In this document: one piece after another, positions 1 to 64,000 of the stretch
How positions within the stretch are numbered: position 1 is the stretch's first letter
Layout: every line of letters begins with the position of its first letter
Source of the DNA: Pseudomonas sp. EpS/L25
GTDB taxonomy: Bacteria; Pseudomonadota; Gammaproteobacteria; Pseudomonadales; Pseudomonadaceae
Assembly: GCF_001512295.1 (NCBI RefSeq)
Contig: NZ_LNUP01000002.1
Location: 62,001-126,000 of the forward strand
DNA length: 64,000 nt
Direction of reading: 5' to 3'
Translations under genes and position numbers: made by a program
The notes under the pieces: generated by a model
The model's database searches: none
The model's input: only the letters and a program-made list of their open reading frames with translations
What the model was told of the DNA's origin: nothing

Positions 1-549
1 CAGCTGTTCCTCAACATGGCCACCGGCGGCTTCGGCTCCCAGGTGACCGCCAACACCCCGGGGGAACTCAAGCGCCTGCTGGGTGGTGCGGCCTATCTGC
101 TGACCGGCCTGACCCGTTTCGCCGAGGTGCATTCGGCCCATGGCCGCTTCCGCGGACCGGGCTTCGAGTGGGAGGGCGAATTCCTCGCCCTGGGCATCGG
201 CAACGGCCGCCAGGCCGGGGGCGGGCACGTGCTCTGCCCGACGGCGCTGGTCAACGATGGCCTGCTCGACATCGGCATCCTGCCGGCGTCCCAGGATGTG
301 CTGGGCACCCTGGGCGAATTCCTCAGCAAGGGCTTCAGTACCGAGGAGATGTTCGTGCGGGCACGCCTGCCCTGGGTCGAGCTGGAAGCCGCCGAGGGCC
401 TGGACATGAACCTGGACGGCGAACCGGTCAAGCGCGAGCGGGTGAGATTCGAGGTGCGTCCGGGTATCCTGCAGGTCTACCTGCCGGTGGATTCGCCCCT
501 GCTGGGCGCCACCGCCGGCACGCTGGCCGCCCCGGCGGCCACTTCCTGA
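1..549 (+). CDS. yegS: YegS-type lipid/diacylglycerol kinase, C-terminal part (5' end outside window)
   Basis: The reading frame is open from base 1 and ends at TGA 547-549, so only the C-terminal ~182 residues are present. They match the second (beta-sandwich) domain of DAGK-catalytic-family lipid kinases: the N-terminal piece FLNMATGGFGSQVT, then VLCPTALVNDGLLDIGILP and the closing MNLDGEP segment, all typical of YegS. Family members phosphorylate lipids such as phosphatidylglycerol or diacylglycerol at the membrane. The nucleotide-binding GGDGT region lies upstream of the window and cannot be checked. The TGA stop is also the left target duplication of the repeat element that starts at base 550. 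Confidence 0.85.
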   Translation, partial: QLFLNMATGGFGSQVTANTPGELKRLLGGAAYLLTGLTRFAEVHSAHGRFRGPGFEWEGEFLALGIGNGRQAGGGHVLCPTALVNDGLLDIGILPASQDVLGTLGEFLSKGFSTEEMFVRARLPWVELEAAEGLDMNLDGEPVKRERVRFEVRPGILQVYLPVDSPLLGATAGTLAAPAATS

Positions 550-792
550 GAGCCTGTTCAACGTCTCGCGAGCTAGAGACAAACAAGGCGCAACGACCAG
601 CGGGAGTAACAGCCAAGGGCTGGCCCGCAGGGTGAGCGCCAGCGAATCAAATGGCTGAGGAAGCGGATCGGACCCGCGCTCGGGTTTACGAGTGGTAAAT
701 GAGCATTTCGACGGGGCCGCCCAGGTGGGGCTGGCGACCCAGGCCATTTTTAACGCGGTTTGGCCGACGCGCAGCAGACTTTGAACAGGTTC
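550..792 (-). repeat. CTNAG-site inverted-repeat element, copy A (243 bp)
   Basis: Non-coding element with ends GAGCCTGTTCA (550-560) and TGAACAGGTTC (782-792), an 11-bp inverted repeat with one mismatch. It is flanked by TGA at 547-549 and 793-795, which reads as a 3-bp duplication inside CTGAG on both sides. The interior carries the family blocks: AGCTAGAGACAAACAAGG near the left end, AGTGGTAAATGAGCAT in the middle and GGCCGACGCGCAGCAG near the right end. It lies in the opposite orientation to copies B, C and D. It sits between the lipid kinase and crtZ, so it forms the left border of the carotenoid island. Confidence 0.85.
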
Positions 793-817
793 TGAGCAGG
801 CGTTTGCGGAGGGTACC

Positions 818-1345
818 TTGGAGCTACTGATCAACGCGGGAATCGTGCTGGCCACCGTGGCGGGCATGGAAGCCTTCGCCTGGTGGTCGCACAAGTACAT
901 CATGCATGGCTGGGGGTGGGGCTGGCATGAGTCCCACCACCGGCCACGCACCGGCTGGTTCGAGAAGAACGACCTCTACGCCATCGTCTTCGCCGCCCTG
1001 GCGATCCTGCTGATCGCCCTCGGCAACGCGGGCTACTGGCGGCTGCAGTGGATCGGCGCCGGCATGACCCTCTACGGGCTGCTGTACTTCATCGCCCACG
1101 ACGGCCTGGTGCACCAGCGCTGGCCGTTCCGCTACGTTCCGCGCAGCGGCTATCTGAAACGGCTCTACCAGGCGCATCGCATGCACCATGCGGTGGACGG
1201 GCGGGAGGGCTGCGTGTCCTTCGGTTTCCTGCTGGCGCCCACCACCCAGCAACTCAAGCGGCAGCTGCGCGAGATACACGGTGGCGCGCTGGACTCCTCA
1301 CGCGAACGCAAGGCGCGGGACCAGGTGCAGGAAGGCGTGGACTAG
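818..1345 (+). CDS. crtZ: CrtZ beta-carotene 3-hydroxylase
   Basis: A 175-aa membrane di-iron hydroxylase that converts beta-carotene to zeaxanthin via beta-cryptoxanthin. The four histidine clusters of the fatty-acid-hydroxylase superfamily are present in order: HKYIMH (~30), HESHH (~38), HDGLVH (~94) and HRMHH (~121). Hydrophobic segments surround them. The start is TTG at 818, chosen because GCGGAGGG (806-813) lies at good ribosome-binding distance and no ATG fits. The length is normal for CrtZ. It is transcribed convergently to the rest of the crt genes, as in Pantoea-type clusters, but here an unrelated gene and a repeat separate it from crtB. Confidence 0.93.
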   Translation: MELLINAGIVLATVAGMEAFAWWSHKYIMHGWGWGWHESHHRPRTGWFEKNDLYAIVFAALAILLIALGNAGYWRLQWIGAGMTLYGLLYFIAHDGLVHQRWPFRYVPRSGYLKRLYQAHRMHHAVDGREGCVSFGFLLAPTTQQLKRQLREIHGGALDSSRERKARDQVQEGVD

Positions 1346-1356
1346 GCGAGGAGGGG

Positions 1357-1376
1357 AGCGCCTCCTGGGAGGCGCT
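1357..1376. terminator. Hairpin between convergent genes, probable bidirectional terminator
   Basis: AGCGCCTC-CTGG-GAGGCGCT is a perfect 8-bp GC-rich stem with a tetraloop. It lies exactly between the crtZ stop (1345) and the stop of the opposing gene (1385). No clear T-run follows on either strand, so the terminator role is inferred from position and stem strength. Confidence 0.55.
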
Positions 1377-1384
1377 TACCGGGG

Positions 1385-1915
1385 TCAGGCAACGGCGGGT
1401 GTGTCGTAGGCGGCGAACAGCGAGTGGGCGTACTGGCTACGTTCGCTCTCGTTGCGCAGCAGGTCGATGAATTCCTTGGCCGGGGGATTGAGGGTGCCGG
1501 CGGAGGCTGCCGCGACCACCTCGGCCTGTTCGCCAGCGGCCAGATCGGCGAAGCCAGCACCCAGGCGCTCGACGCAATAGGCATCCAAAACCGCCAGGCC
1601 ATCGCGCAGCAGGTCGCGCAGATTGGCGCCTTGCTGGACCTGGGCCTGCTCGTCGAAGGGATCGACGACGTTCAAGCGATCGCCATGGGCATAGGGGGTG
1701 AGCATGTGGCGGTCGATGAATTCCGGCAGGCGGGTATCGGCCTGCTCGCTATCGGCCTGCAGGTGGACGCACAGGGCGACCAGGGCGCGCCACTGGGTGG
1801 CGTTGAAGAATTCGGGTTTGTAGGCGGACTGAGCGGTGCCGGAAAGGCCAAGGGCAAGGAGTGACGCGGGGGCAGCGAAAAGTTCGTGCGAAACAGCCGT
1901 TTCCGTCTTGTGCAT
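1385..1915 (-). CDS. Gluconate 2-dehydrogenase subunit 3-like (gamma chain) protein, orphan
   Basis: About 176 aa from the ATG at 1915 (MHKTETAVSH); an in-frame ATG at 1975 would add 20 residues of unlikely composition. The body resembles the small gamma subunit of membrane-bound FAD gluconate/sorbitol dehydrogenases: FFNATQWRALVALC, then LPEFIDRHM, then a C-terminal KEFIDLLRNESERSQY. The hydrophobic stretch ASLLALGLSGTAQSA near the N-terminus looks like a weak export signal. In known systems this subunit is encoded beside a flavoprotein and a triheme cytochrome. Neither is present here: crtZ lies downstream (convergent) and repeat copy B upstream. Family assignment is fair; function as a lone subunit is unclear. 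Confidence 0.6.
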   Translation of the reverse strand: MHKTETAVSHELFAAPASLLALGLSGTAQSAYKPEFFNATQWRALVALCVHLQADSEQADTRLPEFIDRHMLTPYAHGDRLNVVDPFDEQAQVQQGANLRDLLRDGLAVLDAYCVERLGAGFADLAAGEQAEVVAAASAGTLNPPAKEFIDLLRNESERSQYAHSLFAAYDTPAVA

Positions 1916-1991
1916 GTGCAAATCCCATACTCGAAGGCTGACTACTGGATGCAGCGCTCTGGCGCGGGCATCCATCCATCCGCGGCCCGTG

Positions 1992-2131
1992 GAAGCTGTT
2001 CACGATCTGCTGCGCGTCGGTCAAACGGCGTTGAAAAAGCCTTCGAAATGCTCATTTACCACTCGTAAACTGCGCTTTCTCAGGCTTTTTCGCCTAGTTT
2101 GTCTCTAGCTCGCGAGAGCGTGAATAGCTTC
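1992..2131 (+). repeat. CTNAG-site inverted-repeat element, copy B (140 bp, shortest)
   Basis: Ends GAAGCTGTTCA (1992-2002) and TGAATAGCTTC (2121-2131) form an inverted repeat with one mismatch. Flanking triplets are GTG and TTG, so the duplication is eroded. It contains the family blocks TGCTGCGCGTCGG, AATGCTCATTTACCACTCG and GTCTCTAGCTCGCGAGA but lacks the middle segment of the longer copies. Internal arms AAAAAGCCT (2034-2042) and AGGCTTTTT (2082-2090) form a 9-bp perfect stem. It lies between the crtB end and the start of the orphan dehydrogenase subunit. The rest of the 1916-2230 gap holds nothing I recognise. Confidence 0.8.
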
Positions 2132-2230
2132 TTGGAGGGTCGCTTTGATCCGACCCGTTTATCGCACAAAAGTTTGCTGGCGTGCACCCCCAAGGTGCGC
2201 AGAAATGTGACTGGCGCAAGACGGGCGACG

Positions 2231-3166
2231 TCAGCGGCGCGGCCGGGTCCAGAGGTCGACCGGGCGTGGCTCGTTGCGCTGGTGGCGCGACAGCATGGCG
2301 CGGGCGGCGCCACGACAGACCAGGCGCAGCTTGTCGGCGGTGCTGGTACTGACGCGCTGATCCCAGGCATGGGCGCCCAGTTGCAGCACCTGTACCCCGA
2401 TCTCACGGTAGACGCCGCGAGCCGTGGCGATGGCCCAGGCCGAGCGCAGGGGCAGGGCGGCGATGCCCTGGCGCGCCGAGTCGTAGTAGGGCTCGGCCAG
2501 GCGTACCAGGCGCTCGGCGAGTTGCGCCACGGCTTCACGGTGCTGCGGCGCCGCCAACTCGGCGGGAGGCACGCCGAGTTCGTCGAGCCACCTTCGGGGC
2601 AGGTAGACGCGGCCGATGCGGGCGTCCTCGACGATGTCGCGGGCGATGTTGGTGAGCTGGAAGGCCAGGCCCAGGTCGCAGGCGCGATCCAGGGTCTCCT
2701 CGTCGTCGGCGCCCATGATCCGCGCCATCATCACGCCGACCACCCCGGCGACGTGGTAGCAGTACTCCAGGGTGTCTTCCAGCTCCACGTAGACGCGCTC
2801 TTCCACGTCCATGCGAAAGCCGGCCAGATGATCCAGAGGCAGGGCCAGGGGAATGCCGTGGCGCTGCACCACGCGCTGGAAGGCGGCGAAGGCTGGGTCC
2901 TGCAGGGGCTCGTCGGCATAGGCGGCGCGGGTCAGGCGCTCCAGCTCGGCCAGCCGCGCCCGACCGCCGAGGCGGTCGCCCTCGACCTGGCCATGCCCCA
3001 GCTCCTGGCCATCGATGACGTCGTCGCAATGCCGGCACCAGGCATAGAGCAGTACCGCGCTCTCGCGGGTCTCGGGGGCGAACAGCTTGGCGGCGGCGGC
3101 GAAGCTCTTGGAGCCGACGGCGATGCTCTGCTCGGCGTGGTCGACGACATCGTGGCTGGCAGTCAT
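2231..3166 (-). CDS. crtB: CrtB phytoene synthase
   Basis: 311 aa. It condenses two GGPP molecules head to head into 15-cis-phytoene, the first committed carotenoid step. Both aspartate-rich substrate-Mg motifs of the trans-isoprenyl squalene/phytoene synthase family are visible: CRHCDDVID (~residues 44-52) and the phytoene-synthase signature QLTNIARDIVEDA. LPRRWL follows as usual. The ATG at 3166 starts 2 nt after the crtI stop, so it is the last gene of the leftward crt operon. Length and motifs are normal and nothing suggests inactivation. Confidence 0.95.
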   Translation of the reverse strand: MTASHDVVDHAEQSIAVGSKSFAAAAKLFAPETRESAVLLYAWCRHCDDVIDGQELGHGQVEGDRLGGRARLAELERLTRAAYADEPLQDPAFAAFQRVVQRHGIPLALPLDHLAGFRMDVEERVYVELEDTLEYCYHVAGVVGVMMARIMGADDEETLDRACDLGLAFQLTNIARDIVEDARIGRVYLPRRWLDELGVPPAELAAPQHREAVAQLAERLVRLAEPYYDSARQGIAALPLRSAWAIATARGVYREIGVQVLQLGAHAWDQRVSTSTADKLRLVCRGAARAMLSRHQRNEPRPVDLWTRPRR

Positions 3167-3168
3167 GG

Positions 3169-4665
3169 CTAACCGTGCTCCGCGAGGATGACGCTGGCGG
3201 TGGCCTTGGCCGAACCGACCACGCCCGGCACGCCGGCGCCGGGATGAGTGCCCGCGCCGACCAGGTAGAGGTTGGGGATGACGGTATCGCGATTGTGCGG
3301 CCGGAACCAGGCGCTCTGGGTGAGGATGGGTTCCAGGGAGAAGGCCGAGCCCAGGTGCGCATTGAGCTCCTGGCGGAAATCGGCCGGGGTGAAGATGCGC
3401 GAGGTGACCAGGTTGGCCCGCAGGCCGGGCATGTAGCGCTCTTCCAGGTAGGCGAGGATCTTGTCACGCAGGCGCGGGCCTTCGACGCTCCAGTCGACGT
3501 CGGCATTGCCCAGGTGCGGCACCGGCGCCAGCACGTAGTGGGCGCTGTGGCCGGGCGGGGCGAGTGACGGATCGGTGACGCAGGGCGAATGCAGGTAGAG
3601 CGAGAAGTCGTCCGGCACGCCGGGACCCTTGAAGAGTTCGTCGATCAGGCCGCGATAGCGCTGGCCGAAGCAGACCATGTGGTGTTCGAGACCGACCGGC
3701 GGTTGGCTCAGGCCGAAGTGGATGACGAACAGCGACATGCTGTGCCTCTTGCGCTTGAGGCGGTTGCCCTCGACCACGCCATGGGTGTGGTGACCGAGCA
3801 GCTTGCGATAGGTATGCACCACGTCGGCGTTGGAGGCCACCAGGTCGGCCTCGAGCTGGCTGCCATCGGCCAGGCAGACGCCGGTGGCCCTATTGCCTTC
3901 GGTGAGGATGCGCTCCACCGGGGTGTTCAGGCGCACTTCGCCGCCGAGGTCGGTAAAGAGCTTCAGCAGGCCCAGGACCAGCTGATGGGTGCCACCCTTG
4001 GCGAACCAGACGCCCCACTTGCGTTCCAGCGCATGGATCAGCGCATAGATCGAGGAGGTGGCGAAGGGATTGCCGCCCACCAGCAGGGTATGGAAGGACA
4101 GGGCCTGGCGCAGCTTTTCGTTCTTCACGAACCCCGACACCTGGGTGTAGACACTGCGCCAGGCGGTGAGCTGGGCCAGCTTCGGCGCGGCGGCGAGCAT
4201 GTCGCCGACCTTGAGGAAGGGCTTGGCGCCGAGGCGGACATAACCCTCTTCGAAGACTGCCTGGGAATAGGCCAGGAAGCGCTGGTAGCCGGCCACGTCA
4301 TCCGGCTCCAGGGCGCGGATCTGCTCGTCCAGGCGGGCCTGGTCGTTGACGTAGTCGAAGCGGGTGCCGTCTTCCCAGCACAGCTGGTAGAAGGGACTGA
4401 CCGGCAGCAGCTCGACATAGTCGCTCATCCGGCGGCCGCTGAGGGCGAACAGTTCTTCCAGGGCCGAGGGGTCGGTGATGACGGTGGGGCCGGCGTCGAA
4501 GGTGAAGCCGGCATCCTGGTAGACGTAGGCGCGGCCACCGGGCTTGTCGCGACCCTCGATGAGGGTGGTGGCGATGCCGGCCGACTGCAGGCGCACCGCC
4601 AGGGCGATACCGCCGAAGCCAGCGCCGATGACGATGGCCCGCTTGGGCGCGTTACCTTGGGTCAT
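3169..4665 (-). CDS. crtI: CrtI phytoene desaturase (lycopene-forming)
   Basis: 498-aa FAD-dependent desaturase converting phytoene to lycopene. The N-terminus carries the dinucleotide-binding motif VIGAGFGGIALAVRL followed by GGRAYVYQDAGFTFDAGPT, and the C-terminus ends with YLVGAGTHPGAGVPGV, the bacterial carotenoid desaturase signature. The start is ATG 4665 (MTQGNAPKRAIVIG), with GGAAG just upstream in the end of crtY. ATGA at 4662-4665 joins the crtY stop and crtI start, indicating translational coupling. An in-frame extension far upstream runs through crtY and is not credible. Confidence 0.95.
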   Translation of the reverse strand: MTQGNAPKRAIVIGAGFGGIALAVRLQSAGIATTLIEGRDKPGGRAYVYQDAGFTFDAGPTVITDPSALEELFALSGRRMSDYVELLPVSPFYQLCWEDGTRFDYVNDQARLDEQIRALEPDDVAGYQRFLAYSQAVFEEGYVRLGAKPFLKVGDMLAAAPKLAQLTAWRSVYTQVSGFVKNEKLRQALSFHTLLVGGNPFATSSIYALIHALERKWGVWFAKGGTHQLVLGLLKLFTDLGGEVRLNTPVERILTEGNRATGVCLADGSQLEADLVASNADVVHTYRKLLGHHTHGVVEGNRLKRKRHSMSLFVIHFGLSQPPVGLEHHMVCFGQRYRGLIDELFKGPGVPDDFSLYLHSPCVTDPSLAPPGHSAHYVLAPVPHLGNADVDWSVEGPRLRDKILAYLEERYMPGLRANLVTSRIFTPADFRQELNAHLGSAFSLEPILTQSAWFRPHNRDTVIPNLYLVGAGTHPGAGVPGVVGSAKATASVILAEHG

Positions 4666-5828
4666 GTTGCTTCCTTGAACTGGGGAGGACGAGCCAGGGC
4701 GGCATCCAGCGCCGGTTTCAGCGGTACCGGCGGTTTGCCGGAGAGGATGCGCAGCCGATCGAAGGTGGTGAGGCGGCCGGCGTAGAACCGTTGGATGAGC
4801 GGTTCGCCGAGGCCGTAGAACCTTTGCATGACGCGCACCCGGTGCTCGGGGCGGCCGGCGAGGAAAAGCATGCGATTGAGCAGGCGGAAGAAGCCCTGCT
4901 GTCGCCAGCGCCCCTGGGCGTAGTGGCGCAGGGTAGCGCGTAGCGCCGCGCTGGAGTCGAAGGGCTGGGCGGCCAGGTGCTCCGCCAGGCGCACCGCCTC
5001 GGGCAGCGAGTAGCCGGTGGTGGGATGGAACAATCCGGCGGCCAGGCCGATGGGCGCACCGGCCGTGACGTGGTCCCAGTAGCTGTCCACGTCGCCACCG
5101 AGGGTGATGGGCAGGATGCCCTGTTCTTCGCGCAGCACCTCGGCGATGGTCCAGTCCTGCTGGCGGGCGTAGTCGGCCAGGTGCTGGCGCAGGCGTTCCA
5201 CCGGCAGGCTTTCGCCATCGGCGTAGTAGGTGTCCTCGATCAGCAGGCGGTCGGGCGCCAGTGGCAGGGTATAGACGAAACGATAGCCGTCCAGCTGGTC
5301 GACGGTGGCGTCCATCACGATGGGTTCGGTAAGGCCATGGGGACTGGCGAGGCGTACCTCCTGGCCGAGGAATTTCTGGTAGCCGAGCCACAGCGCCGGA
5401 TCGGGCCGCGGCCCTCGGGCATCGATCACCACACCGGCGGCCAGGGTGTAGCCATCGGCGAAGACCAGGCCATCGTCCTGCAGCCGCAGCACCTCGCGCC
5501 CCAGCAGCAGGCGCTCCGCCGGCAGGCGTGCGCTCAGCACCTCATGGAAGCGTTCGGCGCTGATGCTGGCGTAGCCGCTGTTCAGCTGGCGCTGTCGCTT
5601 GGGGAAACGCACCTCGTAGCGCGGCCAGCGGTAGGCGACCAGGGGATCGATCCAGGCGTGCTGCGGCGCCGTCAGGTCCGGCTCGTGAAAGGACCAGGTG
5701 TGGTTGCCGCCCAGGCGTGGACCGGCCTCCACCAGACGCCAGTCCAGCTCGGGACGGGTTTCGGCCAGGCGCAGGGCGAGCAGGCCACCGGCCAGGCCGC
5801 CGCCGACGATCAGCAGGTCAGGACGCAC
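4662..5828 (-). CDS. crtY: CrtY lycopene beta-cyclase
   Basis: 388 aa. It cyclises both ends of lycopene to give beta-carotene. The NAD(P)/FAD-type motif LLIVGGGLAGGLLALRL opens the protein, followed by NHTWSFHE, the central RLLIEDTYYADG (counterpart of the FLEETPYS-type motif) and GLFHPTTGYSLPEAV, all typical of the CrtY family. The GTG start at 5828 was chosen because GAGGA lies 7 nt upstream and the protein then begins right at the Rossmann fold. It overlaps the crtX stop by 11 nt. An ATG at 5885 is possible but would bury 19 extra residues in crtX. Confidence 0.93.
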   Translation of the reverse strand: MRPDLLIVGGGLAGGLLALRLAETRPELDWRLVEAGPRLGGNHTWSFHEPDLTAPQHAWIDPLVAYRWPRYEVRFPKRQRQLNSGYASISAERFHEVLSARLPAERLLLGREVLRLQDDGLVFADGYTLAAGVVIDARGPRPDPALWLGYQKFLGQEVRLASPHGLTEPIVMDATVDQLDGYRFVYTLPLAPDRLLIEDTYYADGESLPVERLRQHLADYARQQDWTIAEVLREEQGILPITLGGDVDSYWDHVTAGAPIGLAAGLFHPTTGYSLPEAVRLAEHLAAQPFDSSAALRATLRHYAQGRWRQQGFFRLLNRMLFLAGRPEHRVRVMQRFYGLGEPLIQRFYAGRLTTFDRLRILSGKPPVPLKPALDAALARPPQFKEAT

Positions 5829-7086
5829 GATCCCGTCCTCGTGCGGCCAGGCCGTCCACCAGTCGCGCTGCCGTGCTGGCGCCACCGGCCGCCGCGGCGA
5901 TAGGCACGAAACGCTCGGCGGCCCGCCGATAGGCCGGATCGGCCAGCACCGCGCCGAGGGCCTGGGTCAGGCGGGCCCGGCTGGCCAGGCGTGGCGCCAG
6001 GCAGATACCGGCGCCGACCCGCTCCAGGCGACGGGCGATGCCCGGCTGGTCGAACACCATGGGCAGCGCCAGCATGGGTTTGCCGGCGGCCAGGCAGTCC
6101 AGCACGGTATTGAAGCCGCCATGGGTGATGACGGCATCGGCGCGGGCGATGACGGCTTCCTGGGGCGCGAAGTCGGTCACCCAGGTGGCGCCGTCGTCCA
6201 GCAGGCGCCGCTCGGAGGTGCCGTCGAGCCGGCCGCAGTGGGCGATCAGCACCTGCGCACCGAGCTGGCGACAGGCCTGGGCCACCCGCCGGAACAGCGC
6301 CAGCCGGCTGCCCTGCAGGGTACCGAAGGAGGCGAAGACGAAGGGCCGCCGCGGGTCGAGTTCCAGCTCGAAGCGCTGCTGCCGGACGCTGGGCGAGCGC
6401 AGCGGGCCGACTTCATGGAACTGCGCGGGCGGCATGTGCCGCGGAAAGTCGAAGCCGGGCAGGCACTGGCTCAGTTGCAGGTAGGGCGAGAAGCAGTCGT
6501 CCAGGGTCCGCCGCTCGCCGAGCCCGAAGGCCTGGGCATGGCGCTGGATGACCCTGCCCTGGCGGCCCATCATCAGGTCGAACACCCGGGTCGCTCCCTG
6601 GACGATCTGGCGCTCGCGCTCGCTGGTGGGATAGGCGAAGGGCAGGGTGGGCAGTGGCAGGTCAGGCTCGCGATTCATCGGCACCGCGCAGGCCAGGGAG
6701 GCATAGGGCAGGCCGAGATGGTCCCCCAGCAGGCCACCGGCGGGCTCCATCTGGTCGGCGATCAGGCAGTCGACACCCAGGTCGCGCAGGGCGCCCGGGC
6801 CCTCGCGGCAGAACAGGTCGGTGTTGCGCGCCATGTCGGCGATCACCCCGAACACCGCCCAGGGCTGGCGACTGGCGGTGCGGGCGAGCAGGGGCGCCAG
6901 GCTGCCGCGCGGATGGCTGGCGGCGCCGATGGCCTGGAAGTCGACGCCGGGCGGACGCGGGCGGTCGCCGACGTCGGCCTGATGCAGCAGGGTGACGCGA
7001 TGACCGAGCTGTACCAGGGCCTCGCCCAGCACCAGATGGGTGGACAAGTGGCTCGGCAGTGGCGGCGAGATCAGGGCGACATGCAT
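5818..7086 (-). CDS. crtX: CrtX zeaxanthin glucosyltransferase
   Basis: 422 aa. It transfers glucose from UDP-glucose to the hydroxyls of zeaxanthin, giving mono- and diglucosides. The GT1 fold is visible: an N-terminal MHVALISPPLPSHLS, FASFGTLQGSRL in the middle, and the C-terminal donor-binding signature APQEAVIARADAVITHGG followed by NTVLDCLAAGKPMLALP and DQPGIARRLE. The start ATG 7086 gives the normal N-terminus; the longer open frame upstream reads through idi2 out of frame. A 26-nt gap separates it from idi2 and an 11-nt overlap joins it to crtY. It should make the pigment more polar and better suited to membrane insertion. Confidence 0.93.
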   Translation of the reverse strand: MHVALISPPLPSHLSTHLVLGEALVQLGHRVTLLHQADVGDRPRPPGVDFQAIGAASHPRGSLAPLLARTASRQPWAVFGVIADMARNTDLFCREGPGALRDLGVDCLIADQMEPAGGLLGDHLGLPYASLACAVPMNREPDLPLPTLPFAYPTSERERQIVQGATRVFDLMMGRQGRVIQRHAQAFGLGERRTLDDCFSPYLQLSQCLPGFDFPRHMPPAQFHEVGPLRSPSVRQQRFELELDPRRPFVFASFGTLQGSRLALFRRVAQACRQLGAQVLIAHCGRLDGTSERRLLDDGATWVTDFAPQEAVIARADAVITHGGFNTVLDCLAAGKPMLALPMVFDQPGIARRLERVGAGICLAPRLASRARLTQALGAVLADPAYRRAAERFVPIAAAAGGASTAARLVDGLAARGRDRAS

Positions 7087-7112
7087 GGCGGCGTCCGGTC
7101 GGCTGGCCTTCA

Positions 7113-8162
7113 CTATGGGCGTTGCAGCGCGTTGGCGTCCAGCAGCTCGGCCTGGCGCAACTGGGCCAGGTTGGCCGAGCCGGTGCAGAAGCAGGCGATG
7201 CGCAGTTGCTCGATGACCACGCGAAAATGCGCGATCACCGCCTCGGTGGATTGGGTCGCGCCGGGCAGCGCGGCGGCCGCCTGGCCGGCGAGGTCGGCAC
7301 CGAGGCGGATGGCCTTGGCTACGTCGATGCCGTCGCGGACGCCACCCGAGGCGATCAGGGTCGCCTGGGGGCAGGCGGCGCGCACCTGGCGCAGGCTCTC
7401 GGCGGTGGGGATACCCCAGTCGGTGAAGGCGCGGGCGATGGCGCGCTGCTGCTCGTCGCGGGCACGCTCGGCTTCCACCGCCGCCCAACTGGTGCCCCCG
7501 GCACCCGCCACGTCCAGCACGGCCACGCCAGCGTCCAGCAACCGACGGGCGACCCGGCCGGACAGGCCTGCCCCCACTTCCTTGACGACCACCGGCACGG
7601 AGAGATGTGTAACCAGGTTTTCCAAGGCACCCAAAATACCGTGCCAGCGGCGATCCCCACCGGCCTGCACGGCTTCCTGCAGCGGATTGAGATGGATGAT
7701 GAGGGCATCCGCTTCGATCATCTCCACCGCGCGCCGCGCTTCGTCGAGGCCGTAGCCCGCCACCAGTTGCGCCGCGCCGAAGTTGGCCAGCAGCGGCACG
7801 TCCGGTGCGAGCCGGCGCAGCTCGCCGGTCAGGCCCTGGTCGCCACCCCGCTGCAGGGCGATGCGCTGGGAGCCGACGGCGAGGGCGATACCCAGGTCCT
7901 GGGCGGCCTCCGCGAGATGGCGATTGATCAAGGCAGCCCGCTCGGGGCCGCCGGTCATGGAACTGATCAGCAAGGGGGCTGCCAGGGAACGATCGAACAG
8001 GTGGGTGCCGAGATCGATGTCATCGAGGTCGAGTTCGGGCAGGGCGCAATGGGCGAACCTCAGGGTGTCGAAGCCCGTGGTGACGGCGCTGCGGGCCTTG
8101 TGGGGATCCAGCACGATATCCAGATGGTCGTTCTTGCGGCTTGCCAGTTCCCAATCCACCAT
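7113..8162 (-). CDS. fni: Type 2 isopentenyl-diphosphate delta-isomerase (FMN)
   Basis: 349 aa. It interconverts IPP and DMAPP, supplying the starter for CrtE. The family segments are present: an N-terminal [11 protein letters not shown], then [35 protein letters not shown] and the phosphate-binding [13 protein letters not shown] of a TIM-barrel flavoprotein. It is the first gene of the leftward idi-crtX-Y-I-B operon, divergent from crtE. The same gene occupies this position in several enterobacterial crt clusters, so its role here is local precursor balancing. Length is normal. Confidence 0.93.
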
Positions 8163-8298
8163 GTCTTCTAGAGTCCGCCCTGAGTGACCTTTCGTCGGTC
8201 GTTGTGGTCTGGTAGGGGACGACGGGTTCGCTTGGCGAAGGACCTAATCCACCGAGGTGCGACCGTTCGTCGGTCCTACACCTGGAGTATCTCGACTC
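8163..8298. promoter_or_regulatory. Divergent crtE / idi-crtXYIB control region with a REP-like palindrome
   Basis: This 136-bp gap must hold the promoters for both arms of the crt cluster. TTCGTCGGTC occurs twice in direct orientation (8191-8200 and 8266-8275). The stretch 8212-8279 begins GTAGGGGACGACG and ends CGTCGGTCCTAC, an imperfect inverted repeat like the GTAGG...CCTAC palindromic repeats common in Pseudomonas intergenic DNA. I cannot assign -35/-10 boxes with confidence. Confidence 0.45.
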
Positions 8299-9180
8299 AT
8301 GGCGACCGTATTAGTGCCGAACGCGACAGACAATTTTGCCGCCACCCTGCAATGGCAGCGTACCCGTATCGACGAGCGTCTGGCAGAGCTGTTGCCGGCC
8401 GGTGACGATCCGGTCGCCGAGGCCATCCGCAGCGGGGTCCTCGCGCCCGGCAAGCGGCTGCGGCCGTTGCTGATGATCCTGGCCGCCGAAGATCTCGGTC
8501 AGCCTGACGAGGCCGTGCTGGATCTGGGCTGCGCGGTGGAGATGGTGCATGCCGCCTCGCTGTTCCTCGACGACATGCCGTGCATGGACGACGCCCGCCT
8601 GCGCCGCGGCCGGCCGACCTTGCACGTGCAGTACGGCGAGGACGTCGCCATGTTGGCCGCCGTGGCCCTGCTCAGCCATGCCCTGCGCCTGGTGGCCGGG
8701 CTGGAAGGAGTACCGGCGGAGATCCGGACCCAAATGGTTTGCCAGCTCGCCGATGCCGTGGGCACCGCCGGACTGGTCTGCGGCCAATACCATGATCTGC
8801 ACGGGGGACGGCAGGCGCGTCCGGCCGATGCCATCGCCCTCACCAACCAGCTCAAGACCGGTGCGCTGTTCTCCGCTGCCCTGGGCATGGCCGGCCTGAC
8901 CCTGGTCACCTCCGCGCAGCAGCGCGAGGCGCTGCACGTCTTCGCCTGCCAGCTCGGCCTGGCCTTCCAGTTGCTCGACGACCTCGACGACGGCAAGGGC
9001 CTGGGCAAGGACGCCGGTAAGGACGGTGACAAGTCCACCCTGGTCAGCCTGCTGGGCCGTGAGCATGCGCAGCGCCAGCTGCAGAGCCATCTCAAGCAGG
9101 CGCGGGACGCCCTGGCCGCGGCGGATTGTGGCGATGGCGCCTTGGCGGGCCTGCTCGATATCATCTTTCGTCCGCGTTAG
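8299..9180 (+). CDS. crtE: CrtE geranylgeranyl diphosphate synthase
   Basis: 293-aa trans-polyprenyl diphosphate synthase extending FPP to GGPP for CrtB. The first aspartate-rich motif DDMPCMDD (DDx4D form) and the second DDLDD are present, with GKRLRPLL upstream, HAASLFLDDM, and KTGALFSAAL between. The start ATG 8299 (MATVLVP) is preceded by GGAG at 8283; an upstream GTG at 8257 is less likely. It is transcribed away from the other biosynthetic genes, unlike the usual crtE-X-Y-I-B order. Its TAG stop (9178-9180) runs directly into repeat copy C and shares one base with it. Confidence 0.94.
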   Translation: MATVLVPNATDNFAATLQWQRTRIDERLAELLPAGDDPVAEAIRSGVLAPGKRLRPLLMILAAEDLGQPDEAVLDLGCAVEMVHAASLFLDDMPCMDDARLRRGRPTLHVQYGEDVAMLAAVALLSHALRLVAGLEGVPAEIRTQMVCQLADAVGTAGLVCGQYHDLHGGRQARPADAIALTNQLKTGALFSAALGMAGLTLVTSAQQREALHVFACQLGLAFQLLDDLDDGKGLGKDAGKDGDKSTLVSLLGREHAQRQLQSHLKQARDALAAADCGDGALAGLLDIIFRPR

Positions 9181-9376
9181 AAACTGTTCACGATCTGCTG
9201 CGCGTCGGCCAAACGGCGTTGAAAATGCTTTCGAAATGCTCATTTACCAGTCGTAAACTGCGCTTTCTCAAGCATTTGATTCGCTGGCGCTCACCCTACG
9301 GGCCAGCCGTTGGCTGTTACTCTCGTTGGTCGTTGCGCCTTGTTTGTCTCTAGCTCGCGAGATCGTGAATAGTTTC
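9180..9376 (+). repeat. CTNAG-site inverted-repeat element, copy C (197 bp)
   Basis: Ends GAAACTGTTCA (9180-9190) and TGAATAGTTTC (9366-9376) form an inverted repeat with one mismatch. It is flanked by TTA on both sides (9177-9179, 9377-9379). The first base is the G of the crtE TAG stop. Internal arms AAATGCTT (9223-9230) and AAGCATTT (9270-9277) pair perfectly. It has the same orientation as copies B and D and marks the right border of the crt island. Confidence 0.85.
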
Positions 9377-9445
9377 TTAGGGCGAATTCCTCGGCATCTT
9401 GCCCTCTAACCTCTTGAACGCCGTTTCCAAGAGAGGAGCCTAGAA

Positions 9446-9670
9446 ATGTCCAAGTGGAAAATCGCCTACAGCAACAGCGACGGTAATACCTCGGTGGTGT
9501 CCACCGAGGCCGAGCAGAAGCCCGACATGGAGCGCATCGCCCAGATCGTTCGCGACGATGCCCTGGAAGACTACGACGACAGCGAAGTCCCGCGGGATTA
9601 CGACGAGCCTACGGTGGCGCTACTGGAGCGCCATGGCATCACCATCACCGGGATCACCGAGGAAGGTTGA
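9446..9670 (+). CDS. Small acidic protein of unknown function (74 aa)
   Basis: Starts at ATG 9446 behind a good site, AGAGGAG, 7-10 nt upstream, and ends at TGA 9668-9670. The protein (MSKWKIAYSNSDGNTSVV...) is strongly acidic in the middle (DDALEDYDDSEVPRDYDE). It has no signal peptide, membrane segment or cysteines, and I do not recognise a family. It stands alone between direct copies C and D of the inverted-repeat element, 69 nt after C and 7 nt before D, so it forms a repeat-bracketed unit. The ribosome-binding site and codon use support a real gene. Confidence 0.7.
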   Translation: MSKWKIAYSNSDGNTSVVSTEAEQKPDMERIAQIVRDDALEDYDDSEVPRDYDEPTVALLERHGITITGITEEG

Positions 9671-9677
9671 CCGCTAA

Positions 9678-9906
9678 GAGCCTGTTCAAAATCTGCTGCG
9701 CGTCGGCCAAACCGCGTTGAAAATGGCCTGGGTCGCCAGCCCGGTCGGAATGCTCATTTACCACTCGTAAACCCGAGCGCGGGTCCGATCCGCTTCCTCA
9801 GCCATTTGATTCGCTGGCGCTCACCCTGCGGGCCAGCCCTTGGCTGTTACTCCCGCTGGTCGTTGCGCCTTGTTTGGCTCTAGCTCGCGAGATTATGAAC
9901 AGGCTC
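9678..9906 (+). repeat. CTNAG-site inverted-repeat element, copy D (229 bp, best-preserved ends)
   Basis: Perfect 11-bp terminal inverted repeat GAGCCTGTTCA (9678-9688) / TGAACAGGCTC (9896-9906), flanked by a perfect TAA (9675-9677 and 9907-9909), or CTAAG if five bases are counted. Internal arms AAATGGC (9721-9727) and GCCATTT (9801-9807) pair, as do GCCAAAC and GTTTGGC further out. The right end supplies the last base of the pdeM TAG stop (read 9908-9906). It has the same orientation as copies B and C. Confidence 0.88.
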
Positions 9907-10580
9907 TAAGGTGTCTGGCCCTGGCGCAGGGGCCAGATACCCCCATCCCCCACCACGAAGAACCGCCGCGCCGGATCAGGTGCCAGCAGGTGCCCGCCGG
10001 TGAAGTCGCCGAACGCCGGCAGGATCAGGACCTGATCATTCTCCAGACAGAAACAGGGCAGGCGCAGCGCCTGGCGGCCGCGGCCGTGCAGGCGGAAGGC
10101 AGGATGGATGTGGCCGGCCAGCACCGGCAGGCGTGGGTGTGGATCAGGTTCGTGCTGCAGTGACAGGCCGTCCAGCTCCAGCGGCTCGGCTACCACCTCG
10201 ATGCCCAGGGTGGCTGGCGGGTCACCGGCGCGGCGATCGTGATTGCCGCGGATCAGCAGCATGCGCAGCCGGGCCTGGCGTTCTCGCCAGCGTTCCAGCG
10301 TGTCCAGGGTAAGGGGGGCACGGGATTCCGGAGCATGCAGGAAGTCCCCGAGAAAGATGATCTCCCGGCAGTCGTAGCGCTCCAGCAGGCTGTCCAGGCG
10401 AGCGACGTTGCCGGCCGTGGTCCCGTGCGGCACGGGCTGGCCCAGGGCGCGAAAGGCCGCGGCCTTGCCGAAATGGATGTCCGCCACCAGCAGCGCGCGC
10501 CGTGCCGGCCAATAGATGGCCTTTTCGGCGAGCAGCCAGAGTTCGATACCGGCGAGGACGAGGGAGTGGTAGGCAGGCAT
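9906..10580 (-). CDS. pdeM: PdeM-like metallophosphoesterase (ligase-associated DNA repair endonuclease)
   Basis: 224 aa from ATG 10580, with GGAGA 6 nt upstream. The calcineurin-type metal ligand motifs appear in order: DIHFGKAAAFRA (~33), GDFLHAPES (~77), RGNHDR (~115) and GHIHPAF (~155). This matches the PdeM group, metallophosphoesterases often encoded with an ATP-dependent DNA ligase, a helicase and an exonuclease. None of those partners is nearby, so a repair role rests on family only. The stop is built across the end of repeat copy D. The gene diverges from the acetyltransferase operon at 10742. Confidence 0.8.
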   Translation of the reverse strand: MPAYHSLVLAGIELWLLAEKAIYWPARRALLVADIHFGKAAAFRALGQPVPHGTTAGNVARLDSLLERYDCREIIFLGDFLHAPESRAPLTLDTLERWRERQARLRMLLIRGNHDRRAGDPPATLGIEVVAEPLELDGLSLQHEPDPHPRLPVLAGHIHPAFRLHGRGRQALRLPCFCLENDQVLILPAFGDFTGGHLLAPDPARRFFVVGDGGIWPLRQGQTP

Positions 10581-10741
10581 GACGTCTCCAGAAAACGCTT
10601 CCTGCTCTGATGGCCGTTGCGTTCCAGGGTTCAGCAGCGTTGCGCTCTGGGCAACACAGGCGCCCGGATCGGCTATTGGTGACGACGGATGGGCAGACCA
10701 TACTCGTCTGGACTGGCTGAAACGCACAGGGAGCGGAATCC

Positions 10742-11500
10742 ATGATGGCACTTTGGCCACGGCTGCAGCAGCAGGCCCAGGACCAGGCGGCGCGCACGCC
10801 GCGCCTGGCGGCCTATCTCGATACCCGTATCCTGCGGCATGCCTCCTTCGCCGGCGCCCTGGCCGATCGCCTGGCCCAGGGGCTGGCGCAGCACGCGGCC
10901 GGGGTGGAACTGCAGGACTGGTTCACCGAGTTGCTCGACGCGGACATCCTCGCCGCCGCCACCGCAGATCTGGAGCGACTGGCGCTCATCAATCCGGCCT
11001 GTCCGGACGAGCTTTGCGGCTTCCTCGAGTTCCGCGGCTTTCTCGCGGTGCAGGTGCAGCGCCTGGCCCATCGGCTGTGGCAGGCCGACGAGCGCCACGC
11101 CGCCGTGTTGCTGCAGAACTGGACCGCTACCGCCTGGGGGCTCGATCTGCACCCGGCGGCGCGCCTGGGCCGCGGCCTCTTCGTCGACCACGGCCTGGGC
11201 CTGGTGATCGGCGAGACGGCAGTGGTGGAGGACGAGGTCAGCCTCTGGCATGGCGTCACCCTCGGCAGCACCCTCAACGAAAGCGGCGACCGTCATCCCA
11301 AGATTCGTCGTGGCGCCCTGGTCTGCGCGGGAGCCACGGTGCTGGGCAATATCGAAGTCGGTGCCGGTGCCCTGGTGGCGGCCGGCGCCGTGGTGACCCG
11401 CCCGGTGCCGGCGGGGCGCGTCGTCGGCGGCGTACCGGCGCGCGACCTGGGACCGGTCCCCGCCGCCCTGGGCGCCCTGCAAGCCGCGGAGGTGGTCTGA
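10742..11500 (+). CDS. Serine O-acetyltransferase (CysE/EpsC type)
   Basis: 252 aa. It should transfer acetyl from acetyl-CoA to serine, giving O-acetylserine for cysteine synthesis. An alpha-helical N-terminal half is followed by hexapeptide repeats of the left-handed beta-helix: DLHPAARLGRGLFVDHG, VIGETAVVEDEVSLWHG, GDRHPKIRRGALVCAG and GAVVTRPVPAGRVVGG. The catalytic-region histidines are kept. It starts ATG-ATG at 10742 behind GGGAG. It overlaps the next gene by one base (TGATG). This is one of two serine acetyltransferase genes in the window; the other is fused to a GNAT domain at 42171. Confidence 0.85.
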   Translation: MMALWPRLQQQAQDQAARTPRLAAYLDTRILRHASFAGALADRLAQGLAQHAAGVELQDWFTELLDADILAAATADLERLALINPACPDELCGFLEFRGFLAVQVQRLAHRLWQADERHAAVLLQNWTATAWGLDLHPAARLGRGLFVDHGLGLVIGETAVVEDEVSLWHGVTLGSTLNESGDRHPKIRRGALVCAGATVLGNIEVGAGALVAAGAVVTRPVPAGRVVGGVPARDLGPVPAALGALQAAEVV

Positions 11501-12387
11501 TGGCCCTGGCCCAGCGACGTTTCGGCATCGATCATCCCCTGGTCAGCGTGCGGGACCATGCCGCCGCCCTGGCGAACTATCGGCGCCTGGGCTTCGCGCC
11601 GTCGCCCATCAGCTACCATCCCTGGGGCACTGTCACCAGCCTGATGATGTTTCCCAGCAACTTCATCGAATTGATCGGCGTGGCCGATCCCGGCAAGTTC
11701 GGCACCGCGGCGGTGGACGGCTTCTGCTTCGGGCGCCGGCTCGGCGAATTCCTGGCGCGGGAGGAGGGCGTATCCCTGGTGGCGTTGCACAGTACCGACT
11801 GCGATGGCGACCATGCCGAGCTGGTGGCGCGGGGTCTCGCCAGCCAGGGCCGCATCGACTTCCGCCGCGCCATGCGGCTGCCCGATGGCAGCCCTGGCGA
11901 GGCGGTGGTGTCCCTCGGACTGTTCCTCGATGACGAGCTGCCCGACGTCTCCAACTTCATCTGCCACCAGCATCGCCCCGAGCTCATCTGGGTGCCCGGG
12001 TGGCAGCAGCATCCCAACGGCGCCCAGGGCATCGCGGCCCTGACCTACGTGGCAGCGGAGCCGGAGCGACTGGTCGCCCGCTGGCGGCTGATCTACGGCG
12101 ACGAGGCGGTCGGCCAGGTCGATGGCGTGTTCCAGGCCGACAGCGGTTGCGGCCGCTTGCGTGCCCTCACGCCCGACCAGGCCGCCGCCGAGTACGGTGC
12201 GGTTGGCTTGCCCCAGGCGCGCGCCGAGCGCCCCCATGCCATCGCCATTCGGGTGGCGGTGGAAAGCCTGGCCCTGGTAATCAAGGTGCTGGCAGCGGGC
12301 GGCCTGTCTGGTGTCGAGCGGGGCGGCTGCCTGCAGGTGGCGCCAGAGCACTGCGGCAACGTGATCCTGGAATTCGCCGAGGGGTGA
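11500..12387 (+). CDS. VOC-family (glyoxalase-like) protein
   Basis: 295 aa. The N-terminal FGIDHPLVSVRDHAAALANY, with YRRLGFAPSP and then MMFPSNFIELIGV, is a clear vicinal-oxygen-chelate fold of the glyoxalase-like type; the second half (VPGWQQHPNGAQGIAALTYV) looks like the paired VOC module. Substrate unknown. ATG 11500 shares its A with the cysE stop (TGATG) and GGAGG lies just upstream, so translation is coupled to the acetyltransferase. This suggests, but does not prove, a link to thiol or serine metabolism. A longer frame upstream runs through cysE in another frame and was not used. Confidence 0.78.
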   Translation: MALAQRRFGIDHPLVSVRDHAAALANYRRLGFAPSPISYHPWGTVTSLMMFPSNFIELIGVADPGKFGTAAVDGFCFGRRLGEFLAREEGVSLVALHSTDCDGDHAELVARGLASQGRIDFRRAMRLPDGSPGEAVVSLGLFLDDELPDVSNFICHQHRPELIWVPGWQQHPNGAQGIAALTYVAAEPERLVARWRLIYGDEAVGQVDGVFQADSGCGRLRALTPDQAAAEYGAVGLPQARAERPHAIAIRVAVESLALVIKVLAAGGLSGVERGGCLQVAPEHCGNVILEFAEG

Positions 12388-12456
12388 GATTGGCCCAAGT
12401 CGATCGGGGCGTGGCGGTCCGCCGCCGCGACTGCCCAAGCGTCTTATCGCGGAGCC

Positions 12457-12771
12457 CTAGGGCATCCGCTCCCACCCCGGCGAGAGGTCCGGCTGGTCGG
12501 CCAGGTGCGCCGGGCATTTGCCCTTGAGGTGCCAGGCGAAGGCGATGATCTCGGCCAGGGTGCGATAGAGCGCTTCGGGAATCTCCGCGCCCAGCTCCAG
12601 CCGCGCCAGGATGCGCACCAGGTCGGCGTTCTCGTAGATGGGCACCTCGTGCTCGCGGGCGGTGGCCAGGATGAGTTCGGCCAGCTCGGCGTCGCCCTTG
12701 GCCGAGAGGATCGGGGCGCTGCTGCCGTCGTAGGAGAGGGCGATGGCCTGGCGGGGGGCGGGCGTGCTCAT
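12457..12771 (-). CDS. FlhB-like C-terminal domain protein (EscU/YscU family, stand-alone)
   Basis: 104 aa. It corresponds to the cytoplasmic post-cleavage domain of FlhB/YscU export-gate proteins: AIALSYDGSSAPILSAKG, LAELILATAREHEVPIYEN, LVRILARLELGAEIPEALY and LAEIIAFAWHLKG. No transmembrane part is present, and the NPTH autocleavage site of full-length FlhB is absent. Such short FlhB homologues are usually paired with a FliK-like protein, as here: ATGA at 12768-12771 couples it to the upstream fliK-like gene. It probably modulates flagellar export switching. Confidence 0.82.
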   Translation of the reverse strand: MSTPAPRQAIALSYDGSSAPILSAKGDAELAELILATAREHEVPIYENADLVRILARLELGAEIPEALYRTLAEIIAFAWHLKGKCPAHLADQPDLSPGWERMP

Positions 12772-14345
12772 GCGGTGTCGTCGATCCAGCGTTGTTCGAG
12801 GGCGGTACGGGGATTGCGGGCCGGGCGGCCCTGGCGACTGCTGAGGTCACCGACCACGAAGCCGGCGGCCAGCAGCCGTTCGCGCAGATGGGGCAGTTCG
12901 GTGTCGATCAATACGGCGGTAGCGCCCTTTTCCGCCCAGAATTCGCTGGACAGCCGGCCACTGGCGAGCTGGGCCTTGACCTGCAGCGGACCGAGCGGCG
13001 CCAGATCGAAGGCCAATTCCACCTTCCACAGGCTGTCGCGGGCTTCACCGCGGGCGTCCGGCGGGGGGCGTTCTTCCTGGAAGCGCACCTGCACCGCGCC
13101 GAGGCGCTCGCCATCGCGCCAGGGGATTTCGGTTTGCCAGGTCGAGAGGTAATAGCCATCCGGCAAGACCTGGGTCTGGGCCAGGCTGGCGAGCTGGTGG
13201 GTCTGCAGCCGGGCGATGACTCCGGTGGCCAGTTGCAGCAGTTCGTCGAGTTCGGCGTTGGTAGCGGCCAGGCCGCGGCCATCGCGTTCGCCCAGGGGGA
13301 AATCCAGGTCGCTGGGCTGGCGGCTGGTGGTAGCCGCGCCACCCAGGGCGCGGCGCAGGGCATCGGGCAGGTTCTGCTGGGCGGTCTGGGCCAGCACCTG
13401 GGGGTTGCGTAGCGGATCGCCCGGCACGCTGGCCAGCAGGCGGTCTACCAGGCGCAACAGGTTGGCCTTGAAGTCTTCGCCGACGTCGGGCCCGGTCCGG
13501 TCCAGCAGTTGCTGTTCCAGCTGCAGTCCACTACGAGCCAGGGCGCGGGCCCAGCCCTGGGGGGTGGCGAGGGTCTCGGTGTCTTCCAGATTGGCCAGCA
13601 GCGCCTTGAGCGCAGCACCCACGGCCGGGGGCAATTCCTGCTCGGGGAGGGCGTCCTGCAGCCACTGCAGCAGGCCGTTCATCGACAGCTGGCGCTGACC
13701 CTGGCTCTGCAGCTGGCGGTCGATGTCGAGCTGGTCGAGGCGCTGGGCCAGGGGCATGACCGCGACTTCCTGGCTGTCCTTGATCACCACGGTGAGCAGA
13801 CTGCCCACCGGCACCGGACGGGGCGACTCCAGCTTGAGCTGGCGACCTTCGAGGCTGGAGGTGAGTGCCTTGGCGAGTACCTCGTAGCTGGGCGCCGCGC
13901 CAGGTGTCTGCTGCAGCAGGCTGCTCAGTACCCGCAATTGCAGGGTGGTACCCACCGGCAGCTGGCGCAGGTCCAGGTGCTGCAGCGGCGGGGGCGGCGC
14001 CTCGCCGTCCAGGCTTTGCAGCAATACGGCCAGTTGCGTGGAGCCCAGGGTACTCACCAGCAACTGGCTACCCACCGGCAGGTTGTTGGTCGGACTCTGG
14101 GTGGTGAGCAGCACACTGCCGCCCTGGGCGAGCTGCAGTTGCAGCAGGAACTGGAAGTTCTGCCCGGCTGGGCGAGTGGCCAGCACCTCGGCGCTGGCCG
14201 TGGTGCCGGGCGGGATGAGATCGTCGAGGGACTGCAGGGCCTGGAGGATCTGCGCGCCGGCATCGGACGCCTGCGCCGCCGCGGCCCGGACGGGCAGGGT
14301 GGGCGTGACGCCGGTGCTGGGCGGGATCGCGGAGATGGAAGTCAT
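12768..14345 (-). CDS. FliK-like flagellar hook-length control protein
   Basis: 525 aa, rich in Gln and Leu, with a long low-complexity N-terminal ruler-like region. The C-terminal Flg_hook-type domain is at about residues 400-490: GAVQVRFQEE, LWKVELAFDLAPLGPLQV, FWAEKG and LRERLLAAGF. FliK proteins are secreted and set hook length by acting on FlhB. This fits the FlhB-like gene coupled to its end. It diverges from the ccm operon, an arrangement also known in other Pseudomonas. It is a second FliK-type protein rather than the one in the main flagellar cluster, which is not in the window. Confidence 0.8.
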   Translation of the reverse strand: MTSISAIPPSTGVTPTLPVRAAAAQASDAGAQILQALQSLDDLIPPGTTASAEVLATRPAGQNFQFLLQLQLAQGGSVLLTTQSPTNNLPVGSQLLVSTLGSTQLAVLLQSLDGEAPPPPLQHLDLRQLPVGTTLQLRVLSSLLQQTPGAAPSYEVLAKALTSSLEGRQLKLESPRPVPVGSLLTVVIKDSQEVAVMPLAQRLDQLDIDRQLQSQGQRQLSMNGLLQWLQDALPEQELPPAVGAALKALLANLEDTETLATPQGWARALARSGLQLEQQLLDRTGPDVGEDFKANLLRLVDRLLASVPGDPLRNPQVLAQTAQQNLPDALRRALGGAATTSRQPSDLDFPLGERDGRGLAATNAELDELLQLATGVIARLQTHQLASLAQTQVLPDGYYLSTWQTEIPWRDGERLGAVQVRFQEERPPPDARGEARDSLWKVELAFDLAPLGPLQVKAQLASGRLSSEFWAEKGATAVLIDTELPHLRERLLAAGFVVGDLSSRQGRPARNPRTALEQRWIDDTA

Positions 14346-14383
14346 CGACAGGTCCGAAAAAAGTCGCCTCTGTGCTGCCTATG

Positions 14384-14389
14384 TATAAT
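14384..14389 (+). promoter_or_regulatory. Probable -10 box for the ccm operon
   Basis: A perfect TATAAT lies in the 120-bp gap between the divergent fliK-like gene and ccmA, 77 nt before the ccmA start. No good TTGACA-like box is present at 17 nt upstream, so this may be a weak promoter or one that depends on an activator. Confidence 0.5.
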
Positions 14390-14465
14390 GGCAGGCTTGC
14401 CTTCTGGGGTGTGCCGGGTTAACGGCCGCTACCCGACCGACTTTAGTCCCGTGGAACCTCATGCC

Positions 14466-15071
14466 GTGAATCCGCCCCTGCTCGACGCCGTCGCGCTCCG
14501 TTGCGAACGGGGCGATCGCCTGTTGTTCGACGGCCTCGACCTGCGCGTGCGGCCCGGCGAGCTGCTGCAGATCGGTGGCGTCAACGGCAGCGGCAAGACC
14601 AGCCTGTTGCGCATCCTGGCGGGATTGTTGCCGGCCGATGGCGGGCACGTCCAGCGCCCACCGGCGACCGACCTGCTCTGGCTGGGCCATGCACCGGGCA
14701 TCGCCGATGGCCTCAGTGCCCTGGAAAATCTGCTGGCGCTGGCCGGTCTGCGGCAGCCGCTCACGCGCGCGGCTGCCCGCGCCGCCCTGGCAGCCATGGG
14801 CCTGGAGGCCTGGGCGGACGAGCCCTGTGCCCAGCTGTCCGCCGGGCAACGGCGGCGGGTCACCCTGGCACGTCTGCATCTGCCCGAGCCGCCGCCGCTG
14901 TGGCTGCTGGACGAGCCCTTCACCGCGCTGGATGCGGCGACCTGCGCGGCCCTGGAGCACCGGCTGGCGGAGCACTGCGCCCGGGGTGGCGCCGTGGTGC
15001 TGACCAGTCATCGGGAGCTGCAACCCCCCATCGCCGGTCATCGCCGCCTGCTGCTGGAGGGTGGCCGATGA
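14466..15071 (+). CDS. ccmA: CcmA heme exporter ATP-binding protein
   Basis: 201 aa ABC ATPase of system I cytochrome c maturation. With CcmB, CcmC and CcmD it drives release of holo-CcmE. Walker A GGVNGSGKTSLL (~residue 36), signature LSAGQRRRVTLARL and Walker B LWLLDEPF are present, followed by TSHREL with the switch histidine. The start is set at GTG 14466 (GTG AAT CCG), which gives the normal N-terminus; GTG 14451 is possible. The first gene of a nine-gene operon, it overlaps ccmB by ATGA (15068-15071). Confidence 0.95.
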   Translation: MNPPLLDAVALRCERGDRLLFDGLDLRVRPGELLQIGGVNGSGKTSLLRILAGLLPADGGHVQRPPATDLLWLGHAPGIADGLSALENLLALAGLRQPLTRAAARAALAAMGLEAWADEPCAQLSAGQRRRVTLARLHLPEPPPLWLLDEPFTALDAATCAALEHRLAEHCARGGAVVLTSHRELQPPIAGHRRLLLEGGR

Positions 15072-15739
15072 TCGCGGCCTGCCTGGCGGTCCTCCAGCGG
15101 GAGTGGCGCCTGGCCTGTCGTCGGCCGGCGCAATGGCTCATTCCGCTGGCCTTTCACGCCCTCATCGTCACCCTGTTTCCCCTGGCCTTGGGACCGGACG
15201 GTCGGCAACTGGCGCTGCTGGCGCCGGGCCTGCTGTGGATCGCCCTGCTGCTGGCCTTGCTGCTCGGCCAGGAAGGGCTGTTTCGTAGCGACTGGCAGGA
15301 CGGCTCCCTGGAGCTCTGGCTGCTGGCGCCCCAGCCCCTGGCGCTGCTGGTGCTGCTCAAGCTGCTGGTGCACTGGTGTTTCAGCGGCCTCGCCCTGGTG
15401 GCCCTGACCCCGCTGCTGGCGCTGATGCTGGGCCTGCCTGCCGCGGCCTTGCCGGCGATGCTGGCGGCCCTGACCCTGGGCAGCCTGGCCCTGACCCTGA
15501 TCGGCGCCATCGGCGCGGCCCTCACCGTGGGCCTGGCGCGCGGCGGCCTGCTGCTGGCGCTGCTCAATCTGCCGCTGCAGATTCCGGTGCTGATCCTGGG
15601 CACGCTCAGCCTGGACGCCGCACGCAACGGCCTGCCGGTCACCGGCTACCTGCTGTGGCTGGGCTGTCTCACCCTGCTGGCCCTGACCCTGGCGCCCCTG
15701 GCGGTGGCCGCCGGCCTGCGCATCGGCGCCGCCCAATGA
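15068..15739 (+). CDS. ccmB: CcmB heme exporter permease
   Basis: 223 aa, with six hydrophobic segments filling most of the protein: [50 protein letters not shown] and so on. This is the inner-membrane part of the CcmAB complex. The sequence [17 protein letters not shown], between helices 2 and 3, is typical of CcmB. ATG 15068 overlaps the ccmA stop. The next gene starts 10 nt after its TGA. Confidence 0.95.
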
Positions 15740-15749
15740 CGAGGAACCC

Positions 15750-16496
15750 ATGAACTGGACCTGGCTGCACCGCCTGGGCTCGCCCGCCATCTTCTATCGC
15801 CTGGCCGGTCGGATGCAGGGGCCGTGCCTGGCCCTGGCCGGGCCGCTGCTGGCCGTCGGCCTGGTCTGGGGGCTGTTTATCGCGCCACCGGACTACCAGC
15901 AGGGCGACAGCTTCCGCATTCTCTATGTGCACGTACCAGCAGCCTTCCTGGCGCAGTCCTGTTACCTGTTGCTAGCCATCGCCGGGGCCGTCGGCCTGGT
16001 CTGGCGTCTCAAGCTGGCCGACGTCGCCCTGCGTGCCGCTGCGCCCCTCGGCGCCTGGATGACGGTGATCGCCCTGGCGACCGGCTCGCTGTGGGGCATC
16101 CCTACCTGGGGTACCTGGTGGATCTGGGATGCCCGACTCACCTCGATGCTGGTGCTGCTGTTCCTCTACCTGGGCATCATCGCCCTGGGGCAGGCCAGCG
16201 GTTCACGGGAGAGCGCCGCCCGGGCCTGCGCCCTCCTGGCGCTGGTGGGGTCGGTGAACCTGCCGATCATCAAGTATTCGGTGGAATGGTGGAGCACCCT
16301 GCACCAGCCGGCCACCTTCAGCCTGGTGGAGCGTCCGCCGATGCCGCCGGCCATGTGGCTACCGCTGCTGGTGATGGTGCTGGGCTTCTATCTGCTGTTC
16401 GCCGGGTTGCTGTTGCAGCGGATGCGCCTGGAGCTGTTGCGCCGCGAATGGCGGAGCCGCTGGGTGCGGGCGGAACTGGGCGAGGGCGGGGCATGA
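15750..16496 (+). CDS. ccmC: CcmC heme-handling protein
   Basis: 248 aa with six transmembrane segments. It attaches heme to CcmE. The tryptophan-rich periplasmic motif [18 protein letters not shown] (~residues 112-129), which binds heme, is intact, with conserved histidines before ([11 protein letters not shown]) and after ([12 protein letters not shown]) it. Ends 4 nt into ccmD (ATGA). Confidence 0.96.
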
Positions 16497-16669
16497 GTGG
16501 GCTGGACTGGGCGCAGGCCCTGAGCATGGGTCGTCACGGCCTCTATGTCTGGCCGGCCTTCGGCCTGACCCTGGCGATCCTCCTGGGCCTGCTGCTGCAC
16601 GGCTGGCAGGCGCGCCGGCGGCTGGAACGCGACCTGCGCCAGCGCTGGCGGCGGGAGCGCCAGCCATGA
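16493..16669 (+). CDS. ccmD: CcmD small membrane subunit
   Basis: 58 aa. A single transmembrane helix ([18 protein letters not shown], ~18-35) follows a short N-terminus with the CcmD-typical [10 protein letters not shown], and a basic cytoplasmic tail full of Arg comes after. It stabilises the CcmABC-CcmE interaction. It starts in the ccmC stop (ATGA at 16493) and ends in the ccmE start (16666-16669). Confidence 0.92.
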
Positions 16670-17121
16670 ATGCCGTCCGCCGTCGTCGGCTGCTGTGGGT
16701 GCTGGTGCTGCTGCTCGGTGTGGGCGGCGCGGCGGCGCTGGCCCTCAGCGCCCTGCAGCAGAACATCAACCTCTTCTACACCCCAAGCCAGATCGCCCGG
16801 GGCGAGGCGCCGCGGGACACCCGCATCCGCGCCGGCGGCATGGTGGAGAAGGGGACCCTGGTGCGCGCCGTGGATTCCCTGGCGGTGACTTTCGTCATCA
16901 CCGACTTTCAACAGGAGGTGCGGGTGAACTATGCCGGCATCCTGCCGGATCTGTTCCGCGAAGGACAGGGCGTGGTGGCCCTGGGCCGACTCGACGACCA
17001 GGGCCGCCTGGTGGCCGACCAGATCCTCGCCAAGCATGACGAGAAATACATGCCGCCGGAGGTGAGCCAGGCGCTGCGCCAGGCCGGACGGCCGCTGGAT
17101 GGCGCGAGGCCGGCGCCATGA
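16666..17121 (+). CDS. ccmE: CcmE periplasmic heme chaperone
   Basis: 151 aa. An N-terminal signal anchor ([20 protein letters not shown]) is followed by an OB-fold domain: [27 protein letters not shown] and the C-terminal heme-binding loop [12 protein letters not shown]. The His of that motif binds heme covalently and the Tyr is its axial ligand. Length is normal. Overlaps ccmF by 4 nt. Confidence 0.96.
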
Positions 17122-19079
17122 TCCCGGAACTCGGGCAACTCTGTCTGCTGCTGGCGCTGGCCATGGCCCTGGTGCAGGGCACCCTGCCATTGCTGGGCGC
17201 CTGGCGCGGCCAGGCCGATTGGATGCGGCTGGCGCGCCCGGCCGCCTTCGGCCAGTGCCTGTTCCTGGCGCTGGCCTTCGCTGCCCTGGTCTGGGCCTTC
17301 CTGCAGGATGACTTCTCGGTGGCCTACGTGGCAGCCAACTCCAACAGTCGGCTGCCCTGGTACTACAAGATCAGCGCCACCTGGGGCGCCCACGAGGGTT
17401 CGCTGCTGCTCTGGGCGTTGACGCTGTCGGCCTGGAGCCTGGCGGTGGCGGTCTGTTCGCGGCAGTTGCCCCAGGCCCTGCTGGCGCGGGTGCTGGGCAT
17501 CCTCGGGCTGGTGGCCCTGGGTTTCCTGGCCTTCCTGGTCGCCACCTCCGATCCCTTCGCGCGCCTGCTGCCGCAATTTCCGCGCGACGGCAACGACCTC
17601 AATCCGCTGCTCCAGGACCCCGGGCTCATCCTGCATCCGCCCATGCTCTACATGGGCTACGTCGGCTTTTCGGTGGCCTTCGCCTTCGCCCTAGCGGCCT
17701 TGCTGGAAGGGCGCCTGGACGCGGCCTGGGCACGTTGGGCACGACCCTGGACACTGCTGGCCTGGGCCTTTCTCGGCTGCGGCATCGTGCTGGGCTCCTG
17801 GTGGGCCTACTACGAGCTGGGCTGGGGTGGCTGGTGGTTCTGGGACCCGGTGGAGAATGCCTCCTTCATGCCCTGGCTGGTGGGCACGGCGCTCCTGCAT
17901 TCCCTGGCGGTGACCGAGAAGCGCGGCCTGTTCAAGGGCTGGACGGTGCTGCTGGCCATCGCCGCCTTTTCGCTGAGCCTGCTGGGAACCTTCCTGGTGC
18001 GCTCGGGGGTGCTGACCTCGGTGCATGCCTTCGCCAGCGATCCGACCCGCGGGGTGTTCATCCTGGCCTTCCTGCTGTTGGTGGTGGGCGGCTCCCTGAC
18101 GCTCTTCGCCTGGCGTGCGCCGGCCCTCAGCGGAGCGGCGACCTTCGGCCTGGCGTCGCGGGAAGCGCTGCTGCTGATCAACAACCTGATCCTGGTGACG
18201 GCCGCGGCCACGGTCCTGCTCGGCACCCTCTATCCGCTGATCATCGACGCTCTCACCGGCGCCAAGCTGTCGGTCGGTCCGCCGTACTTCGATCTGCTGT
18301 TCGTCCCCTTGATGGCGCTGCTGATGCTGGCCCTGGGCGTGGGCGTGCTGGTGCGCTGGAAGCAGAGTCCGACTCGTTGGCTGGCCCGGTTGCTGGCACC
18401 CATCCTGCTCGCTTGCGCGGTGCTGGCGGGACTGGCGGCCTTCTGGCTGGCGCAGCCCAAGGCGGCGATCCTGGCGGTATTGGCGCTGGCGGCCTGGGTG
18501 GTGCTGACTGGCCTGCGCGATGTGCTGGGCAAGGTCGGGGCGCTGGGTTGGCGCCGCGGGCTGCGTAGCCAGCCGCGTAGCTACTGGGGCATGCAGGTGG
18601 CGCACCTGGGCTTGGCGGTTCTCGCCCTGGGCGTGGTGCTGGCCAGTCAGCTGGACGTGCAGCGCGACCTGCGCCTGGCACCCGGTGAGCAGGTCGAACT
18701 TGGCGGCTATCGCTTCGGCTTCGCCGGTACCCAGCACTACGAGGGGCCCAACTTCAGCGCCGAACGTGCCCTGCTGCAGGTGGAGCGCGACGGTCGCGTG
18801 GTGGCGCTGTTGGCGCCGGAAAAGCGCCGCTACCTGGCGGGTGGTGCGGTCATGACCGAAGCCGCCATCGATGCTGGCCTCACCCGCGATCTCTACGTCG
18901 CCCTGGGCGAGCCGCTCGGGGCAGGCGCCTGGGCGGTGCGCCTGCAGATCAAGCCCTTCGTCCGGCTGATCTGGCTCGGTGGCCTGCTCACCGCCCTGGG
19001 CGGGTTGCTGGCGCTGGCCGATCCGCGCTATCGGCGCCGCCGGGCGGCGTCCATCCCCGCACCCGAGGAATTTTCCTGA
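17118..19079 (+). CDS. ccmF: CcmF heme lyase subunit
   Basis: 653 aa with about 14-15 transmembrane segments. It ligates heme from CcmE to apocytochrome c together with CcmH and CcmI. The WWD-type motif [18 protein letters not shown] (~235-252) and conserved periplasmic histidines are present ([14 protein letters not shown] near 90, [12 protein letters not shown] near 305). The large periplasmic domain before the last helix (~500-610) is also present. TGATG joins its stop to the next gene at 19079. Confidence 0.96.
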
Positions 19080-19612
19080 TGCGTCGCCGCCTGCTGCTAT
19101 GCCTGCCGCTGCTGGCCTTCCTGGTACTGGCCGGTTTTCTCTATCGCGGCCTCTATCGTGATCCCCAGGTCTTGCCCTCGGCCCTGGTGGGGCAGCCGTT
19201 TCCGGTCTTTTCGCTGCCCGGCGTGCAGGACGAGCGCCTGTTCAGCCGCCAGGATCTGCTCGGTCGCCCGGCGCTGGTCAATGTCTGGGGTACCTGGTGC
19301 GTGGCCTGTCGCGAGGAGCATCCCGTACTGAATCGACTCAAGGCCCAGGGCGTGGTGATCCACGGCATCAACTACAAGGACGACAACGCCAGCGCCCGCC
19401 GCTGGCTGGCGGAATTCCACGATCCCTATCAGCTCGATATCCGCGACGACGAGGGTCGGCTGGGACTCGACCTGGGGGTCTATGGCGCTCCGGAGACCTT
19501 TCTGATCGACGCCCAGGGCGTGGTGCGCTATCGCCACGTCGGGGTGGTCGATCAGCGCGTCTGGGACGAGGAACTCGGACCGCGCTATCGCGCCCTGGCG
19601 CGCGCGCCATGA
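19079..19612 (+). CDS. ccmG: CcmG/DsbE thiol:disulfide oxidoreductase
   Basis: 177 aa. A membrane-anchored thioredoxin-fold protein (anchor LLLCLPLLAFLVLAGFLY) that keeps apocytochrome CxxCH cysteines reduced. The active site WGTWCVACREEH has a CVAC motif rather than the commoner CxPC, but occupies the right place. Downstream GINYKDDNASARRWL and YGAPETFLID are typical of DsbE, the latter holding the cis-proline loop. It overlaps ccmH by 4 nt. Confidence 0.95.
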   Translation: MRRRLLLCLPLLAFLVLAGFLYRGLYRDPQVLPSALVGQPFPVFSLPGVQDERLFSRQDLLGRPALVNVWGTWCVACREEHPVLNRLKAQGVVIHGINYKDDNASARRWLAEFHDPYQLDIRDDEGRLGLDLGVYGAPETFLIDAQGVVRYRHVGVVDQRVWDEELGPRYRALARAP

Positions 19613-20061
19613 GACCTTGGCTGCTGGCGATCCTATTGCTCGCGTGGTCGGCTCTGGCCAGCGCTGCCATCGACACCTATGGCTTTCGCGACGAGGCCGA
19701 ACGGCTGCGTTTCCAGGCCCTGACCCGCGAACTGCGCTGCCCCAAGTGCCAGAACCAGGACCTGGCGGATTCCAACGCGCCCATTGCCGGCGACCTGCGC
19801 CGGGAGATCCAGCGGCTGATGGCGGCTGGGCAGAGCGATGAGCAGATCATCGCCTACCTGGAACAGCGCTATGGCGAGTTCATCCGCTATCGCCCGCCTT
19901 TCGAGGGGCGCACGCTGCTGCTCTGGACCCTGCCGGCTCTGGGCTTGCTGGGTGGTGCCGGGGTGCTGCTGGTGCTGACCCGCCGGCGTCGCATCGAACC
20001 GGCGCTCAGCGCCGCCGAGCGCGAACGGCTGGCCGCGCTGCAGGCGGAGGAGGAGCCATGA
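19609..20061 (+). CDS. ccmH: CcmH heme lyase thioredoxin-like subunit
   Basis: 150 aa. The signal peptide MRPWLLAILLLAWSALASA is followed by a short three-helix domain with the redox motif LRCPKCQNQ, which receives electrons from CcmG and resolves apocytochrome disulfides. A C-terminal transmembrane helix (LWTLPALGLLGGAGVLLVL) and a basic tail follow. This is the short CcmH form (CcmL type); the TPR part is separate as CcmI. ATG 19609 overlaps the ccmG stop. Confidence 0.95.
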   Translation: MRPWLLAILLLAWSALASAAIDTYGFRDEAERLRFQALTRELRCPKCQNQDLADSNAPIAGDLRREIQRLMAAGQSDEQIIAYLEQRYGEFIRYRPPFEGRTLLLWTLPALGLLGGAGVLLVLTRRRRIEPALSAAERERLAALQAEEEP

Positions 20062-21245
20062 CCCTGACCTTCTGGGGCCTGGCCGGGCTGCTGGCGATCC
20101 TGGCGGCGCTGATCCTGCTGGTGCCGCTGCTGCGCGGTGGGCGGACGGCGGAAGATCAGCGCGCGGCGATCAATCGCGCGCGCTACCGGGAACGCCTGGC
20201 GGAGGCACGGCTACGCGCCGGCCAGGGCGAGCTGGATGCCCAGGCCCTGGCCGGCGCCGAGGCGGAGGCGGCGCGGAGCCTGCTGGCCGACAGTCCGATC
20301 GATGAGCAGCCCGCTTCCCGCCAGGGTCGGCGGCTCGCCATCGCCGCTGCCCTCGTGGTACCTAGCCTGGCCCTGGGGCTCTATCTGTGGCTCGGCGCCC
20401 TGCCAGCACTGCAACTCAGCCAGCGACTCGCCGCGCCACCCCCGTCACCCCAGGCGCTGCTGGCCAATCTGGAAGAGGCCACGCACCGGCAACCCCAGGC
20501 CGTCGACAACTGGTATCTGCTCGCCCGGGCCTATGCCGGTCAGGGGCGCTACGATGCGGCGGTGAGCGCCTTCGAGCAGGTGGTGCGCCGCGATGGACGG
20601 CGCCCGGAAGTCCTGGGCCAACTGGCCCAGGCCCGCTTCTTCGCCGCCGGCCGTAAGCTCGATGCTCAGGCCCAGGCGTTGGCCGATGAGGCGCTGCAGG
20701 CCAATCCGGCCGAACCCACCACCCTGGGGCTGCTGGGCATCGCCGCCTACGAGCGCGGCGACTATGCCCAGGCGGCCGCCCGCTGGCGTCGGTTGAGCGC
20801 CCGCCTCGATCCGGCGGACCCGCTGCGCCAGGCCCTGGCCGATGGCATCGCCCGGGCCGAACGGGCGGCGCAGGCGGCGGGGCAGGGTGTGACTCCCTCC
20901 GGATTCGCCGTGGAGGTCAGTCTGGCACCGGAGGTGGCGCGGCGGGTGCGGCCCGACGACAGTGTCTTCGTGTTGGCGCTGGCCGCCGACCAGCCCGGTC
21001 CGCCGCTGGCGGTCCGCCGGCTGCGAGTGGCTGATCTGCCGCTGCGGGTAAGGCTCGACGACAGCGATGCCATGCTGCCCCAACGACGGCTGTCGGAGCA
21101 GCGCCGGGTGCGTCCGGTGGTAGTGATCGCCCGTGGCGGCGATCCGCTCAGGGGCGACTGGCGCCACGAGGGAGCGCCGCTGGAGCTACCGACCGCCACA
21201 GTCGGTCGAGTGCGCGTGGAAGCGGCGGATGCCACGGCGCCATGA
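20058..21245 (+). CDS. ccmI: CcmI apocytochrome c chaperone (TPR)
   Basis: 395 aa. Two transmembrane helices (FWGLAGLLAILAALILLV; LAIAAALVVPSLALGLYLWL) bracket a cytoplasmic loop. TPR repeats follow in the periplasm (WYLLARAYAGQGRYDAAVSA, TTLGLLGIAAYERGDYAQAA), then a C-terminal beta domain from about residue 285. It presents apocytochromes to the CcmFH lyase. Last gene of the ccm set; the next gene on the same strand begins 35 nt later and may share the transcript. Confidence 0.93.
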   Translation: MTLTFWGLAGLLAILAALILLVPLLRGGRTAEDQRAAINRARYRERLAEARLRAGQGELDAQALAGAEAEAARSLLADSPIDEQPASRQGRRLAIAAALVVPSLALGLYLWLGALPALQLSQRLAAPPPSPQALLANLEEATHRQPQAVDNWYLLARAYAGQGRYDAAVSAFEQVVRRDGRRPEVLGQLAQARFFAAGRKLDAQAQALADEALQANPAEPTTLGLLGIAAYERGDYAQAAARWRRLSARLDPADPLRQALADGIARAERAAQAAGQGVTPSGFAVEVSLAPEVARRVRPDDSVFVLALAADQPGPPLAVRRLRVADLPLRVRLDDSDAMLPQRRLSEQRRVRPVVVIARGGDPLRGDWRHEGAPLELPTATVGRVRVEAADATAP

Positions 21246-21280
21246 TGCGCTAGCAAAAAACCAATCAGGACAGGGATGCC

Positions 21281-22192
21281 ATGAATACCTACCCGGAAGT
21301 GAAGACCTACGAAGAAGCCGTTGTCGCGACCCAGGCCGTTTGCGACGCCATTCGCGACAATCCGCAAGCGCGGCGGGCGGTTCGCGAGTCCTTCTACGAG
21401 CAATTCGGCGATGCCGACAACGACGGCCTGAGCTACGGCGATTCGGAGCTGGCCTTTCTCGATTGGGAAATCCGTGCCGGGGTCCTGGATCCGGAAACCG
21501 GCAGTCACTGGTGGCGCAACGTCAACCTGAACTTCATCTATCTGTCCGAGCTGGCCGGCTGCCTGGCACAGCATGATATTCCCAGTGACCAGGCGCCCTT
21601 TCCCACGCGCTGCTGGCTGGATTTCATCGCCGAGCCCACGCCGCGCCATTGGTATCGAGCCCACAATTCCTCCATCCTCGACGGTTTCCACCTCTATGAG
21701 GACGACGCCCGCCTGGAAAACGAGGTCGGCCAGGAATTCCTCAACATCACCCTCTACCGGCTGATGTTCGCTCAAGCGCTGGTGGAGGATGCGACGGTCT
21801 TCGGTGAAATTGGCGCCTGGCTGGCCGACCCGCGCGGATTTTCGGTGACGCTGCTGGTGCATCTGGCGGACTTCTATCCGCCGCACTATCCGCTCACCGA
21901 GGCGGATCGTGCCGTCATCGAAGGTAAGGGCATGGGCCTCGAGGAAACGGCCGTGCGGCTGATGGATGGCTTGATTCGTCATTATCTGCGCGAGCTGTAC
22001 CAGGAGGCGGCCGGGTGGAACCAGGCGCCTGAGCTGCTGAATTATCTGAACGGCAACAAGCCCGCCTACCCACCCGCCACGGACCACCGCGAAGCCCTCG
22101 CGGCGGCCCAGGCGGTGGCGTCACTGGAAGGCGTCCTCGCCGGGCAGCACCTCACTGTGGCCGAGGATGGCGCGAGCGGTCTGCAGGCCTGA
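21281..22192 (+). CDS. Unknown 303-aa protein with an EF-hand-like loop
   Basis: Starts at ATG 21281 behind AGGACAGGG. No signal peptide or membrane helix is evident; composition is acidic and aromatic-rich (HWWRNVNLNFIYLSELAG, RCWLDFIAEPTPRHWYRAHN). Residues 44-56, DADNDGLSYGDSE, resemble a DxDxDG calcium-binding loop, though the closing acid is one place later than usual. I do not recognise the family. It follows ccmI by 35 nt, and its last 72 bases overlap the 3' end of the FAD oxidoreductase on the opposite strand. The intact overlap and good start make it a real gene. A functional tie to that enzyme is a guess. Confidence 0.7.
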   Translation: MNTYPEVKTYEEAVVATQAVCDAIRDNPQARRAVRESFYEQFGDADNDGLSYGDSELAFLDWEIRAGVLDPETGSHWWRNVNLNFIYLSELAGCLAQHDIPSDQAPFPTRCWLDFIAEPTPRHWYRAHNSSILDGFHLYEDDARLENEVGQEFLNITLYRLMFAQALVEDATVFGEIGAWLADPRGFSVTLLVHLADFYPPHYPLTEADRAVIEGKGMGLEETAVRLMDGLIRHYLRELYQEAAGWNQAPELLNYLNGNKPAYPPATDHREALAAAQAVASLEGVLAGQHLTVAEDGASGLQA

Positions 22193-24226
22193 CAGGGTCG
22201 CCGACTCCACGCAGCCCATGTTGAAGCCGTTGTCGATCCAGTCGCCGGTCAGGTAGAGGTTGCGGCAGACGCTGCCGTCGGTGGCCAGGCGGTAGCGACT
22301 GCTACCGGCCACGCTCTGCACGTATCTCTCGCTGGGATCGACGTTGGCGCGCCAGTACTGGTAGTCGAAGCGCGCCACGCCGCTGACGTCGGCGGGGGCC
22401 AACAGGTATTCCCAGTGGTAGTCCTGGTTGGTGCCGGCAGCCGGCCAGTAATCGAGTAGGCTGGTCTTCATGAAGTCGATGAAGGCTACTTTTACCTGGC
22501 GTGCCTGGCGCTGCGGATAGTCGTTTTTCTCGCCGATGGGCGGGGCGGGATCGGCGGCGAAGACCCCGCAGAAGTAGCTGATGTCCTGGGGCGGGGTGCC
22601 GCTCGACCAGTCCTCGCGGTCCACCAGGTAACTGACGTCGGCCCAGGAGTCCATCGCCTGGGCGGCAAAGCCGAGCAGCTCCGGGGCCTGGCCACCCTTG
22701 GGCGAGCCGGTCCAGCCCAGTTGCCAGACGTCTCTGTCCTGCCACAGCTGGACCGCCTGGGTCGCCACGGTGGCCACTTCCCGGGTCATCTTGGCGAAGG
22801 CCGGGTCCAGCGCGCATAGGCTCGGGGAAAGCGCGGCTAGGCCGGCGACGGAGATGCCGACCACCACCTCATGGAAGTCGTGATCGACCACCAGTTCCAG
22901 CTGTTCGACGCCCGGCCAGCCACTCCAGTTGGATTCCAGGTTGATGTGCTGCTCCTGCAGCTCCTTGGCGATGTCGTCGCGGATCTGCCCGTAGAGCGGC
23001 TCGGAGGGCCAGCAGGGCAGGCCCTTGACGTCCACCAGCGGCTGGTAGGGCTCCTGCTTGAGCGGCACCTGGCGCTGGATCTGCAGCCGGGTCACCCGCG
23101 GCCCCTGGCCATCGTTGGCGGCCTCGATACCGGTCACCTGGTGGAAGAACTGGAAATTCACTCCGCGCTTGGCCAGCACCTCGTAGTAGGGCGCGAAGAC
23201 CACGTCGCCCATGCCGGCCTGCATGCGCCAGATGAAGGAACCCTTGGAGGTGGTGAGCGCCAGCAGGGCGGCGCGCAGCACGGTACCGGCCTCGACGTTG
23301 GGTTGCTCGAGGTCGCCGTCGCGATAGGCGAAGATGCCGCCGTGCAGCGACTTGACCACGGCGCCGTCCAGGGTGGCGGCGCTGGCCCCATGGCGCTGCA
23401 GCCAGGCCAGGAAGGTCTCGTCGTTGAGGACCTCGAAGCCCTTGGCGTAGACCTCATCGGCGAGCATGCCGATGAGTACCGTGAGGCCGAAGTCCAGCAG
23501 CAACCAGAGCCGATGGGCGACCAGGCTGGTCTCGCCGCGTTCCTGCAGCACTTTGCCCAGGAGGCTACGGGCTTCGCGCAGCAGCCATAGCAGCAGCGGA
23601 TGATCGACGCCGGCGGGCAGTGCCTTGCGCGCCTCGTGCAGGTGGCGCTCCGCCTCGCCCAGGGCCAGCTCCTGCAGCTCTTCGCGGCAATGCGCGCGCA
23701 GCCGGGCGAACAGCCCGGTCGGTGCGGCGGCTGCGGGGGTGTCATCCACTTCGCCCAGCCGCAGCAGCCACTCCAGCAGGTCGCCCAGGGCGGTCATGAA
23801 GGGCTTGGGATTCCAGCCCTCACCGGGCTTGCCCGGCAGCGCGAGGGTATCGATGGGCCAGGTGGTCCAGGTGTTCTGGAAGTCGTCGGCGAAGGCGGTA
23901 TGGGAATGGGCGAAGAAGGCTTCGTCGAGGGTGGCCAGGGGCGACCCCGCCGGGCGTCCGAGTTCCTCGTAGCACTGCCGCAGGCTGTGGAAGGCGTTGT
24001 AGTAGAAGCCGAACCAGACATGGATGCCGTGTTCTTCGATGCGCTGGTGGTCCGCGGCGTTGCGGCCACTGGCACCCTTGCCCCCCAGGCGCCAGCCCTG
24101 CTGATAGAGGGTGATCTGGTAGCGATCCTGCCAGTTGGGCTCACTAGTGAGACGAAAGGCGGCCGTGATGGCGGATACACCACCGCCCAGGATGACGATC
24201 TTGCGAAAAGAGGGTAACGCTTCCAT
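22121..24226 (-). CDS. Large FAD-dependent oxidoreductase (amine oxidase/carotenoid desaturase-like)
   Basis: 701 aa. The N-terminal dinucleotide-binding segment IVILGGGVSAITAAFRL is followed by YQQGWRLGGKGASGRN, as in amine-oxidase/phytoene-desaturase-type flavoproteins. The C-terminus has the matching FAD motif NLYLTGDWIDNGFNMGCVES. The middle (~160-330) is an inserted helical region not found in CrtI. It is about 200 residues longer than CrtI and has no signal peptide. The start ATG 24226 has GGAG 10 nt upstream. Substrate unknown; a terpenoid or polyene is possible but unproven. It overlaps the convergent unknown gene by 72 bp. Confidence 0.72.
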   Translation of the reverse strand: MEALPSFRKIVILGGGVSAITAAFRLTSEPNWQDRYQITLYQQGWRLGGKGASGRNAADHQRIEEHGIHVWFGFYYNAFHSLRQCYEELGRPAGSPLATLDEAFFAHSHTAFADDFQNTWTTWPIDTLALPGKPGEGWNPKPFMTALGDLLEWLLRLGEVDDTPAAAAPTGLFARLRAHCREELQELALGEAERHLHEARKALPAGVDHPLLLWLLREARSLLGKVLQERGETSLVAHRLWLLLDFGLTVLIGMLADEVYAKGFEVLNDETFLAWLQRHGASAATLDGAVVKSLHGGIFAYRDGDLEQPNVEAGTVLRAALLALTTSKGSFIWRMQAGMGDVVFAPYYEVLAKRGVNFQFFHQVTGIEAANDGQGPRVTRLQIQRQVPLKQEPYQPLVDVKGLPCWPSEPLYGQIRDDIAKELQEQHINLESNWSGWPGVEQLELVVDHDFHEVVVGISVAGLAALSPSLCALDPAFAKMTREVATVATQAVQLWQDRDVWQLGWTGSPKGGQAPELLGFAAQAMDSWADVSYLVDREDWSSGTPPQDISYFCGVFAADPAPPIGEKNDYPQRQARQVKVAFIDFMKTSLLDYWPAAGTNQDYHWEYLLAPADVSGVARFDYQYWRANVDPSERYVQSVAGSSRYRLATDGSVCRNLYLTGDWIDNGFNMGCVESATLSGLQTARAILGHSEVLPGEDAFQ

Positions 24227-24483
24227 GCCGTTTGCTCCGAAGTGTGCAATTTCTTGCGCGAGTGGACGAATGCCTGGTGATGGCTAAGGTAATATCACTG
24301 TATCGAAAAGTTCCCTCGAGACTTTAGGGTCCGGCTGAAAAGTACTTGCGTAGCGACGCGACGACGTCCTGAGTCGACGCGCTCGACCTGCGCCGGGCGA
24401 CTCGTCATGCAGGCTCAGGCAGGGCAATTGATTACAGTTGAGGCGACGACCCGGCGGGGCGTCCCAGGATCGAGGCGAGCGCG
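24227..24483. other. Divergent intergenic region
   Basis: 257 bp between the flavoprotein gene (-) and the giant kinase gene (+). It contains a locally AT-rich stretch (GGTAATATCACTGTATCG, 24285-24302) that could hold a promoter, but I find no box pair convincing enough to name. No hairpin terminator or repeat copy is seen. Confidence 0.4.
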
Positions 24484-27400
24484 GTGTTGAGGATTCCAGG
24501 CTATAGCTGCAAGGCACGGGTGAGCGAGAGTCGCCATGCGCTGATCTACCGCGGAACCCGCCTGGACGACGGACAACCGGTGATTCTCAAGCTGCTGGCC
24601 GCCGACTACCCCACGCCCCAGGCCCAGGCCGGACTGCGCCAAGAGTTCGAGCTGACTCGTCGGGCCAGCGGCAGTGGGGCGGTGAGCGCGGCGCTGGATC
24701 TGGTCGACTACGACGGGCGCCAGGTGCTGGTGCTCGAGGACATCGGCGGTACCGATCTCGCCGCATTGCTGGGCCGGGGGCCGCTGACCCTGGACGATTT
24801 CTTCGACTGGGCGTTGGCTATCGTCCGCGCGCTGGCGCGGTTGCACCGGTTGCGCATCGCCCACAATGACCTCAATCCGCGCAACATCGTCTGCAATGGC
24901 GACACCGGTACGCTGCGCCTCACCGACCTGGGGATCGCCACCGAGTTCGGCGCCGTAGGCAGCGGCGAGATCCGCCTGGAAGGCTCCCTGACCTACCTCG
25001 CGCCCGAGCAGAGCGGGCGGACCGGGCGGCACCAGGACTACCGCAGCGACTTCTACGCCCTCGGCGTGACCTTCTACGAGATGCTCTGCGGCGAGCCGCC
25101 GTTCCGTGCCCAGGATCCCCTCGAACTGGTGCATGCGCACCTGGCCATGCGTCCGCCTGCCTTGGCGGAGCGGGTGCCGGGCATCCCCGCCGGGCTGGTG
25201 GCGCTGGTTGAGAAACTGATGGCCAAGGCCGCGGAGGAGCGCTACCAGGGCTGCTTCGGCATCCTGCGCGATCTGCAGCGTTGCCAGGCGAATTGGCAGG
25301 CCGGGCGCGACGAGGCGTTCGTGCCGGGCAGCGAGGATCCGCCCGCGCGTCTGGTGATGTCGCGATCGTTGCAAGGCCGGGCCAGCGCCATGCGCCTGCT
25401 CGACGAAGCTCTCGCGCGCGTGACCCTCGGCCAGGTCGAGGCGGTGTTCGTCAGGGGCGCCTCCGGGGTCGGCAAGTCGGCCCTGGTGCAGGCTTTCGTG
25501 CGTCGCCAGGGCGAGCGGATGGTCGTGGTCCACGGCAAGTTCGAGGCCCTGGGCCGCGCGGTGCCCTACAGCGCGCTGCGCCAGGCGGTGAAAGAACTGG
25601 TCGAGCTGGGCCAGACGCTGGGCGCGGACTTCGCCGAACGCCTGCTCGGCCTACTGGACGGCAATGCCGTCGTCCTCACCGATGTATCGCCCGAATTGGT
25701 CGCCTGGCTGGGGCCCCAGCCGCCGGTGGCCGAGTTGTCGCCCCAGCAGGCCGAGCAGCGCTTCGACGATGCCGTGAGTGCCCTGTTGCTGGCCTTCGCC
25801 ACCCACGACCGGCCCCTGCTGCTGTGGCTGGATGACCTGCAGTGGGCGGACGCCGCCTCGCTGCGGCTGATCGAGCGCCTGCTGTCACGCCGGCATCCCG
25901 GTTCCCAACTGCTGGTGGCGACCCTCCGCGACGAGCACCTGGCCGGCAGCCCGCTGGAGCGCCTGGTGACGACGGCGCCGATTCGCAACCTGACGCTGGG
26001 GCCGCTGTCCCGCGAGGAAATCGAGCGGCTGATCGCCGAGATCCTGCCGGCCCCGGCCGCCGACCAGGCCGCGCTGGCCGGCCTCTGCCTGGACAAGACC
26101 CTGGGCAATCCCTTCTTCATCGAACAGTTGCTGCGCAGCCTGCAACAGGAAGGCCTGCTGGAATTCGATGGCGAGCACGGCCAGTGGCACTGGGAGCTGC
26201 CGCGCCTGCAGGCACTGGACGTCTATGACAACGTGGTCGACTTCATGGTCGGCAAGCTCCAGGACCTGCCGCCGGCCACCTCGCACTTGCTGCAGTGGGC
26301 CGCCTGCCTGGGCACGGTGTTCTCTTGCGAGCGACTCGCCGCGCTGATCGGCGAGGCACCCGCGACGATCCATCGCCTGTGCCAGATGCTGGTCCAGGAA
26401 GGCCTGCTCACCGAAGCCGGGGCGGGGGACGACGGCGCTCCCACCTTCTTCAGTTTCCCCCACGATCAGGTGCGCCATGCCGCCCATTCGCTGCTGGCGC
26501 CCGACGAGCGCGAGCGCGTCCATCTGCGGGCGGGCCAGCTGTACCTCGCCGAAGGCGGGAAGGCGCGGCTGGAGGCGGTATCGCACCTCAACCTGGCGCT
26601 GGCGCTGATCGAGACGCCGGCCGAACGCCTGCAACTGCTGGAGCTCAATCTGGAGGCCGCGCGCCGGACGCGGCAGGCCAATGCCTACCCGGCGGCGCTG
26701 GAGTTCCTGCGCACCGCAGTGACGCTGATCGACGAAACCGCCTGGAGCGGACGCCATGTGCTGCTGTTCCAGCTGCATCGCGAGTGGGCGGAACTCACCC
26801 ATCTCTGTGGCGACGCCCTGGAGGCGCTGCGGATCTGCGAGCTGTTGCTGCCACGGGCGCGGACGTCCCTCGAGGAAGCGGGCGTGCGCGCCCTGCAGAT
26901 CGATCTGTTCAGCGGGCTGGGACGTTTCGCCGAGGCCCTGGCGGTGGGCGTGGCGGGCGTCCGGGCGCTGGACGAGCCCTGGCCGGAAGACCCGGCGGAC
27001 ATCAACCAGGCCATCGGCGCGGACAGTGCCGAGGTCGACGCCTGGCTCGCCGCGCGGTCGCCGGCGGCGCTGCTCGACCTGCCGACCATGGATGATCCGC
27101 GTGCCCAGCTGTTGATCCGGCTGCTGGGGCTGCTGTGGGGACCGGCGATCAACGTCGACCTGCCCATGAGCCTGCTGGCGGTGATGCGCATCGTCAAGCT
27201 GTCGATCCAGTACGGCAACGGCGACCTCTCGCCCTTCGGCTATGCCAACTATGGCTCGCTGCTGTCGGCCTTCCACGGGCGCTACGAGCTGGGCTACCAG
27301 GTCGGGCGCCTGGCCGTCGACCTGGTGGACCGCACCGGCAATCTGCCGCTCAAGTGCAAGGTCTACACCATGTTCGCGGTGACCAACAGCCCCTGGTCGA

Positions 27401-30400
27401 GTCCCATCGCGGACAACGTGGCGCTGTTGCGCGAGGCCCTGGCGGCCGGCCAGCGCACCGGCGAGATCATCTTCACCGCCTACAGCGCCTTCCATATCCT
27501 CAAGCACCTGCAGCATGCCGGGGCGCCGCTGGATGACATCCTCGGTGAAGCCGGAGGGATCGAGCCGATCCTGCTGGGGATCGGCGATCCCAATACCCTG
27601 GAGATCTTCACCATCCTGCGCCAGTCGCTGCGCCTGCTGCAGGGGCTGACGCCGAGCCAGGAGCGTTGGGACGAGGAGGGCCAGGACGAAGCGGCGCTGG
27701 TGCGCCAGATGCAGGACAGCGGCCATGTGCTCTGCCTGAACTACTACGATTTCAACAAGATGCAGGCGGCCTTCCTGTTCCGCCGGCTGCCGGCCGCGCG
27801 GCAGCATGCCGAGGCCATGGAGGCCTCGCTGGCGGCCACCTTCGGCTGGTTCAGCATTGCCGAGCATGCCTTCTATCAGGCGCTGATCCTGCTGGCCGGG
27901 GACGAGCTGACGGAGGCGGAGCGGGCCAAGGTCCAGGCCGCCCGCGAACGGTTGGCCGGTTGGGCGACGCACTGCCCGGAGAACTTCGCCCACAAGCGCG
28001 ACCTGGTGGACGCCGAGCTGGCGCGCCAGGCCGGTCGCACCGAGACGGCCATGGACCTCTACGAGCAGGCCCTGGAGTCGGCGCGGCTGCATGGCTTCCG
28101 CCAGGGCGCGGCGCTGGCCGAGGAGCTCTACGGCCGCTTCTGGCTGGCGCAAGGCCGCTCGCGTCTTGCCCGGGCCTATCTGCAGGACGCCCAGCGCAGC
28201 TACCTGCACTGGGGCGCGGCGGCCAAGGCGGCGGCCCTGGAGAACGAGTTCCCCCGCTGGCTGCGCGTCGCGGAAACCCGTTCCCTGACGGTGCAGCGCA
28301 CCCATGACCAGAGCACCGGCGAGATGATGCGCCTGGACTGGCTGTCGGTGCTCAAGTCGCTGCAGACCATTTCCAACGAACTGGCACTGGACCAGTTGCT
28401 GGCGCGGATGATGCGCATCATCCTCGAGGAAGGCGGGGCCCAGCACGGGCTGTTGCTGTTGCCGGAAGGTGGACGCTGGCTGGTGCAGGCCTCGGGGTGC
28501 AGCGGCGCGGCCGAGCCCAAGGTGCTGCAGGGGCTGCCTGTGGCGCTGGGCGAGCAGGATCTCGGCGAAAGCCTGGTGCCGCTCACCCTGGTCTCCCACG
28601 TCATCCGTAACCGGGAAGCGGTCATCCTCGACGATGCCGCCAGTGCCGGACGTTTCGTCCGCGACAGCTACATCCGCGCCCGGCGGCCGCGCTCCATCTG
28701 CTGCATGCCGATACTGCGCCAGGGCCGCCTGATCGGCGTGCTCTATCTGGAAAACAACCTGCTGGCCCAGGCCTTCACTCCGGGTCGGCTGCAGGTGCTG
28801 AGCATCCTCGCCACCCAGGCGGCGATTTCCCTGGAGCATGCGCAGATCTACGAGACCCTCGAACAGCGCGTCGTCGAGCGAACCCTCGAACTGGACCAGG
28901 CGCGCATCCGTGCCGAGGAAGCGGCCACGGCCAAGTCGATGTTCCTGGCCACCATGAGTCATGAGATCCGTACCCCGCTCAATGCCGTGATCGGCCTCAG
29001 TCGTCTGACCCTGGGCACCAGGCTGTCCGGCGAGCAGCGCGGCCATGTCGGCAAGATCCTCGATTCCGGCGAAAGCCTGCTGGGCGTCATCAACGACGTC
29101 CTCGACTATTCCCGCAACGAAGCCGGCGGCACCCGGCTCGAGCAACTCGGCTTCAACCTGGGCAAGGTGCTCGAGCGCACCCTGAACCTTTGCGCCCTGA
29201 AGGCCCACGAGAAGGGTGTGGAGCTGGTGCTGGACTGCGGGCTCGACATCCCCCTGCAATTGGAGGGCGATCCGCTACGACTGCAGCAGGTATTGGTCAA
29301 CCTGCTGAGCAACGCGGTCAAGTTCACCGAGGCTGGGCATGTGCTGATCCGCGTCGGCGCGACGCGCGACGGCGAGCGGGTAGGGCTCAGAATCGCCGTC
29401 GAGGACACCGGCATCGGCATGACCGAGGCGCAACTGGGCCAGCTGTTCCAGCCCTTTACCCAGGCGGACGGCTCCATCAGTCGCCGCTATGGCGGCACCG
29501 GCCTGGGCCTGGCCATCTCGCGCCAGCTCACCGAACTCATGGGCGGTTCCCTGGAGGTCCGCAGCGAGGCAGGACGCGGGTCCTGCTTCACCCTGCAACT
29601 GACCCTGCCGGTGACCGGCGAGCCGGAGCGGCTGCCCAGCCAGCTGGTGCGCCGGGTGCTGCTGGTGGACGACCATGCCCTGGCGCGGCGCATCCTCGCC
29701 CAGCGCCTGCGTGAACTGGGCATGCAGGTCCGCGAAGCGGAATCCGCGGCCCAGGCGCTGGCCGCCGTGACGACCGGGAACGAGGCGTTCGAGCTGGCCA
29801 TCGTCGACTGGCGCCTGGGCGCCGATGACGGCCTGGTGCTGGCGCGGCGCCTGCGCGAGCGCCAGCCAGGGCTGCCCCTGGCCATGCTGGCCTCGCCCTA
29901 CGAGGCGGAAGAGGTGCGCAGCCTGGGCGAGGACATCGTCGGCCTGGAGCTGCTCGACAAGCCGATCACCGCGCCCATGCCCCAGCGGCTGCTGGCCGGC
30001 CTCGGTCTGGCGCCCGCCATGGCGCCGACGCTGGGGCAGACGGCGATCGACCTGCAGGGCATCCGCCTGCTGCTGGTGGACGACAACGCCATCAATCGCC
30101 AGGTGGTGATCGGCTTCCTGCAGGACACCGGCATCCACATCGAGGTGGCGGAAGATGGCCAGGCGGCGCTGGATCGCCTGGAACACGAGGCCTATGACCT
30201 GGTGCTGATGGATGTGCACATGCCGCGCCTGGATGGGCTCTCGGCCACCCGCCTGCTGCGCGACCGTCCGGCGCTGGCGCGGCTGCCGGTGATCGCCATG
30301 ACCGCCAACGGCCTGCCGGGGGACCGGGAGCGCTGCCTGGAGGCCGGCATGAACGATCACCTGGTCAAGCCGCTCGATCCCAACGAGTTGTTCCGCATCA

Positions 30401-31083
30401 TCGCCGCCTGGGCCAGTCTCGAACAGCTGGAGCGCGCCGAGCGCAAGGCGGTGGCGGAAGTCAACGAGGCGAGCCTGCTGACGCGGGCGCGCGGCACCGC
30501 GGCGCTGGAGCCGGAAACCGCGTTGCGCCTGCTGCGCGGCAACACCGAACTCTATGAGCAACTGGTCCGCGATTTCCGCGTCCAGCAGGCCGATCTGCCC
30601 GGCCGTATCGCCGCCTGGCGCGCCGCGGACGACGTGGCTGGTCTCTTCGAATGCGCCCATGCGCTGCAGTCCTCCGCCGCCTACGTTGGCGCCACCGCCC
30701 TGCAGGAAGCGGCCCAGCGACTGACCAAGCGCATTCGCCTGGCCCAGCCCCTCGCTGAGGAGATTCGCCTGTTGCACGCCGAGGCCGAGCGCTGCCTGGC
30801 GTCGCTGGACGAGTTGCTGGTCGAGGACGAACCATCGCAATCGGGCGCGTCCGAGGACGGGCTGGAAGCCATGCTCGAGCGCCTGGTCGAGCTGTTGCGG
30901 GCCTCGGATTTCGCCGCCGAGGGAGTGCTGGACAGACTCGTCGAGCGCTGCGCGGGCACCCCCCAGGGCGCCGATGTGACGCGTATCCGCGAATGGGTGG
31001 ATGACGTCGAATTCGAACACGCCGCCGATGCCACCCTCGATCTGCTGCGCCGGGTACGGCAGATCGATCAGCGGTCGGGCTGA
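24484..31083 (+). CDS. Giant Ser/Thr-kinase-like / AAA ATPase / GAF hybrid histidine kinase (2199 aa)
   Basis: Domains in order: a protein-kinase-like domain (~1-270; lysine 36 in VILKLL, catalytic loop HNDLNPRN at ~127, DLG at 148-150); an AAA/NACHT-like predicted ATPase (Walker A GASGVGKS 325-332; WLDDLQWAD with D450-D451); a long helical TPR-like region (~650-1270); GAF (~1290-1460); HisKA ([11 protein letters not shown]1493) and HATPase ([25 protein letters not shown]); REC1 (D1775); REC2 ([12 protein letters not shown]1910); and a C-terminal Hpt ([13 protein letters not shown]2059). The Hpt has Q and S where K and G are usual. No membrane helix is seen, so it is cytoplasmic. It starts at GTG 24484 behind GAGG. 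It is followed after 6 nt by a REC-GGDEF gene, the likely output. Confidence 0.9.
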
Positions 31084-31089
31084 GGGCCG

Positions 31090-32004
31090 ATGGAGGTAAG
31101 GGGTAGCGATCTGCCGCTGATTCTGATCGTCGACGATCAGAAGAGCAATCTGCGAGTCCTCGCCGACCTGCTGCGCGACGAGGCGCGCATCATGCTGGCC
31201 AAGAGCGGGGTGCAGGCGCTGACCAAGGCAGCCCGCGAGCATCCGGACCTCATCCTGCTGGACGTGGTGATGCCAGGCATCGACGGCTTGCAGCTGATCC
31301 AACTGTTCAAGCGGCGGGCCGAGACCAGCGCCATCCCGGTCATCTTCATCACCGCGGCCAACGACCTCAATCGCGAGGTCGAGTGCTTCGAGCTGGGCGC
31401 CAGCGATTTCATCCAGAAGCCTTTCAATCCCCTCGCCGTGCTGGCACGGGTCCGTCTGCACCTGCAACTGGCCCGCCAGCGCCGCCTGCTCGAAGAGCTG
31501 GCGCACCTGGACCCCCTGACGTCGGTGGGCAACCGGCGGCGTTTCGACGAGCAACTGGCGGTGGAGTGGCAACTGGCGGTCAACCGCGGGCGGCCCCTCG
31601 CCATCGCCATGCTCGATATCGATTACTTCAAGCAGTACAACGACACCTACGGCCATGCCGCGGGCGACCAGGCACTGTCACGGGTGGCCCAGGTGCTGGA
31701 GCAGCGCATCCGTGAGCGCGACTGCCTGGCCCGCTATGGTGGCGAGGAATTCGTCCTGCTGCTGCCGGGTGCCTCCCAGGCTGCTGCCGAGGCGGTGCTG
31801 GAGCGCTGTCGGCAGGGGATCGCCGAGTTGCGCATCGCCCATCCGCTGGCGGACGATCGTCTCTGGCTGACGATGAGCATGGGTCTGGCCTGCTGCCATC
31901 CGACCCCGGAACAGGAACCGCACTGGCTGCTCAAGTCGGCGGATTCCCTGCTTTATCAGGCCAAGGCAGCCGGGCGCAACCGGCTGGTCAGCGCCGGTCT
32001 CTAG
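31090..32004 (+). CDS. REC-GGDEF response regulator (diguanylate cyclase)
   Basis: 304 aa. The receiver domain (LILIVDDQKSNLRVL; phosphoacceptor in LILLDVVMPGIDG; FITAANDL; FIQKPF) is followed from ~135 by a GGDEF domain with intact active site RYGGEEFVLL, substrate motif DIDYFKQYND and an inhibitory I-site RERD five residues upstream. It should make c-di-GMP when phosphorylated. It starts 6 nt after the giant hybrid kinase ends, so the kinase's Hpt is the probable phosphodonor. Its TAG stop is shared with the TA target duplication and first base of the MITE downstream. No RNA or other output domain is present. Confidence 0.92.
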   Translation: MEVRGSDLPLILIVDDQKSNLRVLADLLRDEARIMLAKSGVQALTKAAREHPDLILLDVVMPGIDGLQLIQLFKRRAETSAIPVIFITAANDLNREVECFELGASDFIQKPFNPLAVLARVRLHLQLARQRRLLEELAHLDPLTSVGNRRRFDEQLAVEWQLAVNRGRPLAIAMLDIDYFKQYNDTYGHAAGDQALSRVAQVLEQRIRERDCLARYGGEEFVLLLPGASQAAAEAVLERCRQGIAELRIAHPLADDRLWLTMSMGLACCHPTPEQEPHWLLKSADSLLYQAKAAGRNRLVSAGL

Positions 32005-32179
32005 TGTGGTGTTTCAGAAGTTCGCGCAAGAATTGGCGAGTGATTTTTTGGCGGTTCGGCGTTCCGACTGGGCCAGGCCCCGCGACGGGTCATAGCAGGG
32101 CTATGGCGAGGAGTGGCAACGCCGCCTAGGCCGAAAAAGCGCCGCCAAAGTTGTGCAGTCAACGTCTGAAACACCACAC
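32004..32179. mobile_element. 176-bp MITE with TA target duplication (IS630/Tc1-mariner-like)
   Basis: GTGTGGTGTTTCAGAAGTT at 32004-32022 is repeated inverted at 32161-32179 with one mismatch. TA flanks both ends (32002-32003 and 32180-32181). The interior has no credible gene. Size, long terminal repeats and TA duplication fit a non-autonomous IS630-type element; no transposase is in the window. It sits tail to tail between the REC-GGDEF gene and wspR, and insertion kept the TAG stop because both junctions read TAG. Confidence 0.85.
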
Positions 32180-32190
32180 TAGCGGCAGGC

Positions 32191-33213
32191 TCAGGCGTCG
32201 CCGGCGGGCCCGGCCAGCAATTCCACCCGGTTGCGGCCGCTGGCCTTGGCCTGGTACAGCGCCTGGTCGGTGCGTTCGAGGAAGGCTTCGTGGTCGTCAC
32301 CGCTCTGCGGCTGGATGCTGCCGACGCCGATGGAGATGGTCACTACCCCGATCTCGCTGCCGCTGTGGGCCACCTGCAGGCGCTCGACCCCCGCCCGGCA
32401 GGCTTCGGCGACCTTGCGCGCACCCTCGGCGTCGGTGTCCGGCAGCACCATGGCGAATTCCTCGCCACCATAGCGGGCCACCAGGTCCGCCGGGCGCTTG
32501 AGCTGTTCGGTCAGCACCGCGGCCACCTTCTTCAGGCAGAGATCGCCGCTCAGGTGACCGTAGGTGTCGTTGTAGCGCTTGAAGTGGTCGACGTCGCAGA
32601 GCAGCAGGGCCAGCGGCTGGCGACTGCGGCGGGCGCGCAGCCATTCGCCTTCGTAGGTCTGGTCGAAGTGCCGTCGGTTGTTGATGCCGGTGAGGCTGTC
32701 GATGGCGACCAGTTTCTGCAGTTGGATATTGGCCTCGGCGAGTTGCCGCTGGCTTTCGCGCAGGAAGCGGAAGGCCTCGTCGCGTTGGGCGCGCAGGACG
32801 TAGGCTTCGGAGTGGTAGCGGACCCGGGCCAGCAGCTCCAGCTTGTCAGGCAGCTTGACCAGGTAGTCGTTGGCGCCGGTGGCGAAGCTCTGCGCCTTGA
32901 CCTGGGGGTCTTCCTTGGAGGAGAGCACCACGATGGGCACGTCGCGCAGCGTCGGGTCCGCGCGGAAGCGCCGGACGGTTTCCAGGCCGTCGATCTCGGG
33001 CATGATCAGGTCCTGCAGCACCACGGTGGGCTTGAGTTGCAGCGCCATGTTCACTGCCTGATGGGCATCCAGGCAGTAATGCAGCTCGATGTCGGGCTGA
33101 TCCGCGATCATCCGCCGCACCGCCTCGATGATGATCAACTGATCGTCCACCAGCAGCAGCCGTACCTTGGGGGCGGTCAGGTTGTCCAGGGCTCCACCCT
33201 CATGCGTGGCCAT
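32191..33213 (-). CDS. wspR: WspR diguanylate cyclase response regulator
   Basis: 340 aa. Receiver (LLLVDDQLIIIEAVRRM; D in VVLQDLIMPEIDG; VVLSSKED), a coiled-coil stalk (~145-180, QRDEAFRFLRESQRQLAEAN) and a GGDEF domain with active RYGGEEFAMVLP, CDVDHFKRYND and I-site RPAD. In the Wsp system, phosphorylation by WspE drives clustering and c-di-GMP production, promoting surface attachment and biofilm. Last gene of the wsp operon, 93 nt after wspF. Intact domains and length. Confidence 0.95.
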   Translation of the reverse strand: MATHEGGALDNLTAPKVRLLLVDDQLIIIEAVRRMIADQPDIELHYCLDAHQAVNMALQLKPTVVLQDLIMPEIDGLETVRRFRADPTLRDVPIVVLSSKEDPQVKAQSFATGANDYLVKLPDKLELLARVRYHSEAYVLRAQRDEAFRFLRESQRQLAEANIQLQKLVAIDSLTGINNRRHFDQTYEGEWLRARRSRQPLALLLCDVDHFKRYNDTYGHLSGDLCLKKVAAVLTEQLKRPADLVARYGGEEFAMVLPDTDAEGARKVAEACRAGVERLQVAHSGSEIGVVTISIGVGSIQPQSGDDHEAFLERTDQALYQAKASGRNRVELLAGPAGDA

Positions 33214-33306
33214 TACTGCGTCCTTCTGCGAGCGGGGCGAGAACCCCGCATCTCAACTTGGCCATTCCCTGCCGCTGCGCCGGCCAACGCTCCTGTTGGC
33301 GGCCTG

Positions 33307-34344
33307 TCATGTTCTGCCCCCCGGGGGCGAGGCGAAGCGTCGCTGCAGCCAGGCACCGATCTGCGCGGGACTGAGCACGCGCTCCGCGGCGCCCATTCTA
33401 ACCGCAGCTGCGGGCATGCCGTATACGGCACAGCTGGCTTCATCCTGCGCCAGGGTCGGGCAACCGCTCTGGCGCAGGGCATACAGCCCGTTCGCGCCAT
33501 CGCGCCCCATGCCGGTGAGGAGGATGCCCAGCGCCTGGCGGCCCAGGTGGGGGTGGCCGGCAAGGCTGGCGAAGAACACATCCACCGATGGCCGATAGGG
33601 ATAGTCGAGCGGCTCGTCGGTGTAGGCGAAGCGACCCCGGCCGTCCAACAGCAGGTGATCGTCGCCCAGGGCCACGCAGACCTGGCCGGGCTGCGGCTGG
33701 GCGCCGGCGGCGGCGGCCGTGACCGGCCAGGCGATCTGGCTGCCGAGCCAGGCGATGAAGCTGGGGGCGAAGCGTCGGTCGATATGCTGTACCAGGACCA
33801 CGCTGGCGGCGCCGGTCGGGGCCCAGCCCTCGAACAGGCTCACCAGGGCGGCCGGGCCGCCGGTGGAGGCGCCGATGGCCACCAGGGCACCCGGCGTTTC
33901 GGTGGTCGTGCCGACCGGCGCGGTCGCTTGCGGCAGTGCCGGTTGGGTGGGACGTTCGGGCAGCCGCACCAGGGGTTCGATACGGCCGATCTTGCGCAGC
34001 AGGGCGCCACCGTCGGCCCCGCCGGCGAGGGCCGGGGTGGCGGTCACGTCGAGGGCACCGGCGCCCATGGCGCGGAACACCCCTTCGCAATCGTCCGGGG
34101 TGGCGGTGACCACGAGGATGGCGCAGGGCGACTGCGCCATGATCCGGCGGGTCGCCTCGATCCCGTCCAGGCGCGGCATCTGCAGGTCCATGAGAATGAG
34201 ATCGGGCCGATCCTCGGCGCAGCGTGCCACGGCTTCCTCGCCGTCGTGGGCGATCCAGGCCACCGTATGACGCCCGTCGCTGGCCAGCAGGCGGCGCAGG
34301 GCTTCGGTGGCCAGCAGCAGGTCGTTGACGATGGCGATTCTCAT
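33307..34344 (-). CDS. wspF: WspF methylesterase (CheB-type)
   Basis: 345 aa. Receiver domain (IVNDLLLATEALRRLL; D in LILMDLQMPRLDG), a linker, and a CheB methylesterase domain with the serine in AIGASTGGPAAL, histidine in VLVQHIDRRF and the LLTGMGRDGANG loop with the catalytic aspartate. It demethylates WspA and so damps Wsp output; loss of WspF is known to cause wrinkly, high c-di-GMP variants. The catalytic residues appear intact, so the pathway should be adjustable. Overlaps wspE by ATGA (34341-34344). Confidence 0.94.
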   Translation of the reverse strand: MRIAIVNDLLLATEALRRLLASDGRHTVAWIAHDGEEAVARCAEDRPDLILMDLQMPRLDGIEATRRIMAQSPCAILVVTATPDDCEGVFRAMGAGALDVTATPALAGGADGGALLRKIGRIEPLVRLPERPTQPALPQATAPVGTTTETPGALVAIGASTGGPAALVSLFEGWAPTGAASVVLVQHIDRRFAPSFIAWLGSQIAWPVTAAAAGAQPQPGQVCVALGDDHLLLDGRGRFAYTDEPLDYPYRPSVDVFFASLAGHPHLGRQALGILLTGMGRDGANGLYALRQSGCPTLAQDEASCAVYGMPAAAVRMGAAERVLSPAQIGAWLQRRFASPPGGRT

Positions 34345-36530
34345 GGGGCTCCGATGAGGTCCTGCACGGCGGTGATCAGGGCGTCATCATGGAAGCTGCC
34401 CTTGGTCAGATAGTAATCGGCACCGGCCTGCATCCCCTTGAGCCGATCTTCCGGACGGTCCTTGTAGGAGACGATCATCACCGGCAGGGCGTGCAGTCGC
34501 GGATCGCGACGCACCAGCTCCACCAGTTCGATGCCGTTCATGCGCGGCATGTCGATGTCCGACAGCAGCATGTCGAAGTCGCCGGCGCGCACGGCATTCC
34601 AGCCGTCCATGCCGTCCACCGCCACTGCCACTTCGTAGCCCTGGCTTTCCAGCAGCTTGCGTTCCATCTCGCGCACCGTGAGGGAGTCGTCCACCACCAG
34701 GATGCGTTTGACCCGCCGGGTAGCGGCGACCTGGCTGCCCTGCACCTGGCGCAGCCGGCCTTCGCCCAGCAGGCGCTCGATGCCGGTCAGCAGGTCGGCG
34801 ACGTCCAGCAGCAGCACCGGGCTGCCATCGTCGAGCAGGGCCCCGGCGGTCACCGAGCGCAGCTTGCCGAAGATGTCGTCCAGCGGCTTGAGCGCCAGGC
34901 CCTGCTCGCCGCGCAAGCGATCCACCACCAGGCCGTAGCGCCCTTCGCCGCCGCCGATCACCAATACCGCCAGGTCGTCGCTGGCCGGGCCGGCGTCGAG
35001 TTCGAGCAATTGGTGCGCAGCCACCAGGCCCAGGCGATCCTCGCCGAGCAGGAAGAAGGCCTTGCCCTCCAGGGAATGTACCTCGCCTGCGGCCAGGCGC
35101 AGCACCCGTTCGATGCGGGTGACCGGCAGGGCGTAGGCCTCGCCGGCGATGTCGACGATGAGCGCGCGGACGATGGAGCGGCTGACCGGCACCAGCAGGT
35201 GGGTGCTGAAGCCTTCACCCGGACGGGTTTCCAGGCGCACCTCGCCGTCCAGGGCGCGGATGGCATCGGCCACCACGTCCAGGCCCACGCCGCGTCCGGA
35301 CAGCTCGGTGACCGTCTCCTTGAGGCTGAAGCCGGGCAACAGCAGGAATTCCAGCAACTCGGCCGGGCTCAGGGCGGCAGCGACCGGGGCGGGGCTCAGG
35401 CGGCGGGCGATCACCGCGGCCCGGATGCGCTCCAGGTCCAGGCCACGGCCGTCGTCATACAGGCTCACCTGCAGGCGACCGGCGACGTGGCGGGCTTCGA
35501 GGCGGATCTGGCCACTTTCCGGCTTGCCCAGGGCACGGCGTTCGGCCGGGGTTTCCAGGCCGTGATCCAGGGCGTTGCGCAGCAGGTGGTTGAGCGGACT
35601 CTCCAGGCGCGCGAGCACCTCGCGGTCGATCAGGGTGTCGGCGCCGTCCACCTGCAGGGTGGCGTCCTTGTCGAGGCTCCTGGCCAGGTCGCGTACCAGC
35701 CGCGGAAAGCCCTGCACGGCGTCGCGCAGCGGGCGCATCCGCACGCCGAGCACCTCGTCCAGCAGGCCCTGGCAGACGCCGAGCAGGCGGCGCTCGTAGG
35801 CTTCCAGCGCCTGCAGCTGCTGCTGATAGCGATCGAGCAGTCCCTCCTGGCGTTGGCGCAGTTCGTTGCTCGCCGCCGCTGCCTGGCCGAACAGCGCCTG
35901 CAGTTCGCCGCGATAGCCCTGGAAGCCCTGCACCAGGCCGTGCAGGCCGAGGCCCATCACCCGGGCCTCGCTGGTGAGGGCAAGAATCTGGTTGAAGCGG
36001 CCGCTGTCGACCCGCAGGGGGTCCCGGGCGCGCTCGGCCTCGGGGGGCTCTTCCGCAGCGGCAGCGATGCTCGGTGCCGCCGCGCTGGGCGGCGTTGCCG
36101 CCGGGCTCGGCGCTACGTCGGCGTCGGCGGCACTCAGGGCCTGGGCCAGGGCGCGCTGGGCATCGCGCTGTTCGAGCTGCCAGCGTTGACTGGCGGCTTC
36201 GTCCAGGCGGCTGACCTCGCCGAGGACATCGACGCAGCGGAACAGCCGGTCGAGATCCGCGGCGCCCAGGCGGCGCTGGCCGGCCTGCACGGCCACCAGG
36301 CAATCCTCCATGGCATGGGCCAGTTCGACCAGGCCATCCAGGTCGACGATGCGGGCGGCGCCCTTGATCGAGTGGGCCGCGCGCATCATGGGCTCGATCA
36401 CGGCGATATCGGCGGGATCGCGCTCCAGGCGCAGCAGACCGGCGTCCAGGGCCTGCAGGTGGCTCTGCACCTCGCTGGCGAAGAGGTCGTACAGCGACAT
36501 CTCGCGCACGTCGCGCGGGGGCTGGCTCAT
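34341..36530 (-). CDS. wspE: WspE CheA-type hybrid histidine kinase
   Basis: 729 aa. N-terminal Hpt with AAHSIKGAARI (His ~52), an Ala/Pro-rich linker, dimerisation and ATP-binding domains (HLLRNALDHGLETPAE, DDGRGLDLERI, SGRGVGLDVV), a CheW-like regulatory domain, and a C-terminal receiver (ILVVDDSLTVREMERKLL; D in LLSDIDMPRMNG). It takes the signal from WspA through WspB/D and phosphorylates WspR and WspF. Its start overlaps wspD (ATGA at 36527-36530). Confidence 0.95.
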   Translation of the reverse strand: MSQPPRDVREMSLYDLFASEVQSHLQALDAGLLRLERDPADIAVIEPMMRAAHSIKGAARIVDLDGLVELAHAMEDCLVAVQAGQRRLGAADLDRLFRCVDVLGEVSRLDEAASQRWQLEQRDAQRALAQALSAADADVAPSPAATPPSAAAPSIAAAAEEPPEAERARDPLRVDSGRFNQILALTSEARVMGLGLHGLVQGFQGYRGELQALFGQAAAASNELRQRQEGLLDRYQQQLQALEAYERRLLGVCQGLLDEVLGVRMRPLRDAVQGFPRLVRDLARSLDKDATLQVDGADTLIDREVLARLESPLNHLLRNALDHGLETPAERRALGKPESGQIRLEARHVAGRLQVSLYDDGRGLDLERIRAAVIARRLSPAPVAAALSPAELLEFLLLPGFSLKETVTELSGRGVGLDVVADAIRALDGEVRLETRPGEGFSTHLLVPVSRSIVRALIVDIAGEAYALPVTRIERVLRLAAGEVHSLEGKAFFLLGEDRLGLVAAHQLLELDAGPASDDLAVLVIGGGEGRYGLVVDRLRGEQGLALKPLDDIFGKLRSVTAGALLDDGSPVLLLDVADLLTGIERLLGEGRLRQVQGSQVAATRRVKRILVVDDSLTVREMERKLLESQGYEVAVAVDGMDGWNAVRAGDFDMLLSDIDMPRMNGIELVELVRRDPRLHALPVMIVSYKDRPEDRLKGMQAGADYYLTKGSFHDDALITAVQDLIGAP

Positions 36531-37054
36531 CGCAGGGCCTCTTCCAGGGCGCGCTCCAGGCGCATCGGCTCGATCAGGCCGACCTGGTACGGCCCTTCGC
36601 GATAGACCCCGCCAAGATAACTCAGCAGCTCGCCACCAAGGGTTGCTGGCGGCGGCTGCAACTCGGCCGGCGCATAGCGTTGCAGCCCCAGCACCTCGTC
36701 GACCTGGATCGCCCAGTCACGGCGGCCGATACGGATCAGCAGCAGGCGCGGGAAGCCCTGGGGGCGGCTGGCGGGGGCCACGGCGAGCAGCAGGTCCAGG
36801 GCGATGCAGGGATACAGCTGGCCACGTACCGGCACGATGCCGTGCAGCAGCGGCGAGCGGCGATGAGGCACCCGGTGGGCGGCGGTGGGCTCGGTGGCGG
36901 TGACCAGGCAACTGCCCGGCAGCCCCAGCCATTCCCCGCCCAGGCGAAATACCAGGGCGCTGAGCGAGCGCGTCTGAGCATCGACCACGGGCGCCGCATA
37001 GCGCTCGGTCCAGGCAGCCCGTTCGGCGTCGGCCAGTTCGCGATCCAGGCTCAT
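36527..37054 (-). CDS. wspD: WspD CheW-type coupling protein
   Basis: 175 aa. A CheW-like SH3-type fold (LVFRLGGEWLGLP, LLHGIVPVRGQLYPCIALD, VDEVLGLQRY) couples the receptor to WspE. The start is ATG 37054 (MSLDRELADAE), which overlaps the wspC stop by ATGA; a longer frame upstream is Arg-rich and lies inside wspC. It appears shorter than some WspD homologues, though the CheW core is complete. Its placement between wspC and wspE is canonical. Confidence 0.92.
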   Translation of the reverse strand: MSLDRELADAERAAWTERYAAPVVDAQTRSLSALVFRLGGEWLGLPGSCLVTATEPTAAHRVPHRRSPLLHGIVPVRGQLYPCIALDLLLAVAPASRPQGFPRLLLIRIGRRDWAIQVDEVLGLQRYAPAELQPPPATLGGELLSYLGGVYREGPYQVGLIEPMRLERALEEALR

Positions 37055-38295
37055 GCCTGATCTCCTGCACCGGGCTGGATGCGTGCCGCGCGTTCGCGCA
37101 GGCGGCCGGCTTCGTCGAGGCGTCCGGCGCGCTCGCAGATCAGCGCCAGCCGGCACAGCGCGGGGTAATGGGCGGGTTCCAGGTAGAGGGCCTGGCGCAG
37201 CGCCCGCTCGGCCTCGGCGGCGCGTTCGTCGGGCAGGATCAGGGCGAGCAGGAAGTGAGCACCGGCCTGGCTGCGATCCTGTTCGAGCAGGCTGCGCAGC
37301 AGGGCCTCGGCTGCGTCGCCACGGCCGGCATCGGCCAGCCGCTGCGCCTGCTCCAAGGCCGCCGGTGGCGCGGGCGTCGCGGGGGTGTCGACGGGCAAGG
37401 CGCGACTGCGTGGCGGCGGCGCCGGTGCACGGGGTGCCGTGGATGGACGGGGTGCGGCCTTGCGCCGTGGCGGGGCGGCGACGGTCGGGGAGCGGGCGGC
37501 ATCCGCTACCTGTGCCTGGCGCTTGACCAGTGCCGAGGCATGGGCCACGCCCAGGCTGGCGAAGCCGTGGCGCATGGCGCTGACCATTTCCGAGCTGCCT
37601 ACGCAGAGCAGGCCGTCGTCGTGCAGCAGGGCGGCCAGGTGGCTCAGGGCGCGGCCCTGGGTCTGGTCGTCGAAATAGATCAGCAGGTTACGGCAGAGCA
37701 CCACATCGAAGAGCGCGCCGTCGCGCAGGCTGCCGAGCTGGAGGATGTTGCCCTGGCGGAAGCGCACCTGGTTGCGCACCGACTCGGCCAGGCGATGCCG
37801 ATCACCTTCGGCGCTGAAGTAGCGCTCGCGGAAGCCCAGGTCCTTGGCGCGGAAGGAGTTGCGGCCGTAGAGACCGCGCCTGGCCCGCTCCAGCGAGGGT
37901 TCGTTGATGTCCACGGCGGTCACCTGGAAGGCGCTGGCCGGCAGGCCGGCATCGAACAGCGCCATGGCCAGGGTGTAGGGTTCCTCGCCGGTGGAGCAGG
38001 GCAGGCTGAGCAGCCGCACGGGGCGAGCGCTGCGCGCGTGGCGCTCCTGGGCGAAGCGGGCCGCGTGGGTGATGGCCTGGGGATCGCGGAAGAACCAGGT
38101 CTCCGGGATGACCAGCAGGTCCAGCAGGTCGGCGAATTCGGTCTCGTCGTCGAGGATGCGCGCCATGTAGAGCTCCGCCTCGCTCTCCTGGCGCTCGCGC
38201 AGCCGCTGGCGAATGGCGCGCCCCAGCATGTCATCGGCGATGGCGAGGCCCGTGCGGGAACGCACCAGGGGCGCCAGGCGCGGATCGAGTTTCAC
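37051..38295 (-). CDS. wspC: WspC CheR-type methyltransferase with TPR tail
   Basis: 414 aa. The CheR domain (~1-265) includes IPETWFFRDPQ, the SAM site LLSLPCSTGEEPYTLAMAL, the acidic VTAVDINEPSLERAR and DVVLCRNLLIYFD. A Pro/Ala-rich linker (~275-315) and TPR repeats (~315-405, AEALLRSLLEQDRSQAGAHF) follow, as in WspC. It methylates WspA using S-adenosylmethionine and opposes WspF. ATGA overlaps join it to wspB and wspD. Confidence 0.94.
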   Translation of the reverse strand: MKLDPRLAPLVRSRTGLAIADDMLGRAIRQRLRERQESEAELYMARILDDETEFADLLDLLVIPETWFFRDPQAITHAARFAQERHARSARPVRLLSLPCSTGEEPYTLAMALFDAGLPASAFQVTAVDINEPSLERARRGLYGRNSFRAKDLGFRERYFSAEGDRHRLAESVRNQVRFRQGNILQLGSLRDGALFDVVLCRNLLIYFDDQTQGRALSHLAALLHDDGLLCVGSSEMVSAMRHGFASLGVAHASALVKRQAQVADAARSPTVAAPPRRKAAPRPSTAPRAPAPPPRSRALPVDTPATPAPPAALEQAQRLADAGRGDAAEALLRSLLEQDRSQAGAHFLLALILPDERAAEAERALRQALYLEPAHYPALCRLALICERAGRLDEAGRLRERAARIQPGAGDQA

Positions 38296-38759
38296 GCGGC
38301 CTCCTGGAACAGCAGCGCGGCCAGGGTGGGCGAGAGCAGTCGTGGCAGGTCGAGCCAGAGCCAGAGACCCTCGGGGGTTTCCAGGACCTCGCCCAACCAG
38401 GGGTAGTCGGGCAGCGGGATACCGGCCGGCCGTGGCGGGGTGGCCGTCACCCGGCGCACGCCGGCGACGCCTTCCACCACCAGGCCGAGCGGCCGGCTAT
38501 CGCCACCCGGTGTGGACAGTAGATAGTCCACCAGCAGGATGCGGGTGTCCTGCCGCGGCCGGGCGCTCCGTCCGCCACTCATGGCGGTGATGTCCACCAC
38601 CGGCACCGCCGCGCCATGCAGGTTCATCAATCCGGCGACACCAGCAGGCGCCGCGGGAAAGCGGGTGAGCTGGAGATAGGGCAGCACCTGGCGGATGACC
38701 GCCGTCGGCAGGGCCGCCGCCGCCTCGGCCAGCTGGAAGGCCAGGATCTGCATCGTCAA
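38292..38759 (-). CDS. wspB: WspB CheW-type coupling protein
   Basis: 155 aa. CheW fold: MQILAFQLAEAAAALPTAVI, RQVLPYLQLTRFPAAPAGVA, GLMNLHGAAVPVVDI and RILLVDYLLSTPGG. It links WspA to WspE at the membrane. Starts in the wspA stop (ATGA 38756-38759) and ends in the wspC start, so it is tightly coupled. Length is usual for the family. Confidence 0.93.
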   Translation of the reverse strand: MTMQILAFQLAEAAAALPTAVIRQVLPYLQLTRFPAAPAGVAGLMNLHGAAVPVVDITAMSGGRSARPRQDTRILLVDYLLSTPGGDSRPLGLVVEGVAGVRRVTATPPRPAGIPLPDYPWLGEVLETPEGLWLWLDLPRLLSPTLAALLFQEAA

Positions 38760-40561
38760 CGGTTGACCGAGAAGGTGGCGACGCTGCTCTGCAGGTCCTG
38801 CGCGGCCTGCTGCAGGTACTGGACCGCCTCGCTGGTGGCCTTGAGCGCCTCGGTGGTCTGCTGGGTGCTGTCGTTGAGCTGGGTGATGGTCTCGGCGATC
38901 TGGACGGCACCCAGCGCCTGGGACTGCATGCCCTCCAGCACGATGTCGAAACGCGCCGGCAGTTTCTGTACGTCCTCGATGACCTCGGCCAACTGGTCGC
39001 TGACGCTCGCCACCTCCTGCACGCTCCGGCGGATCTCCTCGGAGAACTTGTCCATGCCCATGACGCTGGCGGAAACCGCGGAGTTCATGTCCTTGAGCAT
39101 CTGCTCGATGTCGTCGGTGGCAGCGGTGGTCTGGTCCGAGAGCCGGCGGATCTCGGTGGCCACCACCGAGAAGCCGCGACCCGCCTCACCGGCCTTTTCC
39201 GCTTCGATGGCGGCATTGAGCGACAGCAGGTTGGTCTGGTCGGCCACCTTGGTGATGGTGGTCAACACCTTGTTGATGTGACTGGATTTTTCCGACAGTG
39301 CCGCGAGCTTGGCGTTGATGGAATCGGTCGCCGCGACCATGCGCTGCATGGTCGCGTCCATGCTCGCCAGGTTGCTGCGCGCCTGCAGTGCGCCGTGGGT
39401 GGTTTCGTCGGCCACCTGCACGGCTTCTTCCATGGTCTTGAGCAGGGCATTGGCGTTGGCGGCGATCTCCCGCGTGGTGCTCAGGACTTCCACACTGGTC
39501 TGCGCCTGTTCGATGCTGGTGGCTTCCTGCTGGCGGGACGAGGCCGCGATCTCGGTGGTGGAGGAGGTCACCTGGATACCGGCGCGCTGGACCTTGGTGA
39601 GCATGCCGCGCAGGTCCTCGATCATCTTGCCCAGGCCGCGGGCCAGCTGGCCGATGGCATCGTCGCCACTGACGCGGGTCCGCCCGGTGAGATCACCGGC
39701 GGCGGCCTTGTTGACCAGCTCGAGCAGGTCATCGACGTCGTCGCGCAGGCGCTGCATCAACGCCTGCTCCCGGCTGTGGTCATCCTGGATCTGCTGGGCC
39801 ATCTGGTTGAAGGCCAGGCCCACCTGGCCCAGTTCGTCGTGCCCCCGTACCTGGACGCGCGCGCCACCCTCGCCAGCGGAAATCCGCGCCACGGTATCGG
39901 TCAGGCCGCGAATCGAGCGCAGCAGGCCATGGGACAGCACCCAGGCGATGAGCGCGGCGAGCAGTATGCACAGGGCGCCGCCGGCCAGCAGGGTCCAGGT
40001 GAGGCGGCTGCGGGTGCTCTCGGTGTGCCCGGCCCGTTGCGCCGTCAGCTTGCGCTCTTCGTCTGCGATGCTCTGGATCTGCTGGCGGATGCCGGCGACC
40101 TGGGTGTTCAGCGCATCGATCAGGGGCTCGTTGGCCAGCTGGGTCGGGCTGAGGTTACCGGTCTCGCGCAGACGCAGCAGCGTTTCGAAGGTATTGCGCC
40201 GCCAGTCGTCGAGACTCGCCGCCAGCCGAATGAAGCGCTGTTGCTGCTCGGGGTTGTCCTGGGTCAGTTGCTGGGGCGTGCGTACGGCGTTGGCCAGCTG
40301 CGGCAGGGCCTGACGCGCCGTCTCGGCGTCGGCGGGCGTGCCGGAATACCAGTAGTTACGCAGCTTGGCGCGGGTCTCGAGGAGGTTGTTGTCCAGCGCC
40401 GTGACCGCCAGTAGGACCTCGGCGGTGTGGCGATCCCAGCGATTGGCGTCGACCAGGCTCTGCAGGGCGGCGTAGGTCTGCCAGAGCAACAGCACGACCA
40501 GGGCGATGATGGCGGCGAAGCCGGCGAAGAGTTTGTTCTGGATGCGAATGTTATCGAGCAT
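38756..40561 (-). CDS. wspA: WspA methyl-accepting surface-sensing receptor
   Basis: 601 aa. N-terminal helix (LFAGFAAIIALVVLLLW), a periplasmic helical sensor (~33-205), a second helix (TLLAGGALCILLAALIAWVL), HAMP (LLRSIRGLTDTVARI and a second HAMP-like stretch near 290), then a long coiled-coil signalling domain with the hairpin tip around NLLSLNAAIEAEKAGEAGRG. The start is set at ATG 40561 (MLDNIRIQNKL); a GTG at 40612 would add 17 unlikely residues, and neither has a strong ribosome-binding site. It is the first gene of the wsp operon and is thought to respond to surface contact or envelope stress. Confidence 0.94.
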   Translation of the reverse strand: MLDNIRIQNKLFAGFAAIIALVVLLLWQTYAALQSLVDANRWDRHTAEVLLAVTALDNNLLETRAKLRNYWYSGTPADAETARQALPQLANAVRTPQQLTQDNPEQQQRFIRLAASLDDWRRNTFETLLRLRETGNLSPTQLANEPLIDALNTQVAGIRQQIQSIADEERKLTAQRAGHTESTRSRLTWTLLAGGALCILLAALIAWVLSHGLLRSIRGLTDTVARISAGEGGARVQVRGHDELGQVGLAFNQMAQQIQDDHSREQALMQRLRDDVDDLLELVNKAAAGDLTGRTRVSGDDAIGQLARGLGKMIEDLRGMLTKVQRAGIQVTSSTTEIAASSRQQEATSIEQAQTSVEVLSTTREIAANANALLKTMEEAVQVADETTHGALQARSNLASMDATMQRMVAATDSINAKLAALSEKSSHINKVLTTITKVADQTNLLSLNAAIEAEKAGEAGRGFSVVATEIRRLSDQTTAATDDIEQMLKDMNSAVSASVMGMDKFSEEIRRSVQEVASVSDQLAEVIEDVQKLPARFDIVLEGMQSQALGAVQIAETITQLNDSTQQTTEALKATSEAVQYLQQAAQDLQSSVATFSVNR

Positions 40562-40723
40562 GGGCACCGGCACGCGCGGACGGAAAGGGGAGGAGCGAAC
40601 CCAAGGGAACACCCTGACTATCCGATAAAAGTAGCACGGTCATGCATTTATGTGAGTTGCGACGCAATCGGCCTTGGCCGGAAAGGCTGGAACGCCAGGC
40701 GGACATCCGCACCTAGGTAGGGC

Positions 40724-40760
40724 GGCAGCCTGCCACGGCGTCGGATACCAGGAGGCTGCC
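40724..40760 (-). terminator. Weak hairpin downstream of the KGG protein gene
   Basis: GGCAGCCT (40724-40731) and AGGCTGCC (40753-40760) pair across a 21-nt loop, 17 nt past the end of the gene at 40777. The loop is long and no T-run follows. It could separate that gene from wspA on the same strand, but support is thin. Confidence 0.3.
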
Positions 40761-40776
40761 GGGAGATCAGGCTGCC

Positions 40777-40977
40777 TCAGGTCGGCGCCGCCTCGCTCGC
40801 CGCATCGCTTCGACGAGTGCCGTGGCTGTTCTGGCCGCCCTTGCGTCCAGCTTCCGAGGCCCGCGTGGGGTTGTTGGCGAAGTTGCCACCGCTGGCCCGA
40901 CCACCCTTGCGACCGGCTTCAGCGGCACGCTCGCGGTTGTTGGCGAAGTTGCCTGGATTGCTGCTCTTGTTAGCCAT
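40777..40977 (-). CDS. KGG-repeat stress-induced protein (YciG/GsiB-like)
   Basis: 66 aa, highly hydrophilic. Two copies of a repeat unit of the form GNFANN(R/P)xRAxEAGRKGG (residues ~9-26 and 31-48) are the hallmark of KGG-motif stress proteins related to YciG and Con-10. GAGGAGAAG, 6 nt upstream of the ATG, is a strong ribosome-binding site, consistent with high expression. Members are usually induced by general stress or stationary phase; the control here cannot be read from the sequence. It lies upstream of wspA on the same strand but looks independent. Confidence 0.88.
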   Translation of the reverse strand: MANKSSNPGNFANNRERAAEAGRKGGRASGGNFANNPTRASEAGRKGGQNSHGTRRSDAASEAAPT

Positions 40978-41617
40978 AAGAACTTCTCCTCAATACAGAG
41001 TTAGTGAATCCGCGCCCCTTACTCCCTGAGGCTCAGCGGTTCGCTTATTGAGAGTAGCGCTAACGGAAACGAGTTCTGGATGGGCGATAGGGGGTACTTT
41101 TGTTGGACTGGCTACAAGTTCGATATAACTTTGTGCAAGTAATCTTCGCCTCTAGAGCCGTTCGTACAAGGCTGTACAGGAGCTGTAGAGGTTTCGGTAA
41201 AGGATTGCGGTGGTGAACTGAATGTAACTGGGCTCGGCCTGAAATATTTAGAAATATCTGCGGCAGGGCGCGCCGTTACTGGACTGGCAGGACATAAGCT
41301 CAGACGACGAGTGCCCTGGAAGGTTCTTGCCAGGAGACAACTACACTCTCCGAGCACTGAACCTCTTATCGCGCCAATAATAGGATTCATAACTTATTCC
41401 GATGGCTGGCTGATTCGGCGTCAAAGACGAAAGCTAGAGCCTCTTGAGTAAGGTTAGTGAGGTAAGTCAATTGGCTCGATAGCAAGGCGCGCCGTGAATA
41501 CTTCGTTCGATAAAGTTTAAGGCGATAGAGAGATATCCCTTCCCGTTTTTCGTTGACGCTCGGTAGTTACATTTTATTCTCGTTTGTGGGAAAAATTCCT
41601 TAAAATGGGAGAGAGAC
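40978..41617. other. 640-bp AT-richer gap with no convincing gene
   Basis: Base composition drops clearly below the flanks over 41050-41610. Short open frames occur on the minus strand (for example 41112-41390) but lack ribosome-binding sites and plausible protein character. The left edge must hold the promoter of the KGG gene, and the right edge a promoter for the XRE regulator. No repeat copies, tRNA or integrase fragments are recognised. Confidence 0.5.
41553..41580 (+). promoter_or_regulatory. Candidate sigma70 promoter of the XRE-cupin gene
   Basis: TTGACG (41553-41558), a 16-bp spacer and TATTCT (41575-41580) end 37 nt before the ATG at 41618. This is the best box pair in the AT-richer gap. 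The regulator may bind here itself, as many do, but no clear operator palindrome is visible. Confidence 0.45.
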
Positions 41618-42160
41618 ATGTTGGACGAACACCTGGCCCTCAGGCTCAAGGCGCTCCGGCTGGAGCACGGACTCTCGCTGGAACAGCTCGCCGGTCGTAG
41701 TGGCGTGAGCCGGGCCACCCTGTCGCGGCTGGAGAATGCCGAGGTCAGCCCGACCACGGCGGTCCTCGGCCAACTCTGCACGGCCTATGGCCTGACCCTC
41801 ACCCGGCTGCTGCACAGTGTGGAAGCCAGCTTTCCGGCGCAGGTACCCCGGTCGGCACAGCAACTCTGGGCCGATCCCGTCCTGGCGTTCACCCGCCGCT
41901 CCGTATCGCCACCGTCCCGGGCACTCGCGGGGGAGGTGATCGAGAGCCAGCTGGGGCCGGGCGTGGACATCCGCTACGAGAGTTCGCCCCGTCCAGGCCT
42001 CGAACACCATTTGCTGATGCTCGACGGTGAGCTGCAACTCTGGGTGGAGGGGCAGCACCATCGCCTTGGCGTGGGTGATTGCCTGCGTTATCGGCTCTGG
42101 GGCAGCAGCCGTTTTCTCAGTGGCAGTGCCGGTGCCCGCTATCTGCTATTTCTTGTCTGA
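41618..42160 (+). CDS. XRE-family regulator with cupin domain
   Basis: 180 aa. The N-terminal helix-turn-helix (LRLKALRLEHGLSLEQLAGR, then GVSRATLSRLENAEVSPTTA, ~8-45) is followed by a C-terminal cupin sensor (~105-178: LEHHLLMLDGELQLWVEG, VGDCLRYRLWG). Such proteins usually control a neighbouring transport or amino-acid metabolism gene. GGGAGAGAG precedes the ATG. The next gene (GNAT-serine acetyltransferase) begins 10 nt after its stop, so they form an operon and the acetyltransferase is its likely target. Confidence 0.88.
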   Translation: MLDEHLALRLKALRLEHGLSLEQLAGRSGVSRATLSRLENAEVSPTTAVLGQLCTAYGLTLTRLLHSVEASFPAQVPRSAQQLWADPVLAFTRRSVSPPSRALAGEVIESQLGPGVDIRYESSPRPGLEHHLLMLDGELQLWVEGQHHRLGVGDCLRYRLWGSSRFLSGSAGARYLLFLV

Positions 42161-42170
42161 GAGGTGCCCG

Positions 42171-43544
42171 ATGTCAGCCAGGCTTTCCATCGAGCAACTC
42201 GATGCTGCACGCTTCATCGCACGGCTGGAGGATTTCCAGCGACTGCTCGCCGCCTGCGTGGCCGAGGGGGCGAGCATCGGCTTCATCCTGCCTCTGGCCG
42301 CGGCCGTCAATAGAGGCTTCTGGCAGGACGGCGTGGCACCAGGTATCGCGCGCGGCGCGCGGCTGCTGTTCGCCGCTCTCCACGAGGGACGGGTGGTCGG
42401 CAGTGTCCAGCTGGTGCTCGACACCCCGGCCAATCAGCCGCATCGAGCCGAGGTGGCCAAGCTGCTGGTCCATCCCGAGCATCGCCGCCAGGGGATCGCC
42501 CGACAACTGATGCTCAGGCTGGAAGACGCCGCCCGGGCTCATGGTCGGGAACTCCTCACCCTGGATACCCGCAGCGACGACCACGCCGAGCCGCTCTATC
42601 TGTCCCTGGGCTACGAGGTAGCGGGCAGGATTCCCGGCTATGCCCTGGATGCCCGGCAGCCCGAGCGACGCGACAGCACCACGTTGATGTACAAGACGTT
42701 ACCCGCCGTGGCCGCTAAGCTTGGCGCCCCCTTTTCCCTAGGAACGCCGCCTGCCATGCCTCCTCGCTCCGCTTCCGAACTCTGGCAACTCCTGCGCGCC
42801 CAGGCCGAGGCGGGGTGCCACGAGGCACCGGCCCTGGCCGACGGCCTGGTGCGGGCGCTGCTGCAGCCCGATGATCTCGCCAGTGCCCTGGCGCGACGTT
42901 GCGCCGATGCCCTGGCGGAGGATCCGCGGCAGGCCGAGCAACTCGCCCGGCGCTTCAGGGCGTTGCATGCGGAACTGCCGGACCTGCTGTTGGCCGCCTG
43001 CGCCGACCTGGAGGCGGTACTGGCACGGGATCCGGCCTATGCCAGTCTGTTGGAAATCTTCCTCTTCTCCAAGGGCTTCCTGACCTTGCAGGCCCATCGC
43101 CTGGGCCATGCCCTCTGGGCCTGCGGCGAACGCCTCCTGGCCCTGCATCTGCAGGCGCGTTGCAACCGCCTGCTGGCCATCGACATCCATCCCGCCGCGC
43201 AGCTGGGCCGCGGCATCATGCTCGACCATGGCACCGGTATCGTCATCGGCGAGACCGCGGTGGTGGAAGACGACGTGTCCATCCTCCAGCAGGTGACCCT
43301 GGGCGGCACCGGCAAGGAGCAGGGCGATCGCCACCCCAAGGTACGCAAGGGCGTGATGATCGGCGCCGGGGCGAAGATCCTCGGCAACCTGGAGATCGGC
43401 GAAGGCGCCAAGGTTGGCGCCGGCAGCGTGGTGCTGCATCACGTGGCGCCCCACACCACGGTGGTGGGTATCCCCGCCCGGCCGGTGGGGCGCCCGCGGG
43501 ACGCCCATCCGGCCGAGAGCATGGATCAGTCCTTCGACGACTGA
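42171..43544 (+). CDS. GNAT acetyltransferase fused to serine O-acetyltransferase
   Basis: 457 aa in one frame. Residues ~1-180 are a GNAT domain (VVGSVQLVLDTPAN, VAKLLVHPEHRRQGIARQLM, the acetyl-CoA pyrophosphate loop, and YLSLGYEVAGRIPGY). A linker rich in Ala/Pro ends at residue 195. Residues 196-457 are a complete CysE-type serine acetyltransferase with hexapeptide repeats (DIHPAAQLGRGIMLDHGTG, IGETAVVEDDVSILQQ, GDRHPKVRKGVMIGAGAK). An internal ATG at 42756 with AGGA 12 nt upstream could also give a free CysE. Start ATG 42171 follows GAGAGG. The frame overlaps the convergent Nudix gene by 19 bp. Control by the XRE-cupin protein is inferred. Confidence 0.82.
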   Translation: MSARLSIEQLDAARFIARLEDFQRLLAACVAEGASIGFILPLAAAVNRGFWQDGVAPGIARGARLLFAALHEGRVVGSVQLVLDTPANQPHRAEVAKLLVHPEHRRQGIARQLMLRLEDAARAHGRELLTLDTRSDDHAEPLYLSLGYEVAGRIPGYALDARQPERRDSTTLMYKTLPAVAAKLGAPFSLGTPPAMPPRSASELWQLLRAQAEAGCHEAPALADGLVRALLQPDDLASALARRCADALAEDPRQAEQLARRFRALHAELPDLLLAACADLEAVLARDPAYASLLEIFLFSKGFLTLQAHRLGHALWACGERLLALHLQARCNRLLAIDIHPAAQLGRGIMLDHGTGIVIGETAVVEDDVSILQQVTLGGTGKEQGDRHPKVRKGVMIGAGAKILGNLEIGEGAKVGAGSVVLHHVAPHTTVVGIPARPVGRPRDAHPAESMDQSFDD

Positions 43545-44266
43545 GCGAAAAACACCTCCGCCTTGGGATAGCGCTCGCTGTTCAGGTCGCTGGGCCGCAG
43601 GCCTTCGCTGTGGATCAGGCTACGTACCAGCTCGCGGTTGAAGGCGCTGTTGCCCGGGTCCGCCAGGTAGTCGGGCAGCGCCAGCCAGCGCGCGTCCTCG
43701 ATTTCCGCCGGGTCCTGGATGGCGATGTCGGCGTTCAGGGGGGCGAGGCGGCAGACCACATAGAGATTGGACTTGCCGAAGCGATAGGGGTGGGTGGTCA
43801 CCAGGCCGACGATGGCGCGGAAGGCGGCCTGGATGCCGGTTTCCTCCCAGACCTCGCGGATCACCGCCGGCGCCAGGTCCTCGCCCAGCTCGACGTGTCC
43901 TCCGGGCAGCTTGTAGCCCTGGCTGCCGCGTTCGCGGATCGCCAGCAGTTCGCCTCGGTCATTGAGCACCAGGCCGCCCACGCCCAGGCTGTGGGTGGGG
44001 ACGAAGGGCGCGAAGGCGGTAGGGGCGCCGCGCCAGACCAGGGTCAACTCCTCTTCGAGACAATTGTGAAAGATGAAACCCGCCGCCGTGGCGACCCCGA
44101 CCAGCTCGCCGAGGGCCAGTGGCAGGGTCAGCCAGATGAGATTGCGCCCCTCGCGGCGCGCCTGGTCGAGCAGATCGGCGAGCGCCGGCGCGAAGGCCTC
44201 GCGGTTGGGTGGCAGCGAGTTAGCGTCGATGATGAGGCCATTGAAGGCGTCCAGGCGATACTGCAC
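43526..44266 (-). CDS. Nudix hydrolase with pre-Nudix domain
   Basis: 246 aa. The C-terminal half has a full Nudix box: GGHVELGEDLAPAVI followed by REVWEETGI (Gx5Ex7REUxEExGU, ~137-159), so it should cleave nucleoside-diphosphate-linked substrates. The N-terminal ~100 residues (WLTLPLALGELVGVATAAGF, then FHNCLEEELTLVW) match the acyltransferase-like pre-domain of Nudt6/Nudix-8-type proteins. The start is GTG 44266 because GGAG lies 5 nt upstream; GTG 44272 overlapping the channel stop is the alternative. It follows the mechanosensitive channel gene by 2 nt, indicating coupling. Confidence 0.85.
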   Translation of the reverse strand: MQYRLDAFNGLIIDANSLPPNREAFAPALADLLDQARREGRNLIWLTLPLALGELVGVATAAGFIFHNCLEEELTLVWRGAPTAFAPFVPTHSLGVGGLVLNDRGELLAIRERGSQGYKLPGGHVELGEDLAPAVIREVWEETGIQAAFRAIVGLVTTHPYRFGKSNLYVVCRLAPLNADIAIQDPAEIEDARWLALPDYLADPGNSAFNRELVRSLIHSEGLRPSDLNSERYPKAEVFFAQSSKD

Positions 44267-44268
44267 GG

Positions 44269-46779
44269 TCACTCCGTAGGACGTGGCTGGATGGGGGCCG
44301 AGGGCACGATACCGGCTTCGCTGGGCAACAGCAGACTGGCGCGCGGATTGGCGATCTCGATGCCGCGTTCGCGGAAGCGTTCGAGGATGCGCCGGTTGAG
44401 TTCGCGCTGCACGCCCCAGCGGCCCTTGTCGATGCACCTCATCTGCCCGGCCAGGGTGACCATGGAACCGTCGACGGCATCCACGCCCCAGATTTCCAGG
44501 TCGGCCAGGATCAGGTCCTTGAAAGCCTCGTCGGCGCGCAGGCCGGCGCCGATATCCTTGAGTTCGGCGATGGCGCGCTCGATGTCCTCCCCATAGCCCA
44601 CGCTGATGCGCAGGGCGGCGTTGCCGATGCCGCGGTTGATGTTGTTGACCGCCGATACCGAGCTGAAGGGCACGATGTGCAGCGAGCCATCCCCGGCGCG
44701 CAGCCGCACGGTGCGGATCGAGAGGTACTCCACGGTGCCCGAGACCCCGGCCACGGTGACCCAGTCGCCCACCTGCATGGCGTTCTCCAGCAGCAGGAAG
44801 ATACCGGTGATGAAGTCTTGCACCAGCTTCTGCGAGCCGAAACCCAGGGCGACGCCGATGATGCTGGCACTGGCCAGCAGCGGGGTGGTGTTGATGCCCA
44901 GCTCGCTCAGGGCGGTGAGGCCGACGATGAGAGCGACCAGGATGAACAGGCCGGTGCGCAGCATGGGCAGCAGGGTGCGCAGGCGCGCCGCGCGAACGGT
45001 ATCGCCGCGCTCGGTCCAGCTGCTCAGGCGGCGGTTGACCGCCACGTTGGCGCCTTCCCAGATCACCACGGCGATGATGGCGGCGATCAGGATGGTGAGG
45101 AAGGCGGACAGCAGACTGCGTCCGATGCTACCGTCGTCGAACCAGTCCAGCACGTTCCAGCCCCAGGACTGGAACAGTGCCAGGGCGGTGACCAGGGTGA
45201 CGATCACCCCCACCAGCCAGCGGGCCAGCGGATAGTAGCGCTGCAGATTGGCCGTCGGGGGGGCTGCATCGTCGCCGCTGGCGGGCTGGAACAGACGCCC
45301 CAGCAGACCGAGCAGGAACACCGCCGCCAGGCGGCCGAGGATGACGATGCCGGCCGAGATCGCGACGAAGTTCATCAGGCGCGGCAGGCCGTTCTCGATG
45401 TCCAGCGCCCACATGGTCCAGCCGCCCATGACGAAGACCGCGGCGAACACCGCCCAGACCTGACCCAGCCAGGCCCGCAGCACGGCTAGGGCACTACTGC
45501 CGTCCTGGCGCCCGGCGATACGGGCGGCCACCGGCCGGCGCACATGGAAGATCAGTCCCACCACCAGCAGGTGCGCCAGCAGCGACACCAGCTTGACGAT
45601 GGCCTCGCGTCCGGCTTCGTTGGCGCCGAGGATGTCGGCCGCCTGGGCCAGGGCCAGGCCGAAGGTGATCAGGGCGACGAAGGCGTGCAGCCAGCGCAGC
45701 AAGGTACAGGCCAGGGTTGCCTTGACCTTGAGCAGGCGGATGCCATGGGCGGCAGGATCGATCAGCAAGCGCATCACGATCAGGGCGAGGCGGGTGGTGA
45801 GATAGGCGCCGAGGAAGCCACCGACCAGCTCGCGCTGCCCGGCGTCCGTGCCTACCAGATAGTGGATGAACAGCGCCGCCACCGCCCAGAAGGCCAGCAA
45901 CGGCAGCACTTCCAACAGCAGCAGGGCCAGGGCGTAGGGTAGGTGGCGCAGGGTGGTCCAGTGCTCCTCGCCACTGGGCCGGACGCGATTGGCGGGCGCC
46001 GGCTCCGCCGGCGGCGGCGGATCGCTGGCCGGCGGTGCGGCGCTGTCGGCCGGGGCGATGGGTACCTCCTCCAATTGATCGACGCCATCGCGCTGGGTCT
46101 GCACCAGGGCCACCGCGGGCTCCGCCGGGCGGGTAGCGGCATCCGCCTCGGCCGCGGGCGACGTTGCGGGGGGCGGTTGCTGCGCGGCGGCTCGTTGCGC
46201 CTGCCGGCGGGCAAGGCTGTCGGCGTGATCGGCATGGCGCTGCAGCCTTTGCCGCGGGCTAGCCAGGCTGCGACGGACCAGCCACTCGCAGAGCAGCCCG
46301 GTGCTGAACAGCACGGCCAGGGTCAGCAGGGCTTGCAGCAGGGCGCGACGACCGGCTTCAGAGGTAAAGCTGGCACGGGACCAATCCGGCAGGTCGCGCA
46401 CCGCGCGCTGTACCTGGACCACCTCGGTACCCAGGTTGTCCGCCCAATGCCCCACGCGCGTCAGCGTCTGGGCGATGAGGCCGTTGGCTTCCAGGGGGAC
46501 CAGCGGTTTGTCCGTGCTCGCTGCCGGAGGCGTCGCGGCGGTGCTGGCCGTCGTGGCCGAGCCTGGGGTGGCGGGCGTCGCCGCCTTTGCCGCCGGCTGA
46601 CTGGCGATGGCCTCCAGCGTCAGGATCAGCTCCTGGCGCCGTTGCGGGTCCTGCAAGAGGGTGGCGACCGCGCGGGCTTGCTGGGGATCGAGGCCGGCCG
46701 GTGCGGTGGCGGGCGCGTCGGCGGCGTGCAGCCTGGTACCGAGGGTCAGGAGGAACAGGGCGAGCAAGGCTTTGAACAT
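44269..46779 (-). CDS. MscS-family mechanosensitive channel (YbiO-like)
   Basis: 836 aa. Signal peptide (MFKALLALFLLTLGTRLHA), a periplasmic Ala/Thr-rich region, many transmembrane segments, then the MscS pore and beta domain: LLASASIIGVALGFGSQKLV, DFITGIFLLLENAMQVGDWV, GTVEYLSIRTVRLR and IVPFSSVSAVNNINRG. The C-terminal alpha-beta domain ends in a Pro-rich tail. The large size and extra helices fit moderate-conductance YbiO-type channels that release solutes on osmotic downshock. The start ATG 46779 begins the signal peptide. An Ala/Pro-rich cytoplasmic insert (~190-280) is notable. Confidence 0.88.
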   Translation of the reverse strand: MFKALLALFLLTLGTRLHAADAPATAPAGLDPQQARAVATLLQDPQRRQELILTLEAIASQPAAKAATPATPGSATTASTAATPPAASTDKPLVPLEANGLIAQTLTRVGHWADNLGTEVVQVQRAVRDLPDWSRASFTSEAGRRALLQALLTLAVLFSTGLLCEWLVRRSLASPRQRLQRHADHADSLARRQAQRAAAQQPPPATSPAAEADAATRPAEPAVALVQTQRDGVDQLEEVPIAPADSAAPPASDPPPPAEPAPANRVRPSGEEHWTTLRHLPYALALLLLEVLPLLAFWAVAALFIHYLVGTDAGQRELVGGFLGAYLTTRLALIVMRLLIDPAAHGIRLLKVKATLACTLLRWLHAFVALITFGLALAQAADILGANEAGREAIVKLVSLLAHLLVVGLIFHVRRPVAARIAGRQDGSSALAVLRAWLGQVWAVFAAVFVMGGWTMWALDIENGLPRLMNFVAISAGIVILGRLAAVFLLGLLGRLFQPASGDDAAPPTANLQRYYPLARWLVGVIVTLVTALALFQSWGWNVLDWFDDGSIGRSLLSAFLTILIAAIIAVVIWEGANVAVNRRLSSWTERGDTVRAARLRTLLPMLRTGLFILVALIVGLTALSELGINTTPLLASASIIGVALGFGSQKLVQDFITGIFLLLENAMQVGDWVTVAGVSGTVEYLSIRTVRLRAGDGSLHIVPFSSVSAVNNINRGIGNAALRISVGYGEDIERAIAELKDIGAGLRADEAFKDLILADLEIWGVDAVDGSMVTLAGQMRCIDKGRWGVQRELNRRILERFRERGIEIANPRASLLLPSEAGIVPSAPIQPRPTE

Positions 46780-47248
46780 GGTTACGACCTGAGCGATGCC
46801 GGAAGACGGGTCTGGCCACATAGACTCGTCAGGCGGCGCGATGACTCCCCGGCGGATGACGCTGCCGGCTGGCGACGCGCCCGGAGCTTGATTCGCATTA
46901 GATGTCCACTTTGCATATTAGATTAGCTCTAAATTGAATTTTACCGAGGCGCCCCTGGTGCTTTACCGTCGCGCTGCTGGATCGCTTTGCTGCGATTCCT
47001 CTCGGTCTTCGGGTAACGCTCACCGCCTGGAGACCAGGTGAGCGAACGGGCGCCGCGCGCCTGGCGTCGGATCGAATAGACCGCTCTGGCACGGCCTTAT
47101 GCTAAGGCGCGCCAGGCGCGAAATCACACCTCTCGGGGATGACCGGCTGCGGCTTGCCGCGACCGTCGCAGCTGGTCGACCGCTTTACATCCTCATCGGC
47201 ACGCCACCCGACGCTGTGGAGCCTGCCCGGAAACGTTCAGGAGGCTTC
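46780..47248. other. 469-bp divergent intergenic region, no gene
   Basis: Between the channel gene (-) and the ABC importer operon (+). An AT-rich stretch at 46893-46945 (TTGCATATTAGATTAGCTCT within it) is the likely promoter area, but direction is unclear. Open frames across the rest lack starts with ribosome-binding sites. The strong site CAGGAGG sits just before the importer start. Confidence 0.45.
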
Positions 47249-48334
47249 ATGACCATCCACACTCTCAATCGCCGCCGTCTGCTCGGCATGGCGGGCGCCG
47301 CTACCGCCGCGGCGCTGGTTGGCCGGCTGGGCTTCGCCGCCGAGACGGGCGATGTCCATGCAGGGCACGCCGGCCATGGGGCAGCCACCGCGGCCAGCCC
47401 GGTGGATTTCCTGCAGGACACCGCCCGCTGGGCCTTGCCGGAACCGCGCAAGGTACGGCTGGCGGTGAACCTCAATGCCGTCTGCCTGGCGCCGGTGACG
47501 GTGGCCGACAGCCAGGGCTTCTTCAAACAGCACAACCTGGACGTGGAATTCGTCAACTTCGGCAACTCCACCGAGGTGCTGCTGGAGTCCATGGCCACCG
47601 GCAAGGCCGAGGCCGCGGTGGGCATGGCCCTGCGCTGGCTCAAGGCGCTGGAGCAGGGCTTCGATGTCCAGCTCACTGCCGGGACCCATGGCGGCTGCCT
47701 GCGGCTGCTGGCGCGGGAGGGTGGCCCGGGCGACTTGGCTGCGCTCAAGGGCACCACCATCGGCGTGACTGACATGGCTTCGGCGGACAAGAACTTCTTC
47801 TCGCTGATGCTCAAGCGCCATGGCGTCGACCCGGTGCGCGACATCACCTGGCGGGTGTATCCGGTCGATCTGCTCGGGCCGGCCCTGGAGCGGGGCGAGA
47901 TCCAGGCCGCGAGCGGTTCGGACCCCATGATGTACCGGGTCAAGCAGCAGCCCGGTGTGGTCGAGCTGTCCAGCAATCTGGTGGAGGACTATGCCAAGCT
48001 GAGCTGCTGCGTGGTCGGCGTCAGCGGCACCCTGGCGCGGCAGGAAAAGCCCGTGGCCGCGGCCATCTCCCACGCCATCCTGCAGGCCCACGCCTGGGCC
48101 GCCCGGCATCCCGAGGCAGTGGCCGAGCTGTTCCTGCCCCAGACGGTGAACAGCTCGAAGGCGGAGTTGCTGGCCATCCTGCGCGAGCACACCCATGCCC
48201 ACTATTCGGTGGGCGAGGCCTTCGTCAGGGAAATCGCCGTCTATGCCCGCGATCTCAAGCAGATCGAGGTCCTGCGGCCGCGGACCGATCCCCTGGCCTT
48301 CGCGGAGAGCATCCATGCCGACGTCTTCGCTTGA
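47249..48334 (+). CDS. Tat-exported ABC substrate-binding protein (NitT/TauT type), His-rich N-terminus
   Basis: 361 aa. A twin-arginine signal (NRRRLLGMAGAATAAALVG) directs folded export. The mature start contains DVHAGHAGHGAAT, a small histidine cluster. The rest is a NrtA/SsuA-like binding protein: VRLAVNLNAVCLAPVTVADS, GFFKQHNLDVEFVNFG, TVNSS and others. AGGAGG 5-6 nt upstream decides the start at 47249. It overlaps the permease gene by 20 nt. The substrate cannot be told from sequence; sulfonates, nitrate, thiamine precursors and metal complexes are all known in the family. Confidence 0.82.
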   Translation: MTIHTLNRRRLLGMAGAATAAALVGRLGFAAETGDVHAGHAGHGAATAASPVDFLQDTARWALPEPRKVRLAVNLNAVCLAPVTVADSQGFFKQHNLDVEFVNFGNSTEVLLESMATGKAEAAVGMALRWLKALEQGFDVQLTAGTHGGCLRLLAREGGPGDLAALKGTTIGVTDMASADKNFFSLMLKRHGVDPVRDITWRVYPVDLLGPALERGEIQAASGSDPMMYRVKQQPGVVELSSNLVEDYAKLSCCVVGVSGTLARQEKPVAAAISHAILQAHAWAARHPEAVAELFLPQTVNSSKAELLAILREHTHAHYSVGEAFVREIAVYARDLKQIEVLRPRTDPLAFAESIHADVFA

Positions 48335-49307
48335 GCGCATCCAACCGGTCCGGGCGACCGCTCTCACCTGGCGGGGTGGCCTGCTCGCCGCGGCGGCCTG
48401 GCTGGCCCTGGCGCTGTTCCTGCCGTTCTATCCCGAGCACGGGCGGCCCTGGCCCTTCACTCGCGAACTGGCCGTGGCGGCCACCGTGGTCGCCGCGCTC
48501 CTGGCCTCGCTGGCGCTGCTGTCCGGGCGCAGCGAACGACTGCTGGCGAGGCTGCGGCGCGCGGGTCCCTGGCTGATCGCGCTGCCCGTGCTGCTGGGGC
48601 TCTGGACCCTGGTGACGGCCAAGCTGCGGCTGCTGCCGGTCCCCTTTTTCGCCCCGACCCAGGCACTGGTCGAGGTGTTCGTCGACGACTGGCCGCGACT
48701 GGGTCTGAGTCTGGCGCACTCGTTGTGGCTGTTGCTCAACGGGGTCGCCGCCGGCGCCCTCTGTGGTTTTCTCGCCGGTCTCGCCATCGGCTGGTCCCAG
48801 CGCATCGGCTACTGGGTGCATCCGGTGCTACGCCTGCTCGGTCCCATCCCGTCCACCGCGCTGCTGCCGATCTGCTTCTTCTTCTTTCCCACCAGCTGGA
48901 GCGCGAGCGTCTTCCTCATCGCCCTGGCCACCTGGTTCCCGGTCACGGTACTGACCTGGTCCGGCGTCGCCAGCGTCGACCGCGCCTACTACGAGGTGGC
49001 CCGTACCCTGGGGGCGAGCAATGCCTTCCTGGTCGTGCGGGTGGCCATACCGGCGGCCTTGCCCCAAGTCTTCGTCGGCCTGTTCATGGGCCTGGGGGCG
49101 TCCTTCTCGGTGTTGGTGGTGGCCGAGATGATGGGCGTCAAGGCCGGCCTGGGCTGGTATCTGCAGTGGGCCCAGGGCTGGGCGGCCTACGCCAACATGT
49201 ATGCGGCGCTGCTGGTGATGGCGTTGCTCTGCTCGGGTCTGATCACCCTGCTGTTCGCCATCCGTGACCGGGTGCTGTCCTGGCAGAAGGGGACGATGAA
49301 ATGGTGA
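48315..49307 (+). CDS. ABC importer permease (NitT/TauT type)
   Basis: 330 aa. Two extra N-terminal helices (GGLLAAAAWLALALFLPFY; LAVAATVVAALLASLALLSG) precede the usual six-helix BPD-transporter domain with the ATPase-contact EAA-type loop YYEVARTLGASNAFLVVRVA and then IPAALPQVFVGL. ATG 48315 (MPTSSLERIQ) follows GGAGAG and lies inside the end of the binding-protein gene. It overlaps the ATPase gene by 7 nt. Pairs with the two neighbours as one importer. Confidence 0.88.
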   Translation: MPTSSLERIQPVRATALTWRGGLLAAAAWLALALFLPFYPEHGRPWPFTRELAVAATVVAALLASLALLSGRSERLLARLRRAGPWLIALPVLLGLWTLVTAKLRLLPVPFFAPTQALVEVFVDDWPRLGLSLAHSLWLLLNGVAAGALCGFLAGLAIGWSQRIGYWVHPVLRLLGPIPSTALLPICFFFFPTSWSASVFLIALATWFPVTVLTWSGVASVDRAYYEVARTLGASNAFLVVRVAIPAALPQVFVGLFMGLGASFSVLVVAEMMGVKAGLGWYLQWAQGWAAYANMYAALLVMALLCSGLITLLFAIRDRVLSWQKGTMKW

Positions 49308-50092
49308 GTGCAACGGCTTTCCTGGACCCGGAAGCACCGGGATTGAGTCTGGAGGTACGCGGCCTGAGCCATGCGTTCGAACTGGCGGATGGTCCCCTGC
49401 CCGTGCTGGAGCGGGTCGATCTGCGCCTGGCCGCCGGCGAGAGCCTGGGGTTGCTGGGCCCCTCGGGCTGCGGCAAGTCGACCCTGCTGCGTCTGGTGGC
49501 AGGCCTGGAGCAGGTGCAGAGTGGCAGCCTGCTGGCCGACGGTGCCGCCATCCCCGGGCCGCATCACTCCCGCGTCCTGATGTTCCAGGACCCCACCCTC
49601 TACCCCTGGCGCCGCGTCTGGGACAACGTCGCCCTCGGCCTGCAGGCCCGGGGGCTGCTCGCCACCCAGCGCGAGCGGGTGGACGAGGCCCTGCGCCGCG
49701 TCGGTCTGCTGGAGTTTCGCCATGCCTATCCGCGACAGCTGTCCGGGGGCATGGCCCAGCGCGCGGCCCTGGCCCGGGCGCTGGTGAACGAGCCGCGGCT
49801 GCTGCTGCTCGACGAGCCCCTGGGCAAGCTGGATTCCCTTACTCGCATCGCCATGCAGAGCGAGTTGATCCGCCTCTGGCAGCAGCAGCGCTACAGCGCC
49901 TTGCTGGTGACCCATGACGTCGAGGAGGCCTTGCTGCTGTGTGACCGGGTACTGGTGTTCTCGGCGCGACCGGCCCGGGTGCTGGCCGAGATCGTCGTCG
50001 ACCGGCCGTATCCCCGCCGGCGTGACGATCCCCGGCTGCTGGAACTGCGCCACCACGCCCTGGAACTGCTGGGGCAGGGCAGCGACTGGTAG
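49301..50092 (+). CDS. ABC importer ATPase (SsuB/TauB type)
   Basis: 263 aa. Walker A GPSGCGKSTLLRLVAG (~residue 53), Q-loop MFQDPTLYPWR, signature LSGGMAQRAALARAL, Walker B LLLLDEPLGKLD and the H-loop VTHDVEEALLL are all intact. It energises the permease at 48315. Its end (TAG 50090-50092) is 12 nt before repeat copy E. No further enzyme gene in the operon hints at a substrate. Confidence 0.9.
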   Translation: MVSATAFLDPEAPGLSLEVRGLSHAFELADGPLPVLERVDLRLAAGESLGLLGPSGCGKSTLLRLVAGLEQVQSGSLLADGAAIPGPHHSRVLMFQDPTLYPWRRVWDNVALGLQARGLLATQRERVDEALRRVGLLEFRHAYPRQLSGGMAQRAALARALVNEPRLLLLDEPLGKLDSLTRIAMQSELIRLWQQQRYSALLVTHDVEEALLLCDRVLVFSARPARVLAEIVVDRPYPRRRDDPRLLELRHHALELLGQGSDW

Positions 50093-50104
50093 CGTGAACG
50101 CTTA

Positions 50105-50303
50105 GAACCTGTCCACGATCTAGCGAGCCAGAGCCAAACAAGGCCTGGGCGGCCCCACGACAATAGCTGAGGAAGCGGATCGGACCCGCGCTCGGGTTTA
50201 CGCGTGGTAAATGAGCATGGCGACGGGGCCGTCCAGGTGGGGCAGGCCTTCCAGGCCATTTCAACGCCGTTTGGCCGACGTGCAGCAGATCGTGAACAGG
50301 TTC
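50105..50303 (-). repeat. CTNAG-site inverted-repeat element, copy E (199 bp)
   Basis: Ends GAACCTGTCCA (50105-50115) and TGAACAGGTTC (50293-50303), one mismatch. Flanks are TTA (50102-50104) and TCA (50304-50306); the latter is the TGA stop of the AraC gene on the minus strand. It shares GGAAGCGGATCGGACCCGCG and GTAAATGAGCAT with copies A and F and has the same orientation as both. It lies between the importer operon and the AraC/nitrilase pair. Confidence 0.84.
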
Positions 50304-51338
50304 TCAGGCGAGGCGAGAGTGGCGTCGCCAGTCGCCGGGCGTCTGCTCGGTCCAGCGTTTGAAGGCGCGCTGGAAGGCAGCGGGGGAGGCGAAACCCAGC
50401 AGATAGGCGATCTCGCCGAAACTGGCTTCGGTGTCGCGGATGTAGGCCAGGGCCAGGTCCCGGCGGGTCAGGTTCAGCAGGGCGCGATACTGGGTGCCTT
50501 CGTCCGCCAGCTTGCGCCTCAGGGTCCAGGGCGGCAGGCGCAGGCGGCTGGCGATCTGCTCCAGGGTCGGCTCGCCATGGCGCAGCAGCGGCCCCATGAC
50601 CTCCACCACCCGTTCGGTGAGGCCGCGGGTGCGGGTCAGGCGGCCATGTTCCGCTGCGCTCAGGGCCAGCAGCTGGCGCCAGGTGGCGGGACAGTGGTCC
50701 GGGCCGGGCAAGGCCAGGGTCGCGGTGTCGAGCAACAAGGCGTTCTCCGCCGCGCCGAATTCCACCGGGCAGCCGAAGACGGTTGCGTAGGGGGCGAGGT
50801 CGGCCGGCGCCGGATATTCGATCAGCACGCGGCGCGGGTACAGGGGCGCGCCGGCCACGCTGCCCAGCAGTGCCAGCCAGGCGCTGAGCACCACGTCGAC
50901 CACGAACCTGTTGTAGCCGTTGTAGGGGCTGATGCTATAGAAGTGCAGCCAGGCGTCGCGCCCTTCGGCCGCCCAACGCGAACAGCCACGATAGTTGCGC
51001 CCGTACAGCGGCTCCAGATGCAGCAGCGTCTCCGCCGCGTGGCGCACGTCCGGGGCCTGGGCCACGGTGACTCCGGCGAGGCCGAGAAAGGCGGGGCGCA
51101 TCGCCTGGCCCATGGCCAGCCCCAGGGCCGGATCGCCGGTCAATTCCAGGGCGGCGTGGCCGAGGCGCATGTAGTGGGGAATCGACAGCCGCCCGCCGGG
51201 CTCGGCCAGCCGCGCCGCGGTAAGGCCGAAGCGACGCAACAGACTTTCTGCATCCGCGCCCCGTGCCGTCACCGCGGCGGCCAGCGCCAGGACGAAGCCG
51301 GTGGACAGATCGCCCAGGCGCAGCGCGGGAGCGTTCAT
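50304..51338 (-). CDS. AraC-family regulator (OruR/ArgR-like, Arabinose_bd type)
   Basis: 344 aa. The N-terminal effector domain (~15-210) resembles the Arabinose_bd type: LGHAALELTGDPALGLAMGQ, FLGLAGVTVAQAPDV. The C-terminal AraC DNA-binding domain has two helix-turn-helices: LEQIASRLRLPPWTLRRKL and FGEIAYLLGFASPAAFQRA followed by FKRWTEQTPGDWR. ATGA (51335-51338) couples its start to the nitrilase-like gene upstream in the same operon. The TGA stop coincides with the target duplication of repeat copy E. Confidence 0.88.
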   Translation of the reverse strand: MNAPALRLGDLSTGFVLALAAAVTARGADAESLLRRFGLTAARLAEPGGRLSIPHYMRLGHAALELTGDPALGLAMGQAMRPAFLGLAGVTVAQAPDVRHAAETLLHLEPLYGRNYRGCSRWAAEGRDAWLHFYSISPYNGYNRFVVDVVLSAWLALLGSVAGAPLYPRRVLIEYPAPADLAPYATVFGCPVEFGAAENALLLDTATLALPGPDHCPATWRQLLALSAAEHGRLTRTRGLTERVVEVMGPLLRHGEPTLEQIASRLRLPPWTLRRKLADEGTQYRALLNLTRRDLALAYIRDTEASFGEIAYLLGFASPAAFQRAFKRWTEQTPGDWRRHSRLA

Positions 51339-52357
51339 AGCCGCAGGTTGATCAGCTTGGCGCCGCCGCGGGCCGGATCCGTCGCCGCCGCCGCATCCGG
51401 GGTGAACCCCTGGCTGGTGCCGTCGGCGCGCCATTCCCACAGCCGGCCATGCAACTGGACTTCCAGGGCGGCCCGGATGCCGGCCGCGCGCAGGCGTTGG
51501 GCATCGAAGGGCGCCGGAGCCGGGGTCGCGCCCGAGGCCAGGGCCGGAATGGCCAGCAGGTCCACCTGGGGATCGTCCAGCACCCCGGCGCGGGTGGTGT
51601 CACTGCCCTGGATCACACCCAGGCGGCCCAGGGCGGTATCCAGGCGCAGCAACGGCGGACTGAGGTCCTCGCCCCCTTGTTGGCCGGGCAACGGCCGGAC
51701 CAGCGCCGGCCCCAGCGGTTGACCCTGGGGACCGAACACCAGGGTGACGTTGCGCAGGGGGCCGGTGCCGACCTGGAGTTCACCCTCCACCAGGCTCGGG
51801 CCGGGCAGGACGATGGAGCCGGCCACCAGGGTCACCTGGTAGCGGCGGGCGAGCCCGGCGAAGAGTTGCTGGTAGGCGCTGGCCATGTCCCAGGCCTTCA
51901 TGCGCAACAGGCTGTCGGCCAGGCGCTGGTCACCCTCGGCCTGGAACCAGGCGCGGGCGAAGCGCAGGGGATTGCCCAGCATCAGCCAGTGGAAGGCGTC
52001 TGCGGTCTGGGTCGCGGCATAGACCTCGGGCTTCTCGCCCATCAGCGCCAACGGCGTGCCCAGGTGCTCGGGCAGCACCACCACGGTGTGGGCGCCGAGC
52101 AGGCCCAGGCGCCGGGCATTGTCCAGGTAGGCGTCGAGCTTGAGCCTCAGGCGTTCGGGATTGCCGTAGTCCAGGGCGAACAGTTCGGGCTCTATTCCCA
52201 GCAGGTTGCCGGTGCTGGCCGCGGTCGGCGTGGTGGCCAGGTCCACCGCCAGGCTGCTGCGCAGGTCCGACAGGTAATGGAAGGCTGGCCGCTGGGCCAC
52301 CCAGCCCGCCAGCACGGCGAACAGGGCGATCAGCACCAGGAACACGAGCTTGCGCAT
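51335..52357 (-). CDS. Membrane-anchored nitrilase-fold protein lacking cysteine
   Basis: 340 aa. An N-terminal signal anchor (LVFLVLIALFAVLAGWVA) precedes a carbon-nitrogen hydrolase-like fold: TVVVLPEHLGTPLAL carries the expected catalytic glutamate, and LARRYQVTLVAGSIVLPG and LGRLGVIQGSDTTR follow in nitrilase order. The usual nucleophile cysteine after GVxxC is replaced (VIQGSD), and the whole protein contains no cysteine. It may be a non-catalytic or altered enzyme. Start ATG 52357 follows GGAG by 5 nt. Cotranscribed with the AraC regulator; copy F lies just upstream, so its promoter must be inside or beyond the repeat. Confidence 0.65.
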   Translation of the reverse strand: MRKLVFLVLIALFAVLAGWVAQRPAFHYLSDLRSSLAVDLATTPTAASTGNLLGIEPELFALDYGNPERLRLKLDAYLDNARRLGLLGAHTVVVLPEHLGTPLALMGEKPEVYAATQTADAFHWLMLGNPLRFARAWFQAEGDQRLADSLLRMKAWDMASAYQQLFAGLARRYQVTLVAGSIVLPGPSLVEGELQVGTGPLRNVTLVFGPQGQPLGPALVRPLPGQQGGEDLSPPLLRLDTALGRLGVIQGSDTTRAGVLDDPQVDLLAIPALASGATPAPAPFDAQRLRAAGIRAALEVQLHGRLWEWRADGTSQGFTPDAAAATDPARGGAKLINLRL

Positions 52358-52400
52358 CGACACTCCGCATCGAGCCCGGCGTGCGGCCGAGCGAAATCAA

Positions 52401-52586
52401 GAGCCTGTTCAAGGGCTCGCGAGCTAGAGCCAAACAAGGCAAAAATGGCTGAGGAAGCGGATCGGACCCGCGCTCGGGATTACCAGGGGTAAAGGAGCAT
52501 TGCGACGGGGTCGCCCAGGTGGGGCTGGCCTTCCCGGCCATCTTTGACGCCATTTGGCCGACGCGCAGCAGCCTTCGAACAGGCTC
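52401..52586 (-). repeat. CTNAG-site inverted-repeat element, copy F (186 bp)
   Basis: Ends GAGCCTGTTCA (52401-52411) and CGAACAGGCTC (52576-52586), one mismatch, flanked by CAA on both sides (52398-52400 and 52587-52589). It shares GGATCGGACCCGCGCTCGGG with copies A and E and has the same orientation as both. It begins 43 nt upstream of the nitrilase-like gene start. The remainder of the gap to 52743 should hold the fadH promoter, but no convincing boxes are seen. Confidence 0.84.
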
Positions 52587-52743
52587 CAAAGGTGCTCAGG
52601 GTAGGAGACTGGAACGCCTCTGCCAAGCCACGGCTGTACATTTGGGTAAAGAGGTTGTCATTTCCGGTGATTGAGACCCAGGCGCAGGGCTCCTATCGTG
52701 GCGGCAGGCCCTCCCGAGAAGGGTCAACCGACCGGAGACCGCC

Positions 52744-54798
52744 ATGATCGAACTTGCCCCTGGTAATACCACCCCTATAGATGCCTATCCGCATCTGCTC
52801 GAACCTCTGCAACTGGGGTCGATCAGGCTGCGCAATCGCGTGGTGATGGGGTCCATGCACACGGGGCTGGAAGAGCGTCCGGGCGGCTTCGCCCGCATGG
52901 CGGCCTTCTTCGCCGAACGGGCGCGGGGCGGCGTGGGGCTGATCGTCACCGGCGGCATCGCACCCAACGAAGAGGGCGCGGTGGCCAAGGGCGCCGCCAA
53001 GCTGACCACCGCCGAGGAAGCCGAGCACCACCGTCCGGTGACCGAGGCGGTGCACGCCGCCGGCGGGCGCATCTGCCTGCAGATCCTGCATGCCGGTCGC
53101 TACGCCTACAATCCGCAGTTGGTGGCGCCCTCGGCGCTGCAGGCCCCGATCAATCCCTTCACGCCCCGCGAACTCGCTGACGCCGAGATCGAGACCCAGA
53201 TCGCTGCCTTCGTGCGCTGTGCGGAGCTGGCACAGCGAGCCGGCTACGACGGCGTCGAGGTGATGGGTTCGGAAGGCTACTTCATCAACCAGTTCATCGC
53301 TGCCCGTACCAACCACCGCACCGATCGCTGGGGCGGGGACTTCGCCAGCCGCTGCCGCTTGCCGCTGGCCATCGTCGAGCGCATCCGCGCGGCGACGGGG
53401 CCGGATTTCCTGATCATCTTCCGCCTCTCGCTGCTGGATCTGGTGGAGCAGGGCAGCACCCCCGAGGAGTGCCTGCAGCTGGCGCTCTGGCTGGAGGCCG
53501 CGGGCGTCAGCCTGATCAACACCGGCATCGGCTGGCACGAGGCGCGCATCCCCACCATCGCCACCCTGGTGCCGCGCGGGGCCTTCGCCGCCGTCACCGC
53601 CCAACTCAAGGGCCGGGTAGGCGTGCCGCTGATCGCCACCAACCGTATCAACACGCCCGAGGTGGCCGAGCGGATCCTCGCCGCCGGCCAGGCCGACCTG
53701 GTGTCCATGGCGCGCCCATTGCTGGCCGATGCGGACTTCGTCGCCAAGGCCGCCGCGGGCCGGGCCGACGAGATCAACACCTGCATCGCCTGCAACCAGG
53801 CCTGCCTCGACCACACCTTCGCCGGCAAGCTGACCAGTTGCCTGGTCAATCCCCGCGCCTGCCACGAGACCGAGTTGCTGATCCTGCCCGCCGCCGCGCC
53901 GCGCACCCATGCGGTGGTCGGGGCCGGGCCGGCCGGCCTGGCCGCCGCGATTACCCTGGCGGAGCGCGGTCACCGGGTGGTGCTATTCGAAGCCAGCGAA
54001 CGCATCGGTGGCCAGTTCAACGTCGCCAAGCGCATTCCCGGCAAGGAAGAGTTCGGCGAGACCCTCAGGTACTTCCAGCGGCGTCTGGAGCGGCTGAACG
54101 TCGAGGTGCGTCTCAACCATAGGGCGAGCGCTGCCGAACTGCAGGCCGAGGGCTTCGACTCGGTGATCCTGGCGACCGGCGTCACCCCACGGATTCCTGC
54201 CATTCCCGGCGTCGATCATCCCAAGGTGCTGGGCTATCTGGACGTGCTGCTGGAGCGCCAGCCGGTGGGCCGGCGGGTCGCCCTGATCGGCGCCGGCGGC
54301 ATCGGCTTCGACGTGGCCGACTTCCTCACCCACGCCCAGCAGGAGGCCGAGCCCATCACCGCCTTCTACCAGGAGTGGGGCATCGATCCCAGCTTCAGCA
54401 CCCGTGGCGGTTTGGCGCCGGCATCGCCCCCGGTGGTGGATCGGGAGGTCTGGCTGCTGCAACGCAAACCCGGCAAACCCGGCAAGGGCCTCGGCAAGAC
54501 CACTGGCTGGATTCACCGGGCGCGTCTGCAGCACCGGGGAGTGCACGCCATCGGCGGGGTGGAATACCTGCGCATCGACGACGCCGGCCTGCACCTGCGC
54601 CTGCCCGATGGCACCGAGCAGCTGTTGGCGGTGGACAACGTGGTGCTCTGCGCCGGGCAGGAGTCGCTGCGCGAGCTGGAGAGCGAGCTGCTGGGCTTGG
54701 GCATGGCGGTGCATCGGGTTGGCGGGGCGGATGTCGCGGCCGAGCTGGATGCCAAGCGCGCCATCGATCAGGCCACGCGACTTGCCGCTCAGCTGTAA
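52744..54798 (+). CDS. fadH: NADPH-dependent 2,4-dienoyl-CoA reductase
   Basis: 684 aa. It reduces 2,4-dienoyl-CoA intermediates in beta-oxidation of polyunsaturated fatty acids. An OYE-like TIM barrel (FMN; LGSIRLRNRVVMGSMHTGLE, EVMGSEGYFINQF) covers ~1-370. The 4Fe-4S cysteines are in INTCIACNQACLD and SCLVNPRAC. FAD- and NADPH-binding domains follow (VVGAGPAGLAAAITLAERG; VALIGAGGIGFDVADFL). Length is normal. The order fadH, coiled-coil protein, NAD kinase, phosphatase, rhomboid is, as I recall it, conserved in P. aeruginosa. Confidence 0.95.
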   Translation: MIELAPGNTTPIDAYPHLLEPLQLGSIRLRNRVVMGSMHTGLEERPGGFARMAAFFAERARGGVGLIVTGGIAPNEEGAVAKGAAKLTTAEEAEHHRPVTEAVHAAGGRICLQILHAGRYAYNPQLVAPSALQAPINPFTPRELADAEIETQIAAFVRCAELAQRAGYDGVEVMGSEGYFINQFIAARTNHRTDRWGGDFASRCRLPLAIVERIRAATGPDFLIIFRLSLLDLVEQGSTPEECLQLALWLEAAGVSLINTGIGWHEARIPTIATLVPRGAFAAVTAQLKGRVGVPLIATNRINTPEVAERILAAGQADLVSMARPLLADADFVAKAAAGRADEINTCIACNQACLDHTFAGKLTSCLVNPRACHETELLILPAAAPRTHAVVGAGPAGLAAAITLAERGHRVVLFEASERIGGQFNVAKRIPGKEEFGETLRYFQRRLERLNVEVRLNHRASAAELQAEGFDSVILATGVTPRIPAIPGVDHPKVLGYLDVLLERQPVGRRVALIGAGGIGFDVADFLTHAQQEAEPITAFYQEWGIDPSFSTRGGLAPASPPVVDREVWLLQRKPGKPGKGLGKTTGWIHRARLQHRGVHAIGGVEYLRIDDAGLHLRLPDGTEQLLAVDNVVLCAGQESLRELESELLGLGMAVHRVGGADVAAELDAKRAIDQATRLAAQL

Positions 54799-55118
54799 CT
54801 CTTCGTTGCAAACCGGGAAGATTTATGTGACCTGTCTCTCATAACATTCTTTCCAGACCGACCGCCGTCCCAATGTCCGGCGCCGGCCCCGTCGCGCCGC
54901 GCAGGATTGGCTAAGCTGCCGTCCTGCTGCCTCGGCCGGGCGATCCGCCTGCTGGCGCACCAGGTAGCGCGGGGGATGCATTAGTGCTCCGCCGGCCGGG
55001 AGAGGTAGGATGCACCTCCAGTCGCATCGTCCCCCTCGCCCTGCCAATGCCTGAGCGAGTCACGGGGACGGACGCTGGCCTCGGTATTCATGTGGGATCG
55101 ACAGGGCAAGCGGCACAG
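54799..55118. other. 320-bp intergenic region
   Basis: Follows fadH. The first 60 bases are moderately AT-rich; the rest is GC-rich. In-frame starts at 54984 and 55047 would extend the next gene into this area but have no ribosome-binding site and odd composition. TAGGAT at 55007-55012 could be a -10 box, without a good partner. No hairpin terminator or repeat is clear. Confidence 0.4.
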
Positions 55119-56432
55119 ATGGCAGAGACGTTGAACGAAGAGGCGGTACTGACCCCGGTGGTGCTGGGGTTCGGCGACCAGGGCGTGAACCGCGCCCTGC
55201 TGTTTCCCGATTTCCAGGCGCTCTGGCGCGGCGAGGGCCCACTGCTCGACTGCGCGGGCCGGCGCCATCGCTTCGTCTATCTGTTGCTGGACGACCATCG
55301 CCGGGTCAAGGCCGCCGTGTTCTTCCTGCTGGCCTTCGACGCCCAGGGTTGCCCGCTGCCCGAATGGGACCTGCCGCTGATGGAGTTGGCCGAGCGTGGC
55401 GGCGTCGGTCCCGATCTCGGCGCCGGTCCGATCCGCCTGGCCAGCCGCAGCCAATGCGCCATTTCCTGGCACCAGGGTGATCTCTGGGACCCGCGCAGCG
55501 ATGAGGATCATGACGACTGGCAGGCGATTCGCGACTGCCTGGGCCTGGTCGCGCCGCGCGACGGCGAGGTCGAGCTGGCCGGGGAATACCATCCCAGCGC
55601 CGCCGACGGCATCGACGTCGAGGCGCGTCTGGAGCGGGTCCGCCGCATCCTCGCCCAGGAACACCAGGAGGCGCTGGACAAGCTCATCGCCGGCCAGCGC
55701 ACCCGTTTGCTCACGCTCACCCGGCAGCACCAGGAAGACCTGGCACGGCTGCAGCGCGACGCCGACGAGCTGCGCACCGCCAAGGCCGAGCTGGAGGTGC
55801 GCTACGCCGCCCTGGCCCAGCACTTGGAACAGCAGAACGACCTGGCCCGCCAGCAGCGCGAAGAACTCAACGAGCAGATGCGTACCCTGGAGCGCAACGC
55901 CCTCTACAAGATCGAGGCACTGCGTATCCAGGCCGAAGCCGAGAGCGAAGCCCGGGTGGCCGCCGCGGTGAATGAGCTGAAGAACCAGCTGTCGATCCGC
56001 GAGGTGGAACTCAAGTACCGCGACGAACTGGACGGCCAGCTGCAGGACGACATCCGCCAGTTGCGCGAGCGCTGCGCCCAGTTGGTCGCCGACAGCAACG
56101 AAGGGCAGCTGGAGCGCCTGGCGCGCCAGGGCATCCTCTTCGTCACCTTCCAGCCCGGCGCGGGGCATCTCATCCTCGGGCGCCAGGACGTGCCGCGCTT
56201 CAGTGCCGATCCCCTGGGTTTCGTCGCCGAACACTGCAAGGTCAGCCGCGAGCAGTACCAGCGCTGGCTGGAGCATCACCAGCAGCCGGTGTGCCAGGCC
56301 GAGGTGGACGGCGAACGCTGCGGTCGTCCGGTGGCGCGGGTGGAGCATCCGGCCCAGTTCGATCCCCTGCGCTCGACGCGCTGTGCGGAGCATCGGGGCG
56401 ACGACAGCGATGGCGACGTCGCCAATCTCTGA
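55119..56432 (+). CDS. Coiled-coil protein of unknown function
   Basis: 437 aa from ATG 55119 (MAETLNEEAVLTPVV). Residues ~1-165 form a globular domain (FRHR-type core RRHRFVYLLLDDHRRV). About 170-330 is a long coiled coil rich in Glu, Gln, Arg and Leu (EHQEALDKLIAGQRTRLLT, LAQHLEQQNDLARQQREEL). The C-terminus (~350-437) holds a cysteine-containing stretch (CQAEVDGERCGRPVARVEH, CAEH) that could bind zinc. I do not know its function. Conserved placement after fadH and before nadK is inferred from memory of Pseudomonas genomes. The start choice is uncertain. Confidence 0.7.
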   Translation: MAETLNEEAVLTPVVLGFGDQGVNRALLFPDFQALWRGEGPLLDCAGRRHRFVYLLLDDHRRVKAAVFFLLAFDAQGCPLPEWDLPLMELAERGGVGPDLGAGPIRLASRSQCAISWHQGDLWDPRSDEDHDDWQAIRDCLGLVAPRDGEVELAGEYHPSAADGIDVEARLERVRRILAQEHQEALDKLIAGQRTRLLTLTRQHQEDLARLQRDADELRTAKAELEVRYAALAQHLEQQNDLARQQREELNEQMRTLERNALYKIEALRIQAEAESEARVAAAVNELKNQLSIREVELKYRDELDGQLQDDIRQLRERCAQLVADSNEGQLERLARQGILFVTFQPGAGHLILGRQDVPRFSADPLGFVAEHCKVSREQYQRWLEHHQQPVCQAEVDGERCGRPVARVEHPAQFDPLRSTRCAEHRGDDSDGDVANL

Positions 56433-56450
56433 GCCAGCGTCGTCACCGCC

Positions 56451-57374
56451 ATGACGATCCTTACCCCCGCTACGCTTCAGGAGGTGCAACCTGCACTCCT
56501 GACCGCGCGCGACCTGCGCCTGGCCGTGCTGCGCCTGGACCAGCGCCCGGACGCCGGTAACGGCAACAAGGGCTACAAGCTGCTGCCCTGGCGCGAACGC
56601 CTGCGCCGGGGTGAGGGGCGAGGCCTCATCGGCCTGGGCGGCGTCCACTCCAATCATCTCCATGCGCTGGCTGCCCTCGGTCAGCAGGAAGGCTTCGCCA
56701 CCGTCGGCCTGCTGCGTGGCGAGCCCTGTCAGACGCCCACCGTCCAGGACCTCCAGGCCTGGGGCATGACCCTGCACTGGCTCGGCTATGGCGGCTATCG
56801 CCGTCGTCATGACGCCGACTTCTGGCAACCCTGGCAGGCCCGCTATCCGGACCTGCTTCCCGTTCCCGAAGGAGGCTGTGCCGAGGCGGCGGCGCTCGCC
56901 TGTGCCGGGATCGCCGCCGAATTGCGCCAGGGCCTCGCCGCCCTGGACTGGCCGGACTGCCAGCAACTCTGGCTGGCGGCCGGCACCGGCACTACCCTGG
57001 CCGGGGTGATCCGCGCCGCCGATCCGGCCTGGCAGGTGGTGGGTGGGCTGGCCGTACCGCCGGGGCAGGGTGTCGAGGCCAATCTGGCAACCTTGCTGCC
57101 GCGCGGAACCACGACGAACTGGCGCCTGGTGAATGCCTGTCGCGGCGGCTTCGGACGGATCGATGCCGAGCTGGCCCGGGCCATGGCGGACTTCGCGGAG
57201 CAGACCGGCATCGCCCTCGATCCGCTCTATACCGGCAAGCTCTGGCTGGCGCTCCGGGACGAGATCCAGCAGGGCGCCGTGGCCCCCGACAGCCGCCTGG
57301 TGCTGGTACACAGTGGCGGTCTGCAGGGCCGTCGGGCGCTGGAGACTCAGCTGGCAGCCTTGGCGGCGGGCTGA
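56451..57374 (+). CDS. PLP-dependent ACC deaminase / D-cysteine desulfhydrase-like enzyme
   Basis: 307 aa. Fold-type II PLP enzyme: the cofactor lysine lies in AGNGNKGYKLLPWRERL (~40-56), the substrate loop in GGVHSNHLHALAALG, and the phosphate-binding segment in AAGTGTTLAGVI. This group includes 1-aminocyclopropane-1-carboxylate deaminase and D-cysteine desulfhydrase; sequence alone does not separate them here. It starts 18 nt after the coiled-coil gene, on the same strand. The last 28 bp overlap the convergent DUF1853 gene. Confidence 0.85.
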   Translation: MTILTPATLQEVQPALLTARDLRLAVLRLDQRPDAGNGNKGYKLLPWRERLRRGEGRGLIGLGGVHSNHLHALAALGQQEGFATVGLLRGEPCQTPTVQDLQAWGMTLHWLGYGGYRRRHDADFWQPWQARYPDLLPVPEGGCAEAAALACAGIAAELRQGLAALDWPDCQQLWLAAGTGTTLAGVIRAADPAWQVVGGLAVPPGQGVEANLATLLPRGTTTNWRLVNACRGGFGRIDAELARAMADFAEQTGIALDPLYTGKLWLALRDEIQQGAVAPDSRLVLVHSGGLQGRRALETQLAALAAG

Positions 57375-58231
57375 AGCGGCCAGCCTGGGGGCACCAGGAA
57401 CAACCGCGCGGTTTCGTCGCCCCGGTCATCGCGGCGGACCAGCAATTGCGGCCAGATCGGCTCCCCCTCCGGCAACGGCAGGCAGGGCGTGCTCGCCACG
57501 GCTGGCGCCAGCCAGTGGCCCTTGGGCAGTACCTCCCAGGGGCCGTCGGGCAATCGTGAGCGTTCGCACCACAGCGGTGGCTGCGCCGATGGCAAGGCGC
57601 CGGCGGGCCAGGGCAGGGCGGCGTCGAGCGGCTGGAACAGATAGCCCCCCATCCAGAAGGCGGCCCGCGGCGGCGCGATGTCCCGCGCAGCCAGGTCGGC
57701 TCTGGCCAAAGGGGTGCTCGACAGCGGCAGCTGTCGTTCACGCAGATGGGCCAGCTTGCGCGCCAGCTGGTCCTCGCCGCCCGGCCCCAGCCAACGCGGC
57801 GCGGCCGGCACGCCCTCGCCCAGGTAGAACTTCACCGCCAGTTCCAGGTGATGGATACCCTCGTCATCCGCCACCAGCAGGTCCAGTTCGCCCAGGGTCC
57901 GCTCGCCTTCGCGCAGTGGTAGGTTGGCGGCCAGCAGCCGCACTCCAGGCGCGCGATCCAGGGCGAATTGCCAGAGTCTTTCGTATTGTCGCCCCAGGCG
58001 CCGGTCGCTGCCCTGCGCCAGCCAGGCGGTCAATTCGGCCGGTGCCGCGTCCTGTTGCCGTAGCCAGTCCGCCAGCCGCTCGGGATGGGCCGCCCAGTCG
58101 CTGGCGACCAGGGGGTGGCGGGTGTCGTCGGCCACCAGCAGCGGCGGCGCGCTCAGCGTCCAGGCGAGGTCGCGCACCTGGGGCTGGCTCAGGCGGCGTT
58201 GCAACGCGCACAGCTCGGCGAAGGGCGTCAT
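57347..58231 (-). CDS. DUF1853 family protein
   Basis: 294 aa. Sequence features match the DUF1853 family: VRDLAWTLSAPPLL near the N-terminus, GRQYERLWQFAL and the ELDLLV-x-HHLELAVKFYLG region (~118-143), which recalls a PD-(D/E)xK nuclease-like core, then RKLAHLRERQLPLS. No signal peptide. Function unknown. Start ATG 58231 (MTPFAELC) is preferred; an in-frame ATG at 58249 would add six residues. It is convergent and overlapping with the PLP enzyme, divergent from nadK. Confidence 0.8.
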   Translation of the reverse strand: MTPFAELCALQRRLSQPQVRDLAWTLSAPPLLVADDTRHPLVASDWAAHPERLADWLRQQDAAPAELTAWLAQGSDRRLGRQYERLWQFALDRAPGVRLLAANLPLREGERTLGELDLLVADDEGIHHLELAVKFYLGEGVPAAPRWLGPGGEDQLARKLAHLRERQLPLSSTPLARADLAARDIAPPRAAFWMGGYLFQPLDAALPWPAGALPSAQPPLWCERSRLPDGPWEVLPKGHWLAPAVASTPCLPLPEGEPIWPQLLVRRDDRGDETARLFLVPPGWPLQPAAKAAS

Positions 58232-58299
58232 GGCGCCAGCATAGGCCAAGGACGGGGTTGCGGATCAACCGAGGCGACCCGTGGTCGGATGCAGGCGGT

Positions 58300-58329
58300 T
58301 TGCCGCTGCCAGGGGCTTTCGCCCATACT
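58300..58329 (+). promoter_or_regulatory. Candidate nadK promoter
   Basis: TTGCCG (58300-58305), an 18-bp spacer and CATACT (58324-58329) lie 38 nt before the nadK ATG, within the divergent gap. It is a moderate match to a sigma70 promoter. Confidence 0.45.
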
Positions 58330-58366
58330 TTCCGCCCAATCCAGCCAACGGGGCCGCCGGCGCGAC

Positions 58367-59251
58367 ATGGACTCCTTTCGTAACATTGGCATCATCGGCC
58401 GACTCGGCAGCACCCAGGTGCTGGACACCATTCGCCGGCTGAAGACGTTTCTGCTGGCGCGGAATCGCAACGTCATCCTGGAGAACACCATCGCCGAGGT
58501 GTTGCCCGGCCATGGCCTGCAGACGGTGTCGCGCAAGCTCATGGGCGAGATCTGCGACCTGGTGATCGTGGTCGGTGGTGACGGCAGCCTACTCGGCGCC
58601 GCCCGCGCTCTGGTGCGCCCGCGGGTGCCGGTGTTGGGCATCAACCGTGGCAAGCTCGGCTTCCTTACCGACATCCGCCCCGACGAGCTGGAGACCAAGG
58701 TCGCCGAGGTGCTCGATGGCCAATACCTGATGGAGACGCGCTTCCTGCTGGACGCCTTCGTCGAGCGCGGCGGTGAGATCATCGGCCAGGGCGATGCCCT
58801 CAACGACGTGGTGCTGCACCCCGGCAAGTCCACCCGGATGATCGAATTCGAACTGTACATCGACGGCCAGTTCGTCTGCAGCCAGCGCGCCGACGGCCTG
58901 ATCGTCGCCACCCCCACCGGCTCCACCGCCTACTCGCTGTCGGCCGGCGGCCCCATCATGCATCCCAAGCTGGACGCCATCGTGGTGGTGCCCATGTACC
59001 CCCACACCCTGTCCAGCCGCCCCATCGTGGTCTCCGGCGACAGCACCCTGTCGATCCTGGTGTCGCCGAACATGACGATCTATCCGCAGGTCTCATGTGA
59101 TGGCCAGAATCATTTCACCTGCGCACCCGGCGATACCGTGACCATTCAGAAGAAGCCCCACAAGCTCAGGCTGATCCATCCGCTGGATCACAACTACTAC
59201 GAGATCTGCCGGACCAAGCTCGGCTGGGGCAGTCGGCTGGGAGACGATTGA
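58367..59251 (+). CDS. nadK: NAD kinase
   Basis: 294 aa. Phosphorylates NAD to NADP using ATP. The signatures VVGGDGSLLGAAR (GGDG, ~66), LGINRGKLGFLTDI, NDVVLHPGKSTRM (NE/D motif, ~150) and TPTGSTAYSLSAGGPI are complete. It begins at ATG 58367 (MDSFRNIGIIGRLGS). The TGA stop overlaps the next start by one base (TGATG at 59249-59253), coupling it to the metallophosphatase. Length is as expected. Confidence 0.95.
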   Translation: MDSFRNIGIIGRLGSTQVLDTIRRLKTFLLARNRNVILENTIAEVLPGHGLQTVSRKLMGEICDLVIVVGGDGSLLGAARALVRPRVPVLGINRGKLGFLTDIRPDELETKVAEVLDGQYLMETRFLLDAFVERGGEIIGQGDALNDVVLHPGKSTRMIEFELYIDGQFVCSQRADGLIVATPTGSTAYSLSAGGPIMHPKLDAIVVVPMYPHTLSSRPIVVSGDSTLSILVSPNMTIYPQVSCDGQNHFTCAPGDTVTIQKKPHKLRLIHPLDHNYYEICRTKLGWGSRLGDD

Positions 59252-60210
59252 TGCCCCTGGGCCACGATCTCATCGGCGACCTGCACGGCTGCGCCCACAC
59301 CCTGGACCTGCTGCTGGAGCGCCTCGACTACCGCCAGAAGGACGGCGTCTGGCAGCACCCCGAGCGCCAGGCGATCTTCCTCGGCGACCTGGTCGACCGC
59401 GGGCCGCGTATCCGCGGTGCCCTGCGGCGGGTGCGTGCCATGGTCGAGGGCGGCCATGCCCACTGCATCCTCGGCAACCACGAACTCAATGCCCTGGCCT
59501 GGCACACCCCGGCCACGCCTGGCACCGGCCAGACCTGGGTACGCGAGCACACGCCGCGGCATCGCCAACTGATCCAGGAGACCCTGAGCGCCTTCGCCGA
59601 CCATCCCGAGGAATGGCAGGATCACTTGCGCTGGCTCTACACCCTGCCGCTGTGCAAGGACTTCGGCCACTTCCGCATCGTCCACGCCTGCTGGGATCAG
59701 CGGCTGATCGACGAATTCCTGCACCACTATCCGGATGCCTGCATCGATGAGGATTTCGTCCGCCAGTCCATCCGCGCCGGCAGCCTGGCGAGTCGGGTCG
59801 CCTCGCGGCTGCTCAATGGCGTCTCGCTGCCCCTGCCCCATGGCCTGCGCCTCACCGGCAGCGACGGCTACGTGCGGGCACGCTTTCGTACCAAGTTCTG
59901 GGAGAGCGATCCCCAGACCTATGGCGACGTGGTCTTCCAGCCCGACGCCCTGCCGGCGGAGATCGCCTGCGAACGCCTGAGCGACGAGGAAAAGGCCGGG
60001 TTGCTTTGCTATGGCGAAGACGAACCGCTGCTGTTCGTCGGTCACTACTGGCGCGACGGCCACCCCGAACCCCTGCGCCCCAACCTGGCCTGCCTGGACT
60101 ACAGCGCGGTCAAGTACGGCAAGCTGGTGGCCTACCGCCTCGACGACGAGCGCCAGATCGATCCGGAGAAGTTCGTCTGGATCGACGTGCAGCGGGAGGA
60201 GGGCCGATGA
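59251..60210 (+). CDS. Metallophosphoesterase (PrpA/ApaH-like)
   Basis: 319 aa. The five metallophosphoesterase motifs are visible: DLIGDLHGCAHTL (~9), FLGDLVDRGPRIRG (~44), CILGNHELNA (~70), VHACWD (~147) and VGHYWRDG (~267). It resembles bacterial Ser/Thr phosphatase or Ap4A-hydrolase-like proteins; the substrate is unknown. Start ATG 59251 lies in the nadK stop; a TTG just before it is less likely. It overlaps the rhomboid gene by 4 nt. Confidence 0.87.
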   Translation: MPLGHDLIGDLHGCAHTLDLLLERLDYRQKDGVWQHPERQAIFLGDLVDRGPRIRGALRRVRAMVEGGHAHCILGNHELNALAWHTPATPGTGQTWVREHTPRHRQLIQETLSAFADHPEEWQDHLRWLYTLPLCKDFGHFRIVHACWDQRLIDEFLHHYPDACIDEDFVRQSIRAGSLASRVASRLLNGVSLPLPHGLRLTGSDGYVRARFRTKFWESDPQTYGDVVFQPDALPAEIACERLSDEEKAGLLCYGEDEPLLFVGHYWRDGHPEPLRPNLACLDYSAVKYGKLVAYRLDDERQIDPEKFVWIDVQREEGR

Positions 60211-61076
60211 ACCAGCCGCAACCCGTGCTTCGGGTGCCCCTGGGTCGTGATCTGCTGGGCTTCACCCAGCTCCTGCGCCGTGTGCGGATTCGCCACCGCG
60301 TGGTGGAAGAGGGCGACAGTCAGGTGCTCTGGGTGCTCGATCCGGCGCGGGTCGAGGAAACCCGTGCCCTCTACGAGCGCTACCCCGATGGCGACCCCCA
60401 GGGCCAGGTCAAGGCCGAGCGGCGCTCAGCGGGTGTGGGTCTGCTGACCCAGCTCAAGGCCAGCCCGATCAGCGCGGTCTTCCTGATCATCACCCTGGCA
60501 TTGGGTCTGGCGACCGAGTTCGGCGACAACCTGGCGTTGATCCATTACCTGACGCTGCAGGACTTCCGCCTGATCGATGCCGACCATATCGCCTTCCTCG
60601 ATCTGGACGTCAGCCTCTCCCGCGGCGAATGGTGGCGGCTGGTCACACCGATCTTCCTGCACTTCGGGGTGCTGCACCTGGCGATGAACGCCCTGTGGTT
60701 CTGGGAGCTGGGCCGACGCATCGAATTTCGTCAGGGCGGCCTGATGCTGCTGGTGCTGACCCTGGCCTTCGCTGTCGGCGCCAACCTGGTCCAGTACGCC
60801 TGGAGCGGACCGGCCCTGTTCGGCGGCCTTTCCGGTGTGCTCTACGGCCTGCTCGGCCATTGCTGGCTGTTCCAGTGGCTGGCGCCCAACCCGGCCTACC
60901 GGATGCCCCGTGGCGTGGTGGCCATGATGCTGATCTGGCTGGTGATCTGCCTCACCGGCGTCTTCGATCTGCTCGGCTTCGGTTCCATTGCCAACGGCGC
61001 CCATGTCGGCGGGCTGTTGCTGGGCTGCGCCACGGGCACCATGGGTGGCGCGCTGGCGCGACTGCGCCAACGCTGA
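60207..61076 (+). CDS. Rhomboid-family intramembrane serine protease
   Basis: 289 aa. The cytoplasmic N-terminal ~85 residues are followed by about six or seven transmembrane segments. The catalytic serine is in FGGLSGVLYGLLG (GxSG, ~205), the histidine in NGAHVGGLLLG (~268), and HFGVLHLAMNALWFWELG carries the helix-2 HxxxN motif; RIE follows as usual. All catalytic elements are intact. ATG 60207 overlaps the previous stop. A GlpG-like processing role is inferred from family. Confidence 0.9.
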   Translation: MNQPQPVLRVPLGRDLLGFTQLLRRVRIRHRVVEEGDSQVLWVLDPARVEETRALYERYPDGDPQGQVKAERRSAGVGLLTQLKASPISAVFLIITLALGLATEFGDNLALIHYLTLQDFRLIDADHIAFLDLDVSLSRGEWWRLVTPIFLHFGVLHLAMNALWFWELGRRIEFRQGGLMLLVLTLAFAVGANLVQYAWSGPALFGGLSGVLYGLLGHCWLFQWLAPNPAYRMPRGVVAMMLIWLVICLTGVFDLLGFGSIANGAHVGGLLLGCATGTMGGALARLRQR

Positions 61077-61400
61077 TCAGCGCCGGCGCTTGAGTTCCGG
61101 GGCCAGGCTCAGGGCATTACGGTAGCGCCAGCGCCGTTGGCTGCGCAGGCGGAGCCAGCGGCCCAGGAGCAGCAGCAGGGCACCCGCGCCGAGCAAGCCC
61201 AGGGCGACGTCGTGCTCCAGGACCAGATAGGGTGCCAGTGCCGGCAGTTCCAGCAGGGCGCCGCCGCCGACCAGCACGGCGGCCAGGCCGGCCAGCACCG
61301 ACAGCAACCCGAGGCCGGCGGTCAGCGTGGTGACGAAAGGCCGCCGCAGACGCAGCGGTGGTGGATCGAAACGGTCTTGCTCGGGCAACTTCATCTTCAT
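61077..61400 (-). CDS. Small two-helix membrane protein
   Basis: 107 aa. A basic N-terminus ([13 protein letters not shown]) is followed by two hydrophobic helices ([35 protein letters not shown]) and an Arg-rich tail ([15 protein letters not shown]). No recognised family. Convergent with and directly abutting the rhomboid gene (stop to stop 61076/61077). Starts ATG 61400; ATG 61394 is an alternative. Confidence 0.72.
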
Positions 61401-61471
61401 ACCCCAGGATTCGCATCAGGCTGCCGAGGTTATACGCCTCGGCGCGCCTTAGCGAGTCTCAAGGGCGCGAG

Positions 61472-63238
61472 CTAGCGCAGCAACTGCCGCGCACCCTGCT
61501 TGAGCATGTCCCAGCCGTTCGGATCGCCACTGGCGATGGAGCCCAGGAACGCCCGTGCCTGCTCGAAGCTGATATGCGGCGGCAGGGGCGGTACGCTGGG
61601 ATCGGTGACGAACTCCAGCACCACCGGCCGATCCGCCTCGAAGGCCTGTTGCCAGGCGTCGGCCACCTCGTCCGGACGATGGATGCGCAGGCCCTTGAAG
61701 CCCAGCAATTCGCCATAGCGGGCGTAGGGGAAATCGAGCACGTCCTGGGCTGGGGCGAACTTGGGATCACCGGCCAGGGCGCGTTGCTCCCAGGTCACCT
61801 GATTGAGATCGCCGTTGTTGAGCACCATGACGATGAAGGTCGGGTTGCTGAATCTCTTCCAGTACTGCTGCAGGGTGACCAGTTCGGCATTGCCGTTCAT
61901 CTGCATGGCACCATCGCCCACCAGGGCGATCACCGGGCGATCCGGATGGGCGAACTTGGCCGCGATGGCATAGGGAATGCCGCAACCCATGGTCGCCAGC
62001 TTGCCCGACAGCGACCCCAGCATCTGCCCGCTCATGCGGATGTCGCGGGCGTACCAGTTGGTGTGGGAGCCGCTGTCGCCACAGAGGATGGCGTCCGGCG
62101 GCAGTTGGCTGGAGAGTTCGAAGAACACCCGTTGCGGATTGATCGGATCGGCCGGGGCCAGGGCACGCTGCTTGATCGACTTCCAGGAGGCGGCCACGCT
62201 TTCTTCGATGCGTGTCCGCCATTTGGCGTGGGGCTTGCTCTCCAGCAGCGGCAGCAGGCGCCTCAAGGTTTCCGCGGCATCGCCCAGCAGCGGTTGTTCG
62301 ATGGGATACCTCATGCTGATGTTGCGCGCGTGCAGGTCGATCTGCACCGCCCGGGCCTGGCCTTCCTTGGGCAGGAATTCGGTGTAGGGAAAGGTCGAGC
62401 CGACGATCAGCAGGGTGTCGCATTCCTTCATCAGCAGGTCGCTGGCTTCGGTGCCGAGCAAGCCTATGGAGCCGGTGACATAGGGCAGCTCGTCGGAGAC
62501 TACCCCCTTGCCCAGCAGCGCCTTGGCCACCCCGGCGCTGAGCTTCTCGGCCGCTGCCATCACCTCGCTGCGCGCCTGCAGGGCACCGGCACCGACCAGC
62601 ATGGCGACCTTCTGGCCAGCGTTGAGGATGTCGGCGGCGGCCTGGAGGTCGTCCTCCTGGGCATAGGGCCGCGGCGGAATGGCGCCGGCGCCGGACAGTA
62701 CATTGGCGTGCTGGTGCGGCGGGCTTTCCACCGCCGGCAACTGCTGGATGTCGTTGGGGATGATCACCGTCGCCACCTGGCGCTCGGCGATGGCCACGCG
62801 GAAGGCACGGTCGAGGACATGCCGCAATTGCGCCGGATGCACCACCGTTTCCACATAGGCGGAAACGTCCTTGAACAGGGTGTGCAGATCGACTTCCTGT
62901 TGATAGTCGCTGCCGAGCGACGAGGCCGCCTGCTGGCCGACCAGCGCGACCACCGGCATATGGTCCATCTTGGCATCGTACAGGCCATTGAGCAGGTGGA
63001 TGGCACCGGGCCCCGAGGTGGCCAGGCAGACGCCCACCTCGCCAGTGAACTTGGCGTGGGCGCAGGCCATGAAGGCGGCCATCTCCTCGTGGCGCACCCG
63101 GACGTAGTCGAACTGCTCGGCTACCCGCCCCAGGGCGCCCATGATGCCGTTGATGCCATCGCCGGGATAACCGAAGACGCGTTCGACTTGCCATTGGCCG
63201 AGTCGCTCCCAGAGATGGTCGGCTACGGTCTTGCTCAT
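61472..63238 (-). CDS. Thiamine-pyrophosphate-requiring enzyme (PoxB/pyruvate oxidase-like)
   Basis: 588 aa. The three TPP-enzyme domains are visible: PYR ([34 protein letters not shown]; catalytic Glu ~52), a central domain ([28 protein letters not shown]) and the PP domain with the TPP/Mg motif [20 protein letters not shown] then [10 protein letters not shown]. It resembles pyruvate dehydrogenase (quinone)/pyruvate oxidase but lacks an obvious PoxB-type C-terminal lipid-binding helix, so acetolactate-synthase-like activity cannot be excluded. GAGGAG lies just upstream of ATG 63238. Confidence 0.87.
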
Positions 63239-63262
63239 GTCGTTCTCCTCGTTGTTCGCCTA

Positions 63263-63310
63263 GGTTCTGTACGAAAAGTCGCCGAGCGCAGGCATTTTTC
63301 GTACAGAACC
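63263..63310. repeat. 48-bp perfect-ended palindrome (MITE remnant or hairpin)
   Basis: GGTTCTGTACGAAAA (63263-63277) is repeated inverted at 63296-63310 (TTTTCGTACAGAACC) around an 18-nt loop. Flanking triplets are CTA and TTA. It lies between the divergent TPP-enzyme and prmB genes. The long perfect arms look like the joined ends of an insertion sequence with the middle lost; a promoter-region hairpin is the other reading. Confidence 0.7.
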
Positions 63311-63400
63311 TTAGGGTTAGGAAGAAGGGGGCCGCCGTTAAGTTCCTGCAGCCGGACCGGGCGCGGGTTAGAATACGCGGCTGATCATCCGGAGCCTTTC

Positions 63401-64000
63401 ATGAGCGAATCCCGCCTGCGCACCTTGCGCGACCACATCCGCTGGGCCGTCAGCCGCTTCCATGCCGAAGGGCTGTTCTTCGGCCATGGCTATGACAATG
63501 CCTGGGACGAGGCCCGCGCCCTGGTGCTGGGCGCCGTGCACCTGCCCTGGGACACCGCCGACCGTTACCTGGATTGCGCCCTGGAAGACGACGAGCGCTA
63601 CGAACTCGGGGTGCTCTTGCACAAGCGCATCCAGGAGCGGGTGCCCACCGCCTACCTGCTCGGCGAGGCCTGGTTCTGCGGGTTGCCCTTCGTGGTCGAC
63701 GAGCGGGTGCTGGTACCCCGTTCGCCCATCGGCGAGTTGATCGACGCCCGCTTCGAACCCTGGCTGCCGGCCACGCCGGCGCGCATCCTCGACCTCTGCA
63801 CCGGTTCGGGCTGCATCGGCATCGCCTGCGCCTATGCCTTCCCCGAGGCCGAGGTGGCCCTGGGCGATCTGTCCTACGACGCCCTGGCAGTGGCCTGGCA
63901 GAACATCGAGCGCCACGCTCTGGAAGATCGCGTCTACACCGTCCAGGGTGACGGCTTCGCCGGCTTGCCGGGGCAGCGCTTCGATCTGATCGTCAGCAAC
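63401..64000 (+). CDS. prmB: PrmB ribosomal protein L3 glutamine methyltransferase (3' end outside window)
   Basis: The first 200 codons, from ATG 63401 behind CCGGAG. It methylates the glutamine of ribosomal protein L3 using S-adenosylmethionine. The N-terminal helical domain ([32 protein letters not shown]) and the SAM-binding start [19 protein letters not shown] are present, with [17 protein letters not shown] before them. The window ends at IVSN, exactly where the catalytic NPPY motif should begin. TAGAAT at 63369-63374 may be its -10 box. Confidence 0.93.

Follow-up and report, generated by a model that had tools for sequence, protein, structure and literature searches.

We know of no output for most bacterial STK-AAA-GAF-histidine kinases, and a 2199-aa protein of this kind, which begins with a Ser/Thr kinase (STK) domain, is encoded in the window (the whole 64,000-nucleotide stretch of Pseudomonas sp. 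EpS/L25 DNA analysed here), raising the question of what such a protein controls and which of its phosphotransfer steps work. A preliminary description had read it as one cytoplasmic chain of STK-like, ATPase, TPR-like, GAF and phosphorelay modules linked to a dedicated GGDEF protein, and had noted a kinase motif HND, a magnesium motif DLG and an Hpt domain lacking KG (HALQSS). These motifs read as described, and both the domains listed and the proposed connection to a REC-GGDEF protein stood, whereas the doubt about catalysis that had been drawn from the motifs found little support in the sequence evidence below.

A domain search placed Pkinase, AAA_16, GAF, HisKA, HATPase_c, two Response_reg domains and Hpt above the Pfam gathering score within a single open reading frame (Table 1), which had a strong codon-position bias (GC3 of 0.88). 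The exception was the TPR-like region, for which Pfam made no call in the 2199-aa protein itself; orthologue L053 and also L063 were matched by PF25503 (TPR_CHK1) over the corresponding region. Because a hydropathy scan with the neighbouring chemoreceptor as reference gave no peak comparable to the WspA transmembrane segment, the protein is probably cytoplasmic, as had been proposed. By its nearest named relatives, the host belongs near P. oryzihabitans within Pseudomonas; it carries the full-length kinase gene in single copy. Among 13 genus genomes compared, the window genome counted in, 11 carried the kinase gene, as a single open frame in 10 of these; in G001 (L052:10399-17048) an apparent frame break detaches the STK from the remainder, leaving overlapping open frames of 305 and 2147 aa.

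Table 1 Features of the kinase-cyclase locus (window positions; aa, residue numbers in the encoded protein)
Feature	Position	Strand	Evidence
STK-AAA_16-TPR-GAF-HisKA-HATPase-REC1-REC2-Hpt dual/hybrid kinase, 2199 aa	24484..31083	+	ORF, Pfam
Ser/Thr kinase domain, aa 20-254; K36, E54, D129, N134, D148	24541..25245	+	Pfam, alignment, predicted PknB-like fold
AAA_16/STAND-type ATPase, aa 296-478; Walker A K331, Walker B D450-D451	25369..25917	+	Pfam, alignment
TPR-like helical region, CHK1-like, aa about 479-1300	25918..28383	+	PF25503 in orthologues; alignment conservation
GAF, aa 1302-1450	28387..28833	+	Pfam
HisKA + HATPase_c, aa 1483-1708; phospho-His H1493, N-box N1610	28930..29607	+	Pfam (HisKA 1483-1548, HATPase_c 1595-1708), alignment
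REC1, aa about 1727-1840; D1775; MP motif lost in genus	29662..30003	+	Pfam Response_reg, alignment
REC2, aa 1863-1973; D1910, T1940, K1962	30070..30402	+	Pfam Response_reg, alignment
Hpt, aa 2026-2100; H2059 within HALQSS	30559..30783	+	Pfam, predicted fold
REC-GGDEF partner, 304 aa; D58, GGEEF, I-site R208/D211	31090..32004	+	Pfam, alignment
Second REC-GGDEF, WspR-like, end of convergent Wsp-type operon, outside kinase unit	32191..33213	-	Pfam, alignment

Only 6 nt separate the kinase stop codon from the ATG of the partner gene, whose product retains the phospho-Asp and a GG[DE]EF motif and has PleD and WspR as its closest solved relatives. Scans recognised no promoter or terminator for the pair, so the case for co-transcription is made by this gap and the conserved gene order; an Rfam search gave no useful lead. 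The next gene encoded REC-GGDEF in 6 of the 7 STK lineages with a full relay (genus g1, G004, G298, Marinifaba aquimaris, G442 and G404), a small sample in which two lineages belong to one genus. The seventh, G790 (L177), has a full relay and no neighbouring REC-GGDEF, and Marinomonas (L066) has an HK-REC-Hpt arrangement lacking both REC1 and a neighbouring REC-GGDEF. Within the genus, a partner orthologue of at least 62% identity was found in all 11 kinase-carrying genomes and in neither of the 2 non-carriers. In about 17 loci, spanning Pseudomonadales, other Gammaproteobacteria, Oxalobacteraceae and delta-type bacteria, the same STK-AAA-GAF front was fused directly to GGDEF or GGDEF-EAL.

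Phylogenetic trees were consistent with this association. The direct-GGDEF and relay+REC-GGDEF states each clustered, with at least two changes needed on supported branches. Since the relay halves formed one clade (support 100/100) and a one-clade topology was rejected for the front halves (AU p 0.011), we abandoned the simple view that the whole proteins share a single-clade history. The relay+REC-GGDEF cassette seems to move as a unit and to have become attached to two distinct fronts, a point of moderate strength given the long branches in the front tree. The same genome holds, on contig 16 (L183:3290-9171), a paralogous CHASE-PAS-HisKA-REC-REC-Hpt kinase of CdgK/CdgS-like layout, whose gene overlaps by 4 nt a REC-GGDEF gene 46% identical to the window partner, so that the output cassette is generic and the difference lies in the front. 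Synteny, co-occurrence, direct fusions and trees thus support the GGDEF link that had been noted, and the c-di-GMP link is, judged on sequence, the strongest part of our interpretation.

The residues needed for a relay are in place. H1493, N1610, D1775, D1910 and H2059 were conserved from the window genome to Marinifaba (Alteromonadales), at a relay identity of 37%, and the order HisKA-HATPase-REC-REC-Hpt with H, D, D and H intact is that of the CdgK/CdgS type. The Hpt motif, starting after the residue next to H2059, reads LQSS in the window genome; genus-mates have LQAT or MQST, G004 has LRSA, and more distant members have LKSS or LKSN. Across aligned relatives the KG site therefore varies (Q, R or K) next to a His that does not change, and the window Hpt has Q where most have K. 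Among solved Hpt domains, the predicted fold was closest to 3myf, from a Shewanella hybrid kinase (TMt 0.86, E 0.035), and it also matched the BarA Hpt. With the K and G positions varying, the His invariant and the relay residues intact, we rejected the absence of KG as a sign of inactivity.

In Anabaena, CdgK (GAF-HisKA-HATPase-REC1-REC2-Hpt) is co-transcribed with the REC-GGDEF gene CdgS, and mutants and, in part, in vitro phosphotransfer traced the route from His to the REC2 Asp, the Hpt His and the REC Asp, bypassing a dispensable REC1 (PMC9927289). By analogy, REC1 (D1775) of the 2199-aa protein is probably regulatory or dispensable, which fits the loss of its MP motif in the genus. The sequences themselves show which domains are present, that the catalytic residues are intact, that the two genes are adjacent and co-occur, and that an association with GGDEF recurs; on these grounds we consider it likely that the kinase and partner genes form one cytoplasmic signalling unit whose relay drives the c-di-GMP synthesis of the partner. 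We infer the signal, STK activity, phosphotransfer order and cyclase activation as follows: the STK-STAND-type ATPase-TPR-GAF front, of HstK/CHK1 type, would sense an internal signal and control the HisKA/HATPase kinase; phosphate would then pass, as on the CdgK/CdgS route, from H1493 to D1910 of REC2, to H2059 of Hpt and to D58 of the REC-GGDEF protein, which when phosphorylated would dimerise and make c-di-GMP.

The HND and DLG motifs had cast doubt on whether the STK domain is catalytic. In a kinase-domain alignment of 18 relatives and the query (19 sequences), for which relatives were picked from the kinase-intact group and a wider survey of residue loss was done apart, K36, E54, H127, D129, N134 and D148 were invariant. 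The middle residue of HxD is usually K in this kinase family (HKD, not HRD), so the N of HND is merely another substitution, and DLG retains the metal (Mg)-binding Asp, D148. Structure prediction returned a kinase fold (pLDDT 89) matching PknB at TM 0.80/0.88. With the catalytic Asp and Asn kept, a PknB-like fold predicted and HKD usual in the family, we rejected a degenerate kinase as the meaning of HND and DLG, and the STK domain is probably catalytically competent in the window lineage. The real pseudokinases are not members of this group; they are its sister proteins, which carry GFG and lack the Lys and which come from Bradyrhizobium, from Burkholderia, Paraburkholderia and Cupriavidus, and from other Pseudomonas. 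Among them are Pseudomonas relatives (L056, L058-L062) with the same front, GFG pseudokinases and PAS-HisKA-type ends, most of which have a REC gene immediately upstream.

We nevertheless weighed a non-catalytic STK scaffold in the window protein too, with an ATPase-gated histidine kinase as the sole route of output. Glycines are absent from the ATP-binding loop ahead of YRG, and the residue survey showed that, for most output types, many members have lost kinase residues; this reading is possible but doubtful, considering that the loop is similarly glycine-poor in the aligned orthologues and that five catalytic residues are invariant in the 19 sequences, a set chosen among kinase-intact relatives.

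The Ser/Thr kinase could conversely be the main output, acting on separate protein targets, with the relay and REC-GGDEF only one branch or a feedback. The same survey found the five catalytic residues kept in the genus, G004 and G298, which together with the PknB-like fold favours such a role, and their loss from sister families suggests that retention reflects selection. We consider this unlikely, since Marinifaba, G442 and G404 have lost the catalytic residues and retained the relay and REC-GGDEF, and since the genes seen next to it in the window include neither a phosphatase nor an obvious substrate. Given this persistence, the wiring does not depend on kinase activity, which in these three lineages is not needed for the cyclase link; inactivity of the kinase, which the preliminary description had proposed as a refutation, is thus the wrong test.

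It also seems improbable that an active STK, the STAND-type ATPase and the His-Asp phosphorelay set c-di-GMP in one molecule, with the STK gating the cyclase directly by phosphorylating either its REC-GGDEF protein or the relay. The retention of all catalytic residues in the window lineage makes a separate or modulating role likely, and an active STK more likely modulates the sensor than passes phosphate to the cyclase. Intact and decayed kinase domains with the same cyclase partner provide a natural experiment on the role of the Ser/Thr kinase half.

Downstream lies a complete Wsp-type operon (32191-40612, minus strand) encoding an MCP with CHASE3, a CheW-like protein (38292-38759), CheR-TPR, CheW, CheA-REC, CheB and REC-GGDEF; it is convergent with the kinase unit, which uses HisKA rather than a CheA-type kinase with MCP, CheW, CheR and CheB. 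Beyond it, 42027-43544 (plus strand) encodes a serine acetyltransferase that, by Pfam, appears to carry a GNAT acetyltransferase domain as an N-terminal fusion. That the WspE-like CheA-REC mainly phosphorylates the partner cyclase, the giant kinase acting on WspR or on neither, is very unlikely: the Wsp operon is only 187 bp off, tail to tail, and ends in its own REC-GGDEF, yet this WspR is just 36% identical to the partner, Wsp-type REC genes do not flank the pair in G298, Marinifaba and others, and G004 retains the pair with no Wsp operon beside it, on which ground we rejected the operon as the kinase's partner system.

For the window lineage and its relatives, the phosphorelay-driven cyclase reading offers one testable output, c-di-GMP, reached through a phosphorelay to REC-GGDEF or by direct GGDEF fusion. 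A literature search covering few subscription journals found no description in which a CdgK-type relay with its own dedicated REC-GGDEF follows an STK-AAA-TPR-GAF front; the wiring, which also occurs in other bacteria, seems undescribed though its parts are known. STK-GAF-histidine kinases (HstK, cbSTKIII) and an STK-TPR-GGDEF protein had been described by 2005-2007 (PMC1262709, PMC2176072). The latter, the 1826-aa STYK-TPR-GGDEF protein of Clostridium thermocellum (PMC1262709), likewise couples a Ser/Thr kinase-like front to c-di-GMP synthesis but is a direct fusion without a phosphorelay. In Pseudomonas putida, the cyclase activity of the response regulator CfcR requires the multisensor hybrid kinase CfcA; CfcA has a CHASE3/GAF front and CfcR is a GGDEF/EAL response regulator, unlike the window pair (PMC6849547).

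Anabaena CdgK/CdgS shares the GAF-HisKA-HATPase-REC1-REC2-Hpt order and the adjacent REC-GGDEF gene with the window pair. CdgK has a membrane CHASE-PAS front, unlike the STK-AAA-TPR front of the 2199-aa protein with no TM peak; by analogy the 2199-aa protein would function like CdgK, yet it is not classed as a CdgK orthologue. In Nostoc, a search for a CdgK orthologue gave two sizes of hybrid kinase, 1331 and 1435 aa. Candida albicans Chk1, a fungal hybrid kinase with S_TKc, AAA_16, GAF, HisK and REC in one chain, ends HisK-ATPase-REC (PMC9069115), as against two REC domains, Hpt and a cyclase partner here; the front is shared, and Pfam TPR_CHK1 matches orthologues of the 2199-aa protein. The cyanobacterial HstK/cbSTKIII dual Ser/Thr-His kinases also combine STK, GAF and HisKA-HATPase in one chain, with an STK-AAA-TPR-GAF front about 31-35% identical; most cyanobacterial members found terminate at the histidine kinase, whereas the 2199-aa protein continues into a REC-REC-Hpt relay within the chain and its gene is followed by a dedicated REC-GGDEF gene. 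Such kinases go under the RefSeq name 'trifunctional serine/threonine-protein kinase/ATP-binding protein/sensor histidine kinase', and relatives of the 2199-aa protein carry RefSeq names with the same opening, up to 'ATP-binding'. With STK-AAA_16-TPR-like-GAF-HisKA-HATPase in one soluble chain and the STK Lys, Glu, HxD Asp, Asn and DxG Asp present as K36, E54, D129, N134 and D148, the 2199-aa protein is a variant of the HstK/CHK1 dual kinases, its front half being of a kind already known.
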